Shown here piece after piece: positions 1-64,000 of a DNA stretch of 64,000 nt. The notes beneath the pieces are model-generated. The model was given only the letters and a program-made list of their open reading frames with translations, did not search any database and had not been told where the DNA came from. The stretch is from assembly GCA_017557435.1 (NCBI GenBank), contig JAFYYR010000019.1, forward strand, positions 1 to 64,000. The letters run 5' to 3'. The position numbers and the translations under genes were made by a program. Numbering within the stretch: the stretch's first letter is position 1; each line of letters begins with the position of its first letter. The DNA comes from Pseudobutyrivibrio sp. (GTDB taxonomy: Bacteria > Bacillota > Clostridia > Lachnospirales > Lachnospiraceae).

Positions 1-2
1 AA

Positions 3-38
3 ATTGACTTAGTGGCTGACGCTTTAAAAGTGGTATAA
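3..38 (+). CDS. 3' end of an unidentified upstream gene (partial)
   Basis: The first bases read as an open frame ending IDLVADALKVV followed by TAA. It looks like the C-terminus of a protein whose body lies outside the window. The fragment is too short to identify. It is co-directional with ychF and separated from it by about 108 bases. Confidence 0.35.
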   Translation: MDLVADALKVV

Positions 39-146
39 AACTTGATGCGAAATTCATCTCCGTGGTACTCGATGTGGTACTCGGTCAAAACCATGAATCG
101 CGGAAAGCCAGTAAAATAAAGGAAAAATGAAGGAGATGAATATATT

Positions 147-1247
147 ATGAAATTAGGCATTGTCGGGCTTCCTAACGTTGGAAAGTCAACACTTTTTAAT
201 TCACTTACAAAGGCTGGCGCACTTGCTGCCAACTATCCATTTGCTACAATCGACCCTAATGTGGGCGTGGTTTCAGTTCCAGATAAGCGTCTTGATGAGC
301 TTACTAAGATGTACAACTCTAAGAAGACAGTACCTGCTACAATCGAGTTCGTTGATATCGCAGGTCTTGTTAAGGGCGCATCAAAGGGCGAGGGTCTTGG
401 TAACCAGTTCCTTGCTAATATCCGTGAGGTAGATGCAATCGTTCACGTGGTACGTTGCTTCGAGGATGCTAATGTAGTTCACGTTGATGGTAGCATTGAT
501 TCTCTTAGAGATATTGAGACAATCAACTTAGAGCTTCTTTTCTCTGATATGGAGGTTATGGAGCGTCGCTATTCTAAGACAGAGCGTTCTGCTCGTATGG
601 ATAAGACTCTTCAGAAGGAAGCTGCTATGCAGAAGCGTCTTTTAGATCACATGGAAGCTGGCAACATGGCTAAGACATTTGAGCTTAACGATGAGGACGA
701 GGAGAGCTACTTCAAGGAGTACAATCTTCTTACAGCTAAGCCAGTTATCTACGCTGCTAATGTAGAGGACGAGGATCTTGCAGACGACGGTGCTAACAAT
801 AAAAATGTACAGGCAGTTCGCGAGTACGCTGCTAAGGAAGGCTCAGAGGTATTCGTTATCTCAGCTCAGATTGAGCAGGAGATTTCAGAGCTTGAGTCTG
901 AGGAAGAGAAGCAGGAGTTCTTAGAGGCTATGGGACTTGAGGAGTCAGGTCTTGATAAGCTTATCACTGCTTCATACAGACTTCTCGGTCTTATTTCTTA
1001 TCTTACATCTGGTGAGGATGAGACACGTGCTTGGACAATTAAGAAGGGAACTAAGGCTCCACAGGCTGCTGGTAAGATTCACACAGACTTCGAGCGTGGC
1101 TTCATCAAGGCTGAGGTTGTAAGCTACGATGACCTTATGGCAAATGGTTCTATGACAGCTGCCAAGGAAAAGGGTCTTGTTCGTATGGAAGGTAAGGAAT
1201 ACGTTGTTGCCGATGGCGATGTAATCACATTTAGATTCAACGTATAA
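147..1247 (+). CDS. ychF: Redox-regulated ATPase/GTPase YchF (Obg family)
   Basis: This is a 366-residue protein, the usual YchF length. The P-loop GLPNVGKST is at residues 7-15 and a [11 protein letters not shown]3 region follows near residue 70. The nucleotide specificity motif reads NVED rather than NKxD, which in this family goes with ATP preference. The C-terminal TGS-like domain carries [13 protein letters not shown]. YchF is a cytosolic, ribosome-associated translational NTPase involved in stress responses. The start ATG follows AAGGAGATG at good spacing. It is probably transcribed alone or with the small gene at 1326. Confidence 0.97.
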
Positions 1248-1325
1248 TATATAGACATCCTTTGATAGTTGTAATATTATTAGGATAACTAAAGAATATA
1301 GTTTGAGACTCAAAAGGAGGAAATT

Positions 1326-1565
1326 ATGAAGATTACTAACATTAAAGACACAGAAGCATTTTTTAAAGTTATTGATAGCTGCGAAGGCAAAGTAGAATTA
1401 GTTACAGGCGAGGGCGACAGATTAAATCTTAAGTCTAAGCTTTCACAGTTCGTATCACTTGCAAGCATTTTCAAGGCTGATGACACAATCATTCCTGAGC
1501 TTGAGCTTATCGCTTACGAGCCAGAGGATTCAAAGAAGCTCTTAGAGTTCATGATTAGCCAGTAA
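1326..1565 (+). CDS. Conserved small protein of Lachnospiraceae, unknown function
   Basis: This 79-residue soluble protein has a strong AAAGGAGG ribosome binding site. It has no signal peptide, membrane segment or cysteine. A basic, glycine-containing centre (VTGEGDRLNLKSKL) and an acidic C-terminus (YEPEDSKKLLEF) are visible. Similar short proteins are, from memory, conserved in Lachnospiraceae and often carry an unhelpful 'polyA polymerase' label that nothing here supports. It sits 78 bases after ychF and before a hairpin, so it may share the ychF transcript. The function is unknown. Confidence 0.8.
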   Translation: MKITNIKDTEAFFKVIDSCEGKVELVTGEGDRLNLKSKLSQFVSLASIFKADDTIIPELELIAYEPEDSKKLLEFMISQ

Positions 1566-1582
1566 TAAATATTTAAAACAAT

Positions 1583-1620
1583 GGGGTTCTTGGTGGGTTA
1601 CTACTAAGGACCCCTTACTA
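1583..1620 (+). terminator. Hairpin after the 79-residue gene, weak terminator
   Basis: GGGGTTCTT (1583-1591) pairs with AAGGACCCC (1606-1614) with one G-T pair. Only a short T-rich stretch follows, so termination may be partial. Confidence 0.45.
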
Positions 1621-1654
1621 ATGTGCAAGATTTTTTTGACTGAGGAGTATAGAC

Positions 1655-2593
1655 ATGCTAGACAATTTGATTTTTTGCTTGAACGCCACCTTACCAATCT
1701 TTCTTTTGATGGTACTTGGATATTTATTTAAGGTTTTTAAGATTTTTAATGAGGGTTTGACAAAAGGTATTAATGCTTTCGTCTTTAAAATTGCACTACC
1801 GGTTCTTGTTTATAAGGAGCTTGCCACTTCAGAGGTGGAAGCACTGTGGGATGGTGGATTCATCATCTTTTGTTTTGTGGCCACATTTGCATCTATCCTA
1901 ATTGGATGGGCAGTGGCATTTATATTTAAGGATAAGCTAGTTAGGACAGAATTCATTCAGGGTACATACCGAAGCAGCGCAGCACTTTTAGGTGTTGGTA
2001 TAGCCACTAATCTATACGGCAGCGCAGGTATGACACCACTTATGATTATTGGCGCCGTGCCACTTTACAATGTGGCTGCGGTAATACTTTTGACAACAGG
2101 CACTAATGAGGGCAAAATCACCCCAGCACTTATTAAGAAGACATTAATAGGAGTTATTACAAATCCTATTATTATCGGTATTACACTGGGATTACTTCGC
2201 TCGTTGATTCCTGTTTCAATCATACTTCCTAAGACACTTAATTATGTGGCTGACTTGGCTACACCACTGGGACTTATGGCCCTTGGAGCAAGCTTTAGAT
2301 TTGATGAGGCTATTAAAAAGGTGGCGCCTACACTGCTTGCTACATTATTTAAGCTGATCATCTTCTGCGGAATATGGATTCCAGTTGCCATAGCTCTTGG
2401 CTACAGTCATGACAAATTGGTGGCAGTTCTTATTATGACTGGCTCACCTACAACTGTTAGCTCATTTGTAATGGCCAAGTCCATGGGATATGATGGCACG
2501 GTGTCAGCGGGAACTGTCATGCTTACCACCATTTTGTCGGCATTTACTTTGACCCTATGGCTTTACATTCTTAGAACTCTTGGGTTAATATAA
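1655..2593 (+). CDS. AEC-family transporter (auxin efflux carrier-like permease)
   Basis: This is a 312-residue integral membrane protein with about ten hydrophobic segments, two halves of five joined by a charged loop near residue 160, as in the AEC/PIN-type family. The opening segment with LPIFLLMVLGYLFK and the GSPTTVSSFVMA stretch near residue 265 are typical. Bacterial members are proposed to export or exchange small organic acids such as malate. The substrate cannot be told from sequence. It has its own ribosome binding site (TGAGGAG) and a terminator at 2611, so it is probably a single-gene unit. Confidence 0.88.
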   Translation: MLDNLIFCLNATLPIFLLMVLGYLFKVFKIFNEGLTKGINAFVFKIALPVLVYKELATSEVEALWDGGFIIFCFVATFASILIGWAVAFIFKDKLVRTEFIQGTYRSSAALLGVGIATNLYGSAGMTPLMIIGAVPLYNVAAVILLTTGTNEGKITPALIKKTLIGVITNPIIIGITLGLLRSLIPVSIILPKTLNYVADLATPLGLMALGASFRFDEAIKKVAPTLLATLFKLIIFCGIWIPVAIALGYSHDKLVAVLIMTGSPTTVSSFVMAKSMGYDGTVSAGTVMLTTILSAFTLTLWLYILRTLGLI

Positions 2594-2610
2594 GATTTAA
2601 TAAATCATTT

Positions 2611-2640
2611 AAATGCAGCTTTTATCGGCTGCATTTTAAA
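2611..2640 (+). terminator. Rho-independent terminator after the AEC transporter
   Basis: AAATGCAGC (2611-2619) pairs with GCTGCATTT (2628-2636), followed by T-rich sequence. Confidence 0.75.
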
Positions 2641-2674
2641 TTGATAGTTTTAGATATGAGGAGAGTATAAAAGT

Positions 2675-3892
2675 ATGCGAGCATACGAAAGATTGTTGAA
2701 CTATGTAAAGATATACACTACAAGTGACGAGGAGAGCACAACTGTGCCTTCTACAGCCCGTCAGTTTGATTTGGCTAAGATTCTCGTTGAGGAATTGAAG
2801 TCACTTGGTGTAGCAGATGCCAGAGTAGATGACAAGTGCTATGTTTACGGCACTATCCCTGCCACAGCAGGCTACGAGGACAAGAAATCTATAGGCTTCA
2901 TCGCCCACATGGATACTGCACCTGATTTTACAGGTGAGAATGTTAATCCTATCGTGGAGGAGAACTACGACGGCGAGGATGTGGTACTTGGCACATCAGG
3001 CAGAGTGATTTCTGTTGCTGATTTCCCACATCTTAAGTCACTTAAGGGCCGTACTTTGATTCACACAGATGGCACTACACTTCTTGGGGCTGATGACAAA
3101 TCAGGTATCGCCGAGATTATGACATTTGTGGAGGAGATTATTAACAGCAATGAGCCACACGGCAAGATTTGCATTGGATTTACTCCAGACGAGGAGATTG
3201 GCGCAGGCGCAGATCATTTTGATGTGAAGACATTTGGCGCTGACTTCGCATATACGGTAGATGGTGGCGAGGAGAATGCAGTTGAATACGAGAATTTCAA
3301 TGCAGCAGGAGCTACTGTTAAATTCACTGGTGTAAATATTCACCCTGGCGATGCTAAGGATATCATGGTTAATGCAGCCCTTGTTGCTATGGAATTTAAC
3401 GCTATGCTTCCACCAACAGAGGTGCCTAGCAAGACTAGCGGCTACCAGGGATTCTTCCATTTGACAGATATGTCAGGTGAGGTTTCTTCTGCTAAGCTTT
3501 CTTATATTATTCGTGACCATGACGAGAAGAAATTTGCTGATAAAAAGCAGGTGATGGAGCATGCAGCCAATATCATCAATCAGAAATATGGTGAGGGCAC
3601 ATGCGTCCTTGAAATAAAGGATCAGTATCAGAACATGCTTGAGAAAATCAAGCCACACATGTTCCTTATCGACTATGCATTTAAGGCGCTTGAGGATGCT
3701 GGGGAGAATCCAAAGGCTGTTGCTATTCGTGGCGGTACTGACGGCGCGAGACTTTCATTTATGGGACTTCCATGTCCAAATCTTGGCACAGGTGGCTACA
3801 ATTTCCATGGCCCTATGGAGCACATTACAGCAGAGGGCATGGACACTGTAGTGAAGGTGCTTCACGGCATTGTCCGCCAATTCGCCAACTAA
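2675..3892 (+). CDS. pepT: Peptidase T (tripeptide aminopeptidase, M20 family)
   Basis: This 405-residue cytosolic zinc peptidase releases the N-terminal residue of tripeptides. The first metal motif is AHMDTAPD near residue 90. GADDKSGIAEI carries the bridging aspartate near residue 143, and PDEEIGAGAD contains the catalytic and metal glutamates near residue 177. DGGEEN and HPGDAKD of the lid and dimerisation region follow, and the terminal NFHGPME histidine is present. Length and motif order match PepT fully. The ribosome binding site is GAGGAG. It is followed by a long hairpin element rather than a simple terminator. Confidence 0.97.
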   Translation: MRAYERLLNYVKIYTTSDEESTTVPSTARQFDLAKILVEELKSLGVADARVDDKCYVYGTIPATAGYEDKKSIGFIAHMDTAPDFTGENVNPIVEENYDGEDVVLGTSGRVISVADFPHLKSLKGRTLIHTDGTTLLGADDKSGIAEIMTFVEEIINSNEPHGKICIGFTPDEEIGAGADHFDVKTFGADFAYTVDGGEENAVEYENFNAAGATVKFTGVNIHPGDAKDIMVNAALVAMEFNAMLPPTEVPSKTSGYQGFFHLTDMSGEVSSAKLSYIIRDHDEKKFADKKQVMEHAANIINQKYGEGTCVLEIKDQYQNMLEKIKPHMFLIDYAFKALEDAGENPKAVAIRGGTDGARLSFMGLPCPNLGTGGYNFHGPMEHITAEGMDTVVKVLHGIVRQFAN

Positions 3893-3935
3893 TGTGGCAA
3901 AATTATATGACACATATTTAGTTGATAAACTATAT

Positions 3936-4028
3936 GATAAAGCTGTAGATAACAAGCTATTAGAATTGTGAAGATGACATGTAGTCATCGGAACAATTAC
4001 TAATGCTTGTTAGCGTAAGAGCTTTATC
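3936..4028 (+). repeat. Long nested intergenic hairpin, copy 1 of the AGCGTAA-loop family
   Basis: Nested complementary arms are GATAAAGCT 3936-3944 with AGCTTTATC 4020-4028, AACAAGC 3951-3957 with GCTTGTT 4005-4011, ATTAG 3959-3963 with CTAAT 4000-4004, AATTGT 3964-3969 with ACAATT 3993-3998, and GATGAC 3973-3978 with GTCATC 3984-3989. An asymmetric internal loop has GTAGAT on the left and AGCGTAAG on the right. Copies with different stems but a very similar loop lie at 11633 and 24715. It sits between pepT and a YitT gene and may act in RNA. Confidence 0.75.
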
Positions 4029-4062
4029 TCAAAGTATAAGGATAATTAATAGGGGTAGTATA

Positions 4063-4929
4063 ATGTCTTCAGAGAAGAGAAAAGAGCTTTGTATTGATAT
4101 ATTAATGGATGCTTTGTCAGGCTTGTGCATTGGTATTGCTCTATATAATTTTGCCGCTGATGCAAAGTTTCCACTTACTGGTTTTACCGGTATCGCCATG
4201 ATTTTCTACCAGTATTTCAGATGGAATATTGGTATGCTTACTTTGGTCATGAACATACCGCTGATTTTTATTTGCTACAAGATACTTGGCAAAAAGTTTT
4301 TGTTTAAGAGCCTTAAGACTATGGCTATCGGCACAGTTTTCATGGATTTTGTGGCACCATATATTCCAAAGGTGACCATAGGCAATCCACTTTTAAATGC
4401 CATGATTGTAGGTGTGTTTACAGGGCTGGGCTATGCCCTTGTTTACATGCGCAATTCATCTACTGGTGGTGCGGATTTTATCATGATGTTGATTAAGGCC
4501 AAGCATCCACACATGACTCTTGGTAGAATATTTTTCATTGTGGATGTGGTTATAATCGTTATAGATACCATCGCTTATGCCCATTCATTTGAGGCGCTTT
4601 GCTACGGTTTTGTCATCAGCTACATCGGTTCAATCGTAGTTGATAAGGTGATGATTTCTGCAGATTCTGGTATGATGTGCATGATTGTTACCAACAAGGC
4701 AGAGGCTATTGCCGATGCAATCGACAAGGCAGTGGAGCGAGGAACCACCATTTTTACTGCAAAGGGCGGTTACAAGGGCGATGAGAGACAGGTGCTTATG
4801 TGCGCTTGCTCCGACAAGCAGATGTACCAGGTAAATCGTGTTGCAAAAAAGATAGATGTTGACGCATTTATTGTTATAATGGAATCAAAGGCAGTGTATG
4901 GCGAGGGGTTCAAACGATTTAAAGGATAG
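4063..4929 (+). CDS. YitT family membrane protein (DUF161 and DUF2179)
   Basis: This is a 288-residue protein with an N-terminal membrane domain of five or six helices. The motif NSSTGGADFIMMLI near residue 135 is characteristic. A C-terminal soluble DUF2179-like domain reads GMMCMIVTNKAEAIADAI and GTTIFTAKGGYKG. The function of YitT proteins is not established; transport or sensing has been suggested. The start at 4063 is chosen because AGGGGTAG lies just before it and the upstream in-frame ATG at 4003 falls inside the hairpin element. It is likely co-transcribed with udk, 23 bases downstream. Confidence 0.9.
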   Translation: MSSEKRKELCIDILMDALSGLCIGIALYNFAADAKFPLTGFTGIAMIFYQYFRWNIGMLTLVMNIPLIFICYKILGKKFLFKSLKTMAIGTVFMDFVAPYIPKVTIGNPLLNAMIVGVFTGLGYALVYMRNSSTGGADFIMMLIKAKHPHMTLGRIFFIVDVVIIVIDTIAYAHSFEALCYGFVISYIGSIVVDKVMISADSGMMCMIVTNKAEAIADAIDKAVERGTTIFTAKGGYKGDERQVLMCACSDKQMYQVNRVAKKIDVDAFIVIMESKAVYGEGFKRFKG

Positions 4930-4952
4930 AAAGATTTAGACGAGGTTATTAT

Positions 4953-5579
4953 ATGTCAGAGAAGATATGCGTTCTTGGCGTAGCAGGTGGATCTGCTTCA
5001 GGCAAGACTACAATCATCAACAAATTACAGGATTATTTTGGAGAGGACATTGCAGTAATCAGCCATGATGCTTACTACAAGGCTCATCCAGATATGACTC
5101 TTGAGGAGAGAAGTCATCTGAATTACGACCACCCAGATTCATTTGAATCAGACAGAATGGCAGAGGACGTTAGAAAGCTCATTAAGGGCTACGCCATCGA
5201 CATGCCAGTTTACGACTATGTGGTTCACAATCGCTCTGAGGAGACAGTTCGCATCGAGCCTAAGACAGTAATCGTCATGGAGGGTATTCTTATCTTAGAG
5301 AATAAGGAACTTAGAGACCTTATGGATATTAAGATATTCGTAGATACGGATGCAGATGAGCGCCTTATGCGTCGAATCAAGCGTGATATGATTGAGAGAG
5401 GCCGTAGCATCGAGTCAATCATCGACCAGTATTCTCAGACTGTTAAGCCTATGCATGAGGAATTCGTAGAGCCATCGAAAAAATATGCTGACATCATCAG
5501 TCCTCGCGGTGGCGAGAATGCAGCAGGTCTTGATATGCTTATCACATACATGACTAAGAAATTGCATGCAGAACTATAA
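4953..5579 (+). CDS. udk: Uridine kinase
   Basis: This 208-residue cytosolic enzyme phosphorylates uridine and cytidine to UMP and CMP in pyrimidine salvage. The Walker A motif GGSASGKTT is at residues 12-20. SHDAYYKAH is the substrate loop, YDHPDSFES follows, and MEGILIL is the Walker B region. The lid arginines lie in RLMRRIKRDMIERGRS. Length and motif order match Udk. It follows the YitT gene closely and ends at a clear terminator. Confidence 0.96.
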   Translation: MSEKICVLGVAGGSASGKTTIINKLQDYFGEDIAVISHDAYYKAHPDMTLEERSHLNYDHPDSFESDRMAEDVRKLIKGYAIDMPVYDYVVHNRSEETVRIEPKTVIVMEGILILENKELRDLMDIKIFVDTDADERLMRRIKRDMIERGRSIESIIDQYSQTVKPMHEEFVEPSKKYADIISPRGGENAAGLDMLITYMTKKLHAEL

Positions 5580-5597
5580 TAGAATATGATAATTTAT

Positions 5598-5626
5598 AAG
5601 AGGCACCGTAAGTGCCTCTTAATTTT
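5598..5626 (+). terminator. Rho-independent terminator after udk
   Basis: AAGAGGCAC (5598-5606) and GTGCCTCTT (5612-5620) form a perfect 9-bp stem with a 5-nt loop, followed by AATTTT. It falls inside the longest possible frame of the next gene, which supports the later start at 5646. Confidence 0.85.
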
Positions 5627-5645
5627 AAAAATAACTGGAGAGATT

Positions 5646-6875
5646 ATGGCATCAATAAAAAATATTAAATTACATATTGTTTTGTTCTGGGCTGTGGTTC
5701 TGGCTGCTGGGATTTTTACCCTACAGTATTCCACAGGTTCTATTAATACTGTGGTGGCAGTTCTTGCTGCAGTTGGCTTCATAGTTTCAATAGTTAAGTC
5801 ATATAAAAAGGATGGTTTCATCAGAGATAGTTTTGCTCTAAATACCAGTGCTGGTCGCAAGCCGGTGTACGATTATATACGATTTTTGGCTGTTATTTTA
5901 GTAATTGTGGTCCATGTAATTGGCGTGGATTTAGACATAGCAGTTGATATGGCAGGCACACCTATTTTTGCAGGCCTTGATTTTGCTAGATGGTGGGCAC
6001 TGAATTGCAACGTACTTTTTGTAATGCTTTCTGGCGCACTTTTGCTTCCATACAAGGAGGAGCCGGTTTTATCATTTTATGGTAAGAGACTTACTAAAAT
6101 CGTGATACCGCTGGTGGTTTATTACATGTGGTACTACTCATTTTTCGGACAGAGAACTGAGGGCACGCTAGATTCACCACTTGATATAGTTCTTGGAATT
6201 CTTACCGCAGATATCAAAAGCGTGGGAGCCTATCATTTCTGGCTTTTATATGTGATTATCGCAATTTACATTGTGGTTCCATTTTTGAGAATGATGCTTA
6301 AAAATGTTTCCTATGAGCATCTTACAGGACTTGTGGTTGTGACCATCATTATCCTGACCTATGCCACTTATTTACCGCTTAAGACTGGATTTGACGTCAG
6401 TTATTTAGGATGGTGCGGCGTAGCTATCGCAGGCTACTGGTGCGCAAAAGAGGAGAGTAGAAAGTACGACAAGTGGCTGATACTATTTGGCATATTTGCT
6501 AGTGTTGGCATGGGGCTTGTATTTACATACGACATTTTCTACAGCAATACTCTATGGAATCTTTCACCATATAGAGTGCTGACAGGACTTGGCTTATTTG
6601 CCATTTTCTTCAGTGTGAAAAATAAGCTTAGAGATTTCTGGTTCATTAGACTTGTAAGCAAATACGGATTTTCCATAATGTTGATTCACTACTGGATTAT
6701 AGGAAATGTTTTAAGAAAAATCTGCGGCATTGGCTCTGTAATGTACAGAGGAATGGGCGCTGTCATTTCGGTGGTTGTCACACTTTTACTTTCATTTGTG
6801 GCCGCTTACTTAATAGACAATTTGATTGTGTCAATTTTTACATATTTGATTGATAAAATAAAAAGGATAAAATAA
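5646..6875 (+). CDS. Membrane acyltransferase 3 family protein
   Basis: This is a 409-residue protein with about ten to eleven membrane helices. The acyltransferase-3 signature region reads YDYIRFLAVILVIVVHV, with the family histidine at the end of the helix. An arginine-containing YGKRLTKIVIPLVVYY segment follows. Members O-acetylate cell-surface polysaccharides or peptidoglycan; the target is not predictable here. Two extra hydrophobic helices precede the conserved core. The start at 5646 follows TGGAGAG and lies after the udk terminator, so an extended frame from 5586 is unlikely. Confidence 0.88.
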   Translation: MASIKNIKLHIVLFWAVVLAAGIFTLQYSTGSINTVVAVLAAVGFIVSIVKSYKKDGFIRDSFALNTSAGRKPVYDYIRFLAVILVIVVHVIGVDLDIAVDMAGTPIFAGLDFARWWALNCNVLFVMLSGALLLPYKEEPVLSFYGKRLTKIVIPLVVYYMWYYSFFGQRTEGTLDSPLDIVLGILTADIKSVGAYHFWLLYVIIAIYIVVPFLRMMLKNVSYEHLTGLVVVTIIILTYATYLPLKTGFDVSYLGWCGVAIAGYWCAKEESRKYDKWLILFGIFASVGMGLVFTYDIFYSNTLWNLSPYRVLTGLGLFAIFFSVKNKLRDFWFIRLVSKYGFSIMLIHYWIIGNVLRKICGIGSVMYRGMGAVISVVVTLLLSFVAAYLIDNLIVSIFTYLIDKIKRIK

Positions 6876-6913
6876 TACAAAGGGAGTATTCATTTTAGAA
6901 AGGGTAATTTAAA

Positions 6914-7258
6914 ATGCATGAATTAGGTATTGTATTTCACGTGGCTAAGCAGGTAGAGGCTATTGCTGCTGAGAATAAGGCTAAGCATATTGATGAGGTT
7001 GTGCTTTCAATTGGAGAGGTTTCCACAGTTATTCCAGATTATCTTATCGATTGCTGGGGATGGAATGCTAAGAAATTTCCTCTTATAGAAGGAAGCAAGC
7101 TCACTTGCGAGACTATCAAGGCAGTGTCATTTTGCGAGGATTGCCATCAGGAGTATGAGACTGTAGCCCACGGCAAGACATGTCCACATTGCGGCAGTGA
7201 GAACACCTATCTTGTTACTGGAAATGAAGTAATCCTCAAGGAAGTTATTGCGGATTAG
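6914..7258 (+). CDS. hypA: HypA-like nickel metallochaperone for hydrogenase maturation
   Basis: This 114-residue protein has the HypA N-terminus MHEL, whose His2 and Glu3 help bind nickel in the family. A C-terminal zinc site is formed by CEDC and CPHC near residues 75-78 and 94-97. HypA delivers nickel, with HypB, to [NiFe] hydrogenase. No other hyp or hydrogenase gene is in the window, so the partner is elsewhere or the protein has been adapted. It lies between two acyltransferase genes with only short gaps. Confidence 0.88.
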   Translation: MHELGIVFHVAKQVEAIAAENKAKHIDEVVLSIGEVSTVIPDYLIDCWGWNAKKFPLIEGSKLTCETIKAVSFCEDCHQEYETVAHGKTCPHCGSENTYLVTGNEVILKEVIAD

Positions 7259-7285
7259 AGACTTGAGTATTTAGGAGAATAATAG

Positions 7286-8353
7286 ATGAATCAATCAAAA
7301 AGTAATTCCATTCAAGGATTGCGATTTTGGGCGATAGGATTAATAATTGCATCCCACTGCGGATTTTTATCCCAGGGAGGACTGGGCAACTGCATATTTT
7401 TTGCAATGAGTGGCTTTTTCGCATGCCAGCCATTTGCCGATGGTGACTACGAGTACAGCTATTTTAGCCCAGCTAGTTTTTTTAAGTATTATATCAAGCG
7501 AATCCTTAGAATCATGCCTGTGGCATGGCTTGTGATGGCATTTGCAGCCTGGGGACTTCGCTATCTCGATTTTAGAGATTTCACCACTGAAAATAGTTTG
7601 CTTTTAAACATGCTTTTCATTAATAGCAAGGGACATCTGTGGTTCTTGCAGCAGGAGGTTTTCTTTTACATATTGGCTCCATTTATGATTCTTATAATTG
7701 GGCTTGTGAAAAAGATTCTTTCGGTTGTGATAAAAAGAGGCGCGCTGAATCTTGTGATTTTCATATTGCTGACAGTATGCGTTTTCTTATCTTATAGATA
7801 TTTGCCACTTACAGGTATTTTGCTTAAGGGCAATGGGGCAGCTACAGTGCCAATGCTTTGGCTTTTCCTTATTGGTATGTCATTTGCATATTTGTACAAG
7901 GTACTTAAAGTGGACATTAAGGCATCCAAATCTATAGCCTCACTATTTTCAGTTGTGGGCTCCATGTTTGTGGTGGCTTGTCTCATTCTTACCATTGTCA
8001 CATCTGAGGAGATTCTCTCTGGAATCGATGGCAAATACGCTGGATTTCACGTGGGATGGGAGCATCAGATTTTATGTGCTTATTTAGCGGCAACTGTTTT
8101 AGTGATACTTCTCTTGTTGCCAAAGTACAGCTTAGTTAACAAGTTCCTTGGCAACAGAGTATTTACAGCTCTTGGCAACGCATCATTTAGCATGTATTTA
8201 ATTCATTTCTTCTTGATAGGATTTTTCGCAGAGCTTTCTGTTTACAGCAGACTTCTTGTGGTAGGAGTGCTGAGTGTAGCTGTGGCGCTGATGCTTTACA
8301 ACTATGTGGAGCAGCCTATTATGGCCGCCAGCAAGAAATGGTTTAGAAAATAA
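7286..8353 (+). CDS. Membrane acyltransferase 3 family protein, second copy
   Basis: This 355-residue polytopic protein begins with the acyltransferase-3 core (SIQGLRFWAIGLIIASHCG), and the conserved histidine is at the end of helix 1. The motif FFAMSGFFA and a basic YYIKRILRIMPVAW segment match the family. It differs from the protein at 5646 by lacking extra N-terminal helices. A role in acylating an envelope glycan is inferred. It starts 27 bases after hypA, behind TTAGGAGAA, and is followed by a strong bidirectional terminator. Confidence 0.87.
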   Translation: MNQSKSNSIQGLRFWAIGLIIASHCGFLSQGGLGNCIFFAMSGFFACQPFADGDYEYSYFSPASFFKYYIKRILRIMPVAWLVMAFAAWGLRYLDFRDFTTENSLLLNMLFINSKGHLWFLQQEVFFYILAPFMILIIGLVKKILSVVIKRGALNLVIFILLTVCVFLSYRYLPLTGILLKGNGAATVPMLWLFLIGMSFAYLYKVLKVDIKASKSIASLFSVVGSMFVVACLILTIVTSEEILSGIDGKYAGFHVGWEHQILCAYLAATVLVILLLLPKYSLVNKFLGNRVFTALGNASFSMYLIHFFLIGFFAELSVYSRLLVVGVLSVAVALMLYNYVEQPIMAASKKWFRK

Positions 8354-8368
8354 TATATTTTTACAGGA

Positions 8369-8403
8369 AAAGAACCTCGGGTGGCTGAAGCCCGAGGTTC
8401 TTT
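8369..8403. terminator. Strong hairpin terminator, probably bidirectional
   Basis: AAAGAACCTCGGG (8369-8381) and CCCGAGGTTCTTT (8391-8403) form a perfect 13-bp stem with a 9-nt loop. A- and T-rich flanks suit termination of both the rightward acyltransferase and the leftward J-domain operon. Confidence 0.85.
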
Positions 8404-8485
8404 ACGGTTTTGCATATCCCCGGAATGAATATGCAAAGTAGGGAGAAAATATATGAATGGTCCGAATGACCTAGTAATAAACTAA

Positions 8486-9118
8486 TTAAAGGAAACAACA
8501 AAGATTGCATAATAGATTGAGGAAGGCCATGCTGATGCACCAACGTGCAAATCCAGCATATGGTCTGGCGTAGCCGTAGCTTGCGCCTCTGGTCTCATAC
8601 CAGCTTCTGCTCCAATCTATACTCTGTTGAAACTGTCTATATCTAAAGTTGCCAGGCTCTAAGGCGATGGCACGTCTGATAAACTCTCTAGCATCGTTGA
8701 GATTGCCCATTCCCTGGGAAGCAACTGATGCGAAGAAATACCATTGACCATTGCGCTGCTCATCTGGAATAGATGAAAGTACATTTAGCGCAGCGGCAAA
8801 CTGTCTTGCATTAATGTAATTGGCTGCAGCCTGCATCTCCATAGATGCCTGTGAATAGCTGTAGGAATAACTATTGTAGCTGCTTCCTGAGTAGCCATAG
8901 GAGCTACCTCCGAAAGAGGAACCACCATTTTGGCGCTCGTCCATTATCTGATTGTAAGCTGCTTGTATTTCTTTGAACTTTTCCTCAGCCTGATCCCTGT
9001 TTGGATTGTTAACATTGGCATCAGGATGGTACTTTCTACTGAGGGTGCGGTAAGCTTTTTTGATATCCTCTTCTGAGGCACTCTGACTTACTCCCAAAAC
9101 CCTATAAGGATCTATCAT
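8486..9118 (-). CDS. J-domain (DnaJ-like) protein
   Basis: This is a 210-residue protein. Residues 1-65 form a J domain with the HPD motif in [10 protein letters not shown], which stimulates DnaK ATPase activity. A Ser/Tyr/Gly-rich linker follows, then a TPR-like helical region ([34 protein letters not shown]). The C-terminus is hydrophobic and has four cysteines ([17 protein letters not shown]). It lacks the zinc and substrate domains of full DnaJ. It is the last gene of a leftward trio, two bases after the DUF5685 gene, which suggests a joint function. Confidence 0.9.
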
Positions 9119-9120
9119 TA

Positions 9121-9978
9121 CTATTTGTTCTCCTTAGGAGTATTATCTTTTTTATTTTCCTTAAGCTGTAGGTATTCGTATCTAGTCCAAACACCTGAAT
9201 AGATAATATTTCTGAGAATCTCTGCATTCTCAACAATAGGAAGTCGCTCAAATGACTTGGCACATTCGGCCATGAGAGAAGTGAGGTTAATCCGCACAAA
9301 TGTCTCAAACTCCTTAGGAGATTCACGCTTCATAGCAAGAAGCGGATTGTAGCTACCGGATTTCTCATCCTTTTTCAAATCATCATAAGCATCAATTATA
9401 TATATGAACTTGCCCATGTAGTAACCCATACAATGTAGGGTCTTGGACCAAGCGTCATCCTGCCAGTTAAATAGCTCACCAAGCACTTCACCGGTGTAGC
9501 TGGAAACCACATCAATATTGGTCTCCTTTTTGGCCTCCGCCAGGGAAAGCTTTTCAATGTAGCTTTCAATTGCAGCAGTCTGTCTAGGGTATTTAACTTT
9601 TATCCTGTCGTAATCCTTTTTCAAAAGATTAGCAGCCATACCTGAGAGTCTGGAATTATCATCCTTGTAATTGTCCATCAGACTGTGATAGGAGAGAATG
9701 ATGTCCATATCTGCTGCGTATTCAATTGCCTTGCTTGAAAATCCATGCTTTGTTTTAAGTGGATGAATCAGGCAATGAAAATTATGAGTATCAATATCTG
9801 GCTCGTATAGGCTCTGTAGCAAAATACTTAGAAAACAAAGGTCATAGTTCAGTAGAAGCTGCCCCTTAAAACTGGCTGCCTTGCCTAGTTGACGGCAGAG
9901 TCCACAATAGAAACTTTGGTATGTTTTTCTGTCGACCTCAGAAAGTTGTCTTAAATCTGCATTAATATATCCAAACAA
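9121..9978 (-). CDS. DUF5685 family protein
   Basis: This 285-residue predicted all-helical protein matches, by memory of the family, DUF5685. Diagnostic stretches are the N-terminal [12 protein letters not shown] and [10 protein letters not shown] (two cysteines), a central CLIHPLKTK and [18 protein letters not shown] near residue 205. The aspartate-rich DAYDD pattern recalls isoprenoid-synthase-like folds, but no activity is known. It lies between the zinc-ribbon and J-domain genes in a tight leftward operon. Its C-terminus is strongly lysine-rich. Confidence 0.83.
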
Positions 9979-9982
9979 CTCG

Positions 9983-10414
9983 TTATACCTTCTTAATAAA
10001 CTGCGTATGACATTTGCTGCATGTTACCTGTATTTTACCGCGGCCTCTAGGAGCGCGGAGCTTTTGCTTACAATTAGGGCATTTAAAAATAGCGTATATC
10101 TTTCGCTGTGAAGCGTTGTATTTTGCCCTCTCGATTTTATTTTTTATGTCGCGTGGGTTGACCAAATATCTAATCTTAGCTGTCTTAGTTAGAAACCATT
10201 GGTTCTCACTGTATCGCTTCTGATAGTTTTTGGAAAACATTCTCCAAAAACTATATACAAGGCATGCCACTGCAATAAGGTAAATGATATTAGAATGGGT
10301 GATCATGGTGAGAAGCAAAAATATTAATGATAGAAAAGTAAAAAATCTACCAAGTGCATCTACACCAGTACGACCTGCAAAAAATTGAGCCATTCTATAT
10401 CTAAAATTGTTCAT
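9983..10414 (-). CDS. Small membrane protein with C-terminal zinc ribbon
   Basis: This is a 143-residue protein. Two hydrophobic segments at about residues 22-58 form a membrane hairpin. They are followed by a basic region and a zinc ribbon made of CPNC and CSKC near residues 118-137. It resembles a conserved Lachnospiraceae protein found beside DUF5685 and J-domain genes. It is the first gene of the leftward trio and is divergent from the DtxR-like regulator. The molecular role is unknown; a membrane-anchored adaptor for the J protein is one possibility. Confidence 0.78.
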   Translation of the reverse strand: MNNFRYRMAQFFAGRTGVDALGRFFTFLSLIFLLLTMITHSNIIYLIAVACLVYSFWRMFSKNYQKRYSENQWFLTKTAKIRYLVNPRDIKNKIERAKYNASQRKIYAIFKCPNCKQKLRAPRGRGKIQVTCSKCHTQFIKKV

Positions 10415-10715
10415 GGCATTCCTCCTTGCCGAAGTTCATATCTGCAGATTAAACTTTGCGAATGGTAGAGTCAACAGTTTCGAGGGATATTTAATAAACG
10501 TTTAAGAAATGATTAATAATACTTGATAAAATATAAGAGTTAGGTTAAACTAACTATAGTTTAACAAGTTGCACTGAAGTAAGAAATGTGATAACATTCA
10601 GGTTAATGAGTTGTGTGCAATTGATATTTCAAAGTATATTGTATATAGGTTATAATCATTAGAAATAGAGGGTTTCTTCGATTATATTTAACCTTTGGTT
10701 TAGGAGGAAGAGATT
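10415..10715. other. Divergent intergenic region with candidate metal-regulator operators
   Basis: This 301-base AT-rich gap separates the leftward zinc-ribbon operon from the rightward DtxR-like gene. It contains the palindrome at 10540-10565, a TATAAT at 10651-10656 with no good -35, and a short AACC-TTT-GGTT dyad just before the AGGAGG of the regulator gene. No small gene was found. Confidence 0.6.
10540..10565. promoter_or_regulatory. Palindromic operator resembling a DtxR/IdeR box
   Basis: GTTAAACTA (10544-10552) and TAGTTTAAC (10557-10565) are perfect inverted repeats around a 4-nt centre. The overlapping stretch 10540-10558 agrees at about 14 of 19 positions with the IdeR/DtxR consensus TTAGGTTAGSCTAACCTAA as I remember it. 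It lies upstream of a DtxR-family gene and a Fur-family gene, so autoregulation by the DtxR-like protein is a reasonable inference. Confidence 0.55.
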
Positions 10716-11096
10716 GTGAGAACTTATGTTAATGAGTCAGCAGAGAATTATCTTGAGACAATACTTCTACTTAGTAAGAAGCTTCCAGTTGTTCGTTCTG
10801 TTGATATTGCCAATGAATTGAATTTTAAGAAATCATCAGTTAGTATTGCTATGAAGAATCTTCGTGAGAAGAATCACATTACAGTTACTGATGCTGGATA
10901 TATTTATCTTACAGACGCTGGCAAGGAAATTGCTGAGATGATTTATGAGAGGCATGAGCTCATTACTGAGATTTTGGTTAAGCTTGGAGTTGATGAGGAG
11001 ATTGCAGCCGAGGATGCTTGTAGAATAGAGCATGTCATCAGCAAGGAGAGTTTCAAAGCTGTTAGAGATTATGCTAAGGACAAGATCCTTAAATAG
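10716..11096 (+). CDS. DtxR/MntR-family metal-dependent transcriptional regulator
   Basis: This 126-residue regulator starts at GTG behind TAGGAGGAAG. The winged helix spans residues 5-65 (YLETILLLS, VRSVDIANELNFKKSSVSIAMKNLREKNHI). Helices with the typical metal-ligand region follow: ERHELITEILVKLGV, then EDACRIEHVIS. It ends after the dimerisation domain and lacks the SH3-like domain of IdeR, so it is closer to MntR in plan. It probably senses Fe2+ or Mn2+. A palindrome upstream is a likely operator, and a terminator separates it from the Fur-like gene. Confidence 0.88.
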   Translation: MRTYVNESAENYLETILLLSKKLPVVRSVDIANELNFKKSSVSIAMKNLREKNHITVTDAGYIYLTDAGKEIAEMIYERHELITEILVKLGVDEEIAAEDACRIEHVISKESFKAVRDYAKDKILK

Positions 11097-11106
11097 ATTA
11101 ATTATC

Positions 11107-11133
11107 CCAGCCCAGTAACAGGGCTGGATTTTT
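11107..11133 (+). terminator. Terminator between the DtxR-like and Fur-like genes
   Basis: CCAGCCC (11107-11113) pairs with GGGCTGG (11121-11127), followed by ATTTTT. Confidence 0.8.
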
Positions 11134-11152
11134 ATAATATGAAGGTGAAGTT

Positions 11153-11623
11153 ATGGATATTGCAGTTAATAATGTAGAACAAAGAGATTTAATAGTTCAG
11201 CAGCTTAGAGAGGCTGGTTGTCGTATTACTAAGCAGCGACTTGTTGTTCTTGATATTATTTTAAATGGAGACCCATCTTGCGTTAAGGAAATCTACCGCG
11301 AGGCTATTAAGGTAGATAAGAATATTGGTAGTGCCACTGTTTATCGTATGGTAAACACACTCGAGGAGATTGGGGTGCTCAATCGCAAGAACATGTATCA
11401 GGTAGACTGTTCAGTCTGCGAGCAGCACTGTATTGACGAGGACTGCGACACAGATTGCCCTGGCGGCTCTTGCGCAGCTTGCGAGACCAATGTAGTGGTT
11501 ACTCTTGACGACGACACTAAGCTAGTACTCAACAGAACTCAGCTTAAGGAATTGCTGGAGGCTGGCTTACATGCCACAGGCCGCGTCAAGGACGCTAAGA
11601 AAATAGTTAGGTTGGCGATGTAG
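11153..11623 (+). CDS. Fur-family transcriptional regulator with an unusual cysteine cluster
   Basis: This is a 156-residue protein. The Fur winged helix is clear: REAGCRITKQRLVVLDIIL, then IGSATVYRMVNTLEEIGVL near residues 62-85. The usual histidine-rich metal site is absent. In its place is a run of seven cysteines over about 23 residues (CSVC, QHC, EDC, TDC, GSC, AAC). The C-terminal half is also atypical (LNRTQLKELLEAGLHATGR). A cysteine-based metal site or redox-sensitive site is inferred. It lies just after the DtxR-like gene, so the two may form one metal-response locus. Confidence 0.85.
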   Translation: MDIAVNNVEQRDLIVQQLREAGCRITKQRLVVLDIILNGDPSCVKEIYREAIKVDKNIGSATVYRMVNTLEEIGVLNRKNMYQVDCSVCEQHCIDEDCDTDCPGGSCAACETNVVVTLDDDTKLVLNRTQLKELLEAGLHATGRVKDAKKIVRLAM

Positions 11624-11632
11624 ATAAACTAA

Positions 11633-11719
11633 GCTAGTAGCTGACAAGCTCTGAGTGTTGCTTTAGAGTTACATGTTAGTAACTCGAAGTAACATCTCAG
11701 GCTTGTAAGCGTAACTAGC
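11633..11719 (+). repeat. Long nested intergenic hairpin, copy 2 of the AGCGTAA-loop family
   Basis: Nested arms are GCTAGT 11633-11638 with ACTAGC 11714-11719, ACAAGC 11644-11649 with GCTTGT 11701-11706, CTGAG 11651-11655 with CTCAG 11696-11700, TGTTGCTT 11656-11663 with AAGTAACA 11687-11694 (one G-T pair) and GAGTTAC 11666-11672 with GTAACTC 11679-11685. The internal loop has AGCTG on the left and AAGCGTA on the right. The G-T pair remains paired only in RNA of the + strand. Confidence 0.75.
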
Positions 11720-11769
11720 GTAATATTTATATATATTGAATAAATACGTTATCTGATGTATTATTAAAG

Positions 11770-11795
11770 GGCTGTTTAGCGTTAGCTAAACAGCC
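11770..11795 (+). other. Perfect hairpin in the aspS leader
   Basis: GGCTGTTTAGC (11770-11780) and GCTAAACAGCC (11785-11795) form an 11-bp stem with a GTTA loop. No strong T-run follows, so it could be a weak terminator, an mRNA-stability hairpin or an attenuator part. No T-box consensus was seen. Confidence 0.6.
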
Positions 11796-11825
11796 TATGT
11801 TGTTATTAGAAAAGAGGAGAGAAAC

Positions 11826-13589
11826 ATGACTCAGTCACGTACACACAACTGTAATGAGCTTCGCCTTTCAGACGCTGGCAAGCAGGTTACATTAGTTGGT
11901 TGGTTCGAAAACATTAGAAAGGTGTCTAAGAATCTCGGTTTCGTTATTCTTCGTGATTTTTATGGCACTACACAGATAGTTATTGAGACAGAAGAGATGA
12001 TGGCTGTTATCGATTCTGTCAATAAGGAGTCTACTATTTCAGTTACTGGCGAGGTTCGTGAGCGTTCATCTAAGAACTCTGAGCTTCCTACTGGTGAGAT
12101 TGAGGTAGTTCCTACATCAATTGAGATTCTTGGAAAGTGTACTCACAATGAGCTTCCATTCGAGATTAATCGTTCTAAGGAAGCTGACGAGAATACACGT
12201 CTTAAATATCGTTATCTTGATCTTCGTAATCCAGACGTTAAGAGCAAGATTATCCTTCGTAGCAAAATCGTTGCAGAGTTACGTAGCGCAATGATTGCTC
12301 ACGATTTCATGGAGATTACTACTCCAATCCTTACATGCTCATCACCTGAGGGAGCTCGTGATTACCTTGTTCCAGCACGTAATCACCCTGGTAAGTTCTA
12401 TGCACTTCCACAGGCACCACAGCAGTTTAAGCAGATTCTCATGGCATCTGGTTTCGATAGATATTTCCAGATAGCACCATGTTTCAGAGATGAGGATGCC
12501 AGAGCTGACCGTTCTCCAGGAGAGTTCTATCAGCTTGATATGGAGATGGCATTTGCATCACAGGAAGATGTTTTCGCAGTAGTTGAGGATGTGCTTCCTC
12601 CAATTTTTGCAAAATACGGCGTATATAAGAGCGCTTCTACAGCTCCATTTGTACGCATTCCATACCTTGAGGCAATGGACAAATACGGTTCTGATAAGCC
12701 AGACCTTCGTATCGACCTTGTTCTTCAGGATGCTACAGAAGTTATGGCAGACTGCGGATTCGGTCCATTTGAGGGCAATGTTGTTAAGGCAATCGTTGTT
12801 GATGGTCTTACAGCTACACGTAAGCAGATTGATGCTATGATTGCTGAGGTAGAGGTTGCTACAGCTCAGAAGACATATTGGTTCAAGCTTGATGAGAACG
12901 GCGAGATCGTTGGTGGTATCGCTAAGTTCCTTCAGGAGCGCAAGCAGGCAGTTATCGATGCACTTGGCCTTAAGCCTGGTGATTTCGTTGGTCTTGCAGC
13001 AGGTCCACTTCTTGTTGCTCAGAAGACAGCTGGTGTATTCAGAAAGCTTCTTGGCGCAGCAGCTGAGGGTCACATGAGAAAGGACACATACGAGTTCTGC
13101 TGGATTGTTGATTTCCCAATGTACGAAATCGGAGAGGAGTCAGGCGAGCTTGAGTTCTGTCACAACCCATTCTCAATGCCACAGGGCGGCATGGATGCTC
13201 TTAAGAATCAAAAGCCACTTGATATCTTAGCTTACCAGTACGACTTAGTATGTAATGGTGTTGAGCTTTCATCAGGTGCTATCAGAAACCATGACCCAGA
13301 GATCATGATTGAAGCATTTAAGCTTGTTGGACTTGGCGAGGATGATGTTAAGGCTAAGTTCCCAGCTATGTACAATGCATTTACTTACGGTGCACCACCA
13401 CACGGAGGTATCGCTCCTGGTGTTGATCGTATGATTATGCTTATTGCTGGTGAGGAATCAATCCGTGAGATTATTCCATTCCCAATGAATAAGAACGCAC
13501 AGGATATTATGATGGATGCTCCTGCAACAGTTGATCAGAAGCAGCTTGACGATGTACACATCGCAATCGTAATGCCTAAAGAAGATTAA
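11826..13589 (+). CDS. aspS: Aspartyl-tRNA synthetase
   Basis: This 587-residue class II synthetase charges tRNA-Asp. The N-terminal OB-fold anticodon domain covers about residues 1-110 (VGWFENIRKVSKNLGFVILRD). Motif 2 lies in FRDEDARADRSPGEFYQLDMEM near residue 220. The bacterial GAD insertion lies around residues 300-420. Motif 3 is the glycine- and arginine-containing GIAPGVDRMIML near residue 535. Length fits the bacterial type. The start is preceded by AGAGGAGAG. The leader holds two hairpin structures. Confidence 0.97.
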   Translation: MTQSRTHNCNELRLSDAGKQVTLVGWFENIRKVSKNLGFVILRDFYGTTQIVIETEEMMAVIDSVNKESTISVTGEVRERSSKNSELPTGEIEVVPTSIEILGKCTHNELPFEINRSKEADENTRLKYRYLDLRNPDVKSKIILRSKIVAELRSAMIAHDFMEITTPILTCSSPEGARDYLVPARNHPGKFYALPQAPQQFKQILMASGFDRYFQIAPCFRDEDARADRSPGEFYQLDMEMAFASQEDVFAVVEDVLPPIFAKYGVYKSASTAPFVRIPYLEAMDKYGSDKPDLRIDLVLQDATEVMADCGFGPFEGNVVKAIVVDGLTATRKQIDAMIAEVEVATAQKTYWFKLDENGEIVGGIAKFLQERKQAVIDALGLKPGDFVGLAAGPLLVAQKTAGVFRKLLGAAAEGHMRKDTYEFCWIVDFPMYEIGEESGELEFCHNPFSMPQGGMDALKNQKPLDILAYQYDLVCNGVELSSGAIRNHDPEIMIEAFKLVGLGEDDVKAKFPAMYNAFTYGAPPHGGIAPGVDRMIMLIAGEESIREIIPFPMNKNAQDIMMDAPATVDQKQLDDVHIAIVMPKED

Positions 13590-13611
13590 TTACAAATAGA
13601 ATTTAATTGGT

Positions 13612-13705
13612 GCCACTATGTTACACTCTCAAGCCTTGGATGTTGCACCGCTAGATTAAAATATCTGGCTAAGCAACACCAAGAGCTTGATAGCTACATA
13701 GTGGC
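13612..13705. repeat. Long nested intergenic hairpin, possible inverted member of the same family
   Basis: Arms are GCCACTATGT 13612-13621 with ACATAGTGGC 13696-13705, CAAGC 13630-13634 with GCTTG 13685-13689, CTTGG 13635-13639 with CCAAG 13679-13683, TGTTGC 13641-13646 with GCAACA 13673-13678 and GCTAGAT 13650-13656 with ATCTGGC 13663-13669 (one T-G pair). Read on the - strand, the internal loop is TAGCTAT facing AGAGTGTAA, close to the loop of the other copies. The T-G pair favours the + strand, so orientation is uncertain. Confidence 0.55.
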
Positions 13706-13763
13706 TATATTATTATATAGATATATTAATTTTCTTTAGGCATACGGACAGGCGGAGGACAGT

Positions 13764-14897
13764 ATGAAAAAATTTCGAGACAGACCTTGGTATTCACTGG
13801 CAGTTTCCATTTGCATAGGTGTGATTTTATTTGTGGCACTTATTAGAATTGGAGATATATTAGATGGCATAGGAACTTTTGTGGGATTCTTTTCCACTGT
13901 ATTTCTAGGCGCGGTTATTGCATATATAATTAATCCTCTTGGAATGCTTTATCGCAGGAAGCTTTTTGGAAAGCTGAAAAACGAGGGAGTGAAGGCGGCA
14001 CTTGGCAATTTTCTAGCATTTGTCACAGTAATCATTTTCCTGGTTATATTTGGACTGACTGTTGTGCCACAGCTGATTGAGAGTATTAAATTATTTGCCA
14101 GCAATTTGGATGGCTATGCAGCAGGGCTTCAGAAGACACTTGTGGCTTTTGGAGTTTCAAGCAATATTATAGATTTAAATGAGTTTGTTACCTCATCATC
14201 AGATTTGATTGCCACCATCACCAAGCTTTTATCTGAAAACATTTCCACAGTGCTTTCAGCTACAGCAAGCATAGGTAAGACTTTGGGCACCATTTTCATT
14301 GCCTTTTTACTATCAATGTATTTCCTTGCAGAAAAGGACAAGCTAGTTAGGGCTTGCAAGAGATTTTTAAAGGCTCTTTGCAAGGACAAATACGATGATG
14401 TAAAATACGTAATAAAAAAGAGCGATTTTATTTTAAGCAGATACATCGTTTTTAATATTTTAGATGCTATTGTAGTGGGTATCGTAAATGCGATATATAT
14501 GGCCATAGTAGGATTACCATACATAGGACTTGTGTCTATGGTGGTAGCGGTTATGAATCTTATCCCTACATTTGGCCCTGTAATTGGCGGAGCAATTGGT
14601 GCATTTTTGCTTTTACTTGTTAAGCCATGGTATGCTGCAGTCTTCATCATTTTCACATTGATTTTGCAGATGGTGGACGGCTACATTTTAAAGCCAAAGC
14701 TTGTAGGCGACTCTGTTGGAGTCTCAGGACTTTGGGTGCTTATAGGTGTAATCGTAGGCGGCAAGATGTTTGGCATAATTGGTATTTTGCTTTGCATCCC
14801 AGCTGTTGCTATTTTGGAAATGCTCTACTCAGATTTTCTTCTTCCATGGCTGGAGAGGGGGCTCACATCTGAGGAGTCTAGTGAGGAGAACAATTAA
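13764..14897 (+). CDS. AI-2E family transporter (PF01594-type permease)
   Basis: This 377-residue protein has seven or eight membrane helices. The family core is clear: GAVIAYIINPLGMLY near residue 50, then VVAVMNLIPTFGPVIGG near residue 265, and a C-terminal glycine-rich VLIGVIVGGKMFGIIGILLCIPA. Members export diverse small molecules or ions (AI-2, Na+/H+). The substrate is not predictable. A long soluble loop, residues 95-170, is typical. It starts after CGGAGGACAGT. The two small genes downstream may be read from the same transcript. Confidence 0.88.
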   Translation: MKKFRDRPWYSLAVSICIGVILFVALIRIGDILDGIGTFVGFFSTVFLGAVIAYIINPLGMLYRRKLFGKLKNEGVKAALGNFLAFVTVIIFLVIFGLTVVPQLIESIKLFASNLDGYAAGLQKTLVAFGVSSNIIDLNEFVTSSSDLIATITKLLSENISTVLSATASIGKTLGTIFIAFLLSMYFLAEKDKLVRACKRFLKALCKDKYDDVKYVIKKSDFILSRYIVFNILDAIVVGIVNAIYMAIVGLPYIGLVSMVVAVMNLIPTFGPVIGGAIGAFLLLLVKPWYAAVFIIFTLILQMVDGYILKPKLVGDSVGVSGLWVLIGVIVGGKMFGIIGILLCIPAVAILEMLYSDFLLPWLERGLTSEESSEENN

Positions 14898-14921
14898 TTT
14901 TACATAAAGGGAGGTATTACT

Positions 14922-15134
14922 ATGGACGTAAAAGAAATTATTTCAAAGGTTTCAGGCAACAAGGATTTAGTAGACCAGATCAAGAAAGCTGATCCAAAGC
15001 AGGTTAAGGGACTTTTGGACAAGGCAGGCCTCAAAGTTGATGAGTCTGACGCAAAGGCAGTAAAGGCTGCAATATCTGATGGCAAGTTAGATCTTAACGA
15101 TATCAAGAATATTGCCGGGGGATTATTTAAGTAA
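14922..15134 (+). CDS. Small acidic/lysine-rich protein, unknown
   Basis: This 70-residue protein is highly charged, with 14 lysines and 11 aspartates. It has a probable helix-loop-helix build (VDQIKKADPKQVKGLLDKAG, then AVKAAISDGKLDLNDIKNI). It has a strong GGGAGG ribosome binding site and no signal peptide or cysteine. I do not recognise the family. It lies between the AI-2E-type transporter and another small gene, all co-directional. Confidence 0.72.
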   Translation: MDVKEIISKVSGNKDLVDQIKKADPKQVKGLLDKAGLKVDESDAKAVKAAISDGKLDLNDIKNIAGGLFK

Positions 15135-15152
15135 GAAGGAGCAATTGTTATT

Positions 15153-15380
15153 ATGTCATATTTAATCAAAGACACTACCCGCGAAGAGCGCGAGCAAATC
15201 GTCAAGGAATCTCTTGGCAATATCGAGGCCAACTGCGACGGCTGCATGGCCGGACTTGCAGAGATGTACGAGGACTACATCGACGGCAAGAAGGAGCTTC
15301 GCGAGATCAACATGGAGTTCAACGCCAGATATGTTAAGGGCGAGGACATGGAAGGTCGCGGTACCAGCTGTGTCATGTAA
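15153..15380 (+). CDS. Small cysteine-containing protein, unknown
   Basis: This 75-residue soluble protein contains a CDGC motif near residues 28-31 and a final cysteine two residues from the end. It is rich in glutamate. Similar short proteins occur, from memory, in many Lachnospiraceae without a known function. It has an AGAAGGAG ribosome binding site and lies 18 bases after the 70-residue gene. It ends at a clear terminator. A metal or thiol role for CxxC is possible but untested. Confidence 0.75.
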   Translation: MSYLIKDTTREEREQIVKESLGNIEANCDGCMAGLAEMYEDYIDGKKELREINMEFNARYVKGEDMEGRGTSCVM

Positions 15381-15398
15381 TAATTGATTATAGATGGC

Positions 15399-15432
15399 AA
15401 AAAAGTGAAGGGATGACCTTCACTTTTTTATT
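15399..15432 (+). terminator. Terminator after the small-protein pair
   Basis: AAGTGAAGG (15403-15411) and CCTTCACTT (15417-15425) form a perfect stem with a 5-nt loop. An A-run before and a T-run after suit both this unit and the convergent flagellin gene. Confidence 0.85.
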
Positions 15433-15461
15433 GGGGAATTTGTGTAGTTTATAATTCCATA

Positions 15462-16925
15462 CTACTGAAGCAGAGACAATACTGATTGGGAATCAGTATT
15501 TGCCTGGGCAAGCATAGACTGGCCAGCCTGCTGTAGTATGTTGTTTTTAGAAAAGTCTACCATTGATGATGCCATGTCTGTGTCTCTGATACGAGATTCT
15601 GCAGCTGTTGTGTTTTCTACGATGTTGTCCACATTTTTTACAGAATGCTCAAGTCTGTTTTGGATGGCACCAAAGTAGCTTCTCATTTCTGAGACTCTTT
15701 TTATAGCTGTTCCAACAGTATCGATGGCTGCTGTTGCAGTATCTTCAGTTGTGATATCTAGTTTCTCTACGCCCAGGGCTTTTGCTGTGGCATTGACACC
15801 CTGAACAGTGATGCCCTCATTAGCCTCGTTAGTTGACTGGAGGAATAATCTGTCATTGCCTACTCCATCTATATGGCCAAAGGTAATATTTTTTTCCTCG
15901 TCAGGTTTGTATTTCAGAAATTCTAAATTAAATTTTTCTTCAATAGCATTGAATGTGTATTTGGTGTATTTATTACCATCTGTCCATGGGGTTGAATTCT
16001 GGTATCCGTCAATAAAATGTGGATAAAGGTGGCCTTTGGATGTTAAAAACAGTTTGACTAATTCACTATCTGAATTTTCATCATGCAGATAATTACCAAA
16101 ATATAAATAGTCTTCATCATTTGTATGAAGATTTTTTGCCACTGGTGTATAAAAATTAATTGAAGCTACATCATTCATATTTAGGTGGGGATAGGCAGCG
16201 AGTAAGATGTTAGAAACTGAACCACTTGTTCCATGAATCAATTGTCCCCAGCCAGCATCAACAACAGTACCATCCTTTAAAGTGTAGGTTCCAGAAAAAT
16301 ATACTCTCTCAGGAAATATACTACCTGTACCTATGTTGTAATATTTATCATAAATGGCATCTTCTATGGTTACATCGTTTGTACCGTAATTCACTCCGTT
16401 TATAGTAATTTCTCCACCAAAGTCATTTATAAGCTTAAAATCACAAAGACCTACTTGTGCAGGGACCTTTTGTATAGCAGTACTGCCTATTTCTTTTATG
16501 TAAGTATCTGCATTCAGAGGAAAAATCTTGTTGTTAAATGATGTGGTTTTTGCGATTCTATCGATTTCATCTCTCAACTGATTGATTTCGTACTGAATAT
16601 CCATTCTGTCGGAATCGGTATTTGTTCCATTTGCAGCTTGAACGCATAGCTCATTCATTCTCTGGAGCATATCATGAGTTTCAGTTAAAGCGCCATCAGC
16701 AATTTGTACTAGGGAAATACCATCTTCGATATTTGTAGATGCTCTACCGAGACCATTGATTTGTTTGCGCATTTTTTCGGAAATGGATAGACCTGCGGCA
16801 TCATCAGCAGAGCGGTTAATTTTATAACCACTTGAGAGCTCTTCTTGAGTCTTGCTTATTGAAGAATTTGTGATGTTTAACATGCGGCTTGCGTTGCTAG
16901 CCGAGATATTATGCTGAACTACCAT
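15462..16925 (-). CDS. Flagellin
   Basis: This 487-residue protein is the filament subunit of the flagellum. The conserved D0/D1 ends are present: N-terminal QHNISASNASRMLNI and ELSSGYKINRSADDAAGL, C-terminal AAESRIRDTDMASSMVDF and ILQQAGQSMLAQANT. The middle, residues about 150-385, is variable and surface-exposed. It has no signal peptide, as expected for type III export. It is the only recognised flagellar structural gene in the window. A sigma-28-type promoter lies upstream on the same strand at 17002-17028. Confidence 0.97.
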   Translation of the reverse strand: MVVQHNISASNASRMLNITNSSISKTQEELSSGYKINRSADDAAGLSISEKMRKQINGLGRASTNIEDGISLVQIADGALTETHDMLQRMNELCVQAANGTNTDSDRMDIQYEINQLRDEIDRIAKTTSFNNKIFPLNADTYIKEIGSTAIQKVPAQVGLCDFKLINDFGGEITINGVNYGTNDVTIEDAIYDKYYNIGTGSIFPERVYFSGTYTLKDGTVVDAGWGQLIHGTSGSVSNILLAAYPHLNMNDVASINFYTPVAKNLHTNDEDYLYFGNYLHDENSDSELVKLFLTSKGHLYPHFIDGYQNSTPWTDGNKYTKYTFNAIEEKFNLEFLKYKPDEEKNITFGHIDGVGNDRLFLQSTNEANEGITVQGVNATAKALGVEKLDITTEDTATAAIDTVGTAIKRVSEMRSYFGAIQNRLEHSVKNVDNIVENTTAAESRIRDTDMASSMVDFSKNNILQQAGQSMLAQANTDSQSVLSLLQ

Positions 16926-17001
16926 AATTATTCCTCAGAATCCATTTACCCAACAAAAATGAACCATCCATAGTTCAGCAATCACATCCTTGATACAATA
17001 A

Positions 17002-17028
17002 TTATCGGCTGTTAGCATTTGGATATTA
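17002..17028 (-). promoter_or_regulatory. Sigma-28 (SigD/FliA) promoter of flagellin
   Basis: Read on the - strand, TAAT, a 15-nt spacer and a perfect GCCGATAA -10 element match the motility sigma consensus TAAA-N15-GCCGATAA except for the last -35 base. It lies about 77 bases before the flagellin start. Confidence 0.85.
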
Positions 17029-17072
17029 GAGAGAGGCGGAAAATCCACCCTGAGCTTGGTGCTTTTTAGTTG

Positions 17073-17111
17073 GCTACTGCCTGGATAGAAAAAATGGAAA
17101 TAGGCAGTAGC
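17073..17111. repeat. Inverted repeat between flagellin and the methyltransferase gene
   Basis: GCTACTGCCT (17073-17082) and AGGCAGTAGC (17102-17111) are perfect 10-bp arms around 19 bases. It lies upstream of the gene at 17175. It may be an operator or a transcript hairpin; no T-run follows. Confidence 0.5.
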
Positions 17112-17174
17112 AGAAATGGTAAAATGGAAATGAAGTAGGAGATAGTTAATTGTGGAATTGTAAATGGAGGGAGA

Positions 17175-17846
17175 ATGGACAAGAAATTACTTGTGAAAGC
17201 ACTAACTAGAGTGTTGGCTGGGATAGTGATAATGGCGGCGTTGATATTTATACCGGCAGGTACCTGCGCTTATTGGCAGGGATGGTTGCTACTTGGGATT
17301 TTATTTGTGCCAATGATTGTAGCCGGATTTGTGATGATGGATAAATCGCCTGAGCTTCTTGAGAAAAGGCTTAATGTGAAGGAGGAGCAGAAGGAGCAAA
17401 AGCTGGTAGTGGCTCTTAGCGGTATTATGTTTATTGCAGCTTTTGTTGTGGCTGGACTAAACTTTAGATTCAACTGGATGGTGCTTTCAGATTGGATTTG
17501 TATTGCAGCAGCCATTATCTTTTTAATCGCCTACGCTCTATATGGAGAAGTCCTTCGTGAGAATGAATATTTGTCTAGAACCATTGAAATTCAGGGGAAT
17601 CAGAAGGTAGTTGATACAGGACTCTACGGGGTGGTCAGACACCCAATGTACATGGTAACCCTAGTGATGTTCTTGGCCATGCCAGTAGTTTTAGGTTCTG
17701 TTATATCCCTTGCCATCACATTAATATACATTCCAATAATAGTCTTAAGAATCAAAAACGAAGAGAAAGTTCTGGCAGAGGGCCTGCCTGGCTATAGAGA
17801 ATATATGAGAAAGGTGAGAAGCAGACTGATTCCACATATTTGGTGA
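17175..17846 (+). CDS. Isoprenylcysteine carboxyl methyltransferase-like membrane protein
   Basis: This is a 223-residue integral membrane protein with five or six helices. The SAM-binding region typical of the ICMT/PEMT superfamily is near the C-terminus: DTGLYGVVRHPMYMVTL, then KNEEKVLAEGLPGYREYMRKVRSRLIP. Bacterial members are often annotated as isoprenylcysteine methyltransferases, but their substrates are unknown. The start follows GGAGGGAGA. It is convergent with nth, with only three bases between the genes. Confidence 0.86.
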   Translation: MDKKLLVKALTRVLAGIVIMAALIFIPAGTCAYWQGWLLLGILFVPMIVAGFVMMDKSPELLEKRLNVKEEQKEQKLVVALSGIMFIAAFVVAGLNFRFNWMVLSDWICIAAAIIFLIAYALYGEVLRENEYLSRTIEIQGNQKVVDTGLYGVVRHPMYMVTLVMFLAMPVVLGSVISLAITLIYIPIIVLRIKNEEKVLAEGLPGYREYMRKVRSRLIPHIW

Positions 17847-17849
17847 TAA

Positions 17850-18482
17850 TTAAAAATTCTTCTTGCAGATGTCCTCAAGGCAGCATTGGTCGCAGTGAGG
17901 TGTGGTGCGGGCAGTGCAGACTGCGCGGCCATGGTCTACTAGTCTGTGGCAGAGTTCGTTGCCTTCTTCTGCAGGGACGATTTTTCTAAGAGCCATCTCT
18001 ACTTTGGTTGGCTCTTTTATATTGTCCACAAGTCCGATGCGGTTGGAAAGGCGGATGGCGTGAGTATCTGTTACGATGGCAGGCTTGCCGAAGACGTCTC
18101 CTAGGATGAGGTTGGCTGATTTGCGGCCAACTCCTGGAAGGGATAAGAGTTCTTCCATGGTGTCTGGAACCTGGCTGTGGAATACGTCACGGAGCATTTT
18201 CATGCAGGCTACGATGTCTTTGGCTTTTGATTTGCCAAGGCCGCAAGGGCGGACGATAGCCTCCACATCGCTGACTTCAGCATCAGCAAGTGCATCTATA
18301 CTAGGGAATTTCTCATAAAGGGAAGGCACTATTTGATTGACGCGCTCATCTGTGCACTGAGCGGCGAGACGTACTGATACCAGTAGCTTCCATGCCTGGT
18401 CGTAGTCAAGAGTGCAGTCGCTGTATGGGTATTCCTTTTTTAGTCGATCTATTACTATTAAAGCTAGTTCTTTTTTTCGCAT
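17850..18482 (-). CDS. nth: Endonuclease III (DNA glycosylase/AP lyase)
   Basis: This 210-residue base-excision repair enzyme removes oxidised pyrimidines. The helix-hairpin-helix reads LPGVGRKSANLIL, with the catalytic lysine in GRKSAN. The catalytic aspartate is in VTDTHAIRLSNR. The C-terminal 4Fe-4S cluster ligands are C-X6-C-X2-C-X5-C over about residues 190-206. All key residues are present and length is normal. It is probably monocistronic. Confidence 0.97.
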   Translation of the reverse strand: MRKKELALIVIDRLKKEYPYSDCTLDYDQAWKLLVSVRLAAQCTDERVNQIVPSLYEKFPSIDALADAEVSDVEAIVRPCGLGKSKAKDIVACMKMLRDVFHSQVPDTMEELLSLPGVGRKSANLILGDVFGKPAIVTDTHAIRLSNRIGLVDNIKEPTKVEMALRKIVPAEEGNELCHRLVDHGRAVCTARTTPHCDQCCLEDICKKNF

Positions 18483-18674
18483 TTTATCACCTGTGATTAA
18501 AAAGATTTTCTTTATTAATTAAGAAATAGGATAGAGTGTTTTTGGTGTTTTTGCAATATGATAATTTACTGATAACTTGGGAAAAAGACTTGCAAACCAT
18601 CTGTGTAAACAGGGTGTTCAACTAGAAAAGAGTTTGCTATAATAGTTAGTGAATTTTTTAACAAGGAGCAAAAA

Positions 18675-19517
18675 ATGGATAACTTATTTAACTCACCAGC
18701 AGAGGTGATTGAAGGGAATATTTGTGGCGGAGAGAAAAAAGTTAATTTGCCACTTTCTAAGATGATTTTACTTGGCATTATGGCTGGAGCATTTATTGCT
18801 CTCGGTGGAGCTACTAGCTCAACAGCAGCCCATGCCATTACTAATGTGGGCGTATCTCGTTTTGTAGCAGGTGCTATTTTCCCTGTTGGACTTATGCTTA
18901 TTACATTTATTGGCGGCGAGCTTTTCACAGGTAACTGCCTTACAGCTATGGGTGCTATGGACCACAGATTTTCATGGGGCAAGGTGGCGAGAGACTTGGC
19001 TATTATCTGGGTTTCTAATTTAATCGGTGCACTTATTATTGTGGCCCTTACATATTTTTCAGGTAATCTTGATTATTCAGGCGGCTTGCTTGGTGCATAC
19101 TCTATCAAGGTAGCACTTGGCAAGGCTACTATTTCACCTATCAAGGGCGTTACTTCAGGTATTCTTTGTAATATTTTAGTTTGCGCAGCTATTTTAATGG
19201 GCGCAGCTGCAAAGGACATCGGTGGCAAGGTTTGGGCTATTTTCTTCCCAATCATGGCATTTGTTGTAGGCGGATTTGAACACTGCGTTGCAAACATGTT
19301 CTACATTCCAATGGGTATTTTTGCAGCTCACAATGATGCATACGTTGCTAAGGCTGCTGAGGCTTATGGCATTACAGCTGACCAGTTGGCACAGCTTGAT
19401 ATTGCTGGCTTTATAACCAACCAGATTCCTGTCACTATCGGAAATATTCTGGGCGGAATGGTGTTTGTTGGTTTGCCATGTTTCTTGGCTCACTGTAAAA
19501 AGTGCAACAATAAATAG
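18675..19517 (+). CDS. Formate/nitrite transporter (FocA/NirC family)
   Basis: This 280-residue protein has six membrane helices with the family signature GGELFTGNCLTAMGAM near residue 77 and GGFEHCVANMFYIPMGIF near residue 197. The latter contains the pore histidine. Such pentameric channels pass formate, nitrite or hydrosulfide. A formate role fits a fermentative anaerobe but is inference. The start follows AAGGAGC. A TATAAT at 18638-18643 upstream could be its -10. Confidence 0.92.
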   Translation: MDNLFNSPAEVIEGNICGGEKKVNLPLSKMILLGIMAGAFIALGGATSSTAAHAITNVGVSRFVAGAIFPVGLMLITFIGGELFTGNCLTAMGAMDHRFSWGKVARDLAIIWVSNLIGALIIVALTYFSGNLDYSGGLLGAYSIKVALGKATISPIKGVTSGILCNILVCAAILMGAAAKDIGGKVWAIFFPIMAFVVGGFEHCVANMFYIPMGIFAAHNDAYVAKAAEAYGITADQLAQLDIAGFITNQIPVTIGNILGGMVFVGLPCFLAHCKKCNNK

Positions 19518-19638
19518 TAAAATTAAGTTTAATTTCTAACATTTTGGCTTGGGTGTTTTGATTGAAATGCTACTGGTTGTATGGTACAATCGGAGAGGTT
19601 TTGGTAATCAAATTTGGTTGTTCTATAGGAGAATTTTT

Positions 19639-20325
19639 ATGGAGAACTACAAGTCAGAATTTATAGAGTTTATGGTGGAGTCTGATGTCCTCAAATTCGG
19701 TGATTTTACATTGAAGAGCGGGCGGAAGTCTCCTTTTTTTATGAATGCAGGAGCATATGTTACAGGTAGCCAGCTCATGCGTCTTGGCGAATATTACGCT
19801 AAGGCTATCCATGATAAGTATGGCGATGATTTTGATGTTTTATTCGGACCTGCATACAAGGGAATTCCTCTTGCTGTTATTACTGCTGAGGCTTTTTATA
19901 AGCTATATGGCAAGGAGATTAAGTATTGCAGCAATCGTAAAGAGGAAAAGGACCACGGCGCAGACATGGGCTCACTTCTTGGATACAAGATTCAGGATGG
20001 TGACAGAGTGGTTATGATTGAGGATGTTACTACTTCTGGTAAGAGCATGGAGGAGACAGTTCCTATCGTTAGAGCTCAGGGAGATGTAACTATCGTGGGA
20101 CTTATGGTTTCACTTAACCGTCAGGAAGTTGGACTTTCTGGTGATAAGTCTAAGACAGCTCTTGATGAAGTTGCAGAGACTTATGGTTTTGCTACAGGAG
20201 CTATCGTTTCAATGGACGAGGTTGTTGAGCATCTTTGGAACAGAGAGTGCCAGGGTAAAGTAGTTATCGACGATGCTATGAAGGCACGTATTGACGAGTA
20301 TTACAAGCAGTACGGAGTTAATTAA
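19639..20325 (+). CDS. pyrE: Orotate phosphoribosyltransferase
   Basis: This 228-residue enzyme makes OMP from orotate and PRPP in pyrimidine synthesis. FGPAYKGIPLAV is the substrate loop. The catalytic loop has KEEKDHGADMGSLLG with the essential lysines. The PRPP site VVMIEDVTTSGKSMEET is near residue 125. The start at 19639 follows ATAGGAGAA; a longer frame from 19549 has no ribosome binding site. Its stop overlaps the start of the next gene by one base, so the two are translationally linked. Confidence 0.95.
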   Translation: MENYKSEFIEFMVESDVLKFGDFTLKSGRKSPFFMNAGAYVTGSQLMRLGEYYAKAIHDKYGDDFDVLFGPAYKGIPLAVITAEAFYKLYGKEIKYCSNRKEEKDHGADMGSLLGYKIQDGDRVVMIEDVTTSGKSMEETVPIVRAQGDVTIVGLMVSLNRQEVGLSGDKSKTALDEVAETYGFATGAIVSMDEVVEHLWNRECQGKVVIDDAMKARIDEYYKQYGVN

Positions 20326-20657
20326 TGACTAAAATTTATAAACACAGACGCAATCAATCAGGCAATCAGCTTAAGGCTTTGCCTATCGAGGCTATGTATG
20401 CCGCAGGCGTTTCTGTTTTTTCATTAATTTTATATGCAGCCATTATTGCTGGCTCAGTTTACATGTCAGGAGAGACTCCTAAGTGGTTAGGAGGCTCTGC
20501 TACATTATGCTTTTGTGTAGCTCTTGGAGCATTCATTTACAACATCGGACAGATGAAGACCAAGACAGAGATTAAATACAGAATTATCTGCCTTGGCATC
20601 AGTACATTGGCCATGATTGTATGGACAGTTACTATTGTCTTAGGGATGATTAATTAA
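20325..20657 (+). CDS. DUF6142-like small membrane protein
   Basis: This 110-residue protein has a basic N-terminus (KIYKHRRNQSGNQ) and three predicted membrane helices at about 28-50, 58-75 and 87-108. It resembles the Lachnospiraceae family DUF6142. The start codon overlaps the pyrE stop (TAATG), and the M29 aminopeptidase follows 14 bases later. This order, pyrE to small membrane protein to aminopeptidase, suggests one operon. Function is unknown. Confidence 0.8.
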   Translation: MTKIYKHRRNQSGNQLKALPIEAMYAAGVSVFSLILYAAIIAGSVYMSGETPKWLGGSATLCFCVALGAFIYNIGQMKTKTEIKYRIICLGISTLAMIVWTVTIVLGMIN

Positions 20658-20671
20658 GAGGAATTTGGTGG

Positions 20672-22732
20672 ATGAGCAATACATTTTATAAAGAGACAGA
20701 TGATATCATCGAGCGCTACGAGCTTGCTTGCGAGCGCATCTCTACAATAAAAGAAGATAAGGATTTGCCTGACAATCTTCAGAGCTTTTTCAATCAGGTG
20801 ACAGATTTTATTTTGACTGTTGTACCTGTTATGAACAAGGCTATTGCAGGCGAGCTTGCTAATAGAACTATAGAGGAATGTGAGCAGGATGCAGAGGCTA
20901 TTTTTGCTATTTATTCTGCTGAGCGCTACTCTAATAGCTTCCTTTGTCCTACATACGCTGTTGAGAATCTTGGACAGGAGCTTGGCGGTATTCTTTCTCA
21001 CGTTTTCTACAAGCTTACTAGTCTTATTCGTGTGGCTTTTGCCGGTAGACTTGATTTATTTACTATTTACATGGAGCTTTTCCTTCAGGTATATGGCGAG
21101 TGCCAGATGGAATCTGAGGATAAGTATCGCAGAGAGGGAGTGGAGAGCGCAATCTATTCATTCCAGCATGACTATTGCCAGATATTCATTTCTGAGAACA
21201 CTATCTCTATGATAGATCCAGAATATGATTTCTATACAGATATTATCGTAAATGCGGATTTGTCAGATGACAGATATATGTACCGCTACGGAATGTATGT
21301 TGGTCCTAATGAGCGCGGTATTGCGGCTCATTTGCGCAGCCTTCCACATGAGGATGTGGTTGCAATGGCTCGCACCTATGTCGAGGGATACATCAAGGGA
21401 TTTGAGGTAACAAGCAAGGACATTTCTAAAAAGGAAACTGTGGAGGTATATGCTCCAGTTGGTTTCGAACTTATGACTCGCGAGGCTATTCGCCTATTCA
21501 ACGAGGCAGGTCTTGCTGCTACAGCTCGCTATGGTGGTACTACAGGCAGAAATATTTACTCTACTGTTCCTAACAAGCAGTGTGAGTATGACCATAAAAA
21601 TGACAAGGCCTACATTTGGGACAAGGGCCTTGCAGACAGGATGCTTGAGGTCCTTAAAAATACATTTGAGAAACACAAGGATTTGGCTGCTGTATATGGC
21701 GGCCCAGCTGTTATTGAGACATTCGGCGAGGTTCCTTTTGAGCCTGCTAACTTTGATGCTAATTCAAAGTACTCAGAAAAGCAGGATGAGTTAAATGTTT
21801 ATTTTGCAAGCCAGAGTGGACAGATTACTAATCAGTACGTTAAGGGGGAGGAGCGAAGTTTTACTATTATCGCTTATCCTATTCCTGAAATCGGCAAGGA
21901 TTTCAAGGAGATTTTCAATGAGACAGTTGCTGTCAACACTATGGATTATGAGCTTTACAAGAATATTCAGCAGCACATCATCGATGTGTTAGATCAGGGC
22001 GACAGAGTTCATGTGACAGGCCGCGGTGATAATCACACAGATATCACTGTGAAGCTTCATCATCTTGATGACCCTTCTAAGCAGACTAATTTCGAGAACT
22101 GCGTAGCTGATGTAAATATCCCTGTTGGTGAGGTATTTACTTCTCCTGAGCTTGAGGGCACAAATGGAGTGCTTCATGTTACTCAGGTTTATCTAGGTGA
22201 GCTTGGCTATCGCAATCTTGAGATGAAATTTGAAGAAGGCAAGATTGTTTCATACACATGCAGCAATTTTGATACTGAAGAAGAAAATAAAAAATACATT
22301 TTTGACAATGTGCTTTTCAAGCATGAGACATTACCTATTGGCGAGTTTGCCATTGGAACTAATACTAGAGCATTTGTTATGGGCCAGAAATACGGCATCG
22401 CTGACAAGCTTCCAATTCTCATCGCAGAAAAGACCGGTCCTCATTTTGCAGTAGGTGATACCTGCTATTCTCATGCTGAGGATGTGCCAATGTACAATCC
22501 AGACGGCAAGGAAGTCATCGCCCGCGACAATTCATGTTCACTACTTCGTAAAACCGATTTTTCTAAGGCATATTTTAATTGCCATACAGATATTACAATA
22601 CCTTACTATGAGCTTGGTGACATCACAGTCATCACCGCCGATGGACAGGAGCTTCCTGTTATCAAGGAGGGCCGCTTCGTAGTACCTGGCACAGAGGTGC
22701 TCAACGAAGTACTAGACGCCTACCTTGGCTAA
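20672..22732 (+). CDS. M29-family aminopeptidase, long form
   Basis: This is a 686-residue protein. The C-terminal half has the thermophilic aminopeptidase (M29) motifs: NIPVGEVFTSPELEGTNG with metal ligands, GEFAIGTNTRA, EKTGPHFAVGDTCYSHAED and NCHTDITIPYYELG. Typical M29 enzymes have about 400 residues, so this one carries an N-terminal extension of about 270 residues without a recognised motif. A role in peptide breakdown in the cytoplasm is expected. It begins behind AAGAGGAAT, 14 bases after the membrane gene. No terminator is evident; a hairpin lies at 22782. Confidence 0.86.
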   Translation: MSNTFYKETDDIIERYELACERISTIKEDKDLPDNLQSFFNQVTDFILTVVPVMNKAIAGELANRTIEECEQDAEAIFAIYSAERYSNSFLCPTYAVENLGQELGGILSHVFYKLTSLIRVAFAGRLDLFTIYMELFLQVYGECQMESEDKYRREGVESAIYSFQHDYCQIFISENTISMIDPEYDFYTDIIVNADLSDDRYMYRYGMYVGPNERGIAAHLRSLPHEDVVAMARTYVEGYIKGFEVTSKDISKKETVEVYAPVGFELMTREAIRLFNEAGLAATARYGGTTGRNIYSTVPNKQCEYDHKNDKAYIWDKGLADRMLEVLKNTFEKHKDLAAVYGGPAVIETFGEVPFEPANFDANSKYSEKQDELNVYFASQSGQITNQYVKGEERSFTIIAYPIPEIGKDFKEIFNETVAVNTMDYELYKNIQQHIIDVLDQGDRVHVTGRGDNHTDITVKLHHLDDPSKQTNFENCVADVNIPVGEVFTSPELEGTNGVLHVTQVYLGELGYRNLEMKFEEGKIVSYTCSNFDTEEENKKYIFDNVLFKHETLPIGEFAIGTNTRAFVMGQKYGIADKLPILIAEKTGPHFAVGDTCYSHAEDVPMYNPDGKEVIARDNSCSLLRKTDFSKAYFNCHTDITIPYYELGDITVITADGQELPVIKEGRFVVPGTEVLNEVLDAYLG

Positions 22733-22781
22733 GCTGACGCCACATAAGACGTAGGTATTGATAATCAAACAGTTATAAATA

Positions 22782-22867
22782 GCTTGTAGCTATCAATGCA
22801 GTGTGGGTAACAAGCGAGAAGTAGTTATAGTAACTTACGAGCCAGTAATTGTAGGCTAGCTACAAGC
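22782..22867 (+). repeat. Inverted repeat in the purE leader
   Basis: GCTTGTAGCTA (22782-22792) and TAGCTACAAGC (22857-22867) are perfect 11-bp arms around 64 bases. An inner CAAT/ATTG pair lies at 22794-22797 and 22848-22851. It ends 12 bases before the purE ribosome binding site. It is similar in style to the nested hairpins elsewhere but does not clearly have their loop. Confidence 0.55.
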
Positions 22868-22892
22868 GAGAGAATAAATGGAGGATAATGAA

Positions 22893-23399
22893 ATGGCTAA
22901 GGTTTCAATTGTTATGGGAAGCGACAGCGACATGCCTGTAATGGCAAAGGCTGTGGAGATTCTTGAAAAGTTTGGAGTAGACTACGAGATTAGAATTATC
23001 TCTGCTCATCGTGAGCCAGATATTTTCGTAGACTATGCTAAAACTGCTAAGGATAGAGGCGTGCAGGTAATTATTGCAGGCGCTGGTAAGGCGGCTCATT
23101 TACCTGGTATGTGTGCTGCTATTTTTGAGGGTCCAGTTATTGGCATCCCTATGAAGACTAGTGACCTTGGTGGTGTGGATTCATTATACTCAATCGTTCA
23201 GATGCCTACAGGTGTACCAGTTGCAACTGTGGCTATTAATGGTGGCGCAAATGCAGGTATTCTCGCAGTGAAGATGCTTGCTATGGCTGATGCTGCATTA
23301 GCGTCAAAGCTCCATGATTTCATCGTAGACCAGAAGGAACAGGTGGAGTCTAAGGATGCAAAACTTCAAAGCGAGGGCTACAAAGCCTTCTTATCGTAG
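22893..23399 (+). CDS. purE: N5-carboxyaminoimidazole ribonucleotide mutase
   Basis: This 168-residue class I PurE converts N5-CAIR to CAIR in purine synthesis. The signature GSDSDMPVM is at residues 8-16 and SAHREPD near residue 41. GAGKAAHLPGMCA forms the active-site loop. The start at 22893 is chosen because GGAGG at 22880-22884 lies ahead of it, whereas the ATG at 22878 overlaps that site. It heads a spread-out rightward set purE, purM, purN, purD with structured gaps. Confidence 0.96.
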   Translation: MAKVSIVMGSDSDMPVMAKAVEILEKFGVDYEIRIISAHREPDIFVDYAKTAKDRGVQVIIAGAGKAAHLPGMCAAIFEGPVIGIPMKTSDLGGVDSLYSIVQMPTGVPVATVAINGGANAGILAVKMLAMADAALASKLHDFIVDQKEQVESKDAKLQSEGYKAFLS

Positions 23400-23406
23400 A
23401 TACGTA

Positions 23407-23437
23407 AAGAAACTCTTGTTACCAAGGGTTTCTTTTT
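23407..23437 (+). terminator. Terminator after purE
   Basis: AAGAAACTCTTG (23407-23418) pairs with CAAGGGTTTCTT (23423-23434), with one T-G pair, followed by TTT. It may be leaky, since purM follows in the same direction. Confidence 0.75.
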
Positions 23438-23456
23438 GTATAGATTATTTAAATGA

Positions 23457-23647
23457 GCTGGTATAGCTACCTTGGCGAGCGCGAGCAGGGGTGCTAAAGG
23501 TCCGGTGGACCTTTGTTAAGCACCGACCGTAGTGGAACGAAGAATGTATCGTGCCGTGCAAGGGGCGGGACCCACGCCGGCGGGGAGGTTCCCTTGCACG
23601 AGTACGAGGGGTGCCCTGCGGGAGCATGAAAACCTAAATTTACCAGC
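23457..23647. ncRNA. GC-rich folded element between purE and purM, candidate structured RNA or repeat
   Basis: About 190 bases contain roughly 60% G+C by hand count (108 of 180 over 23461-23640) in an AT-rich region, with no gene. GCTGGTA 23457-23463 pairs with TACCAGC 23641-23647 as a closing stem. GCAGGG 23485-23490 can pair with CCCTGC 23614-23619. GGTGCT plus AAAGGTCC (23490-23503) pairs with GGACCTTT and AGCACC (23507-23524). CGTGCAAGGG 23555-23564 pairs with CCCTTGCACG 23591-23600. I could not match it to a known RNA class. The strand is unknown, and a dispersed repetitive element is the main alternative. Confidence 0.55.
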
Positions 23648-23678
23648 GGCTAAAAGTTATTGTTAAAAGGAGAGAAAC

Positions 23679-24704
23679 ATGGATTACAAGAGTTCAGGAG
23701 TAGATATCGAAGCAGGATATGAGTCAGTAGAGCTCATGAAGAAATTTGTTAAGGGCACAATGCGTCCAGAGGTCCTCGGCGGCCTTGGTGGTTTTTCAGG
23801 TGCATTTGACCTTAGCGCAATTAAGAACATGGACGAGCCAGTACTCTTATCTGGTACAGATGGATGCGGAACAAAGGTTAAGTTAGCATTCTTAATGGAC
23901 AAGCATGACACTATCGGTATTGATGCTGTTGCTATGTGCGTTAACGATGTAGCTTGTGCAGGTGGAGAGCCTTTATTCTTCCTCGATTATATTGCTTGCG
24001 GCAAGAATATCCCTGAGAAGATTGCAACAATCGTAAGCGGTGTTGCTGAGGGATGTAAGCAGTCAGGATGTGCCCTTGTAGGTGGCGAGACAGCTGAGCA
24101 CCCAGGTCTTATGCCTGAGGAGGAGTACGATCTTGCTGGATTTGCAGTTGGTATCGTAGATAAAAAAGATATCATTACAGGTCAGGAGCTTAAAGACGGT
24201 GACGTGCTTATTGGTATGGCTTCAACTGGTGTTCACTCAAATGGTTTCTCTCTTGTTCGTAAGATTTTCGAGATGACAAAGGAAAGTCTTGATACATATT
24301 ATGATGAGCTTGGTACTACACTTGGAGAGGCTCTTATCGCTCCAACACGTATCTACGTAAAGGCTCTTAAGGCAGTTAAGGATGCAGGCGTTCGCGTAAA
24401 GGCTTGCTCACATATCACAGGTGGTGGTTTCTATGAGAATATTCCACGTATGCTTCCAGAGGGCAAGCGTGCTGTAGTTGAGAAGGATTCTTATGAGATT
24501 CCAGCAATCTTCAAGCTCATGGCTAAGAAGGGGAATGTTTCTGAGCAAATGATGTACAACACATACAACATGGGTCTTGGTATGATTGTTGCAGTTGACC
24601 CTGCTGATGTTGATAAGACAATGGAAGCTATGCGTTCAGCTGGAGATACACCTTACGTAGTTGGTAAGATCATCGACGGCGAAAAGGGCGTTGACTTAGT
24701 TTAA
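23679..24704 (+). CDS. purM: Phosphoribosylformylglycinamidine cyclo-ligase (AIR synthetase)
   Basis: This 341-residue enzyme makes AIR from FGAM with ATP. The N-terminal DYKSSGVDIEAGYE and the GGLGGFSGAF stretch are family hallmarks. LSGTDGCGTKVKLAF, VNDVACAGGEPLFFLDY and GGETAEHPGLM follow in order. Length matches PurM. The ribosome binding site is AAAGGAGAG. A structured GC-rich element lies just upstream and a long hairpin just downstream. Confidence 0.97.
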   Translation: MDYKSSGVDIEAGYESVELMKKFVKGTMRPEVLGGLGGFSGAFDLSAIKNMDEPVLLSGTDGCGTKVKLAFLMDKHDTIGIDAVAMCVNDVACAGGEPLFFLDYIACGKNIPEKIATIVSGVAEGCKQSGCALVGGETAEHPGLMPEEEYDLAGFAVGIVDKKDIITGQELKDGDVLIGMASTGVHSNGFSLVRKIFEMTKESLDTYYDELGTTLGEALIAPTRIYVKALKAVKDAGVRVKACSHITGGGFYENIPRMLPEGKRAVVEKDSYEIPAIFKLMAKKGNVSEQMMYNTYNMGLGMIVAVDPADVDKTMEAMRSAGDTPYVVGKIIDGEKGVDLV

Positions 24705-24714
24705 TTATTAAATG

Positions 24715-24800
24715 AGCTTCTAGCTAACAATCTCTTAGTGCTCTTTGTAAGGACATTTAGTCCGACAAAGAGTATCTAAGGATTGTTAGCGTAAGAAGTT
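24715..24800 (+). repeat. Long nested intergenic hairpin, copy 3 of the AGCGTAA-loop family
   Basis: Nested arms are AGCTTCT 24715-24721 with AGAAGTT 24794-24800 (one G-T pair), AACAATC 24726-24732 with GATTGTT 24781-24787, CTTAG 24734-24738 with CTAAG 24776-24780, CTCTTTGT 24741-24748 with ACAAAGAG 24765-24772 and GGAC 24751-24754 with GTCC 24760-24763. The internal loop has AGCT on the left and AGCGTA on the right. It ends 18 bases before purN. Confidence 0.75.
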
Positions 24801-24818
24801 GTGTTATTAGGAGAATAA

Positions 24819-25442
24819 ATGAAAATTGCAGTGTGTGTTTCTGGAGGTGGCACTAATCTCCAGGCGATTATTGATAAGATTAATTCAGGTGAAATCCATA
24901 ACACTGAGATTGCAGTAGTAATTGCAAATAACAAAAATGCTTACGCATTGGAGCGAGCTGCAAAGGCTGGCATCGAGGGCGTGTGCATCTCACCAAAGGA
25001 TTTTGCTAACCGTGAGGCATTCAATAAGGCTTTCCTTGAGAAGCTTGATTCTTACAATGTAGATTTGGTTGTGTTGGCAGGATTCTTAGTGGTTATTCCA
25101 CCTGAGATGATTCGCAGTTACAGAAACAGAATCATCAATATCCATCCATCACTTATCCCTAGCTTCTGCGGTACAGGCTACTATGGGCTTAAGGTACACG
25201 AGGGCGTACTTTCACGCGGTGTAAAAGTTACTGGTGCAACATGCCACTTTGTGGATGAAGGCACAGATACAGGCCCTATCATTTTACAGAAGGCAGTTGA
25301 AGTCCAAGAAGACGACACACCAGAGACTTTGCAGCGCCGTGTCATGGAGCAGGCCGAGTGGATAATCATGCCTCGCGCTATAGACCTCATCGCTCGCGGT
25401 TGCGTAAGCGTGGTGGACGGCAAGGTTCGTATTTCAGAATAG
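24819..25442 (+). CDS. purN: Phosphoribosylglycinamide formyltransferase
   Basis: This 207-residue enzyme transfers formyl from 10-formyl-THF to GAR. GGGTNLQAIID is at residues 8-18. The catalytic region reads VVLAGFLVVIPPEMI, then NIHPSLIPSF with the catalytic asparagine and histidine, and VTGATCHFVDEGTDTGPII with the catalytic aspartate. The ribosome binding site is AGGAGAA. PurD follows after 14 bases. Confidence 0.97.
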   Translation: MKIAVCVSGGGTNLQAIIDKINSGEIHNTEIAVVIANNKNAYALERAAKAGIEGVCISPKDFANREAFNKAFLEKLDSYNVDLVVLAGFLVVIPPEMIRSYRNRIINIHPSLIPSFCGTGYYGLKVHEGVLSRGVKVTGATCHFVDEGTDTGPIILQKAVEVQEDDTPETLQRRVMEQAEWIIMPRAIDLIARGCVSVVDGKVRISE

Positions 25443-25456
25443 AGGAGGATAATTTT

Positions 25457-26722
25457 ATGAAGGTTTTGATAGTTGGTAGCGGCGGCCGCGAGCATGCGAT
25501 TGCTCTTGCGGTTTCGAGAAGCCCACAGGTTGATAAGATTTACTGTGCACCAGGCAACGCTGGTATTGCAGAGCTTGCAGAGTGCGTAGATATTAAGGCT
25601 ATGGAGTTTGATAAGCTTGTAGCTTTTGCCAAGGAGAAGGAGATTGACCTTACTGTAATCGGTATGGATGATCCACTTGTTGGCGGCGTAGTAGACAAGT
25701 TTGAGGAGGCAGGTCTTCGCTGCTTCGGTCCTAGAAAGAATGCAGCCATCATCGAGGGCTCAAAGGCATTCTCTAAGGATTTAATGAAGAAATATAATAT
25801 TCCAACAGCAGGTTATGAGAATTTCACAGACCCTGAGGCTGCTCTTAAGTATCTTGAGACAGCTAAGTATCCAATCGTTCTTAAGGCTGATGGTCTTGCA
25901 CTTGGTAAGGGTGTACTTATCTGTGAGAATCATGAGCAGGCTGTAGCTGGTGTTGCTGAGATCATGACTGACAAGAAGTTCGGTGATGCAGGTAACACAA
26001 TGGTTATCGAAGAGTTTATGACAGGCCGTGAGGTATCTGTTCTTTCATTTGTTGATGGTAACACAGTTAAAATCATGTCATCTGCTCAGGATCACAAGCG
26101 TGCAGGTGATGGTGATACAGGACTCAACACAGGTGGAATGGGTAATTTCTCACCTTCTCCATTCTTTACAAAGGAGATTGAGGAGTACTGTCAGAAGAAC
26201 ATTTTCCAGGCAACTGTTGATGCCATGAAGGCAGAGGGCAGAGATTTCAAGGGTGTTATTTTCTTTGGTCTTATGCTTACAGAGGATGGTCCAAAGGTTC
26301 TTGAGTACAATGCAAGATTTGGTGATCCAGAGGCACAGGTTGTACTTCCACGTCTTGAGAATGATATCATCGACGTATTTAACGCTTGTATCGATGGCAC
26401 ACTTGATAAGATTGATTTGAAGTTCTCTGATGAGGCTTGTGTATGTGTTGTTTTAGCATCTGATGGTTATCCAGTTTCTTATGAGAAGGGATTCCCAATT
26501 ACAGGCTTTGAGAAGTTTAATAACAAGGATTACTATTGTTTCCACGCTGGAACAGCTAAAAATGACAAGGGCGAGATAGTTACCAATGGTGGACGTGTTC
26601 TCGGTATCACAGCTCTTGGTAAGGATTTAAAAGAGGCTCGTGCCAAGGCTTACGAGGCTACAGAGTGGATTCAGTTTGAGAATAAGTACATGAGACACGA
26701 TATAGCTAACGCTATTTTATAG
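25457..26722 (+). CDS. purD: Phosphoribosylamine-glycine ligase (GAR synthetase)
   Basis: This 421-residue ATP-grasp enzyme makes GAR from phosphoribosylamine and glycine. The N-terminus VLIVGSGGREHAIA is typical. SKAFSKDLMKKYNIPTA begins the ATP-grasp domain, and KADGLALGKGV, DHKRAGDGDTGLNTGGMG and LEYNARFGDPEAQVVLPRL follow. The start at 25457 has a perfect AGGAGG at good spacing; the longer frame would run back into purN. A small CGCTAT/ATAGCG hairpin overlaps the stop codon. Confidence 0.97.
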   Translation: MKVLIVGSGGREHAIALAVSRSPQVDKIYCAPGNAGIAELAECVDIKAMEFDKLVAFAKEKEIDLTVIGMDDPLVGGVVDKFEEAGLRCFGPRKNAAIIEGSKAFSKDLMKKYNIPTAGYENFTDPEAALKYLETAKYPIVLKADGLALGKGVLICENHEQAVAGVAEIMTDKKFGDAGNTMVIEEFMTGREVSVLSFVDGNTVKIMSSAQDHKRAGDGDTGLNTGGMGNFSPSPFFTKEIEEYCQKNIFQATVDAMKAEGRDFKGVIFFGLMLTEDGPKVLEYNARFGDPEAQVVLPRLENDIIDVFNACIDGTLDKIDLKFSDEACVCVVLASDGYPVSYEKGFPITGFEKFNNKDYYCFHAGTAKNDKGEIVTNGGRVLGITALGKDLKEARAKAYEATEWIQFENKYMRHDIANAIL

Positions 26723-26776
26723 CGATATACGTGTGAGGGCAACGTAACGTAAACTGGCATAAAAGAGGAGATTGTT

Positions 26777-27754
26777 ATGGAAAGAACAGCAAAACAAACA
26801 TTTTCAGCTGTGGGGTTAGCTTTTTTTACCTATATCGCTGTATCATTTGTAATGCAGATTATTTTTGCTATGGTAATTTATTCAATGGTAGATCTTCATA
26901 ATCCACCATCATGGGCAATGTGGATTTCAAGCGTTGTTCCAATGTATTGTATCGCTTTTCCGATTTTTATCATAATGATTAAGCGCGTTCCTACAGAGCC
27001 ATTTGTTGAGACAAGGACTTTGAGTTTCGGTGGATGGCTTAAATTCTTTGTACTGACAGAATTTGCAATGGTAGCAGGTTCTATAGTGGCATCATCTGTT
27101 GGAAAAATATTTGAAAGAGTCAACGTTAACACAAATGCGACTATGGAATCCCTGACTTCAACCAATAGTGTGCTTGCACCGATTGTACTGGTGATTCTTG
27201 CACCAATTATTGAGGAATTCCTGTATAGAAAGTTTTTAATTGACCGTTTACATGTTTATGGTGGTAAAGTGGCAGTTGTGACTAGTGCGGCTATGTTTGC
27301 ATTATTCCATGGTAATTTTTCTCAGGTATTCTACACATTTTTAATGGGACTTGTATGGGGCTATGTTTACTACAAAACAGGCAAAGTAATATATACAATT
27401 ATCATGCATATGTTAGTTAATTTAGGAGGTAGCGTTGTTTCGGTTTATCTCATTAATAAGCTTAACAGTTTTGATTTGAGCCATATGGATATGGCGGCTT
27501 TGATATCCTATCCAGAGGCATTGTTTGCTATGGTTGGAATTTTGCTATATGCGCTTATAATCTTTGGATTAGCAATAGCTGGTCTTGTATGTTTTATCGT
27601 TGGATTTAAAAATAGAAGCTATAGTCAAGAGAGACTAGAGCTTCCTAAAGAGGGCAGAGTTGCTACAGTATGTTTGAATGTAGGTATGATTCTGTTTTTA
27701 CTCGGATGCGTAGCACAATTTGTTCTTAGCATATTTAATGGATTGATTAAATAA
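26777..27754 (+). CDS. CPBP-family intramembrane glutamic endopeptidase (Abi-like)
   Basis: This is a 325-residue protein with about eight membrane helices. The CPBP/Abi catalytic motifs are present: APIIEEFLYRKFLIDRL (EExxxR) near residue 150 and ALFHGNFSQ near residue 177. A third motif in MHMLVNLGG carries the conserved His/Asn. Family members include CAAX prenyl proteases and bacteriocin self-immunity proteins. No bacteriocin gene is adjacent, so the role is open. It is probably a single-gene unit, ending at a convergent terminator. Confidence 0.9.
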   Translation: MERTAKQTFSAVGLAFFTYIAVSFVMQIIFAMVIYSMVDLHNPPSWAMWISSVVPMYCIAFPIFIIMIKRVPTEPFVETRTLSFGGWLKFFVLTEFAMVAGSIVASSVGKIFERVNVNTNATMESLTSTNSVLAPIVLVILAPIIEEFLYRKFLIDRLHVYGGKVAVVTSAAMFALFHGNFSQVFYTFLMGLVWGYVYYKTGKVIYTIIMHMLVNLGGSVVSVYLINKLNSFDLSHMDMAALISYPEALFAMVGILLYALIIFGLAIAGLVCFIVGFKNRSYSQERLELPKEGRVATVCLNVGMILFLLGCVAQFVLSIFNGLIK

Positions 27755-27765
27755 TTAGAAAAAAT

Positions 27766-27802
27766 AAAACTCGAGTTACCAAAAGGTAGCTCGAGTTTTT
27801 TA
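27766..27802. terminator. Bidirectional terminator between convergent genes
   Basis: AAAACTCGAG (27766-27775) pairs with CTCGAGTTTT (27790-27799), with an inner TACC/GGTA pair. Flanking A- and T-runs suit both the rightward CPBP gene and the leftward phosphoribosyltransferase. Confidence 0.88.
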
Positions 27803-27809
27803 TTGTAAT

Positions 27810-28454
27810 TTATCGTAATTCAGAATATCCAAATGAATTTACTATAGCATCGATAGGAACTCCCTGTTTACAAAGTGGACAATCATGAAGTGGATATGAC
27901 TGATAGTTTGGAATATCCTCTTCGTGGAAAACTGCGGTAATAGGAATGCCGCCCACTTCTCTAACAGCTGAGAAGATAGCGCATGCGCCACTTATTTTTG
28001 CTCCATAGTATTTAACACATTCTGCTAGGCTTTCAACAGTACGTCCAGTAGAAAGTGAGCCAAACAATAGTAATACATTTTTATCTCTAACAGTAAGTTG
28101 CATATTGTCTCGGAAAATGCTCTGTCCGCTAGAGGTAATCTCTGGTGATGTAACATAAATTGTCTTGTGCTGGTTGTAGTTGGCAACGCCAGCTTTTGTA
28201 AGCTCAAGAGCTAAAAATGTACCAACAACTTCCATATCATCTGCGCAAACGATGGTATCAACAGGTGTCTGAACTGAGTAGTGCATTGCAAGAAGTTGAG
28301 CCACACCCTGGGCCTCGTTGCATCGCGTTTTCATTGTGCCAATCTCCATGTAATTAGTGATGTGAGAGTGGTTGGTGGCAAAATGACCAGGAATAATTTT
28401 AAGTGCTACTTCAGAATTAAGTGGTGCTGGAATCTTAGTGTACTCTTTTAACAT
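27810..28454 (-). CDS. Phosphoribosyltransferase, orotate-PRTase-like
   Basis: This 214-residue protein has a type I PRTase plan. TIVCADDMEVVGTFLALEL forms the first core segment and VLLLFGSLSTGRTVESLAECV the PRPP-binding loop, but the usual acidic pair is replaced by SLST, a divergence. The C-terminus has CPLC. Similar proteins in Clostridia are annotated as orotate phosphoribosyltransferases. A complete pyrE lies at 19639, so this is either a second enzyme or a regulator of other specificity. It is followed by the CMP-kinase-like gene upstream on the same strand. Confidence 0.75.
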   Translation of the reverse strand: MLKEYTKIPAPLNSEVALKIIPGHFATNHSHITNYMEIGTMKTRCNEAQGVAQLLAMHYSVQTPVDTIVCADDMEVVGTFLALELTKAGVANYNQHKTIYVTSPEITSSGQSIFRDNMQLTVRDKNVLLLFGSLSTGRTVESLAECVKYYGAKISGACAIFSAVREVGGIPITAVFHEEDIPNYQSYPLHDCPLCKQGVPIDAIVNSFGYSELR

Positions 28455-28509
28455 AAAAAGCCCCCCATGCTATTAATGATTAACGTAACTATTCCAAAAC
28501 GATATAACT

Positions 28510-29112
28510 TTATTCTGGGTAATTCTCTGCAAGTTCACAGATTGTCTTAACGCACATACCCTCCCCAAGTGTTCCACTATCGAGGATGACATCGTATTCA
28601 CGGAAATCTCCCCAATTTTTATCAGTGTAATACTTGTAGTAGGTCTTACGCTGTTTATCCTTTTTCGCAAGTCTCTTTTCAATGCTGACATTTTCGATGT
28701 TCTCATAGCGCTCGAGAACTCTCTTTTTACGATGCTCCATATCTGCGTGAATCATAACATTCATGCAGCGGATGCCCTCTTTGCGGAGAATGTAGTCAGC
28801 GCAGCGACCAACGATTACGCAAGGACCCTTTTTCGCGCACTCGAGAATGACTTTCTTCTGTGCGATGAAAATCTCGTCCTGTGGACTCTGGAAATACATT
28901 GTGCCTGCAGCTGAAATATCAAACCACATGGCGGTTGAGCTGGTATACTCACCTTGTGTCTCTATTAACTCTTTTGCATAACCGCTTTCGATGGCCACGC
29001 GGTTAACAATTTCTCCGTCGTAAAATGGGACGTTCAACTGTTTTGCCACAGCTTCGCCTATGCTATGACCACCGCTGCCAAATTCTCTACTAATGGTAAT
29101 TACAGGATACAT
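28510..29112 (-). CDS. Cytidylate kinase-like family protein
   Basis: This 200-residue P-loop protein begins YPVITISREFGSGGHSIGEAVA, the variant P-loop of the cytidylate-kinase-like family. The nucleotide and lid region reads CVIVGRCADYILRKEG, then HRKKRVLERYENIENVSIEKRLAKKDKQRKTYYKYYTD. It lacks features of classical Cmk, so substrate is uncertain. The start at 29112 follows GGAGGG at ideal spacing; a TTG five codons earlier overlaps that site. It may be co-transcribed with the PRTase. Confidence 0.86.
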   Translation of the reverse strand: MYPVITISREFGSGGHSIGEAVAKQLNVPFYDGEIVNRVAIESGYAKELIETQGEYTSSTAMWFDISAAGTMYFQSPQDEIFIAQKKVILECAKKGPCVIVGRCADYILRKEGIRCMNVMIHADMEHRKKRVLERYENIENVSIEKRLAKKDKQRKTYYKYYTDKNWGDFREYDVILDSGTLGEGMCVKTICELAENYPE

Positions 29113-29148
29113 AGTGGTTCCCTCCAATACATTTTTCTTACCTATAGT

Positions 29149-29802
29149 TTAAAATTTTTTCGACAAAAAGTCAAAAAGAGTATAATTTGTCTGATTATTG
29201 ACTTTCCAAGCATTTTCGGCATTTTCTCCTGAATCCCCACAGATGTCTACACCGATTATTTCATGGCTTGAAAAAAGAATCTCAAGGTCCTCTAAAAGCT
29301 CATCCAAGGTCATGTCACCCTGATCCCAATCAGTGATGGCAAATTCAGTTGAAAGAGCGTCCTTGTCGATTGAGATAAAAATAGGCAAATCAGTTGGGAT
29401 ATCATTTACAGGAATTTCTTCCCCTACGCCATAGGTAAATACATTTTTTAGATTAGGAAGTGTTTCTGTTGCTTCAAGTACCCATCCGCCACAGGAAGTA
29501 ATCTCTCCAAAGCTAGGAGGCTGATTGTCTGGGTGATGGTCAAATAAAACTAGATTAAAAGGCGTAGTGATTTTCTGAAGCCATAGAAGGCTGAGATAGT
29601 GATAGTTTCCAGAATCAATAAAATGAATACCCTCTGCAGAGTATTCATTTAATCGATCTACAAGAATTGATTTGGCATAGTCATCTAGATAGCAGCGTGT
29701 GCCCTCTAAATCTCTGCAATCAATCATAGTACAATTTTCAATTGTCTCATAGAATGACTGATAGTCGTATGCATCAGTCATTTTTATAATAACTGTTTTC
29801 AT
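29149..29802 (-). CDS. Arginase/deacetylase-fold family protein
   Basis: This 217-residue protein carries metal motifs of the arginase-like fold: FIDSGNYHYLS, LVLFDHHPDNQPP near residue 87 and SIDKDALS near residue 145, plus a final VDICGD. It is shorter than arginase or agmatinase (about 300 residues). Its first codon overlaps the trkH stop by one base, so it is translationally coupled to the K+ uptake genes. The substrate is unknown; a ureohydrolase role is not demonstrated. Confidence 0.78.
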   Translation of the reverse strand: MKTVIIKMTDAYDYQSFYETIENCTMIDCRDLEGTRCYLDDYAKSILVDRLNEYSAEGIHFIDSGNYHYLSLLWLQKITTPFNLVLFDHHPDNQPPSFGEITSCGGWVLEATETLPNLKNVFTYGVGEEIPVNDIPTDLPIFISIDKDALSTEFAITDWDQGDMTLDELLEDLEILFSSHEIIGVDICGDSGENAENAWKVNNQTNYTLFDFLSKKF

Positions 29803-31301
29803 TATTCCTTCATTACCTTACCAGCATTTTTAGGCTCTTTGGCATGGTATGTTGTGAATAAGTCCTTCCAAATTGTTGGGTGGAAGAGCATAAGTATTGG
29901 GAACAGCTCAAGTCGTCCAGCCAACATATCAAAGATAAGTACAATCTTTGAGAAGTTTGAGAAGAACGCAAAGTTTCCAGTAGGTCCTACCAGACTCATA
30001 CCAGGTCCAATATTGCTCATTGTGGCAATTACAGATGTAAATATAGTTGAAAAATCAAGGTTCTCAAATGATAACAAAATAACGCTCACAAAGAATACCA
30101 GCATAAATGTGCCGAAGAATACGTTGTTAGAGCGGATTGTCTCGTGGTTAACTGGCTTGCCATCCATGATTGTCTTGCGGACGCAACGTGGATGGATGTA
30201 GCTGATGAGCTCCTTGTGTACTGCCTTGCCCATAAGTACGAAACGGGAAACTTTGATACCACCACCAGTAGAACCGGCGCAGGCACCGATGAACATGAGA
30301 AGTACAAGTACGCATCGGCTAGTCTGTGGCCATACAGCAAAGTCAGCTGTTGAGAATCCTGTTGATGACTGAATTGAAGTAACCTGGAAGGCTGCTTTTG
30401 TCAATGCATCAAAAAGTCCTGAGCTGCAGCTAAGAGTATTGAAAGTGATGATAACGATAGATGCAACTGTAAGGAATGAATACATTCTCACCTCTTCCAT
30501 ACGGAATGCTGCACGAGCATGACGGAAGAGTATGTAGTAGTAAAAGTTAAAGTTGATACCGAAAATGAACATGAATACGGCAACAATCCACTGGCAGGCA
30601 ACATTGAACCCACCGATACTGCTTGAGTAGATACCAAAACCACCAGTACCAGCAGTAGCGATACTTGTGTTGATTGCCTCGAATGGAGTCATGCCTGCAA
30701 TGAGAAGAAGAATAATCTCAAGGGCACAAAGACCAAGGTAAATCAAGTAAAGCATCTGAGCTGTGTTTTTAAGTTTTGGAACAAGCTTACCAACAGATGG
30801 GCCAGGTGACTCAGCTTTCATCAGGTTGAACTGGGAACCGTCACCACCGGCAAGTGGAATAACTGTAAGGAGGAAAACTAAAACTCCCATACCACCTACT
30901 AAGTGAGTGAAGCTTCGCCAGAAAAGTGAAGCATGAGAAAGAGCCTCAACGTTTGGCAAAATGGAAGCACCAGTTGTAGTAAAACCTGAAACTGCCTCGA
31001 ATAAAGCATCTACATAGCTTGGAATCTCTCCAGTAAGCCAAAGCGGAATAGCACCAATAACTGATAGAACTACCCAGGAAGCACCTGTACAGAAGAATCC
31101 TTCTTTTAAGAAAAAGAAGAATTTCTTAGGTCTGAAGTAGCTGTTGATAACACCAAGCACCAGGCAAGGGAAAGCTACGATAGCATATTCAAGCCAAACA
31201 TCTTCATGATAGATAAAAGCAACAATAATAGGAAGCATTAGAAACAGGCCCATGAAGCCTACAACATATCCTAATATGAAGCGAATCACGGAATTATTCA
31301 T
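29802..31301 (-). CDS. trkH: TrkH/KtrB-type potassium uptake channel subunit
   Basis: This 499-residue membrane protein has four M1-P-M2 repeats. Filter-like segments are TTTGASILPNVE, TAGTGGFGIYSSS, IQSSTGFSTADF and MSNIGPGMSLVGP, as in the TrkH family. It forms the K+ translocating pore and depends on the peripheral TrkA. TrkA lies directly upstream in the operon, six bases away, and the arginase-fold gene overlaps its 3' end. Length is normal. Confidence 0.95.
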   Translation of the reverse strand: MNNSVIRFILGYVVGFMGLFLMLPIIVAFIYHEDVWLEYAIVAFPCLVLGVINSYFRPKKFFFFLKEGFFCTGASWVVLSVIGAIPLWLTGEIPSYVDALFEAVSGFTTTGASILPNVEALSHASLFWRSFTHLVGGMGVLVFLLTVIPLAGGDGSQFNLMKAESPGPSVGKLVPKLKNTAQMLYLIYLGLCALEIILLLIAGMTPFEAINTSIATAGTGGFGIYSSSIGGFNVACQWIVAVFMFIFGINFNFYYYILFRHARAAFRMEEVRMYSFLTVASIVIITFNTLSCSSGLFDALTKAAFQVTSIQSSTGFSTADFAVWPQTSRCVLVLLMFIGACAGSTGGGIKVSRFVLMGKAVHKELISYIHPRCVRKTIMDGKPVNHETIRSNNVFFGTFMLVFFVSVILLSFENLDFSTIFTSVIATMSNIGPGMSLVGPTGNFAFFSNFSKIVLIFDMLAGRLELFPILMLFHPTIWKDLFTTYHAKEPKNAGKVMKE

Positions 31302-31307
31302 GTCCGA

Positions 31308-32696
31308 TTACCTCAAAGTATCCTTAATATTACCGAATCCGGTATGAGTGGTTACAACCATGACGGTGTCACCAACTTCTATTGTGTCAGAACCGCTAGG
31401 GATAATGATTGTACCGTTGCGGTTGATAAAAGCGATAAGTACATTGTCCTTAAATTTAAGCACAGAGAATGGCACGCCAACAGCAGGTGATTTCTCGCTG
31501 ATATTGAACTCGATAGCCTCTACTTTCTGGTCGAAGAGATGGTAAAGTGTGAGAATATCATTGCCATCGCCGGAAGCACTCTTAGCACGTACATATGCGA
31601 TGATTGACTCGGCTGTAATGTGACGAGGATATACAACAGAGCCAAGATTAAGCTGTGAAAGTACATTGTCAAAGTTAATACGGTTAACCTTGGTAACAAC
31701 CTTGGCATTGCTGACCTGGTTAGCATAGAGAGTGAGGATAATATTCTCCTCGTCAATTCCTGTGAGAGGAACGAAGCTCTCAATATATTCGATGCCTTCT
31801 TCTCTAAGAAGGGATTCGTCGCCACCGTCGCCATTTATAATAGTAGCCTTAGGAAGTGCGATAGAAAGCTCCTCGCAGCGCTCCTTGCTTCTCTCGATGA
31901 TGCTCACGTCGATGCGGGCCTGAAGTAGAAGCTTAGCAAGATAATAAGAAGCCTTACCACCACCTACGATAAGACAGTTTTTAACCTGACGTGTCTTGAA
32001 TCCGATTTCATTAAGGAAGGTACGAGCGAAACGTCTAGCACCTACGGCACAAACGATATCATTAGTCTGGAGAACAAAATCACCAGTAGGGATTATGACT
32101 TCAGAACCACGCTTAACAGCTGTGATAAGTACCTTACTTGAAATAGTTCTATGTAAGTCCTTGATAGCAAGTCCATCAAGTACATTGCCTTCAGCAATTT
32201 TAAACTCAACCATCTCGGCCTGGCCATGGGCAAATGATGAAACCTCAAGTGTTGATGGAAGAGAGAGGATAGAAGAAATCTCTCTAGCAGCCTCAAACTC
32301 AGGGTTGATGATCATAACAAGACCAAGCTTCTCCTGTAAGTATGAAATTTCCTTTGAGTAGTCTGGATTTCGTACTCTGGCGATAGAAGCGCAATCACCC
32401 ATTTGCTTTGCAATTGTACAGCAAAGGAGGTTAAGCTCGTCAGAGTTAGTAACGGCAATAATGAGATCAGCGTCGTTGATACCCGCTTCAACTTGGGTGC
32501 TGTAGCTGGCGCCATTGCCTTGAATTCCCATTATGTCGTAGAGATTTGTGAGATTATCGATACGGTCCTGGTTCTCATCGATGACCACAATGTCATGACC
32601 CTCTTTTGAAAGACGATCAACTAGTGTACGACCAACTTTACCGCATCCTACGATAATTATTTTAAGTCCTCTTTTTGAGGAGTTCTTAAAAGCCAT
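31308..32696 (-). CDS. trkA: Trk system potassium regulatory protein TrkA
   Basis: This 462-residue cytosolic protein has two RCK-N/RCK-C repeats. The first Rossmann motif is IIVGCGKVGRTLVDRL near residue 14, followed by VVIDENQDRI. The second is CLIVGGGKASYYLAKLL near residue 240. Each is followed by a TrkA-C domain (GDFVLQTNDIVCAVG, GSDTIEVGDTVMVV). It binds NAD(H) or nucleotides and gates TrkH. It heads the leftward operon trkA, trkH, arginase-fold gene. Confidence 0.96.
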   Translation of the reverse strand: MAFKNSSKRGLKIIIVGCGKVGRTLVDRLSKEGHDIVVIDENQDRIDNLTNLYDIMGIQGNGASYSTQVEAGINDADLIIAVTNSDELNLLCCTIAKQMGDCASIARVRNPDYSKEISYLQEKLGLVMIINPEFEAAREISSILSLPSTLEVSSFAHGQAEMVEFKIAEGNVLDGLAIKDLHRTISSKVLITAVKRGSEVIIPTGDFVLQTNDIVCAVGARRFARTFLNEIGFKTRQVKNCLIVGGGKASYYLAKLLLQARIDVSIIERSKERCEELSIALPKATIINGDGGDESLLREEGIEYIESFVPLTGIDEENIILTLYANQVSNAKVVTKVNRINFDNVLSQLNLGSVVYPRHITAESIIAYVRAKSASGDGNDILTLYHLFDQKVEAIEFNISEKSPAVGVPFSVLKFKDNVLIAFINRNGTIIIPSGSDTIEVGDTVMVVTTHTGFGNIKDTLR

Positions 32697-32790
32697 TTAA
32701 TTGCCTCCAAAATAACTGAAAAATTGGGATAATTCTTAATTACATAATCATCCATATCATAATGTAGTCTAAAAGAGGCAAAAGTGCAAG

Positions 32791-33291
32791 TTAAATTCTG
32801 ACATCTACCCTTCGATTAATCTTTTTAGCCTCTTTATAAAGGGCATTTAGGTATTCAGAATCTTTATCGAAAAAGTCATCAAACTTTGATTTCTTGTAGT
32901 TTTTAGCAGCTGATTCATATACGGAAACACTGCCATCCTTTTCAACAGTAATTCCTATTTTTTTAAGGTCAGAAGCATACTGGCTGTTGAGGTTTTTAAT
33001 ATTTGAAAGAGCATGTTTTACTGATGAGCTGTTAGGTGCATATTTTTCTGCTGACTGGAGAGTGTTATTTAGAGTGTCTGCAAAGGCTCTAATTTTCTCC
33101 TGAGTCTGTTCATCAGATGATTCCTCAAAGTTGTAGTCCTGTAGCTTTCGAATAGCATTTTTAAGAGCAGATGTGTCTGCAAATGACAAGGTACCAGTAG
33201 GAGTGCTCTGTCTGGTAGCTCCAGTTACAACCTTAGAATAGGTGTTGTAGTATATTCTTAAGCTAAGTGAGTTGGAAACGTTCATACTCAT
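32791..33291 (-). CDS. Protein of unknown function in the motility (sigma-28) regulon
   Basis: This 166-residue protein has no signal peptide or membrane helix. It is predicted helical (DTSALKNAIRKLQDY, EKIRAFADTLNNTLQSAEKY, HALSNIKNLNSQYASDLKKIGI) with a small GSVSVYE strand and a basic C-terminus. The NNTLQSAEKY and SDLKKIGITVEKDGSVSV stretches recall the C-terminal region of flagellar cap proteins (FliD), but this is only a resemblance. The start has AGGAGG 8 bases upstream. A sigma-28-type promoter precedes it, so flagellar export or assembly is a reasonable inference. Confidence 0.78.
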   Translation of the reverse strand: MSMNVSNSLSLRIYYNTYSKVVTGATRQSTPTGTLSFADTSALKNAIRKLQDYNFEESSDEQTQEKIRAFADTLNNTLQSAEKYAPNSSSVKHALSNIKNLNSQYASDLKKIGITVEKDGSVSVYESAAKNYKKSKFDDFFDKDSEYLNALYKEAKKINRRVDVRI

Positions 33292-33312
33292 ACTAAAATC
33301 CTCCTAGTTCTT

Positions 33313-33339
33313 ATATCGGATGTTCTTAATTTTTATTTA
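33313..33339 (-). promoter_or_regulatory. Sigma-28-type promoter of the 166-residue protein gene
   Basis: On the - strand TAAA, a 15-nt spacer and TCCGATAT match the motility sigma consensus TAAA-N15-GCCGATAA with two mismatches in the -10. It ends about 22 bases before the start codon at 33291. Confidence 0.72.
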
Positions 33340-33417
33340 CTTTGATGGTTGAAGAATGAGGCAAATTCTCCTATACTATAGGAAATTTAATTTCATATTA
33401 ATAAGAAGGAGTGTCAG

Positions 33418-34965
33418 ATGAACCAGGAAAAAGTCATTGTTATCGACTTTGGCGGTCAATATAATCAGTTAGTTGCCCGTCGTGTCAGAGAATGTAACGT
33501 CTATTGCGAAATTTATTCTTATCGCACCCCAATCGAGCAGATTAAAGAAATGAATCCAAAGGGAATTATCCTTACAGGTGGTCCTAACTCATGTTACGAG
33601 GATGGAGCCCCTACATATACTAAGGAGCTTTTTGAACTTGGTATCCCAGTACTTGGCCTTTGCTATGGTGCACAGCTTATGATGCATTTACTTGGAGGCA
33701 AGGTAGAGAAGGCGCCAGTTCGTGAGTACGGTAAGACTGAGACTTATGTTGATGGTAGTACAGATTCACTTTTTGCAGGAGTTGAGAAGTCTACAATCGT
33801 TTGGATGAGCCATTTTGATTATATTAGCAAGGTGGCACCTGGTTTTGACATTATTGCCCACACTGCTGATTGCCCAGTTGCAGCAGCAGCTTGCGAGGCT
33901 AAGAAGCTTTATGCTATACAGTTCCACCCTGAGGTACTTCACACAGTTCAGGGTAAGGAAATCTTATTTAACTTTGTTCGCAATATCTGTAACACAGCCG
34001 GAAGCTGGAGAATGGATTCATTTGTTGAGCAGACAATCGGAGAGATTAGAGAGCGCGTAGGCTCAGGCAAGGTATTACTTGCACTTTCAGGTGGTGTTGA
34101 TTCATCTGTACTTGCAGCCCTTCTTGCTAGAGCTATTGGTAAGCAGCTCACATGTGTATTCGTAGATCACGGTCTCCTTCGCAAGAACGAGGGCGACGAG
34201 GTAGAGGGCGTATTTGGTCCAGAGGGTTCCTTCGATATTAATTTTGTACGAGTTAATGCAGCTTCTCGCTATTATGCTAAGCTTGCTGGCGTTGAGGAGC
34301 CAGAGCGCAAGCGTAAGATTATCGGTGAGGAGTTCATCCGTGTATTTGAGGAAGAGGCTAAGAAAATCGGCACAGTTGATTTCTTGGCACAGGGCACTAT
34401 CTACCCAGACGTTGTTGAGTCTGGACTTGGCGGTGAGTCAGTAGTTATCAAGTCTCACCACAATGTAGGCGGTCTTCCAGACTATGTTGATTTCAAGGAG
34501 ATCATCGAGCCACTTCGCAACCTTTTCAAGGACGAGGTTCGTCAGGTAGGTCTTGAGCTTGGCCTTCCAGAATATCTTGTATTCCGTCAGCCATTCCCAG
34601 GCCCAGGTCTTGGTATTCGTATCATCGGTGAAGTTACAGAGGAAAAGGTTCGCATCGTACAGGATGCTGACTACATTTATAGAACAGAGCTTGCTGAGGC
34701 AGGCCTTAAGAAGCTTCCAGATCAGTATTTCGCAGCACTTTCTAACATGCGCTCAGTTGGTGTTATGGGCGACGAGCGTACATACGACTACGCCGTAGTT
34801 CTCCGTGCTGTAGAGACAATCGACTTCATGACAGCCGAGGCATCAGAGATTCCATTCGAGGTACTTCAGCGCGTTATGAGCCGCATCATCAACGAGGTCA
34901 AGGGCGTTAACCGCGTAATGTATGACCTTACATCTAAGCCACCTGGAACAGTGGAGCTTGAATAG
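33418..34965 (+). CDS. guaA: GMP synthase (glutamine-hydrolysing)
   Basis: This 515-residue enzyme converts XMP to GMP. The N-terminal class I glutamine amidotransferase has its catalytic Cys82 in GLCYGAQ and the histidine in FHPEV. The ATP-pyrophosphatase domain has the P-loop SGGVDSSV near residue 225. The C-terminal dimerisation domain ends with [12 protein letters not shown], the usual GuaA terminus. It is read from its own promoter region and ends at a strong terminator. Confidence 0.98.
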
Positions 34966-34974
34966 GTTTTTAGA

Positions 34975-35018
34975 CCCTAGGAACATTGAGTGTTCAATGT
35001 TCCTAGGGCTTTTTTATT
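34975..35018 (+). terminator. Very strong terminator after guaA
   Basis: CCCTAGGAACATTGA (34975-34989) and TCAATGTTCCTAGGG (34994-35008) form a perfect 15-bp stem with a GTGT loop, followed by a C and a T6 run. It insulates guaA from the array and nuclease-like gene downstream. Confidence 0.95.
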
Positions 35019-35055
35019 TTTTGACAATAAAATGACATTATGACATATCTTGGTG

Positions 35056-35084
35056 TTGACATTTTATCAATAAAAAGTTATATT
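35056..35084 (+). promoter_or_regulatory. Promoter upstream of the 39-nt hairpin array
   Basis: A perfect TTGACA (35056-35061), a 17-nt spacer and TATATT (35079-35084) form a near-consensus sigma-A promoter. RNA starting near 35091 would contain all five hairpin units and then the nuclease-like gene, as a leader of about 430 bases. A second TTGACA at 35021 lacks a good -10. Confidence 0.75.
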
Positions 35085-35198
35085 ACTGATCACTATTTAA
35101 TTATTTGTTTGTTTCTATCACAATCTAGGCGTATTATTTCATTTCGCCGCTTATCCCAGAGTGAATTTTTTTGATTAATTTGAGGCTGATGCTGCGTC

Positions 35199-35499
35199 AT
35201 GCATCCTAAAATTGATAATTATATTTTAGGGCTGCATATTTTTTGGGGCGATGCATCCTGTAGAAGATAATCAATATTTTGGGATGCATAAGTAATTGAA
35301 GGAATGCATCCCATACTTGAAATAGTTGCTAATGGGATGCATGAAGTGATGATAGTAATGAGAAGTTCATGAAAAAGAAGGAAGAATATTGATAAAAATG
35401 CATCCCATAATAGCAAAAGGTATCTAAGGGATGCATAGCTGCATAAATGGATTAATGTTAATGCATCCTAAAATATTTAAATGGCTATTTGGGATGCAT
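35199..35499 (+). repeat. Array of five 39-nt palindromic units in the leader of a nuclease-like gene
   Basis: Units lie at 35199-35237, 35251-35289, 35304-35342, 35398-35436 and 35461-35499. Each is exactly 39 bases: left arm ATGCATCC(T/C), 21 variable bases, right arm GGGATGCAT (GGGCTGCAT in unit 1). Gaps between units are 13, 14, 55 and 24 bases. In three units the ninth base pair is T on the left and G on the right, which pairs in RNA of this strand but not the other. Interiors share little sequence. Together with 35085-35198, in which I see nothing specific, this fills the gap from guaA to the next gene. It is not a CRISPR array. Confidence 0.9.
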
Positions 35500-35522
35500 T
35501 AATAAAGAAAATGGAGGACAAT

Positions 35523-36320
35523 TTGAGGAATTACAAAAGAGAATTAGAAGAGCAGTTAAAAGAAATCGATACTTTGATTAGATTAAATAATAAAAATCTT
35601 TCCAAACTTAAGAAGTTACCAGATGATGGCGTAAAGGCTTCAACAGTTCGTGGCTGTGATCAATACTATTTGGTAGATAAAAAGTCAGGCAAGCGTATAT
35701 ATGCTGGAAAGGAGAAACGTAAACTTATTCAGGGAGTTATCCAAAGAGACTATGCATTAGCTGTAGATAAGAAGCTTGCGGATTTAAGGAAGAGACTTGA
35801 GCGTTTCATAGCAAAATACGATATTAGTGAGGTGTCAGCTTTATATGAAAATTTGCCAGTAGCTAGAAAACATATTGTAAATCCAATAATAGAACCAGAG
35901 GATATTTATATCGAAAAATGGTTGCTTGCTTATCCAGGAAATCAAAACTCATACCCCGAAGAAGGTTTATATCAGACAAATAACGGTGAGATGGTACGTT
36001 CCAAATCAGAGAAGATTATTGCGGATGCATTGGAAAAGTACAATGTGCCCTATCAATACGAGCCTATGTTAGAGCTTGGATATAACACAATTTATCCTGA
36101 TTTTGTGACTCTTAATATAAGGACGCGAAAGACTATTTATTGGGAGCACCTAGGCATAGTTGCTGATATAGAGTATGCAACAAAGAATTTCAAGAAGATA
36201 CAAGGCTATGAGAAAAATGGTTACCTGTTAGGTAGAGATTTGATTATTACTATGGAGTCGGCGGAGGCGCCAATTGATGTGAAGCTTGTTGAGAAAAAAA
36301 TTAAAGAATTTTTGCTGTAG
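35523..36320 (+). CDS. Predicted PD-(D/E)XK nuclease-like protein behind the hairpin array
   Basis: From the TTG at 35523 the protein has 265 residues; in-frame ATGs at 35511 and 35481 give longer forms. TTG is preferred because GGAGG (35513-35517) precedes it by 5 bases, and the 35481 ATG lies inside hairpin unit 5. Residues 1-110 are charged and helical, probably coiled coil. A C-terminal domain has RSKSEKIIAD (Glu163), YPDF (Asp193) and YWEHLG (Glu208), then YEKNGYLLGRDLIITME. This order fits a restriction-endonuclease-like fold, but the lysine of the classical motif is not obvious. Similar uncharacterised proteins are, from memory, common in Lachnospiraceae. No methylase or partner gene is adjacent. 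Confidence 0.75.
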   Translation: MRNYKRELEEQLKEIDTLIRLNNKNLSKLKKLPDDGVKASTVRGCDQYYLVDKKSGKRIYAGKEKRKLIQGVIQRDYALAVDKKLADLRKRLERFIAKYDISEVSALYENLPVARKHIVNPIIEPEDIYIEKWLLAYPGNQNSYPEEGLYQTNNGEMVRSKSEKIIADALEKYNVPYQYEPMLELGYNTIYPDFVTLNIRTRKTIYWEHLGIVADIEYATKNFKKIQGYEKNGYLLGRDLIITMESAEAPIDVKLVEKKIKEFLL

Positions 36321-36342
36321 TTTTGATGCTACAGCTTTTTTA
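36314..36342 (+). terminator. Terminator overlapping the stop of the nuclease-like gene
   Basis: GCTGTAG (36314-36320, containing the TAG stop) pairs with CTACAGC (36329-36335), followed by TTTTTT. Confidence 0.85.
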
Positions 36343-36390
36343 TTATAAACTTCAAAGTACCTAATATTAGTAGACAGTATAATACTTTTG

Positions 36391-36927
36391 TTATTTCTTT
36401 TTCCCTATAGCTTTTTTAATTCCGAAATATATGAGGCTTCCGATTGCTACGCCGGTTGTGTTTAAGATTAAGTCATCCACATCGCTGCAGTGGTCATAGA
36501 AGAGCAGTTGAAATATTTCGATAAGAAGCGAAAAGCATCCGCCTGCCAGAATTGATTTTCCTAAGGTATTAAGCTTTTTAAAGCAAACTGGCCACACGAT
36601 ACCGACAGGAATAAACATGGCGATATTTCCGATTACGTTTGTCTTCCAACCATCATAAAAATCATTTACAAATGTAAAAGGCTTAAGGTTCATCCAGAAG
36701 GGCAAAATCCTTGAAGCATCAAAAACTATAGTTCCTAGGTGTCCATTTACAAGATGTAAAGGGAGCAGTACCATTCTTGAAATAACTACAATACAGATAT
36801 AGACAAGGATGAGCTGTAACTCTCTTAAGATATTAAATTCTTTTTTCAAAAGGAAGACTGCTAATCTTGTAATAATCCAGCATATCGTAATGAATCCTAC
36901 AATCATCTGAATGTTTATTTCTAACAT
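36391..36927 (-). CDS. VanZ-like family membrane protein
   Basis: This 178-residue protein has four or five membrane helices. The VanZ-like signature is visible: NVIGNIAMFIPVGIVWPV near residue 95, then SLLIEIFQLLFYDHCSDVDDLILNTTGVAIGSLIYF. In some bacteria VanZ homologues give low-level teicoplanin or lipoglycopeptide resistance, but most have no proven role. The gene is divergent from a TetR regulator. Two identical palindromic motifs lie in the shared intergenic region, so control by that regulator is likely. Confidence 0.9.
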   Translation of the reverse strand: MLEINIQMIVGFITICWIITRLAVFLLKKEFNILRELQLILVYICIVVISRMVLLPLHLVNGHLGTIVFDASRILPFWMNLKPFTFVNDFYDGWKTNVIGNIAMFIPVGIVWPVCFKKLNTLGKSILAGGCFSLLIEIFQLLFYDHCSDVDDLILNTTGVAIGSLIYFGIKKAIGKKK

Positions 36928-36940
36928 GTTTTCACCCCTT

Positions 36941-37024
36941 CTAATGTGTCACACTTGTGTCAAATATGACTATACTATATTATAAAATAATTAGAAGTCA
37001 ACGGGAATTGCTAATGTGTCACAC
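36941..37024. promoter_or_regulatory. Two identical palindromic operators around the tetR promoter
   Basis: CTAATGTGTCACAC occurs at 36941-36954 and 37011-37024, exactly 70 bases apart. Its core GTGT-C-ACAC is a perfect dyad. TTGTGT (36955-36960) and TATTAT (36978-36983) with 17-nt spacing could be the tetR promoter between them. The sites probably bind the TetR-family protein and control both divergent genes. Confidence 0.7.
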
Positions 37025-37076
37025 ATTTTGCAATAGTGTAACGCTTTATACAAATATACTATTGGGAGTGAGATTT

Positions 37077-37628
37077 ATGAACAGAACTAACGGAAAAATC
37101 GCAGAGAAATCAAAAGAAGAAATGGGGAAGGCACTGCTTAAGTGTCTGAATCTATATGATTTTGGAGAAATTACTGTAACGCAGATAGCCCAGGAGGCAA
37201 AGTTGTCTCGGCGAACCTTTTACAGGCTTTTCTCAAACAAGGAAGAACTCCTTGTTTTTCTGTTTGAATCATGGTTTCAGGAATTTTTTTTACAGGTAAA
37301 GGAAAGAGACATTCATCATTATTGGGATGTGGTTAAATGCTATTTTGAGTTTTGTGAAGAACGCAAATCACTGCTTTTTCTTTTAAAACAACAAAATATC
37401 TTAAACTCTTTCTTTGATCATATGTATCAAAATTCGCTTCAGGTTATGGAGTATGTTCATACTAAGGAAAAGACACAGAGCATGGAAAAGGCGGTACCTT
37501 ACCTTTTGGCCTATAGTGTGGGCGGAATGTTTTGCATGTTGATTAAGTGGGTTGATAATGACATGGATGAGCCTTCGGACAAATTAATTGAACTGTTAAA
37601 GAGAGGTTACACGTCACCGAGGTTTTAG
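37077..37628 (+). CDS. TetR/AcrR-family transcriptional regulator
   Basis: This is a 183-residue protein. The N-terminal helix-turn-helix reads ITVTQIAQEAKLSRRTFYRLFSNKEELLVFLFESW, residues about 30-65, typical of TetR. The C-terminal ligand-binding helices include VVKCYFEFCEERKSLLFLLKQQ, as in TetR-C subfamilies. The start at 37077 follows GGGAGTGAG; a longer frame from 36957 overlaps the promoter and operators. It likely represses itself and the VanZ-like gene through the paired palindromes. Confidence 0.9.
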   Translation: MNRTNGKIAEKSKEEMGKALLKCLNLYDFGEITVTQIAQEAKLSRRTFYRLFSNKEELLVFLFESWFQEFFLQVKERDIHHYWDVVKCYFEFCEERKSLLFLLKQQNILNSFFDHMYQNSLQVMEYVHTKEKTQSMEKAVPYLLAYSVGGMFCMLIKWVDNDMDEPSDKLIELLKRGYTSPRF

Positions 37629-37668
37629 AAAGTTGACAGCAGACCGGACAGCGTTTTAGAACCGGCTC

Positions 37669-37705
37669 CATAGCGAATTAAAAGTTTTTTAACAAACTCG
37701 CTATG
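37669..37705 (+). terminator. Possible terminator after the tetR gene
   Basis: CATAGCGA (37669-37676) pairs with TCGCTATG (37698-37705), with an A/T-rich inner hairpin that contains a T6 run. The T-run lies inside rather than after the stem, so function is uncertain. Confidence 0.4.
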
Positions 37706-37769
37706 TGTTAGATGTTATAATTAATCTGTATCATAAATGTAAAGTGTGTATTTTTACAGAGGATGCAGA

Positions 37770-40232
37770 TTGAAGAAAAGATACATTATTATCATTAATA
37801 TTTTGATGGTAGGTTTGATTCTTTTCATTATTGTAAAGTACGCCAATGATAGGGCGGTGGAATCAAACCTAGCTTCAATTGCGTCTTTTGAGAAAATGAC
37901 TGCTACAACTGAGCAGATTGTAGCCAACTATTTGGAAGACGAGCAGCATCTTTGTGATATTTGGGCTAATTACATCAACAGGTCAGCGGAGGCAGGTACT
38001 CCTATGACTGTTGATGAGGCCATTTCATATATTAGAAAAGCAAAAATTTCTCCTGAAATCTCAGGTCATCTTATTTATATTGATGACGGCTCTATGACTG
38101 GCACTTCCACAACAGCTAGTTCTACCGACCCGTCCAACTTTTCTGTAAAATATTCCCATATTAATATTTTTGAAAATCTTGAAATCAGCAACGTAAATGG
38201 CGTGGTGAATTTGACAAGGGCCTATACCAATCCTTTAAATGGCGTTCAGTCTATTGGTTTTTTGAATAACATAAAGGTGGTAGATGGGGAAACAGGTAAT
38301 ATGCACGATGCACTTATTATTCGCGTGGTGCCGGTAAGTCGTCTGGAGCAGAAGCTGGTTTTTCTGAAGGGTGAGTATGAGAATGTAGAAATATCCCTTA
38401 TTGATTGGGATGGTGATTACATGATTCATGGTAAGTCCCTTAAAAATAGCAATTTCTTTGAATATTTCAAATCATATAATCCAATGTCAGCCCAAGAATA
38501 CGAAAAGGCGGTGGATACAATCCGCACGGATATCGGTTCCATGCATATCAAAAACTCTAAAAACGAGGACAGTGTGATTGCCTATGCCCCTTTGAGCAAT
38601 TTGGATTCATGGTTCCTAGTGGCCTATATTCCAGCCTATGAGCTTACTACAAGCAGGTCGATTGACTGGATGCTCTTAGGAATCGTTGCATTTGGACTTA
38701 TAATTCTTCTTCATTTCAACCTGATGATTCTCCTGAAATTCAATCGTAAGCTGGCTGTTGCAGCAGAGGCAGCAAATCAGGCAAATGAAGCAAAATCCTA
38801 TTTTTTGTCTACCATGTCCCATGATATTAGGACCCCAATGAATGCCATAATTGGCATGAACGAAATGATTTTAAGGGATGGCAAGGATGATAATGTACTA
38901 ATGTATTCGGAAAATATTAGAGCAGCGGGAAATACTCTCCTTGGCATCATCAATGACATTCTCGATTTTTCCAAGATAGAAGCAGGGAAAATGGAAATCA
39001 TTGAAGTGGACTACAATTTTGCATCCCTGTTAAATGACATTGTAAACATGGTGCAGCGGAAGGCAGATGAAAAGCAGCTTACCTTCAAGCTGGATGTGGA
39101 CAAAAATATACCTAGATGCCTCCGGGGTGATGAAATAAGAATCAAGCAGGTTATCACCAATATTCTTTCAAACGCAGTGAAATATACAAAAGAAGGCAGT
39201 GTTACGTTTTCAATAAATAGCACTAAATGTGATGATAGTCCTGATTATGTAAACCTCCATGTCAGCGTGGCTGACACCGGAATAGGAATAAAGGAGGAGG
39301 ACCTTGATAAGCTGTTTGAAGCCTTTGAGAGAATCGAGGAAAAGAAGAATCGAAACATAGAAGGTACTGGCCTTGGAATGGCAATTGCCCAGAGCTTTCT
39401 TAATATGATGGGCAGCAAAATTCAGGTGGAAAGCCAGTATGGTGTGGGTTCTGTATTCTCATTTGATCTGAGGCAAAGGGTGGTGAAGTGGGAGCCACTA
39501 GGTGAATTTGATGCCGCCTTCAAAAGCTTTCTCAAGGAGAGGGAGAAATACAAGGTTTCATTTGTGGCTCCTGATGCCAGAATACTTGTGGTTGATGACA
39601 ACGAGATTAACCTGAAGGTGTTTGTTAACCTTCTTAAAGAGACCAGGATGCAAATAGATACTGCGGAAAGTGGAGATGCTTCCATAACATTATTTAAGCG
39701 AAATTTTTACGATGTTATTTTCCTGGATCACATGATGCCTAACAAGGATGGCATAGAGACCATTAAGGAAATGAAAGCCTGTACAGACACGCCAAACAAT
39801 AAAACACCTATTATTTGTCTTACCGCAAATGCGGTATCAGGCATGCGGGAAATGTATATAAATGCTGGTTTTGATGACTATCTTACAAAACCAATTGATA
39901 CAAAAAAGCTAGAGGGAATGCTGCTTACATATTTGTCTGCTGACTTGGTAAAGCAGGTGGATGAAGAGAAAAAATGCATTCTTGTAGTGCATGAGGATAT
40001 CGCCTTTTTGCGAGGTGTTATGGCAGGGCTATCAGACCTTTATGAGGTTGCAGTAGCTAAATCCATTGAGCAGGCTCAGACATATTTAAAGACCCATGAA
40101 GCAGATTTAATACTTATGGATTATGAGATGCCAGAATTGGCGGAGTCCTATGATGGAAAAATCATCAGAGACCATTTCAAAGAAATAAATGTAGATCAGG
40201 TGATTTCTCAGGTAAATGATTATTTCGCTTAG
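37770..40232 (+). CDS. Hybrid sensor histidine kinase with extracellular sensor and receiver
   Basis: From the TTG at 37770 (AGAGGA upstream) it has 820 residues. Segment 1 is a membrane helix (residues 5-23) and residues 24-295 are an extracytoplasmic sensor of Cache-like size. A second helix lies at about 298-324. The HisKA domain has the phosphorylated His351 in SHDIRTPMN. HATPase motifs are N (NILSNAVKYT), G1 (DTGIGI) and G2 (GTGLGMA). A receiver follows with VDDNE and phospho-acceptor Asp653 in FLDHMMP. The last 85 residues are a second, truncated receiver-like domain. It probably feeds the Hpt and HD-GYP proteins next door. Confidence 0.93.
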   Translation: MKKRYIIIINILMVGLILFIIVKYANDRAVESNLASIASFEKMTATTEQIVANYLEDEQHLCDIWANYINRSAEAGTPMTVDEAISYIRKAKISPEISGHLIYIDDGSMTGTSTTASSTDPSNFSVKYSHINIFENLEISNVNGVVNLTRAYTNPLNGVQSIGFLNNIKVVDGETGNMHDALIIRVVPVSRLEQKLVFLKGEYENVEISLIDWDGDYMIHGKSLKNSNFFEYFKSYNPMSAQEYEKAVDTIRTDIGSMHIKNSKNEDSVIAYAPLSNLDSWFLVAYIPAYELTTSRSIDWMLLGIVAFGLIILLHFNLMILLKFNRKLAVAAEAANQANEAKSYFLSTMSHDIRTPMNAIIGMNEMILRDGKDDNVLMYSENIRAAGNTLLGIINDILDFSKIEAGKMEIIEVDYNFASLLNDIVNMVQRKADEKQLTFKLDVDKNIPRCLRGDEIRIKQVITNILSNAVKYTKEGSVTFSINSTKCDDSPDYVNLHVSVADTGIGIKEEDLDKLFEAFERIEEKKNRNIEGTGLGMAIAQSFLNMMGSKIQVESQYGVGSVFSFDLRQRVVKWEPLGEFDAAFKSFLKEREKYKVSFVAPDARILVVDDNEINLKVFVNLLKETRMQIDTAESGDASITLFKRNFYDVIFLDHMMPNKDGIETIKEMKACTDTPNNKTPIICLTANAVSGMREMYINAGFDDYLTKPIDTKKLEGMLLTYLSADLVKQVDEEKKCILVVHEDIAFLRGVMAGLSDLYEVAVAKSIEQAQTYLKTHEADLILMDYEMPELAESYDGKIIRDHFKEINVDQVISQVNDYFA

Positions 40233-40257
40233 GTCTAAGACGGGGAAAGGAGAGGGC

Positions 40258-41613
40258 ATGAAAAGAGGAATTAAGAATACATTATCTATGACATTTGTGA
40301 CACTGATGATGTTTAACATGGTGGCCTGTGGTCAGGATTCTAGTCAAAATCAGGACCAAGACCAAACGGTAGAGGAAAGTGTAGGTCAAGAGGAAGTCAC
40401 CGAGGGATTTTCTCCAAAATACGCAACTGACATGGAGTATAAGCTTTCTGTGGCAGGAACATATTCGAATTTTGAATCCCTAGAGAGCGCCATTGATAGG
40501 TTCTATGAATATTATCCAAATGGGGAGATTAGCTACACATTTTTGGATGATTATAGAAATACTATAGGCCCTGCACTGGCAGGCACGGAGCCACCAGATA
40601 TTTATGTGGTGCAGCCATGGATGTATGGAAATCCCCTGTTCCAGCCACTGTTTGATGATGCGGAGGTTCTCTCTGCACCGGAGCTTGGAATCAATTTAGA
40701 TTGCATACGTTCCAGTGTTAAATGGGAAATGGATAATGGGGAAATAGTTGCCCTTCCAGTATTTGCCACATCCTACGGAATCCTTGTTAACATGGATATT
40801 TTTGAAAAGGAAGGACTTCAGGTTCCGCAGACATTTGATGAACTAAAATCAGTATGTGAAAAGCTAAGGGCCGCAGGTTATGAGTCTCCTGTTATGGGGG
40901 CAAATACCTCGACGACTCCAGGTATTGGTTATGCATTTTCATACCCTATGTTTGCTAAAACTGTAAAAGATGACAGAACCATCGAGGATGACCTTAACAA
41001 TTTGGTGCCATCGGCAGGAGAAGCCATGAGAGCTGCGCTTACTAGATTAAATGAGCTAGTGGAGATAGGTTGCATAGATGTCGAAAAATGTACAGCTGAA
41101 ATTGAAGATGATTACAACGCAGTTATTATGAGATTTTTTGAAGGGGATGTTCCTATGATGCTTTGCTCTGGGGATGTTGTTTCGGGAACAAAAAAGCGTG
41201 AGAGCAAGTCGGAAGCATTTTCAGCTAATCCTTTTAGATACGATTTTTACGTGGCACCTTCTGGAGATGATGGGGGATATTTTATGGATTCCATTTCCAT
41301 ATTATTCTGCGTCAATAAGAATAGTGCCAGCCTTGATATGACCAATGAATTTATCAGGTTCCTTACCAGTGAAGAGGAGCTTGGACTGATGGCCCAGGAG
41401 AAGAGACTTATAACGCCTACCAAGGACTATTCTCTTGATGAAGTGTATGCTTCTCTTGCAGATTTCCCTGAGGAGAGAACTGTAAACTTTAGGGACACAG
41501 AAATCCTGGATACTGCAGTGAAGCAGTTTAGGGCTGCCGCCTATGCTGTTGTAAATGGAGAAATGACTGTGGATGAAGCAGTGGCAAACTATGGCTCGAT
41601 ACCTACTGATTAA
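40258..41613 (+). CDS. Extracellular solute-binding lipoprotein (family 1 SBP), orphan
   Basis: This is a 451-residue lipoprotein. The signal peptide ends in a lipobox with Cys24 (MVAC). The mature protein has the carbohydrate-type SBP fold: GTEPPDIYVVQPW, DNGEIVALPVFATSYGILVNMDIFEKEGL, then PQTFDELKSVCEKLRAAG and a FVAPSGDDGG-like loop. No permease or ATPase gene is nearby. It lies 25 bases after the histidine kinase, so it may present a ligand to the kinase rather than serve uptake. The start at 40258 is behind AAAGGAGAGG. Confidence 0.9.
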   Translation: MKRGIKNTLSMTFVTLMMFNMVACGQDSSQNQDQDQTVEESVGQEEVTEGFSPKYATDMEYKLSVAGTYSNFESLESAIDRFYEYYPNGEISYTFLDDYRNTIGPALAGTEPPDIYVVQPWMYGNPLFQPLFDDAEVLSAPELGINLDCIRSSVKWEMDNGEIVALPVFATSYGILVNMDIFEKEGLQVPQTFDELKSVCEKLRAAGYESPVMGANTSTTPGIGYAFSYPMFAKTVKDDRTIEDDLNNLVPSAGEAMRAALTRLNELVEIGCIDVEKCTAEIEDDYNAVIMRFFEGDVPMMLCSGDVVSGTKKRESKSEAFSANPFRYDFYVAPSGDDGGYFMDSISILFCVNKNSASLDMTNEFIRFLTSEEELGLMAQEKRLITPTKDYSLDEVYASLADFPEERTVNFRDTEILDTAVKQFRAAAYAVVNGEMTVDEAVANYGSIPTD

Positions 41614-41618
41614 TCTGG

Positions 41619-42200
41619 CTAGAGACTATTTAGGATTTCCAAGGCGTGCTCTTTTGCCTGGTCGTAATCAAGGTTAGAGACAAGCTTGTCCAAAGCTGTA
41701 ATATTTGCAGATAGCTCTTCATTGCAGTCATATGATAAGAGCTGTTTCGTAGCCTCCTCGGCGGCAGCAAGATCAAAGTCATCCACTGCCTTGATGAGGG
41801 CGTTTAAGATATTTGAGATGGCATATTTGTCAAAGTTGCTTTTACCTGCATTGGTATTTGCAGCAAATGGCTCAAGGAAAGGTTTTAGTGCTCTAAAAGA
41901 TTCTAGAATCTCTGGAGTAAGCCTTTTCATTTCAGCAACATTGCCTTCCTTGCCAAGTTTTTCAAGGGTGAAGAAATCCTCTCCTAGGTCCATGGCGCCA
42001 ATCATGCGGCAGGTGGTCTTAAGGGCGTGGACCTCAACAGTATAGTTTTGGATGTCCCCTTGTGCCAGGTAGGATTCAACCCGATTAATTTTGTCATCCA
42101 TGAGTTTATATACATCCCCAAGAAGCTCTGTAAAGAGTTCCTCAGAGCCAGAGTTTTTTATAGCGTTTGCTATATCGATACCAGGAATATTAATGTTCAT
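41619..42200 (-). CDS. Hpt-domain phosphotransfer protein
   Basis: This 193-residue soluble helical protein contains an Hpt motif, VEVHALKTTCRMIGA, with the probable phospho-acceptor His58. The C-terminal half (residues about 115-190) is helical and acidic with no clear domain; it could be a second, degenerate four-helix unit. The start at 42200 follows GGAGGGG; an upstream ATG at 42230 has no such site. It converges on the solute-binding gene and diverges from the HD-GYP gene, linking kinase and response regulator in one phosphorelay. Confidence 0.88.
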   Translation of the reverse strand: MNINIPGIDIANAIKNSGSEELFTELLGDVYKLMDDKINRVESYLAQGDIQNYTVEVHALKTTCRMIGAMDLGEDFFTLEKLGKEGNVAEMKRLTPEILESFRALKPFLEPFAANTNAGKSNFDKYAISNILNALIKAVDDFDLAAAEEATKQLLSYDCNEELSANITALDKLVSNLDYDQAKEHALEILNSL

Positions 42201-42295
42201 AAAAGCCCCTCCATGTTTTGAGTATACCACTATTAATTTAGGGTATAAACCATTCAGGATTTCATTACATGAGGGAGTATCACTTGGAGGTAGAA

Positions 42296-43312
42296 ATGAT
42301 TCCGCAGATTGTAGTTATTGATGATGACCCTATAATTTTAAAAAGTGCCTGGAACACCCTTACAAGTGCGGGACTTAAGGTAGTAGCCCTGAAATCAGGA
42401 AAAGCACTTTTGGAGTACATTAGTGAACATATGGCTCCAGATCTTATTTTGATGGATATTAGTATGCCTGAAATGGATGGATTCGAGACGGTAAGAGCCC
42501 TGAAAAAAAGTGAGGCTGGCTGGCGAGATACCCCTGTGATTTTTCTTACAGGAAGTGAGGACGAGGATACGGAGACAAAGGGACTATCTCTTGGCGCTAT
42601 GGATTTTATTAGAAAGCCATTTGTAGCCAGTGTGCTTGTCCTTAGAGTTAAGCATGCGGTGGAGCTTATAAGACTTCAGAAGAATCTTGAAAGTGTAGTA
42701 GACGAGAAGACCAGGGAAAATGAGAATCTTTTCCTTCACGTTGTGGAGAGCCTTGCAGATGCCATTGATGCCAAGGATAACTACACTAAGGGCCATTCCG
42801 GAAGAGTGGCAGCATATTCAAAGGAGATAGCAAAAAGATACGGCTACGAAGAGAAGAGCCAGGAGAAGATTTTCATGATGGGACTTCTTCATGATGTTGG
42901 CAAAATCGGCGTTCCAGATGAAGTGATTAACAAGCCGGGAAGGCTTACAGATGAGGAGTTTGCAGCCATAAAAAAGCATCCGGGAATTGGAGGCAAGATT
43001 CTAGGCAATATAAAGGAAATGCCTGAGCTTGCAGCAGGAGCTAAATGGCACCATGAGAGGTACGATGGAAAGGGATACCCAGAGGGGATCGCTGGGGAGG
43101 AAATCCCAGAGGAAGCTAGAATCATTGCTGTGGCTGATGCTTATGATGCCATGACCAGCAATAGAAGCTACAGAGGAGCTCTGCCAATAGAAATAGTTCA
43201 AGGGGAAATAGAAAAGGGCAAGGGCAATCAATTTGACCCGAAGTTTGCTGATATTATGCTTAAAATGATTGAAGATGGCTCTATCTATGAAATTGGTGGA
43301 GATGAGTCTTAA
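42296..43312 (+). CDS. Response regulator with HD-GYP c-di-GMP phosphodiesterase domain
   Basis: This is a 338-residue protein. The receiver covers residues 1-120, with acidic DDDP near residue 9, Asp54 in LILMDISMP and Lys in FIRKPF. The HD-GYP domain follows: HSGRVAAYSKEIAKRYG, GLLHDVGKIGVP (HD), then WHHERYDGKGYPEG and ADAYDAMTSNRSYR. All metal ligands of HD-GYP appear present. It should hydrolyse c-di-GMP when phosphorylated. The start at 42296 follows GGAGG; an ATG at 42269 is less likely. Confidence 0.95.
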   Translation: MIPQIVVIDDDPIILKSAWNTLTSAGLKVVALKSGKALLEYISEHMAPDLILMDISMPEMDGFETVRALKKSEAGWRDTPVIFLTGSEDEDTETKGLSLGAMDFIRKPFVASVLVLRVKHAVELIRLQKNLESVVDEKTRENENLFLHVVESLADAIDAKDNYTKGHSGRVAAYSKEIAKRYGYEEKSQEKIFMMGLLHDVGKIGVPDEVINKPGRLTDEEFAAIKKHPGIGGKILGNIKEMPELAAGAKWHHERYDGKGYPEGIAGEEIPEEARIIAVADAYDAMTSNRSYRGALPIEIVQGEIEKGKGNQFDPKFADIMLKMIEDGSIYEIGGDES

Positions 43313-43685
43313 GCTATTTTATATGACAAATAAGGGGATTTTGTGGAACAATGAACAATTTGTGTAATAGGCAAAATCCCGTTGACAAATATATATCAAG
43401 GCGTTATATTTATCACCGAGTTATGAAATATATCTATTTTTTATCACTTTTTTGTGACATGTCGTCACTACTTTCCAGATTTTTACTAGTTATATGACAT
43501 GCGGGAGCTTTATGAAAAGTTTGGTTTTTAAAATAGGTATAGGAGAAGCTTAGCATGGCGATTGAGCTGTGCTAGGTTTGTTCTCCATTTTTTTTTGCGT
43601 AAAAATAATGCTGTAGTCCCCTGGAAGATGAATTATACTATAATACATAAGAGATAATATAAGACAAAAGGACGGAGACATAAGC
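43313..43685 (+). other. 373-base gap with inverted repeat, promoter and terminator
   Basis: After the HD-GYP stop, GGGATTTTG (43335-43343) pairs with CAAAATCCC (43372-43380). This touches a TTGACA promoter. The promoter-to-terminator unit is given separately. A second -10-like TATAAT at 43639-43644, with a poor -35, may serve nfo. No open frame of useful length was seen. Confidence 0.6.
43382..43596 (+). ncRNA. Candidate small RNA (promoter plus terminator, no ORF)
   Basis: TTGACA (43382-43387), a 17-nt spacer and TATATT (43405-43410) form a good sigma-A promoter. About 130 bases downstream GGAGAA (43542-43547) pairs with TTCTCC (43581-43586), with an inner 7-bp stem (43549-43555 with 43570-43576) and a T9 run after it. 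RNA of about 180 nt from near 43417 would result. An inner GTGAC/GTCAC hairpin is visible. It could also be a terminated leader of nfo. No known riboswitch was recognised. Confidence 0.5.
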
Positions 43686-44519
43686 ATGATATACATAGGA
43701 TGCCACTTATCGGTGACTAATGGCTACGAGGCAATGGGACGGCAGATGACTGAATTTGGAGGCAATACATTTGCTTGGTTTACTAGGAATCCAAGAGGTG
43801 GTAAGGCCAAGGATATAGATGAGGCGGATGTTAAAAAGCTTCAGGCCATTCTCCAGGAGGAGAAGTTTGGCAAACTGGTGGCTCATGCTAGCTATACAAT
43901 GAATCTATGCTCAGCTAAGGAAGAGACCAGAGCTAATGGACTTGATATGCTTAAGCAGGATTTGCAGCGCATGGAGCAGGTTCCAAATCAGCTTTATAAT
44001 TTCCATCCAGGTTCACACACCGGACAGGGAGCTGAGGTTGGAATTAAGCAGATTGCAGATGGGCTAAATGAGTCACTATGGCCAGAAATGAAGACCACTG
44101 TGCTGCTGGAGACTATGGCAGGCAAGGGCTCTGAAGTTGGAAAAACATTTGAGGAGCTTAGAGAGATTATCGATAGAACTACCCTAAATGAAAAGCTTGG
44201 TGTGTGCTTAGATACATGCCATATTTGGGATGGTGGATATGATATTGTAAATGATTTGGACGGGGTACTTACAAAGTTTGACAAGATTATAGGCCTTGAG
44301 CGATTGAAGGCCATTCATTTTAATGACAGTAAAAATGAATGTGGTGCAGCAAAGGACCGCCATGAGAAGCTGGGCCAGGGCTGCATTGGAATGGAGGCAA
44401 TGAAGAGGATTGCCCTTCATCCTGCACTTCAGAATCTTCCATTTATCCTGGAGACTCCTAATGATGATCAGGGATATATTGAGGAGATTGCACTGGTTAA
44501 TTCATGGATGAATGATTAA
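43686..44519 (+). CDS. nfo: Endonuclease IV (AP endonuclease)
   Basis: This 277-residue base-excision repair enzyme cleaves at abasic sites. Metal-binding motifs of the TIM-barrel family are in order: VAHASYTMNL, YNFHPGSHTG, LLETMAGKGSEVG, VCLDTCHIWDGGYD, AIHFNDSKNECGA, DRHEKLGQGCIG and FILETPND. The N-terminus IGCHLSVTNGY is slightly shorter than in E. coli. Some other proteins in this family act on other substrates, but the full set of motifs supports Nfo. Confidence 0.95.
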   Translation: MIYIGCHLSVTNGYEAMGRQMTEFGGNTFAWFTRNPRGGKAKDIDEADVKKLQAILQEEKFGKLVAHASYTMNLCSAKEETRANGLDMLKQDLQRMEQVPNQLYNFHPGSHTGQGAEVGIKQIADGLNESLWPEMKTTVLLETMAGKGSEVGKTFEELREIIDRTTLNEKLGVCLDTCHIWDGGYDIVNDLDGVLTKFDKIIGLERLKAIHFNDSKNECGAAKDRHEKLGQGCIGMEAMKRIALHPALQNLPFILETPNDDQGYIEEIALVNSWMND

Positions 44520-44663
44520 TCTAAAAGTGAGTTTTGTTGCAGTAGATGCAGCAATTGCAATAATTTTAGAGAAATATATCTACAAGACACAATTTTATAA
44601 ATATATGATGGTAAAATCGAAAGATAACAATGGACAATTGTTTTTATTTTAGCGAGGCAGACG

Positions 44664-45803
44664 ATGGTTGAAATACCTAGTTGGGTGGTACTAAACTTTT
44701 TCACATCATTCCTTCTGATTCTTCTTTTGATGTTTCAGAACAAAACTTCCAGGTTGCAGAAAGGCCGTAAATATTCTGCAATTCTTACTTGCACGCTTAT
44801 TTTACTAATTTCAGAATCAATAGGGCGAGTTGGAGAGAATAATCCTGACAATCTTTTATTCCTGGCTAGAATTGGGTATTTTTTGATTTTTATTTTGGAC
44901 CCAGTTGATATTTTATTTGCCGTTAACTATGTGGACTGCTGGATGGATGAGGGAAATAGTAAGCCCCGACGTATGTTCAAGGAGGCCTTCAGAGCCTTTG
45001 CTATAGCAAATGGAGTACTTGTTACACTATCTTCTCTTTTAGGGCTTAGATGGTTTTTCTATTTCGAGAATGGAATATATTATAGAGGCAGTTTCTTCAT
45101 AGTAAGAGCGTTGCTTGTGATGTTGTTCATCATATTGCTTTTGGTTTACACAGTGGTGTTCAGAAAAGATTTCCTGAGTGAATACAAGAATATGATTTTG
45201 GTGCTGCCATTTTTTGCACTGTTGGGCGCCATAGGCCAAGTATTCTTTTATAACATGGATACCACTTATGCTGGCATTTCACTGGGATGTCTGGTGCTGT
45301 TTTTCTTCTTCCAGAGCAATGACGTCAACATTGATTATCTCTCCGGTGTGTTGAATCGACGTGGTATCGATATCAAGCTAGATGATATGATAAAAAATAG
45401 TCAGTCCTCTGGGAAAAATTTTGGCGCCATTATGATGGACTTAGATAATTTCAAAACCATCAATGACACATTGGGCCATGAAGAAGGGGATAGAGCTATA
45501 AAATATATGGCTGATATTTTGACCAATTCATTTGACAAGGACACAGCTATTGGTCGATTTGGCGGCGACGAATTCTTCGTAATTACGGATAATATATCTA
45601 AAGATGATTTGGATAAAATTATCGCTGAGGTGAGAGAAAAGCTTGCCCACATTAGGGACAAGCGTGGCTGGAATAAAAATGTGGACGTAAGCTGCGGATA
45701 TTCTATTTATGTTTCAAGCAGCAATATGACTAGAGAGCAGTTTGCAGATATCCTTGATTCTCTAATGTACATTGAAAAAGAAGACCATCATAAAGACCAG
45801 TGA
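44664..45803 (+). CDS. Membrane-bound diguanylate cyclase (GGDEF protein)
   Basis: This is a 379-residue protein. The N-terminal part has six or seven membrane helices over about residues 8-220. The GGDEF domain follows: YLSGVLNRRG, MMDLDNFKTINDTLGHEEGD and GRFGGDEFFVI with the catalytic GGDEF motif. The typical I-site RxxD five residues upstream of GGDEF is not present (the residues before are DKDTAIGRF). It should make c-di-GMP and so oppose the HD-GYP protein 1.3 kb upstream. No ribosome binding site better than GAGGC was seen. Confidence 0.92.
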   Translation: MVEIPSWVVLNFFTSFLLILLLMFQNKTSRLQKGRKYSAILTCTLILLISESIGRVGENNPDNLLFLARIGYFLIFILDPVDILFAVNYVDCWMDEGNSKPRRMFKEAFRAFAIANGVLVTLSSLLGLRWFFYFENGIYYRGSFFIVRALLVMLFIILLLVYTVVFRKDFLSEYKNMILVLPFFALLGAIGQVFFYNMDTTYAGISLGCLVLFFFFQSNDVNIDYLSGVLNRRGIDIKLDDMIKNSQSSGKNFGAIMMDLDNFKTINDTLGHEEGDRAIKYMADILTNSFDKDTAIGRFGGDEFFVITDNISKDDLDKIIAEVREKLAHIRDKRGWNKNVDVSCGYSIYVSSSNMTREQFADILDSLMYIEKEDHHKDQ

Positions 45804-45856
45804 TTTATTTTCTGGAACTTCCGGAAAGAACAGGTGACCTATAATTTATAGTTTTC

Positions 45857-45910
45857 AACCTCCCTTGATTCTAGTATAGTTAATCTATGAAACTAGAGGA
45901 TAGGGAGGTT
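45857..45910 (+). promoter_or_regulatory. Leader hairpin that sequesters the ribosome binding site of the epimerase gene
   Basis: AACCTCCC (45857-45864) is fully complementary to GGGAGGTT (45903-45910), which contains the Shine-Dalgarno of the GTG start at 45916. Inner pairs TCTAGT/ACTAGA and ATAG/CTAT extend the fold. A TATAAT at 45840-45845 would start RNA just before the left arm. Translation may be limited by this fold. Confidence 0.55.
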
Positions 45911-45915
45911 TTCTT

Positions 45916-46791
45916 GTGTTATACACTATTGAAAATGAAAAGATAAAATTAACAGTTGCTGACCACGGAGCAGAGATTAAGTCACTTATTAGAAAGTCAG
46001 ACGGAAGAGAGCTTATGTGGCAGGCAGATGGCACATTTTGGGCTCGTACTTCACCAGTACTTTTCCCACTTGTAGGCAATTACTACGGAAAGAAATCAGT
46101 GTACGCTGGCAAGACATATGAGATGGGACAGCACGGATTTGCAAGAGATATGGACTTTACTCTTGCATCTCAGACGAAAGATGAGCTTGTTTTTACATTA
46201 AAAGATAATGAGGAGACTAAAGAAAAATATCCATTTTCTTTTATCCTTACACTTAGCTATAAGATTACAGATGGTACTGTAAAGGTAGGCTGGAAGGTGG
46301 AAAATCCTAAGGATTCTACAATGTATTTTTCTATTGGAGGACACCCAGCATTTAACTGCGATTTAGATACATGGACTCTTAGATTTGAAAAAGCAGGAAA
46401 GGTAAATGATACAGTTACAGCATTTATCATTTCCTCAGATGGAAGTGGTTGCCTAGGAGATGAAAAGGAAAAACTTGCCCTTGATAATGGTATCCTTCAT
46501 ATGTCAGATGAGCTTTTCAGCAGGGATGCTCTTATTATCGAGGATCGTCAGTCAGACCAGGTAACTCTTGTCAATCCAGATGATGTGGATGAGTTATCAG
46601 TGAAATTTGATGCGCCACTTTTTGGCGTGTGGTCACCTGTTGGCAAGCATGCGCCATTTGTATGCATCGAGCCATGGTATGGTCGCTGCGACAGAGTTGG
46701 ATTTAATCAAAAGCTTGAGGAGAGAGAATACGGAAATACCCTTGAGGCAGGGGAAGTATTCAAGACTTCCTACGATATTATTTGTAAATAA
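45916..46791 (+). CDS. Aldose 1-epimerase family protein
   Basis: This 291-residue cytosolic protein starts at GTG behind AGGGAGG. It has the galactose-mutarotase-like beta fold: GAEIKSLIRKSDGRELMWQ, FPLVGNYYGKKSVYAGKTYEMGQHGFARDM with a catalytic histidine, and FSIGGHPAFNC. The catalytic glutamate is expected in FVCIEPWYGRCD. It is of the LacX/YihR-like subgroup whose sugar substrate varies. A folded leader covers its ribosome binding site. It ends at a terminator. Confidence 0.92.
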   Translation: MLYTIENEKIKLTVADHGAEIKSLIRKSDGRELMWQADGTFWARTSPVLFPLVGNYYGKKSVYAGKTYEMGQHGFARDMDFTLASQTKDELVFTLKDNEETKEKYPFSFILTLSYKITDGTVKVGWKVENPKDSTMYFSIGGHPAFNCDLDTWTLRFEKAGKVNDTVTAFIISSDGSGCLGDEKEKLALDNGILHMSDELFSRDALIIEDRQSDQVTLVNPDDVDELSVKFDAPLFGVWSPVGKHAPFVCIEPWYGRCDRVGFNQKLEEREYGNTLEAGEVFKTSYDIICK

Positions 46792-46805
46792 ACAGCCTGA
46801 TAGGC

Positions 46806-46838
46806 CCCCTAAGATGTATAGAATGGCTTAGGGGTTTT
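46806..46838 (+). terminator. Terminator after the epimerase gene
   Basis: CCCCTAAG (46806-46813) pairs with CTTAGGGG (46827-46834), followed by TTTT. Confidence 0.8.
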
Positions 46839-46871
46839 ATAGAATTTTTAAGTAGCTACATGGAGAATAAA

Positions 46872-47354
46872 ATGAGAAAAATAGAGCATGCAACTAGAGC
46901 TGACGCAGAAGAGATTCTAGCTCTCTATAGGACTCAGCTAGGGCGAGAGTTCTGCCCATGGACGGAGGAATATCCTACCATGGGGGAGATTGATTTTGAT
47001 CTAGACCGTGACTCACTTTTTATTATGCGAGATGGCGAGAAGATAATTGCAGCTATCTCTATTGATGATGATGAGTTGGTAAATGATTTGCCACATTGGA
47101 CTGATGAACTGCAGCCAGGTGGAGAGCTTTCTAGACTTGCTGTGGACCCTGAGTATCAGAGCCAGGGCATAGCCAAGGAAATGATTACCTATGGGATGAA
47201 AACCCTGAAGGAAAGAGATTTCAAGAGTCTGCATTTTCTTGTGAATCGTCACAACTTAAAGGCGATGAAGAGTTATGCAGCCTTTGGTTTTAACAAGGTG
47301 GGAGAATGTGAACTTTACGATCAGCCTATGTTTTGCTACGAGACGGAGTTATAG
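46872..47354 (+). CDS. GNAT-family N-acetyltransferase
   Basis: This 160-residue enzyme has the acetyl-CoA binding motif A: LSRLAVDPEYQSQGIAKEMITYGM near residue 90, and the RHNLKAMKSYAAFGFNKVGE motif near the C-terminus. It opens with IEHATRADAEEILALYR. The substrate is unknown. The start at 46872 follows TGGAG; an in-frame ATG four codons upstream is possible. It lies eight bases before the DNA alkylation repair gene, so they are likely co-transcribed. Confidence 0.92.
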   Translation: MRKIEHATRADAEEILALYRTQLGREFCPWTEEYPTMGEIDFDLDRDSLFIMRDGEKIIAAISIDDDELVNDLPHWTDELQPGGELSRLAVDPEYQSQGIAKEMITYGMKTLKERDFKSLHFLVNRHNLKAMKSYAAFGFNKVGECELYDQPMFCYETEL

Positions 47355-47362
47355 GGGGAGCT

Positions 47363-48049
47363 ATGATTACAGAAGAAATCAAGGCGGGATTATTGGCTCG
47401 CCAGGACGTGGAGTATAGAGATTTTCAGTCAAATTTGATTCCAAATGTAAGCAATGATTATTTTGTGGGAGTCAGGACACCTGAGCTTAGAAAATATGCC
47501 AAGGAGCTTGGGAAGAGACAGGATGTGGCTGAGTTTTTAGACCAGTTGCCACATCAGCTATTTGACGAAAATCAGCTTCATGCATTTATCCTTTCCGATA
47601 TGAAGGATTACGAAAAATGCATGGAGAGACTTAATGAGTTTTTACCTTATGTAAATAACTGGGCTACATGCGACCAGATGTCTCCAAAGATTTTTAAGAA
47701 GCACAAAAAGGAGCTGCTAGAGCAGGTAAATGTCTGGATAAAATCAGATGAGACCTATACCATTCGATTTGCAATTAAGATGCTTATGGAGCATTTTTTG
47801 GACGAGGATTATGATGTTAAATTTCCTGAGATGGTGGCACAGGTCCGGTCAGAAGAGTACTACGTAAATATGATGATTGCCTGGTATTTTGCTACGGCAC
47901 TGGCAAAGCAGTATGATAGCATTTTGCCATTTATTACGGAAAATAAGCTTGAAAAATGGACCCACAATAAGACCATTCAAAAGGCAGTGGAAAGCTATCG
48001 TATCACTCCAGAGCAAAAAACGTATTTACGAACTTTAAAGATAAAATAA
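47363..48049 (+). CDS. DNA alkylation repair protein (AlkD-like HEAT-repeat)
   Basis: This 228-residue all-helical protein matches the AlkD family. YFVGVRTPELRKYAKELGK lies near residue 30, then DENQLHAFILSDMK, YVNNWATCDQMSPKIFKKHK and IRFAIKMLMEHFLDEDY. The tryptophan and acidic residues used for base excision in AlkD are in the WATCDQ region. It removes N3- and N7-alkylated bases. The start at 47363 follows AGGGGGA. It ends at a hairpin terminator. Confidence 0.93.
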   Translation: MITEEIKAGLLARQDVEYRDFQSNLIPNVSNDYFVGVRTPELRKYAKELGKRQDVAEFLDQLPHQLFDENQLHAFILSDMKDYEKCMERLNEFLPYVNNWATCDQMSPKIFKKHKKELLEQVNVWIKSDETYTIRFAIKMLMEHFLDEDYDVKFPEMVAQVRSEEYYVNMMIAWYFATALAKQYDSILPFITENKLEKWTHNKTIQKAVESYRITPEQKTYLRTLKIK

Positions 48050-48065
48050 AATGGACAGAAAGTAT

Positions 48066-48098
48066 CCCCAGCAATTTTACTTGCTGGGGATTTGATTT
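48066..48098. terminator. Terminator after the AlkD-like gene
   Basis: CCCCAGCAA (48066-48074) and TTGCTGGGG (48081-48089) form a 9-bp stem with a 6-nt loop. T-rich sequence follows. It lies between convergent genes and may also serve hsp20. Confidence 0.75.
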
Positions 48099-48133
48099 GT
48101 AGGAATAATCCTGTATAAAAAAGGGGAAAATGG

Positions 48134-48574
48134 TTAGCCTTCAATGGCTATATATTTTGTCTCATCTTTCTGAGGGATTGCTTCTTTCTTAGGGATATTC
48201 AAGCTAAGTACACCGTCCTTAAAGGCTGCGTGAATATCTTCCTGAGTAACAGCATCGCCTACGTAGAAGCTACGGCTGCAAGAGCCTGTGTAACGCTCGC
48301 GGCGGATATATTTGCCATCGTCATCTTTTTCATCATTGTTCTGATTGGTCTCAGCCTTGATTGTAAGATAGCCATCCTTAAGCTCTGCCTTAATGTCTTC
48401 TTTTGCAAATCCAGGAAGGTTCATGTCAACTTGGTATCCATTTTCATTTTCTTTTACATCAGTTGTCATCATACGTGAGAAGTTATTGTCATAAGAGTGA
48501 CCAAAACCTGTTACACGTGGTACTGAGAAGAAATCATCCATAAAATCATTTGAAAAAATACTAGGCATTAACAT
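48134..48574 (-). CDS. Hsp20/alpha-crystallin small heat-shock protein
   Basis: This 146-residue chaperone has a short N-terminal arm (MLMPSIFSNDFMDDFFSV) and an alpha-crystallin domain with VDMNLPGFAKEDIKAELKDGYLTIKAE and DGVLSLNIPKKE. The C-terminal IxI-like motif region follows. It holds unfolding proteins under heat stress. A perfect CIRCE element lies about 130 bases upstream at 48703-48729, so HrcA control is very likely. Confidence 0.96.
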   Translation of the reverse strand: MLMPSIFSNDFMDDFFSVPRVTGFGHSYDNNFSRMMTTDVKENENGYQVDMNLPGFAKEDIKAELKDGYLTIKAETNQNNDEKDDDGKYIRRERYTGSCSRSFYVGDAVTQEDIHAAFKDGVLSLNIPKKEAIPQKDETKYIAIEG

Positions 48575-48702
48575 AATAATTACCTCCTTATATATGTGAT
48601 ATTGTAATAATCCCGTTTGGTGACTGATGGGTCAGTCAAGTTGGTTCAGGAACATTTTGTTTTTATTTGTTCCCTTGTTGTACTTACGTTATACACCCTA
48701 AA

Positions 48703-48729
48703 TTAGCACTCGTCAATAGAGAGTGCTAA
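48703..48729. promoter_or_regulatory. CIRCE element (HrcA operator) of hsp20
   Basis: TTAGCACTC (48703-48711), 9 bases and GAGTGCTAA (48721-48729) match the CIRCE consensus perfectly. It lies upstream of the leftward Hsp20 gene. Confidence 0.97.
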
Positions 48730-48862
48730 TAATTTATAATTATTTAAGAATTATTTTATAAATTGTCAGACAATGGAACTGGCGAAACAAATGAAGAAAC
48801 CAGATAGTAAGCTTAGAATCAGAATGGGCTTGAGTTCAGATAAGGCAAGAGCCAAAAGAAAA

Positions 48863-48889
48863 ATCCCCCTTGGCTAGGCCAAAGGGGAT
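48863..48889 (-). terminator. Terminator of the leftward 267-residue gene
   Basis: CCCCTTGGC (48866-48874) pairs with GCCAAAGGGG (48878-48887), with one bulged base. Read leftward it is followed by ATTTTTCTTTT. Confidence 0.85.
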
Positions 48890-48908
48890 AAAGGGGAACA
48901 CATCCTAA

Positions 48909-49712
48909 TTAGTTTAGGTGGTCATATAAAGTTAAGTCGTAGTGCTTTGAATACATATCATCTAGGGTATTTACATCAATAGCACCACCGAACATCAACT
49001 TGTCAAAAGTTTGGTTGAAGGTATTTTTCATGTAGTCCTGATAACTTAGATAAGCGAATGTCTCTATGATAGAAGCATTTGGCTTAAATATGGTATCCAG
49101 ATTAATGATATCTTCATTTGGCAGATAAGTGCTAGTGCTAAGAGAGAAGAAGCGGACCAATATAATCGGGCAAACAGGTGTAGAGCTGTCGTGGAAATAA
49201 GCTGTTACACGGATTGCCTCATCCATTCCTCCGCTGATAACATAGCTGCCGATCTCCTCTGAGGTAAGGGCATAGTTAGCATCCTTTATCTCATAATTAT
49301 CGTAATCCTGGAAGGACAAAACTGGCTCTGTTTTTTTAGCCACAGTCTGCCTGGACTGATAGGTAAATTTATCTGCAGCAGTGGAAATCTTTTGAAGCTC
49401 GCTAAAAAGACCCATGTTTCCAATAGTGATAGCAGTATGGCGGGCAAATTCAATGAGCTCTATAAAGTTGTATATTTTGTCGTCGGAAAAATCTGCAGGT
49501 TTAATGGCATCGATACTAGAGTCGCTAAAGAGCAGGTCGTTGTTGTTGTCTCGAATGTAAGAAATGGCTTTTTGGAATTCAGTGAAGCGACATCTGTGTA
49601 AATCAATGTCCCGAAGGTCATCCATAGATAACGGGACATCTTGTTCTTTGTCATTATTCGTTTCGATTTGATAATTCAGTTGCGTCCTGAATAATATGTC
49701 ATTCATAACCAT
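48909..49712 (-). CDS. Protein of unknown function
   Basis: This 267-residue soluble, acidic protein has no signal peptide or membrane helix. It is helical at the N-terminus (LRDIDLHRCRFTEFQKAISYIRD, YNFIELIEFARHTAIT) and mixed at the C-terminus. I do not recognise a family. The start at 49712 follows GGGAGG with 7-base spacing; a 5-codon longer frame overlaps that site. It is probably a single-gene unit with its own terminator. Neighbours are heat-shock and RNA-binding genes, which gives no clear hint. Confidence 0.7.
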   Translation of the reverse strand: MVMNDILFRTQLNYQIETNNDKEQDVPLSMDDLRDIDLHRCRFTEFQKAISYIRDNNNDLLFSDSSIDAIKPADFSDDKIYNFIELIEFARHTAITIGNMGLFSELQKISTAADKFTYQSRQTVAKKTEPVLSFQDYDNYEIKDANYALTSEEIGSYVISGGMDEAIRVTAYFHDSSTPVCPIILVRFFSLSTSTYLPNEDIINLDTIFKPNASIIETFAYLSYQDYMKNTFNQTFDKLMFGGAIDVNTLDDMYSKHYDLTLYDHLN

Positions 49713-49851
49713 ATGACACCCTCCCACTTTTTATCATGATACCATATTTTGTGCTGAGAGGGTAGAGTGGCACTATATGTAGGAAAAACTTTGTGTAAAT
49801 ATACTAAATTCCAAGATGAGGAATTAGTGATATGATATAACGATTTGCCGA

Positions 49852-50622
49852 TTATTTGGCTCCAAATATCTCTACAGTAAGGTTCAGCTTGCCTTTTTTG
49901 GAAAGTCCACCTTCGGAAACAATGTTGAATTTACCGAATCCTCGAACCGAAACCGAGTCCCCGGCAGAGAGAATCTTGTCATTATTTTCCACAATATGAC
50001 CATTTACCGATACCTTTTTCTCGGTGAAATATGGCAGTGTATCCTTGCGGCTTAGGTTGTAGACTCTAGCGATGATGGCGTCAGCTCTTGGAGATGCCAC
50101 CTGGATAGTAGCCTCCTTTAGATTGGCCTGCTTGTAGGATTCTGGAAGCTCAGAAAATGAGCACTTTACAGAGTTGCGTCCTACAGAGACAAAGTTCTCC
50201 AGTAGATAATCTGCGGTAGACTCGTCTGCATACATGTAGGCATCCATTCCATCTACGAAAATGTCGCCGAACTTTTTCCTGTCTATGCCAAGACTCATAA
50301 GGCTGCCCAGGTAGTCTCGGTGAGTGTAGGCCTTGGCGAATTTCTTGGCAAGTGGCTCAATCTTGATACATTTAATAGGAAAATCCACTTCATAGCCAAA
50401 GTCGTTTTCGCTGCCAAAGCGCACCATTTTTCTCTCGCAATTTTCATAGCCGCCAAATAAATCATAGGCGATTGGAGCAAATGATTTGTCTCTAGCGGCC
50501 TGGAAAAACAGGTCCTGCTGGCTGAGACTTAAAAAGTCAGAGAACACGTAAATGTTATTTTTGTAAGCTCTGTTTGAAAGCTCGATTATTCTATTGTAAA
50601 GGATTTGATCCTGCTCGTTCAT
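49852..50622 (-). CDS. YlmH-like RNA-binding protein with S4 domain
   Basis: This 256-residue protein matches the YlmH family: an N-terminal region (SNRAYKNNIYVFSDFLSLSQQDLF, GGYENCERKMVRFG), a central LGIDRKKFGDIFVDG, and a C-terminal S4 domain (RADAIIARVYNLSRKDTLPYFTEKKVSVNGHIVENNDKILSAGD is the region). YlmH-type proteins bind RNA and assist stalled or recycled ribosomes. In many Firmicutes it sits with division genes (ylmE-ylmG), but here it stands alone. The start has TGGTAACC-like context with weak ribosome binding site. Confidence 0.88.
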   Translation of the reverse strand: MNEQDQILYNRIIELSNRAYKNNIYVFSDFLSLSQQDLFFQAARDKSFAPIAYDLFGGYENCERKMVRFGSENDFGYEVDFPIKCIKIEPLAKKFAKAYTHRDYLGSLMSLGIDRKKFGDIFVDGMDAYMYADESTADYLLENFVSVGRNSVKCSFSELPESYKQANLKEATIQVASPRADAIIARVYNLSRKDTLPYFTEKKVSVNGHIVENNDKILSAGDSVSVRGFGKFNIVSEGGLSKKGKLNLTVEIFGAK

Positions 50623-50813
50623 GGTAACCTCGTGAATTCACTTCTTATAATAATTGTAACTTGCCGTTACTGTAGGGATTATATAATATTATTGGCCCTT
50701 AATGCAAAATAGGCTTTAAAAAACTATTGGAAAATGTCAAAATAATTTTTGATAGAATTTTCTTATAAAGGCTGTCTGAGGGCAGTAGATTAAACAGTAA
50801 AGAGGATAATGAA

Positions 50814-51401
50814 ATGATAGAAGATAAGAACCTAGAGTGGAAAGAAGTTAAATGTGAGCATATCGTTCAGGACGAATATATAGATTTTCGCAGAAGCGAT
50901 TACCTGCTTCCTGATGGCACAGTTTTCGGCCCATATTACAGCTACAGCCGCAGGGATTATGTGGTTATCGTGGCAATTGATGAGGATGGTAAATATATCT
51001 GCGTTAAGCAGTATCGCCATGGAATCAAGCGAGTGACTGTTGAGTTTTGCGCTGGAGGACTGGAGCGTGAAGACGGCAAAGAGTACGGCGACCGTGGAGA
51101 GGATGGAAAGGCTGAGTCGGCTCTTGAGGCGGCCAAAAGAGAGCTAATGGAAGAGACTGGATATGAGTCAGACGATTGGAAATTCCTATTATCCATTCCA
51201 TCTAATCCTACAATTGCAGACAACTATGCCAATATTTTCCTGGCAAAAAATTGCCACAAGGTAAGCGGTCAGAACTTAGATGATACAGAGTTTTTAAATG
51301 TGGATCTATATACAAAGGAAGAGATTGACGCATTGATTCAGGCGGGAGATTTCCCACAGGTATCCCATGTGCTTGCCCTTCTTTTGGCGGAGAAGAATTA
51401 A
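50814..51401 (+). CDS. NUDIX hydrolase
   Basis: This 195-residue protein has a complete Nudix box, G-x5-E-x7-RE-x2-EE-x-G, in GEDGKAESALEAAKRELMEETG near residues 95-117. The preceding beta strands carry KYICVKQYRHGIKRV and FCAGG, as in ADP-ribose pyrophosphatase-like members. It has a short acidic insertion before the box. It is likely to hydrolyse ADP-ribose or another nucleoside diphosphate sugar. The stop overlaps the start of the DUF1848 gene by one base. Confidence 0.93.
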   Translation: MIEDKNLEWKEVKCEHIVQDEYIDFRRSDYLLPDGTVFGPYYSYSRRDYVVIVAIDEDGKYICVKQYRHGIKRVTVEFCAGGLEREDGKEYGDRGEDGKAESALEAAKRELMEETGYESDDWKFLLSIPSNPTIADNYANIFLAKNCHKVSGQNLDDTEFLNVDLYTKEEIDALIQAGDFPQVSHVLALLLAEKN

Positions 51402-52342
51402 TGATAATAAATACAGGACAGAGGACTGATATTCCTGCATTTTATCCAGATTGGCTGGCCAACAGATTGCGGGAGGGATTTGTCATGGTGAGAAATCCAT
51501 ACAATCCCCTGCAGGTAAGTCGCTACAGATTGGATAGAGAAGTGGTGGATGCCATTGGATTTTGCAGTAAGAATCCTGCACCATTTTTTAAATACATGGA
51601 TTTGCTAGATGGCTATGGACAGTTTTGGTATGTGACCATCACAGGCTATGGCAAGGACATAGAGCCGGGGGTGCCTGACAAGGGAAAAGTCATGGAGGAT
51701 TTCAAGTGGCTTTCAAAGAAAGTTGGGATTGATTCTGTGGGATGGCGCTACGACCCAATATTTGTAGATGACAAATACACGGTGGATTTTCACCTTAAGA
51801 GATTTCAGGAGATGGCGGCCAATCTAGAGGGCTACACCAATCGAGTGGTTATCAGCTTCATAGATATATATGAAAAGGTAAAGCGTAATTTCCCAGAAGC
51901 CAAGGGCGTGACTGCAGAGGAAAAGGTATACCTGGGCCAGAAAATGGTGGAGATTGCAGCAGCCCATGGCATGGTGGTAAAGCCATGTGCAGAAGGAGAT
52001 TTCCTGGCAAAATACGGAGCAGACTGCGATGGTTGCATGACTATTGCTGACTATGAAAGGGCAATTGGAAAAAGACTTGTAGTTCCAAAATCAAAGAACA
52101 AGCCAGCTAGAGAAAATTGCTCCTGCTACATCACTGCAGACATAGGTGCCTATGACACCTGCGCCCACTTCTGCAAATATTGCTACGCCAATAATGATAT
52201 AAATCAAGTCAGAATCAACAGAGGACTCCACGATGTGAATTCTCCTCTTTTAATAGGAAACATAGGGCCAGATGACATCGTGACCGAGGCTGAGCAGCGC
52301 AGCTGGGTGGATAATCAGATGAATATTTTTCAGTTTATATAG
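51401..52342 (+). CDS. DUF1848 family protein with C-terminal cysteine cluster
   Basis: This 313-residue protein matches, by memory, DUF1848. Its N-terminus reads INTGQRTDIPAFYPDWLANRLREGFV. A C-terminal cysteine cluster has CSCYITADIGAYDTCAHFCKYCYAN, including CxxxCxxC as in radical-SAM proteins. An earlier CDGC pair is present. Radical-SAM-like activity has been suggested for the family but is not established. It is translationally coupled to the Nudix gene, so a joint nucleotide-related process is possible. Confidence 0.87.
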   Translation: MIINTGQRTDIPAFYPDWLANRLREGFVMVRNPYNPLQVSRYRLDREVVDAIGFCSKNPAPFFKYMDLLDGYGQFWYVTITGYGKDIEPGVPDKGKVMEDFKWLSKKVGIDSVGWRYDPIFVDDKYTVDFHLKRFQEMAANLEGYTNRVVISFIDIYEKVKRNFPEAKGVTAEEKVYLGQKMVEIAAAHGMVVKPCAEGDFLAKYGADCDGCMTIADYERAIGKRLVVPKSKNKPARENCSCYITADIGAYDTCAHFCKYCYANNDINQVRINRGLHDVNSPLLIGNIGPDDIVTEAEQRSWVDNQMNIFQFI

Positions 52343-52378
52343 ATTTCTACTGGGAAATTCTTAAATATTTATAAATTA

Positions 52379-52405
52379 TTAGCACTCTCTCTTGATGAGT
52401 GCTAA
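52379..52405. promoter_or_regulatory. CIRCE element (HrcA operator) of clpB
   Basis: TTAGCACTC (52379-52387), 9 bases and GAGTGCTAA (52397-52405) match CIRCE perfectly. It is 79 bases before clpB and 37 bases after DUF1848. Confidence 0.97.
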
Positions 52406-52483
52406 TTTTTATGTTAAAACATAATTAGAAAATTTGTGATAGTAATTTACAGGGAGAACACCAAGGGTTTAGGAGGTGAGAAT

Positions 52484-55066
52484 ATGAACATCCAGAAATT
52501 TACGCAGAAATCAATTGAGGCAATCAATGCCTGTGAAAAGATAGCAATGGATTATGGAAATCAGGAGCTGGAGCAGGAGCATCTTTTGATGGCACTGTTG
52601 CGTCAGGAGAATGGACTGATTCCTTCATTGATTAGCAAGATGAATATAGATGTGGGCCAGTTTGAAAGCGCTGTTGATGCAGCTCTTCAGGCTAGAGTGA
52701 AGGTCCAGGGTGGAGACCTGAGAGTAGGACAGCACCTTAATTACACACTCACTTACGCTGAGGACGAGGCAAAGGCAATGCGCGATAGCTACGTATCAGT
52801 AGAGCATCTTATGCTTGCCATGATTAAAAAGCCAAGCACTCCAGTGAAAAATATATTCAAGCAGTTTGGAATTAATAGGGATACATTTCTTGCTGTCCTT
52901 GCAACAGTCAGAGGAAATCAAACCGTAAATACGGATAATCCAGAAGCTACATATGATACTCTCGAAAAATATGGTTATGACCTGGTAGAGAGAGCGAGAG
53001 AAAATAAGCTTGATCCTGTAATCGGCCGTGACGAAGAGATTAGAAATGTAATCAGAATTCTAAGCAGAAAGACGAAAAACAACCCAGTACTTATAGGTGA
53101 GCCTGGTGTTGGTAAGACAGCAGTAGTAGAGGGATTGGCTCAGCGAATCGTCAGAGGAGATGTGCCAGATGGCCTTAAAAATAAAAAGGTATTCTCCCTT
53201 GAAATCGGCTCTATGATTGCCGGTGCAAAATATCAGGGTGAGTTCGAAGAGAGACTGAAGGCAGTCCTTGATGAAATCAAAAATTCTGACGGGGAAATTA
53301 TCCTATTTATAGATGAGCTTCACACCATCATCGGCGCAGGTAAAAATGGAAGCGGCGGACTTGATGCAGGCAATATGTTAAAGCCAATGCTTGCCCGCGG
53401 TGAGCTTCATTGTATCGGTGCTACCACACTTGATGAGTACAGAGAGTACATTGAAAAGGATGCAGCACTTGAGAGACGTTTCCAGCCAGTAATGGTTGAC
53501 GAGCCTACAGTTGAGGATACTATTTCCATTCTCCGTGGACTTAAGGAAAGATACGAGGTATTCCACGGTGTAAAAATCACAGATGGTGCGCTGGTTTCTG
53601 CAGCAACACTTTCTAATAGATATATTTCAGATAGATTTTTACCTGATAAGGCAATCGACCTGGTGGATGAGGCCTGCGCGCTTATTAAGACAGAGCTTGA
53701 CTCTATGCCAGCAGAGCTTGATGAGATGAATCGTCGAGTTATGCAGCTTGAGATTGAGGAGGCAGCTCTTAAAAAGGAAAAGGACAAGCTTTCTCAGGAC
53801 AGACTGGCAGATATTCAAAAGGAGCTCTCAGAGCTTAGAGATGAGTACAACACCAAAAAGGCTGCTTGGGACAATGAGAAAAAGCTGGTTGAGGATGTGG
53901 CTAAAGCCAAGGAAGAGCTTGACGATGTTCAGGGCCAGATAAAGATTGCTCAGCAGAAGTACGACTTAGAGGAGGCTGCCAAGCTTCAGTACGGTAGACT
54001 TCCAGAGCTTCAGGCACAGCTGGCAGAAGCTGAGGAGAAGCTTAAAAGCAGAAATGAAAGCCTTGTTCATGAGAATGTTTCTGAAGAGGAAATTGCTAGA
54101 ATCATTTCTCGTTGGACAGGTATTCCAGTAGCCAAATTAAATGAAACTGAGCGAAGCAAGACACTTCATCTTGATGAGGAGCTTCACAAGAGAGTAATGG
54201 GTCAGGATGATGCAGTAAAGCTTGTTTCAGAGGCTATTATCCGTTCAAAGGCAGGCATCAAGGATCCTAGCAAGCCAATTGGTTCATTCCTATTCTTAGG
54301 ACCTACTGGTGTAGGTAAGACTGAGCTCGCAAAGACTCTTGCACAGGCACTTTTCGATGATGAGAATGCAATGGTAAGACTTGATATGTCCGAGTACATG
54401 GAGAAGTTCAGCGTGAGCCGTCTTATTGGAGCGCCTCCAGGATATGTAGGATACGACGAGGGAGGTCAGCTTACAGAGGCAGTTCGTCGCAAGCCATATT
54501 CGGTAGTGCTTTTCGACGAGGTTGAAAAGGCACATCCTGATGTATTTAACGTACTGCTTCAGGTTCTTGATGATGGACGAATTACTGATTCTCAGGGTAG
54601 AACAGTAGATTTCAAGAATACAATTATTATCCTTACAAGTAATATTGGTTCCCAGTATCTTCTCGAGGGAATCGATGGTGTGACAGGTGAGATTACTAAG
54701 GAAACAAATGACCTTGTTATGAATGACCTTAGAAACTCATTTAGACCAGAATTCTTAAATCGTCTTGATGAGATTATCATGTTCAAGCCACTTACAAAGG
54801 ATAATATTGGCGGAATCGTGGACCTTATTATAGAAGAGCTTAATGGCAGACTTGCAGACAGACAGCTTCGCATTCATCTTACAGATGCAGCTAAGCAGTT
54901 TGTTATCGATCAGGGCTATGACCCAGTTTATGGTGCTAGACCTCTTAGAAGATATATCCAGAAAAATGTGGAGACAATGGCTGCTAAAATCATTCTCGCA
55001 GGGGATATTAGCGAGGGCACTGTCATAACAATCGACTCTGATGGAACCCAGCTTTTGGCTAAATAA
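52484..55066 (+). CDS. clpB: ATP-dependent disaggregase ClpB
   Basis: This 860-residue class I Clp ATPase reactivates aggregated protein with DnaK. The Clp-N domain covers residues 1-145. AAA-1 has the Walker [15 protein letters not shown] near residue 207 and Walker B in LFIDELHT. The coiled-coil middle domain spans about 410-520. AAA-2 has [15 protein letters not shown] near residue 608 and the Walker [11 protein letters not shown]. The start at 52484 follows AGGAGGTGAG. A CIRCE site upstream shows HrcA control, shared with hsp20. Confidence 0.98.
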
Positions 55067-55168
55067 GGGCAAAAAAGCCAGATTGTACACAATAAAAAAC
55101 TTTCTCAGACGGACAAATGTCCGCTGTAGGCAAAATAATTGTTGTTTTTAGCATATAATTAGTGTATA

Positions 55169-55224
55169 GTATCAAAGGTAAATGCTTTAGTAAGTTAAAG
55201 TACAAGCCTTTGATACTTTTTTTT
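55169..55224 (+). terminator. Strong terminator after clpB
   Basis: GTATCAAAGG (55169-55178) and CCTTTGATAC (55207-55216) form a perfect 10-bp stem with an inner CTTTA/TAAAG stem, followed by T8. A TTGTTT-17-TATAGT promoter-like pair at 55142-55170 lies just before it. Confidence 0.88.
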
Positions 55225-55239
55225 ACGTTATGATATAAT
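55210..55239 (+). promoter_or_regulatory. Promoter of rarA
   Basis: TTGATA (55210-55215), an 18-nt spacer and a perfect TATAAT (55234-55239) form a sigma-A promoter. It overlaps the right arm of the clpB terminator. Confidence 0.65.
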
Positions 55240-55279
55240 TAAATTGCGAAAAAATGAGTATTCAAAAGGAAGGATATAA

Positions 55280-56605
55280 ATGGATTTATTCGATTACATG
55301 AGGCAGGAAGCTAAGAAAAAGGAGTCACCACTTGCAGCTCGCCTTAGACCTACCACTTTGGATGAGGTAGTAGGACAGCAGCACATCATTGGCAAGGACA
55401 AGCTCCTCTACAGAGCCATCAAGGCCGACAAGCTTTCTTCCATTATATTTTATGGTCCACCAGGTACCGGCAAGACCACTCTTGCCCAGGTTATAGCCCA
55501 TACTACTTCAGCAGAGTTTACCTCTATTAATGCCACCACTTCTGGTAAGAAGGACATGGAGGCAGTTGTTGAGGGGGCTAAGCAGACACTTGGTGCTTAT
55601 GGTAAAAAAACAATCCTATTTATAGACGAGATTCATAGATTCAATAAGGGACAGCAGGATTATCTACTTCCATTTGTGGAGGATGGCACCATTATTTTAA
55701 TAGGAGCCACCACAGAGAATCCTTATTTCGAGGTCAACGGAGCGCTTCTTTCTCGCTCAATCATCTTTGAACTGAAGCCACTTGATACAGAGGACATTAA
55801 GACTCTTATTAACAGGGCTCTCACAGATGAGGAGAAGGGCTTGGGCAGCTATGGAGCTGTTATCGATGATGACGCTCTAGAGTTTTTGGCAGACATTGCC
55901 AATGGTGATGCCAGAGCAGCACTTACAGCAATAGAGCTTGGTGTGTTGACCACAGACAGGGATGAATCAGATGGCAAAATCCATATTACAATAGATGTTG
56001 CCAGCGAATGCATCCAGCGCCGTGTTATTAAATACGACAAGGATGGCGATAATCATTATGACACCATTTCTGCTTTTATTAAGAGTATGAGAGGTTCTGA
56101 CCCAGATGCGGCAGTTTATTACCTGGCTAGGATGTTATATGCAGGCGAGGACCCTAAGTTCATTGCAAGACGTATTTGCATCTGCGCATCAGAGGATGTG
56201 GGCAATGCTGATCCACAGGCTTTAGTTGTTGCTACTTCAGCATTTTTAGCTGTTGAGCGAATTGGAATGCCTGAATCTAGAATTATTTTATCTCATGCAG
56301 CTACTTATGTAGCATGTGCGCCAAAGTCAAATTCAGCCTACGGAGCTATCGATTTGGCCATGCAGGAGGTACGAAATAATACCACGCGACAGATTCCAAC
56401 ACACCTGCAGGATGCCCACTATAAATCAGCAAGTAAGTTGGGCCATGGCATAGGTTACGAATATGCCCACGATTTCCCAAATCATTTTTCTCATCAGAGA
56501 TACTTACCTGATGGGCTGGAGAGAGGAGATTTCTATCGACCAGGAGAATTGGGATATGAAAAAGTTATCAATGAGTATCTTAATAAGATACGCTCAGATA
56601 AATAA
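55280..56605 (+). CDS. rarA: Replication-associated recombination protein A (RarA/MgsA)
   Basis: This is a 441-residue AAA+ ATPase acting at stalled replication forks. The N-terminal PLAARLRPTTLDEVVGQQHI is typical. Walker A is GPPGTGKTTLAQ near residue 55, and Walker B is LFIDEIHRFNKGQQD. Sensor 1 TTENP and the C-terminal tetramerisation domain (MRGSDPDAAVYYLARMLYAGEDP, RRICICASEDVGNADP) complete the family. Length is normal. It has its own promoter and is 23 bases ahead of the aminotransferase gene. Confidence 0.97.
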   Translation: MDLFDYMRQEAKKKESPLAARLRPTTLDEVVGQQHIIGKDKLLYRAIKADKLSSIIFYGPPGTGKTTLAQVIAHTTSAEFTSINATTSGKKDMEAVVEGAKQTLGAYGKKTILFIDEIHRFNKGQQDYLLPFVEDGTIILIGATTENPYFEVNGALLSRSIIFELKPLDTEDIKTLINRALTDEEKGLGSYGAVIDDDALEFLADIANGDARAALTAIELGVLTTDRDESDGKIHITIDVASECIQRRVIKYDKDGDNHYDTISAFIKSMRGSDPDAAVYYLARMLYAGEDPKFIARRICICASEDVGNADPQALVVATSAFLAVERIGMPESRIILSHAATYVACAPKSNSAYGAIDLAMQEVRNNTTRQIPTHLQDAHYKSASKLGHGIGYEYAHDFPNHFSHQRYLPDGLERGDFYRPGELGYEKVINEYLNKIRSDK

Positions 56606-56628
56606 GCAATAAGGAAGGAAACCCCAAA

Positions 56629-57918
56629 ATGAAAAAGTACAGTGAAATGTCACTAGAGGAACTAAATTCAGAGAAGGAGCAGCTCACTGCCCAGTACAAA
56701 ACATGGCAGTCAAAAGGCCTTAAGCTTGATATGAGCCGCGGTAAGCCATCAGTTGAGCAGCTTGATCTTTCTATGCCACTTTTCGATATTCTCGATGGTA
56801 AGTCACTTATGAAGTGCATGAACGGAGTGGAGACTAGAAACTACGGACAGTTAGAGGGTATCGTAGAGGCTCAGCATCTTTTTGCAGAGATTATGGATTG
56901 CCAGCCAGAGCAGGTTATCGTAGGCGGCAACTCTTCACTTAACATGATGTTTGATGCAGTATCACGTGGCTACATGTTTGGTTTCGATGGTTGCACACCA
57001 TGGTGCAAGCTTGACCGTGTGAAGTGGCTTTGCCCAGTTCCTGGTTATGACAGACATTTTGCTATTACACAGCATTTTGGTTTTGAAATGATTAACATCC
57101 CTATGAATGAGGATGGTCCAGACATGGACGTTGTAGAGGGACTTGTTGCAGCAGATGATACAATCAAGGGTATGTGGTGTGTGCCTAAGTACTCTAACCC
57201 ACAGGGTATTGTATATTCTGATGAGGTTGTTCGCAGAATTGCTAACCTTAAGCCAGCAGCTAAGGACTTTAGAGTATTCTGGGATAACGCATATGCGGTA
57301 CATCATTTATACAAGGAAAAGAGCAAGATCTTAAACATTCTCCACGAGTGTGAGGAAGCAGACAATCCAAATCTTGTATTTGAGTTTGCTTCTACATCAA
57401 AGATTACATTCGCAGGTGGCGGTATTGCTGCAATCGCATGTAACCACAAGAATCGTGAGGAGATTAAGAAGACACTTACAGTTCAGACAATCGGCTTCGA
57501 CAAAATCAACATGCTTCGTCATGCTAGATATTTTGCAGATGTTGAGTCAGTTTCAAAGCACATGGAAAAGCATGCTAAAATCTTACGTCCTAAGTTTGAG
57601 CTTGTTATCAAGACAATGGAGAGAGACCTTGCAGAGGCAGGATGTGGTTCATGGATTTCACCAAAGGGTGGTTACTTCATCACATTTGATGCTCCAAGAG
57701 GCACAGCTACACGTATCGTAGATTTGGCAGCAGAGGCAGGTGTTAAGCTTACACCAGCAGGCGCTCCATTCCCATATCACATGGACCCTAACGATTCAGT
57801 TATCCGTTTTGCTCCATCTCTTCCACCAATCGAAGAGCTTGAGCAGGCAGCTGAGGTATTTACAGTATGTGCACGTATTGCATATCTTGAGAAGCTTATT
57901 CACGCTAAGTCAGAATAG
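56629..57918 (+). CDS. Aminotransferase class I/II-fold, aspartate aminotransferase-like (PF12897 type)
   Basis: This 429-residue PLP enzyme begins with LKLDMSRGKPSVEQLDLS, the mark of the PF12897 subgroup. NYGQLEGIVEAQ, VGGNSSLNMMFDAVSRGY, PKYSNPQGIVYS and FEFASTSKITFAGGGIAA follow, the last holding the PLP lysine (STSKITFAGGG). The C-terminal RFAPSLPPIEELEQA carries the carboxylate-binding arginine. It probably interconverts aspartate and oxaloacetate, though the amino acid specificity is not proven. It has a good ribosome binding site (AAGGAAGG). Confidence 0.92.
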   Translation: MKKYSEMSLEELNSEKEQLTAQYKTWQSKGLKLDMSRGKPSVEQLDLSMPLFDILDGKSLMKCMNGVETRNYGQLEGIVEAQHLFAEIMDCQPEQVIVGGNSSLNMMFDAVSRGYMFGFDGCTPWCKLDRVKWLCPVPGYDRHFAITQHFGFEMINIPMNEDGPDMDVVEGLVAADDTIKGMWCVPKYSNPQGIVYSDEVVRRIANLKPAAKDFRVFWDNAYAVHHLYKEKSKILNILHECEEADNPNLVFEFASTSKITFAGGGIAAIACNHKNREEIKKTLTVQTIGFDKINMLRHARYFADVESVSKHMEKHAKILRPKFELVIKTMERDLAEAGCGSWISPKGGYFITFDAPRGTATRIVDLAAEAGVKLTPAGAPFPYHMDPNDSVIRFAPSLPPIEELEQAAEVFTVCARIAYLEKLIHAKSE

Positions 57919-57989
57919 GATGATAATCTGCTAGCAGGACAATTAATTAAAATATTATTAAAAATGCACCTTAGGGGTGAGCATATTAT

Positions 57990-58024
57990 AAAGAGCCATG
58001 ACAGCTGTCGTGGCTCTTTATTTG
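57990..58024 (+). terminator. Terminator after the aminotransferase gene
   Basis: AAAGAGCCA (57990-57998) and TGGCTCTTT (58011-58019), with an inner GACAGCTGTC, form a long stem followed by ATTTG. A TATAAT at 58153-58158 further on may be the -10 of the next gene. Confidence 0.85.
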
Positions 58025-58199
58025 TTTGTTTGAAAGCAATATTGTTAAAAATATTTATGTAAAAATATTTTAATAAACTATTAATAAAGTCTTAACTATA
58101 TTGCAAAAAGATGCGTAGTATGGGACAATAACCACGTCGCGACAAAAGTGTGTATAATATGGTTCTTATGACAAACAATAAGAAAGAGAGGATTTTTAC

Positions 58200-59069
58200 A
58201 TGAATAGAAGAAAAGTTATTGCATTGTCGCTTACAATGGCATTTTCTGCGGGATTATTACTTACATCTCATACAACAGTAGAGGCCAGAGGTCATAGACA
58301 TTGCCATCATCGTCATAATACAACTGTTGAGCAGAATGTTGATGAGCAGACAGATGCATCTTCAGATGAGACAACCGCTTCGATTTTGGAAAAACTCAAG
58401 GGATATACAGCATTTGAAGAAGTTACTAATGTGGATGATCAGCAATTCTTATTGCTAGTTGAGACCAAGACTGGTGGTATTAACTTATACCAGGAAAAAG
58501 ATATAATCGAGACAGAAAAGATTGATGCCAAGGAATTAGCTGATGGTGACACATATTATGATACTAGAATCAAAAATCCTGAAGATATGGAATTGATTTA
58601 TTCTTCTGATGGAAACGAAGATATCAGCGCGGTTCACATGGGCGGTGAGTTTGGTGCTTTCCAGTGTGTAGGTGATAGATTAAAGGATGCTAGATATGAG
58701 GGGCTTTCTTTTGATGAGTCTATTACTCAGGGACCTGAGCTCGACCAGAATAAGCAGTATGTAAACTTCTTATATACTGATTTCATCAATGGTGCCTTAA
58801 GAGGAAACATAGAAAGCACAACTTCTGCAACTGAAGTATTCTATGAGACAGGCGATATGTTCCAGGGCGGTGGATATGACTACTATGCAGAGTACGGTGA
58901 AAATGATGGTACTGATGCTGAGTATACACTTGTTTATGACATTGTAATCAACGATGATAAGACTATCAATTTTACAATTGGAGCATATAACGAAGAGAAT
59001 GATTTTGCAGCTGATGTAACATATCATTTGATAGCTGAGGATGGAGGAGCGTATTCTGTCCTTAACTAA
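58200..59069 (+). CDS. Secreted protein with histidine-rich mature N-terminus
   Basis: This 289-residue protein has a signal peptide (MNRRKVIALSLTMAFSAGLLL) with likely cleavage near residue 30 (VEA). The mature N-terminus is GHRHCHHRHN, a potential metal-binding tract of six histidines and one cysteine. The remainder is acidic and poor in cysteine, with repeated Tyr/Asp/Gly stretches (FQGGGYDYYAEYGENDG). I recognise no family. It is a single-gene unit flanked by terminators. A surface role such as metal capture is speculation. Confidence 0.78.
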   Translation: MNRRKVIALSLTMAFSAGLLLTSHTTVEARGHRHCHHRHNTTVEQNVDEQTDASSDETTASILEKLKGYTAFEEVTNVDDQQFLLLVETKTGGINLYQEKDIIETEKIDAKELADGDTYYDTRIKNPEDMELIYSSDGNEDISAVHMGGEFGAFQCVGDRLKDARYEGLSFDESITQGPELDQNKQYVNFLYTDFINGALRGNIESTTSATEVFYETGDMFQGGGYDYYAEYGENDGTDAEYTLVYDIVINDDKTINFTIGAYNEENDFAADVTYHLIAEDGGAYSVLN

Positions 59070-59109
59070 GCACTAAAGTTTAACATATCTAAAAAAGCAT
59101 ATAAAAAGT

Positions 59110-59140
59110 AAGAGCTACGTCTTTTGACGTAGCTCTTTTA
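59110..59140. terminator. Terminator after the secreted-protein gene
   Basis: AAGAGCTACGTC (59110-59121) and GACGTAGCTCTT (59126-59137) form a 12-bp stem with a T4 loop, followed by TT. It lies between convergent genes and may serve both strands. Confidence 0.88.
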
Positions 59141-59189
59141 TTTGCAATATATTTTGGACCACTAACCCCGTCCCCTAGGACCATTTTTG

Positions 59190-60149
59190 CTAGATTATGT
59201 AGTACCATTCATCGCTTTGAACAACTTCTTCTGTTTTTAGCTCATTGTTGTTGGTACGGTATTCCATTTCTAGGTTCTTCATGCTGACAACAGTGTTTGC
59301 CCCAATTGATCTAGTAATAAATGTGTTGCCGCCTATTACGGTGTTTTCACCGATAATAGTATCTCCGCCTAGAATAGAAGCACCTGCGTAGATTGTTACG
59401 TTGTCGCAGATGGTAGGGTGTCTCTTTTTGCCCGAAAGCTTCTGGCCACCTCTTGTGGAGAGGGCACCGATTGTGACGCCCTGATATACCTTGACATTTT
59501 TACCAATCACAGCAGTCTCACCGATAACGATTCCTGTTCCATGGTCAATGAAAAAGAACTTGTCGATGGTAGCTCCTGGATGAATATCTATACCTGTCTG
59601 GGAATGGGCATATTCTGTCATCAAACGAGGTAGAACGGGAACCTGAAGCTTGTATAGCTCATGGGCAATTCTGTAGACTGTAGTCGCAAATAGACCTGGA
59701 TAGGCCAGGATGATTTCCTCAAAACAGCCTGCAGCAGGATCTCCGTCGAAAGCAGCTAAGACATCAGTCTCAATATATTCTCTGATTTTAGGAACCTGAC
59801 TGAAGAATTCCTTACAGATTCGATAGCTTTCCTCAGCACGACTTTCCTCAGTAAGAGTGCCTCGTTTTTTACAGAAATCAAGAGCAAGTGTAACCTGCTT
59901 ATTAAGGTGATAAAAGATATCCTCAATTGTAATTGCAAAACTATTATTGGGATTGTATATCTTGTAAGTGCGGTCTCTAAAGTATCCTGGATATATAATC
60001 CTCAACAAATTTTCTACCAAAATCGTGACCTCGGCCTTGTCAGGCTTGTTGAAGATATTAACTGCGTCGATAGTTTTATCTCCATTAAAGTCTGAAATGA
60101 CTGTATCAACAATATTTTCGATTTCAGCTTCTACTATAATCCCGTTCAT
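59190..60149 (-). CDS. epsC: Serine O-acetyltransferase (EpsC type)
   Basis: This 319-residue enzyme makes O-acetylserine for cysteine synthesis. The N-terminal helical region (residues 1-180) is followed by left-handed beta-helix hexapeptide repeats: TGIDIHPGATIDKFFFIDHGTGIVIGETAVIG, VYQGVTIGALS, HPTICDNVTIYAGASILGG and NTVIGGNTFI. Catalytic His and Asp are in the IDHGTG and related stretch. It is the EpsC form with a long N-terminal domain. It is the last gene of the encapsulin operon, 14 bases after the desulfurase. It would supply the cysteine precursor for that enzyme. Confidence 0.94.
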   Translation of the reverse strand: MNGIIVEAEIENIVDTVISDFNGDKTIDAVNIFNKPDKAEVTILVENLLRIIYPGYFRDRTYKIYNPNNSFAITIEDIFYHLNKQVTLALDFCKKRGTLTEESRAEESYRICKEFFSQVPKIREYIETDVLAAFDGDPAAGCFEEIILAYPGLFATTVYRIAHELYKLQVPVLPRLMTEYAHSQTGIDIHPGATIDKFFFIDHGTGIVIGETAVIGKNVKVYQGVTIGALSTRGGQKLSGKKRHPTICDNVTIYAGASILGGDTIIGENTVIGGNTFITRSIGANTVVSMKNLEMEYRTNNNELKTEEVVQSDEWYYII

Positions 60150-60163
60150 GTTAACCTCACTTG

Positions 60164-61885
60164 TTATGCAAATGTTTTAAGTGCTTTAACCAGTGCATCA
60201 ATATCGTCTGGCGAATTATAAATCGCAAGAGTAGGTCTGACTACACTTTCATAACCAAAGTGTCTCAAAACTGGCTGAGCACAGTGGTGTCCAGTTCTAA
60301 CAGCGATGCCGTAAGCGTCAAGGCGTTTTCCAACTTCCTCATCTGAATATCCATCCAGCTTGAAAGCTAGGGCAGAAGCCTTGTTTAAAGCTGTACCAAC
60401 TAGGGTAATGCCTTTTACAGACTTCATTTCTTTGAGGGCATACTGAAGTAATTCATGCTCCCATCTAAATACGCATGGCATGCCGATTTCTGAAAGGTAT
60501 TGAAGAGCTGCGCCTAAGCCAACAGCATCCGCGATACTTCCTGTTCCCGCTTCAAATTTGTTTGGAATAGCATTGTATATAGTACGTTCAAAAGTAACGT
60601 CAGCAATCATATTTCCGCCGCCGTGATAAGGTCTTGCACTTTCAAGGAGTTCTTTTTTACCATATACTACGCCGATTCCTGTTGGAGCAAAAATCTTGTG
60701 GCCTGAGAATACAAAAAAGTCAGTATCTAAGGCTGTAACATTTACAGGAATGTGAGCTATAGACTGAGCGCCGTCCACAAGGATTCTAACACCGTGACGG
60801 TGAGCGATAGCTACAAGTTCCTCAACAGGAGTAACAGTTCCAAGTACGTTAGAAACGTGGGTAACTGATACGAATTTTGTTCTCTTAGTAAACAGTTTTT
60901 CATATTCATGCAAAATCAGCTGGCCTGTTTCATCACAAGGAATTACCTTGATTACAGCACCTGTTTCCTGGGCAATAAGCTGCCAAGGAACGATGTTAGC
61001 ATGATGCTCTAGGATAGAGACGATAATCTCATCACCAGGCTCTAAGGTAGGCTTAACATAGGCATTGGCAACTAAGTTGATAGCCTCTGTTGTACCTCTT
61101 ACAAATACAATCTCTTCGGAGCTTGATGCGCCAATGAAATCGCGAACGATATTTCTGGCATTTTCATAAGCGTCAGTAGAGCGTGCAGCCAAAGTGTGGG
61201 CGCCTCTATGAACATTAGAATTCTCATGCTCATAGTAATAAGACAGTCTGTCAATTACTGCCTTTGGTCGCTGTGTTGTTGCACCGTTATCAAGCCAAAC
61301 TAGAGGATTTCCATTAACCTTTTCAGAAAGAATAGGGAAATCGCTTCTAATCTGTGCAAGTGTTTTTGAGCCAATTCGAATAGACTCATCTCTAGATGAG
61401 TAAGGCAACTCAATATTGCTCTGGCTTGTGACTCTATCCCCGCCAAGTGATGTAGGTGCATCGATTTTTCTCTCATTTTCCTGAGCCTGTGTCTTAGACA
61501 AAACTACAGGAGAGTATGAAACTGATGCTGGCTGCTCATTTGGCAAATCCTTTTCATCAGGTAAAAATTCAGAGTATGGATTTTCCGCAATTTGAACAGA
61601 GTTTAGCCAAGGCTCAGAAGAGGCTCCACCGTAAGCAAAAGGATGCTCCCAGTCAAACTCTGTAGAACCGTAGTTAATATTGTCACCCTGTGGAATGCTG
61701 CTTACAACTTCACTGCCAGAGGCTGCATTTGTTATAGCATCTGGAGTATCAAGTGTTGATGGTACAGCAGGAACAGCTGCAGTTGCTGCAGTTGTGTCTC
61801 CAACTAAGTCTGGAAATAGCTCATTAGCTAAAAGGGTAAGCTCCTTAGCGCTGGGAATTCCAGCCAAATTCTCAATCGTAGTCAT
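60164..61885 (-). CDS. sufS: Cysteine desulfurase with N-terminal encapsulin cargo-loading extension (SufS-like)
   Basis: This 573-residue PLP enzyme removes sulfur from cysteine. The first roughly 170 residues are Ala/Pro/Ser-rich, predicted disordered, and begin with LTLLANELFPD (residues 16-26), which resembles the targeting motif of family 2A encapsulin cargo. The SufS domain follows: VWLDNGATTQRPKAVI, SGHKIFAPTGIG with the PLP lysine, and RTGHHCAQP with the active-site cysteine. The ATG at 61885 has AGGTGAG at better spacing than the GTG at 61894. It overlaps the shell gene by about 14 bases, so it is translationally coupled. Confidence 0.95.
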   Translation of the reverse strand: MTTIENLAGIPSAKELTLLANELFPDLVGDTTAATAAVPAVPSTLDTPDAITNAASGSEVVSSIPQGDNINYGSTEFDWEHPFAYGGASSEPWLNSVQIAENPYSEFLPDEKDLPNEQPASVSYSPVVLSKTQAQENERKIDAPTSLGGDRVTSQSNIELPYSSRDESIRIGSKTLAQIRSDFPILSEKVNGNPLVWLDNGATTQRPKAVIDRLSYYYEHENSNVHRGAHTLAARSTDAYENARNIVRDFIGASSSEEIVFVRGTTEAINLVANAYVKPTLEPGDEIIVSILEHHANIVPWQLIAQETGAVIKVIPCDETGQLILHEYEKLFTKRTKFVSVTHVSNVLGTVTPVEELVAIAHRHGVRILVDGAQSIAHIPVNVTALDTDFFVFSGHKIFAPTGIGVVYGKKELLESARPYHGGGNMIADVTFERTIYNAIPNKFEAGTGSIADAVGLGAALQYLSEIGMPCVFRWEHELLQYALKEMKSVKGITLVGTALNKASALAFKLDGYSDEEVGKRLDAYGIAVRTGHHCAQPVLRHFGYESVVRPTLAIYNSPDDIDALVKALKTFA

Positions 61886-62831
61886 AGTACTCACCTACCT
61901 CTACATCCTCTAAAACAGCAATAGCATCATCAGCTAAAATTGCAGCAGAGCAGTATAGAGAGAGAAGATAAGAAGCAACTCCTTTATCATCAATTCCTCT
62001 AAATCTTACAGAAAGACCTCTTGAGTGCTCGTTCTTTAAACCAGCCTGGAAGAGGCCGATTACACCGCGCTTTGCCTCGCCAGTTCTAAGAAGCAAGATA
62101 TTTGTCTTTCCACCTTCAGACTGTGGATTCTTTAATCCGTCTACAAGCAACTTGTCTGTAGGAATGATAGGGATTCCTCTCCAAGCTAAGAAAGTGCCCC
62201 CTGCAATGTTAACAGTAACAGGTGGAACGCCTCTCTTTGTACACTCTCTCTCGAATGCAGCGATTGCACGAGGGTGAGCTAAGAAGAATGAAGGCTCTTT
62301 CCAAACCTTTGTGATGAGTTCATCTAAATCGTCTGGTGTAGGTGCGCCATTTCTTGTCTGGATTCTCTGTGAATCAGGGACGTTCTTGAGAAGACCATAG
62401 TCATCGTTGTTGATGAGCTGGCTTTCCTGTCTCTCACGAAGTGACTCGATTGCAAGTCCAAGCTGTTCCTGAACCTGATCGTAAGGAGCGCTGTAAACAT
62501 CCTCGATTGCAGTGTTGACATTGATGATTGTAGAAATTGAGTTGAGTCTGTACTCTCTTGGCTCAGTCTCATACTCTACATATCCATCAGGGATGATGTC
62601 AGACTTCTTAGTCTGGCTGCAGAGTACATCGAGAGGAGTCTCGCCCTCTACGACCTTGTTTACTCTAAAGATACCAGTCTCAAGTCCCTTGAACTCAAGA
62701 AGCTTTGTGAGCCACTTTGGTGTGAGTGCACCGTACTGTGGCTTTGTTTTGGTGACATTGGCAAGGTTATATGCAGCCTGTGCGCCAAGTGCATTAATGC
62801 CTTCCTTTGTCTCAACATTTTCCTTTGACAT
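61872..62831 (-). CDS. Family 2A encapsulin shell protein (SrpI-like)
   Basis: This 319-residue protein is the shell subunit of a protein nanocompartment with an HK97 phage-capsid fold. Diagnostic stretches are AYNLANVTKTKPQYGALTP, SLRERQESQLINN, TRNGAPTPDDLDELITKVW, FFLAHPRAIAAFERECTKRGVPP and LGAQAA near the N-terminus. The C-terminus reads LADDAIAVLEDV. No cyclic-nucleotide domain is present, which fits family 2A rather than 2B. It starts behind AAAGGAGGA, and lies between the ThiF-rhodanese gene and the cargo enzyme gene. Confidence 0.96.
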   Translation of the reverse strand: MSKENVETKEGINALGAQAAYNLANVTKTKPQYGALTPKWLTKLLEFKGLETGIFRVNKVVEGETPLDVLCSQTKKSDIIPDGYVEYETEPREYRLNSISTIINVNTAIEDVYSAPYDQVQEQLGLAIESLRERQESQLINNDDYGLLKNVPDSQRIQTRNGAPTPDDLDELITKVWKEPSFFLAHPRAIAAFERECTKRGVPPVTVNIAGGTFLAWRGIPIIPTDKLLVDGLKNPQSEGGKTNILLLRTGEAKRGVIGLFQAGLKNEHSRGLSVRFRGIDDKGVASYLLSLYCSAAILADDAIAVLEDVEVGEYYDYD

Positions 62832-62889
62832 TTTGTTATCCTCCTTTGATTATTCTGCATATATAAAGTCTATTGACTATATGCCATTT

Positions 62890-64000
62890 CTACAGCCATG
62901 CGCCTTCGTGAGAGAACATGATATCTTTAAGTGAATCAATGCCGCCTTTTAGGTTGTACATTGGCCCGTCGTAGCCTGCCTCTCGTAGTGTGTTAATGGC
63001 CAAAATACTGCGTTTGCCTTCCTTGCATAAGAAGACAGTTGGAATTTCAGGGTTAAGCTCACCCTTTCTGCGAGCAAGCTGTCCGATTGGAATAACCACC
63101 GCATTTGGGAATCGAAGTATTGCTCGCTCATGAGGCTCTCTTACATCTACGATGGTAAGAGGCTCGGCGTTTTCTATTTTCTCCGCAAATTCTTCTGCGG
63201 TGAAACCTTCTACAGGAATCTCTTCCTCAGCTTCTTTTAAGCCGCAGAAATCGTCATAGTCAAAATTTTCCACCTTGATAATTGATGGATTCTCCCCGCA
63301 AATAGGGCACTTGTGATTCTTGTTAACAGTGAGAATGTTGGAGCGCAAGTAAAGGCTATCCACTGTTAAAAGCTTGCCTGATAGGTTCTCACCGATGCCG
63401 ATAATTAGCTTAAGTGCTTCATTGGCCTGGATGCTTCCTACGATTCCTGGAAGTGGGCTAATGGCGCCGCCCTCAGAGCATGTAGGAACAAGTCCTGCTG
63501 GTGGTGGAGCTGGAAAAACACATCTGTAGCATGGTCCACCATTTAAATTGAATATGCCAATCTGGCCCTCGTACTGGTAAATAGCGCCGAATACCAGTGG
63601 AATGCCAATAAGTGCGCAGGCATCATTTATCAAATATCTAGCCTTGTAATTATCAGTACAATCGATTACAAGGTCGTAACCGTCAATTATTTCTACTACA
63701 TTGTCCGCATCAAGCTTTACATTTTCTGGCTCGAAGACAATTGTTTTATTAATGTTTTTAACCTTATCTCTGGCAGATGCCACCTTTGGTCGCTTCAAAT
63801 CTCTAGAAGAGTGGAGTACCTGATTCTGTAGATTGTCTAGAGCAACCACATCGAAATCCACTACCTTGATAGTGCCTACACCTGCGGCAGCAAGGTACTG
63901 AATAACAGGAGAGCCTAAAGCTCCTGCACCGATAACCACAACCTTTGCAGCCTTGATTCTCTTTTGTCCCTTAACACCGATATCTCTAAGCATCAGGTGC
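62890..64000 (-). CDS. ThiF/MoeB-family adenylyltransferase with C-terminal rhodanese domain (partial)
   Basis: At least 370 residues are present; the frame runs off the window edge and reads RHLMLRDIGVKGQ, the conserved start of MoeB/ThiF proteins, so the ATG at 63993 is internal. The Rossmann motif is VVIGAGALGSPV. DCTDNYKARYLINDAC lies near the middle, and a CPIC zinc-site pair follows. The C-terminal rhodanese domain has VFLCKEGKRS, with the sulfur-carrying cysteine. Such proteins activate a sulfur-carrier protein or tRNA-thiolation partner. It is the most upstream visible gene of the encapsulin operon. Confidence 0.92.
   Translation of the reverse strand, partial: HLMLRDIGVKGQKRIKAAKVVVIGAGALGSPVIQYLAAAGVGTIKVVDFDVVALDNLQNQVLHSSRDLKRPKVASARDKVKNINKTIVFEPENVKLDADNVVEIIDGYDLVIDCTDNYKARYLINDACALIGIPLVFGAIYQYEGQIGIFNLNGGPCYRCVFPAPPPAGLVPTCSEGGAISPLPGIVGSIQANEALKLIIGIGENLSGKLLTVDSLYLRSNILTVNKNHKCPICGENPSIIKVENFDYDDFCGLKEAEEEIPVEGFTAEEFAEKIENAEPLTIVDVREPHERAILRFPNAVVIPIGQLARRKGELNPEIPTVFLCKEGKRSILAINTLREAGYDGPMYNLKGGIDSLKDIMFSHEGAWL

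Follow-up and report, generated by a model that had tools for sequence, protein, structure and literature searches.

Two described kinds of bacterial loci, the RAYT/REP systems and the ToxIN loci, come closest to the locus studied here. In RAYT/REP systems, cognate palindromic repeats lie on the flanks of the RAYT gene and evolve along with it, and further copies of these repeats are dispersed elsewhere in the genome, often as inverted pairs (PMC2817692, PMC3116915). The same sources describe RAYTs as tyrosine transposases related to IS200/IS605, give REPs as usually exceeding 100 per genome, and present REPINs as sequences thought to form hairpins in single-stranded DNA or mRNA (PMC2817692, PMC3116915). 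In ToxIN, the tandem-repeat RNA ToxI is followed by a terminator that precedes toxN (PMC8860590).

The present system has in common with RAYT/REP a nuclease-type gene, flanking cognate palindromes that coevolve with it, and dispersed copies; coevolving flanking palindromes were found (array test passed at 177/223 loci vs. 7/46 controls; Mantel r 0.47, p 0.001, between arms and protein). It differs in its PD-(D/E)XK-like protein, in a widely spaced inverted repeat, in having several units in helical phase, and in its few copies, with 0 to 17 unit matches in each of 10 genomes for one arm type, compared with usually more than 100 for REPs. No IS200/IS605-type tyrosine transposase family appears among the Pfam matches (up to E 0.01) of 80 aligned members. 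The logic is like that of RAYT/REP, but enzyme and geometry are others. With ToxIN the system shares the order of promoter, repeat array and nuclease-like gene; unlike it, the repeats are inverted and have unrelated interiors, they are phased as in double-stranded DNA and lie on either side of the gene, no terminator-like site separates array and gene at the window locus, and the C-terminal half resembles another nuclease fold (by a weak structural alignment). The initial annotation had set the module apart from both type III toxin-antitoxin and RAYT/REP loci, and the features tested (enzyme and copy number, repeat type and terminator) agree with it.

Two further comparisons can be made. The C-terminal nuclease domain is common to PDC-S68, a phage-defence candidate of PADLOC, although the three models matched are 1202-1273 positions long; the present protein has 265 aa, in which a short reader precedes the domain, and an array accompanies the gene. 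Plasmid iteron and partition-site arrays also consist of repeated, helically phased sites beside the gene of their binding protein; unlike them, the protein is nuclease-like in this case, the loci studied are chromosomal, and no replication or partition function is indicated. No published description of these arrays was among the papers listed in searches of the open-access literature. The matched change of protein and site suggests that this large family of predicted DNA-cutting proteins from gut and rumen Clostridia forms a self-recognising nuclease system of a kind not yet described.

In the window, i.e., the whole stretch of 64,000 nucleotides of Pseudobutyrivibrio sp. DNA that was analysed, the guaA terminator on the 5' side and a stop-overlapping terminator on the 3' side enclose a locus in which a promoter-like site close to consensus is followed by five inverted repeats of 39 nt and then by a single gene. 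The parts are the following:

34975..35008, + strand: guaA terminator hairpin, left border of the locus (15-bp stem and T run)
35056..35084, + strand: promoter-like site TTGACA-17-TATATT (11/12 consensus match)
35199..35237, + strand: array unit 1, imperfect (39 nt, two arm mismatches)
35251..35289, + strand: array unit 2 (39 nt; 52 bp from unit 1; one arm mismatch)
35304..35342, + strand: array unit 3 (39 nt; 53 bp from unit 2; no arm mismatch)
35398..35436, + strand: array unit 4 (39 nt; 94 bp from unit 3; no arm mismatch)
35461..35499, + strand: array unit 5 (39 nt; 63 bp from unit 4; one arm mismatch)
35513..35517, + strand: ribosome-binding site GGAGG (from sequence)
35523..36320, + strand: nuclease-like gene whose product would read the array, 265 aa from a TTG start codon, coordinates including the stop (open frame; alignment of 80 sequences; AlphaFold mean pLDDT 91.6)
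35607..35708, + strand: residues 29-62, beta-hairpin co-varying with the arms, proposed DNA reader (partial r 0.42/0.38; strands 35-42 and 45-52)
35973..36317, + strand: residues 151-265, PD-(D/E)XK-like nuclease domain (invariant residues; end of the PADLOC PDC-S68 model, E 2.8e-28)
36314..36335, + strand: terminator hairpin overlapping the gene stop (8 pairs and T run)

The five palindromic units of the initial annotation, each of exactly 39 nt with a 9-21-9 geometry, were confirmed, with 2, 1, 0, 0 and 1 arm mismatches; pairwise identity among them averages 93% in the arms vs. 45% in the interiors. A search with the pattern proposed there matched 4/5 units exactly (six matches on both strands) vs. 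none in 100 dinucleotide shuffles, and the two bounding terminators were recovered as terminator-like hairpins at 34975-35008 and 36314-36335. The near-consensus promoter was found at 35056-35084, but promoter-like sites are no more numerous in the region than by chance (seven in 2.5 kb around the locus vs. a shuffle mean of 8.7), so that the call rests on position and quality. The nuclease-like gene is present behind the array, but a length of 265 aa from the TTG at 35523 is likelier than 279 aa; this start, behind the GGAGG at 35513-35517, was picked by a start rule together with the homologue alignment, and is considered the most likely one because homologues align from that point.

The spacing between units is not irregular. 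The four window spacings of 52, 53, 94 and 63 bp amount to 4.95, 5.05, 8.95 and 6.00 turns at 10.5 bp, all of them within 0.5 bp of a multiple of 10.5, for which the chance is about (3/21)^4 = 0.0004 on an integer grid with the period fixed beforehand. Across the family, same-orientation spacings peak near 42, 52-53, 62-63, 73-74, 84-85, 94 and 105 bp (101/109 loci, being those with at least seven sites each and taken without a significance filter). Three separate sets were then analysed after a significance filter, leaving out any array that had fewer than three spacings or repeated the spacing list of another. The best period is 10.5 for the Pseudobutyrivibrio upstream set (69 distinct arrays), 10.6 for the upstream set of other genera (58 arrays) and 10.7 for the downstream set (30 arrays), with per-array resultants of 0.77, 0.69 and 0.50, respectively, vs. 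maxima of 0.27, 0.33 and 0.41 in 2000 random-phase draws. The 50-55 bp mode was omitted as a check, since tandem duplication could create it, and the best periods were then 10.5, 10.3 and 10.7. Sites that share one face of double-stranded DNA would be expected to show such phasing, for which a single-stranded leader offers no evident reason.

How often arrays accompany the gene was assessed by a blind test, in which an inverted 8-mer repeated within 600 bp had to score above the best of 10 dinucleotide shuffles. The test was passed upstream in 170/235 regions (by a margin of at least 2 in 145) and downstream in 53/239 (margin of at least 2 in 35), some loci being included twice, from two collections. 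Both sides were tested at 223 loci: 46 of these pass on neither side, and the other 177 comprise 133 that pass only upstream, 16 that pass only downstream and 28 that pass on both sides. The controls, i.e., the upstream regions of the 46 window ORFs of at least 200 aa, passed in 7 cases, the target being one of the seven, and by a margin of at least 2 in 1/46; as controls also pass sometimes, the downstream pass rate is partly chance, and downstream arrays rest instead on loci read one by one, with clear examples at L250, L252, L253, L262, L263 and L110, among others. The search also misses arrays: the window gene region and L015 are weak or missed despite the arrays there, and L014, L036, L038 and L015 fail on both sides, yet motif refinement or a pattern search does reveal an array there. 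Of the regions taken from two more distant families within the class, 11/19 upstream and 4/20 downstream ones pass. The initial annotation had named homologues without an array as evidence against a dedicated module, which is not, as it was worded, what the 177/223 passing homologous loci show; its other such case, units scattered with no link to the family, does not hold as worded either, the units being linked to the family, but gene-less copies also exist. Its view of a conserved array and nuclease-like module whose arms and geometry look selected is supported.

Arms and protein change together. Over 76 loci, the set also used for the G-U test discussed below, the arms are more alike the more closely the proteins agree (Mantel r 0.47, p 0.001), and median arm similarity reaches 0.99 for proteins at least 80% identical. 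The correlation is higher for residues 29-62 (r 0.57), and remains at a partial r of 0.42 given the rest of the protein under a linear control; the corresponding values are 0.22 for helix 63-98, 0.04 for helix 5-28, -0.02 for residues 99-150 and -0.07 for the nuclease (151-265). Under a quadratic control the hairpin 29-62 keeps a partial r of 0.38 (permutation p 0.001), helix 63-98 has 0.15 (p 0.001) and the nuclease -0.05 (p 0.99). A sliding window places the peak of co-variation at residues 33-52. Columns 42, 38, 41 and 43, on or beside the first hairpin strand (35-42) of the AlphaFold model, are in the top nine, as are 82, 118, 22, 169 and 61, the first four of these lying outside the hairpin. 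Examples of reader strands with their arms are KASTVRG with ATGCATCCC, HVSRCRG with TACAGTT, and LEIKKNKG with TTACCACTG. Furthermore, the arms of paralogues are private: of 101 same-genome pairs analysed none shares arms (median similarity 0.34, maximum 0.66).

The two close relatives G012 and G019 add one case at guaA, where the arm type is ATGCATCCC in G019 and TACAGTT in G012. The flank before the array is 94% identical between them, and the sequence from inside the gene onward 91%; identity of the proteins, taken in blocks of 20 residues, is 35-50% as far as residue 120 and 90-100% beyond. Here the array and the N-terminal half have been exchanged together as one cassette, with the nuclease half kept. 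That the protein would recognise the phased array of double-stranded DNA belonging to it, by means of a hairpin that can be swapped, is a well supported reading of the compared sequences.

The explanation we favour, and hold to be fairly probable, is that of a two-part nuclease-like protein with its own DNA address, which would exert self-control at its own locus. The N-terminal domain would read the 9-bp arms via its hairpin, one dimer sitting on each inverted repeat, and with arms whole turns apart the dimers would be aligned on one face of the helix. Through the array, which mostly lies between the promoter and the start codon, the protein could bind at its own locus and limit its own expression, and the C-terminal PD-(D/E)XK-like nuclease would be held at a fixed place; arms and reader change in step and are exchangeable as a cassette, giving each paralogue a private specificity. 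Direct binding, dimerisation and autoregulation are in this scheme what we infer. Against it stand the 46/223 loci without an array by the test, the hairpin not being the sole high-ranking region, and the E-H third motif; also, the downstream arrays of some members fit simple promoter repression poorly. The naturally occurring pairs of reader and arm resemble a code that can be read off, which makes a DNA-recognition code directly testable. Should the nuclease be active, it could also be tested how cells cope with an enzyme directed against their own chromosome, and what role the dispersed phased arrays have.

Such dispersed arrays are found without a family gene. The window arms recur in their own genome at C18:37422-37774 (L035 2423-2775) as six units spaced 73, 53, 63, 63 and 62 bp, with no adjoining family gene; the neighbours, named by eye, are a methylguanine-DNA methyltransferase-like and an ACT-domain-like gene. 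A second specificity of the same genome, TACCACTAG, has a gene-linked array on C5, near a tRNA-Leu, and a seven-unit array without family gene at C2:22295-22650 (L273), the latter standing in front of an acetyltransferase-like gene (also named by eye). The ATGCATCC arm type gave exact pattern matches in 10/11 genomes searched, several of which hold extra arrays. One 39-nt arm type, searched for in 10 genomes at fixed spacing with up to 2 mismatches, matches between 0 and 17 times in each, gene-linked units included; the reversed-pattern control gave 0 in the other pattern searches and, at 2 mismatches, one match in G000 and none in the nine other genomes. G012 and G010 keep ATGCATCC arrays with no cognate gene among the subset of members whose arms were determined, and these orphan arrays call for another explanation, e.g., relics or mobility. 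No gene remnants were detected beside 20 gene-less-array loci (best E 0.11). By eye, gene-less arrays seem to favour 3' ends or convergent genes. A lone TACCACT inverted repeat lies inside an open reading frame at C8:15348-15383 of the own genome, unlike the arrays.

In the loci compared, these arrays are unstable; they may be mobile, or may persist after their genes are lost. On this point two wider readings meet, each of which we regard as possible and no better than tentative. One is a new gene-repeat system, in which the nuclease would know self by the phased array beside its gene, the array acting as a DNA-level antidote or sponge, array and hairpin forming one specificity cassette, the paralogues within a genome (up to eleven family matches) each having a private address, and gene-less arrays either spreading or serving as docking sites. 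The other is a REPIN/RAYT-like mobile system, in which the nuclease would help arrays to recombine or move and gene-less arrays would be carried along as non-autonomous passengers; arm reading is consistent with this too, but the main function would then be mobilisation instead of self-control. Several comparisons speak for such mobility. The gene-less arrays of G000, G019 and G008 are alike, with 77-85% identity over about 400-440 bp (the C18 array vs. G019, 84.6% over 395 bp; vs. G008, 79.5% over 440 bp), while no blastn match (E 1e-10) reaches further than about 50 bp into their flanks. One gene-less array is inverted between shared flanks in G009 vs. G022 (L278 2884-3143, L286 2854-3113); at another site, where the flanks are 96% identical, G019 has a full array and G012 about a single unit; and a third site with shared flanks carries a ATGCATCC array in G019 vs. 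a TTATCACA-type array in G012 (L334 1854-2126). However, the gene-linked copies keep fixed positions, at guaA and beside tRNA-Leu, the latter lying near 8/8 tested loci with TACCACT arms (L037, L097, L100, L101, L102, L104, L107 and L108) and being a fixed chromosomal position; each genome has few copies (0 to 17 unit matches); a search for empty sites of the gene-less arrays gave no clean one with target duplication; and ordinary repeat recombination can yield both number change and inversion. As separate observations, the TTATCACA-type array of L334 has a 73-bp step and a family gene about 2 kb off, transposase-like genes (by eye) lie beside or inside gene-less arrays at L283 and L285, and the L285 array is split in two parts about 1.7 kb apart.

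The protein itself has been modelled with AlphaFold at a mean pLDDT of 91.6 (92.2 for the N-terminal part alone), the N-terminal domain consisting in the model of two long helices with a beta-hairpin in between. The initial annotation had read a restriction-like fold from E, PD and E-H motifs and had asked for a structure prediction: once run, the C-terminal part aligned weakly with PD-(D/E)XK nucleases, and R159, S160, K161 and E163, P192 and D193, and E208 and H209 are invariant in the 80-sequence alignment, so the motif residues stand, but the third motif is E-H instead of E-x-K and the structure matches are weak. No solved structure matched the window protein with a Foldseek E below 0.001, and a PDB sequence search returned a weak match to T7 endonuclease I and one unrelated row. 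Pfam and NCBIfam gave no family for the window protein and PHROGs nothing useful; on the 80 aligned members Pfam gave scattered matches in single members (best E 0.0027). The reader domain alone finds weak prefoldin-like and coiled-coil matches in fold searches, and its likeness to the three-stranded arm-binding fold of lambda integrase (1z1b, E 0.35, probability 0.21) might be entertained as an idea from the model. The nuclease domain would presumably be catalytic.

The nuclease domain is also where a defence or toxin function might be sought: the enzyme would be kept inactive on the array, acting as a DNA decoy antidote, and be freed when the chromosome or its topology is disturbed, e.g., by phage. 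We deem this rather unlikely but, like mobilisation, a serious rival to self-control. Residues 141-264 match positions 1090-1218 of 1221 of a PDC-S68 phage-defence candidate model (PADLOC, E 2.8e-28), near its end, and the collections of phages, plasmids and viruses hold 3, 9 and 10 matches to the family, of which 8/9 plasmid records are parts of genes annotated as AAA family ATPase or helicase; the invariant nuclease residues, the many paralogues with private specificities and the swapped reader cassette would also suit a defence role. Nonetheless, the PADLOC match is limited to the nuclease domain, and the chromosomal positions are fixed. The phage and plasmid matches and 9/10 viral ones cover mainly the C-terminal nuclease domain; one viral match, L324, covers residues 1-245 at 28%.

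Doubtful to a similar degree is a plain autorepressor with an operator array, whose nuclease fold would be structural or DNA-contacting and would not cut. Phased operators are a classic repressor layout. Over the 150 bp that precede arrays, promoter-like sites matching at least 10/12 positions have a density of 2.15 per kb (26/74 loci) vs. 0.11 per kb within arrays (3/74), which suits a repressor. But R159, S160, K161, E163, D193, E208 and H209 are invariant in 80 sequences, and gene-less and downstream arrays exist.

The repeats had initially been taken for an RNA hairpin leader. Within units, arm mismatches are G.T/T.G in 85 and C.A/A.C in 67 cases (p 0.17; 386 units from 76/109 loci, a few of them oriented by a rule that may be wrong); 33/109 loci were dropped, being the named ones and those with fewer than 6 sites or with information below 9.5 bits. 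As RNA pairing should strongly favour G-U, the lack of a significant preference argues against it. The unit centre is A-rich on the gene strand in upstream arrays (AAAA in 430 intervals vs. TTTT in 133), while downstream (39 vs. 54) the A-tract tends to the other strand (11 vs. 4 informative arrays), so that the polarity seems to follow the array and not the transcript. Rfam gave three matches up to E 1, all below gathering scores, and no ToxN match for the window protein was among the matches listed in the curated-family searches. Between 34500 and 37000 at the window locus, all terminator-like sites lie before the array or at the gene stop, with none between array and gene. An RNA hairpin leader with an endoribonuclease, resembling type III toxin-antitoxin loci, is therefore most improbable: the position of the array between a promoter-like site and the gene and the slight, non-significant excess of G.U-type mismatches would agree with it, but the 10.5-bp phasing, the downstream arrays with their A-tract tending to the other strand, the gene-less arrays and the missing terminator-like site in the window do not, and reader-arm co-variation leaves the earlier claim unsupported. 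The RNA leader was discarded as the main reading on the phasing, the G-U test, and the downstream and gene-less arrays, and the results point to arrays recognised as double-stranded DNA. Upstream arrays probably lie in a transcribed leader, judging from their sequence context, and may have a secondary RNA role.

As regards its spread, the family comprises at least 570 confirmed stretches, counting one genome per species. The 80 family members among the matches listed belong mostly to Pseudobutyrivibrio, Butyrivibrio and unnamed Lachnospiraceae, and rumen samples are the source of many of them. The family was found in 47/246 genomes of the order, and the N-terminal part of the protein in 15/245 genomes of the class. 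Within the genus there are up to 11 family matches per genome, fragments counted. Decay of family genes was also noticed, several copies being fragmented or carrying an internal stop, e.g., G010:C1:887901-888683.
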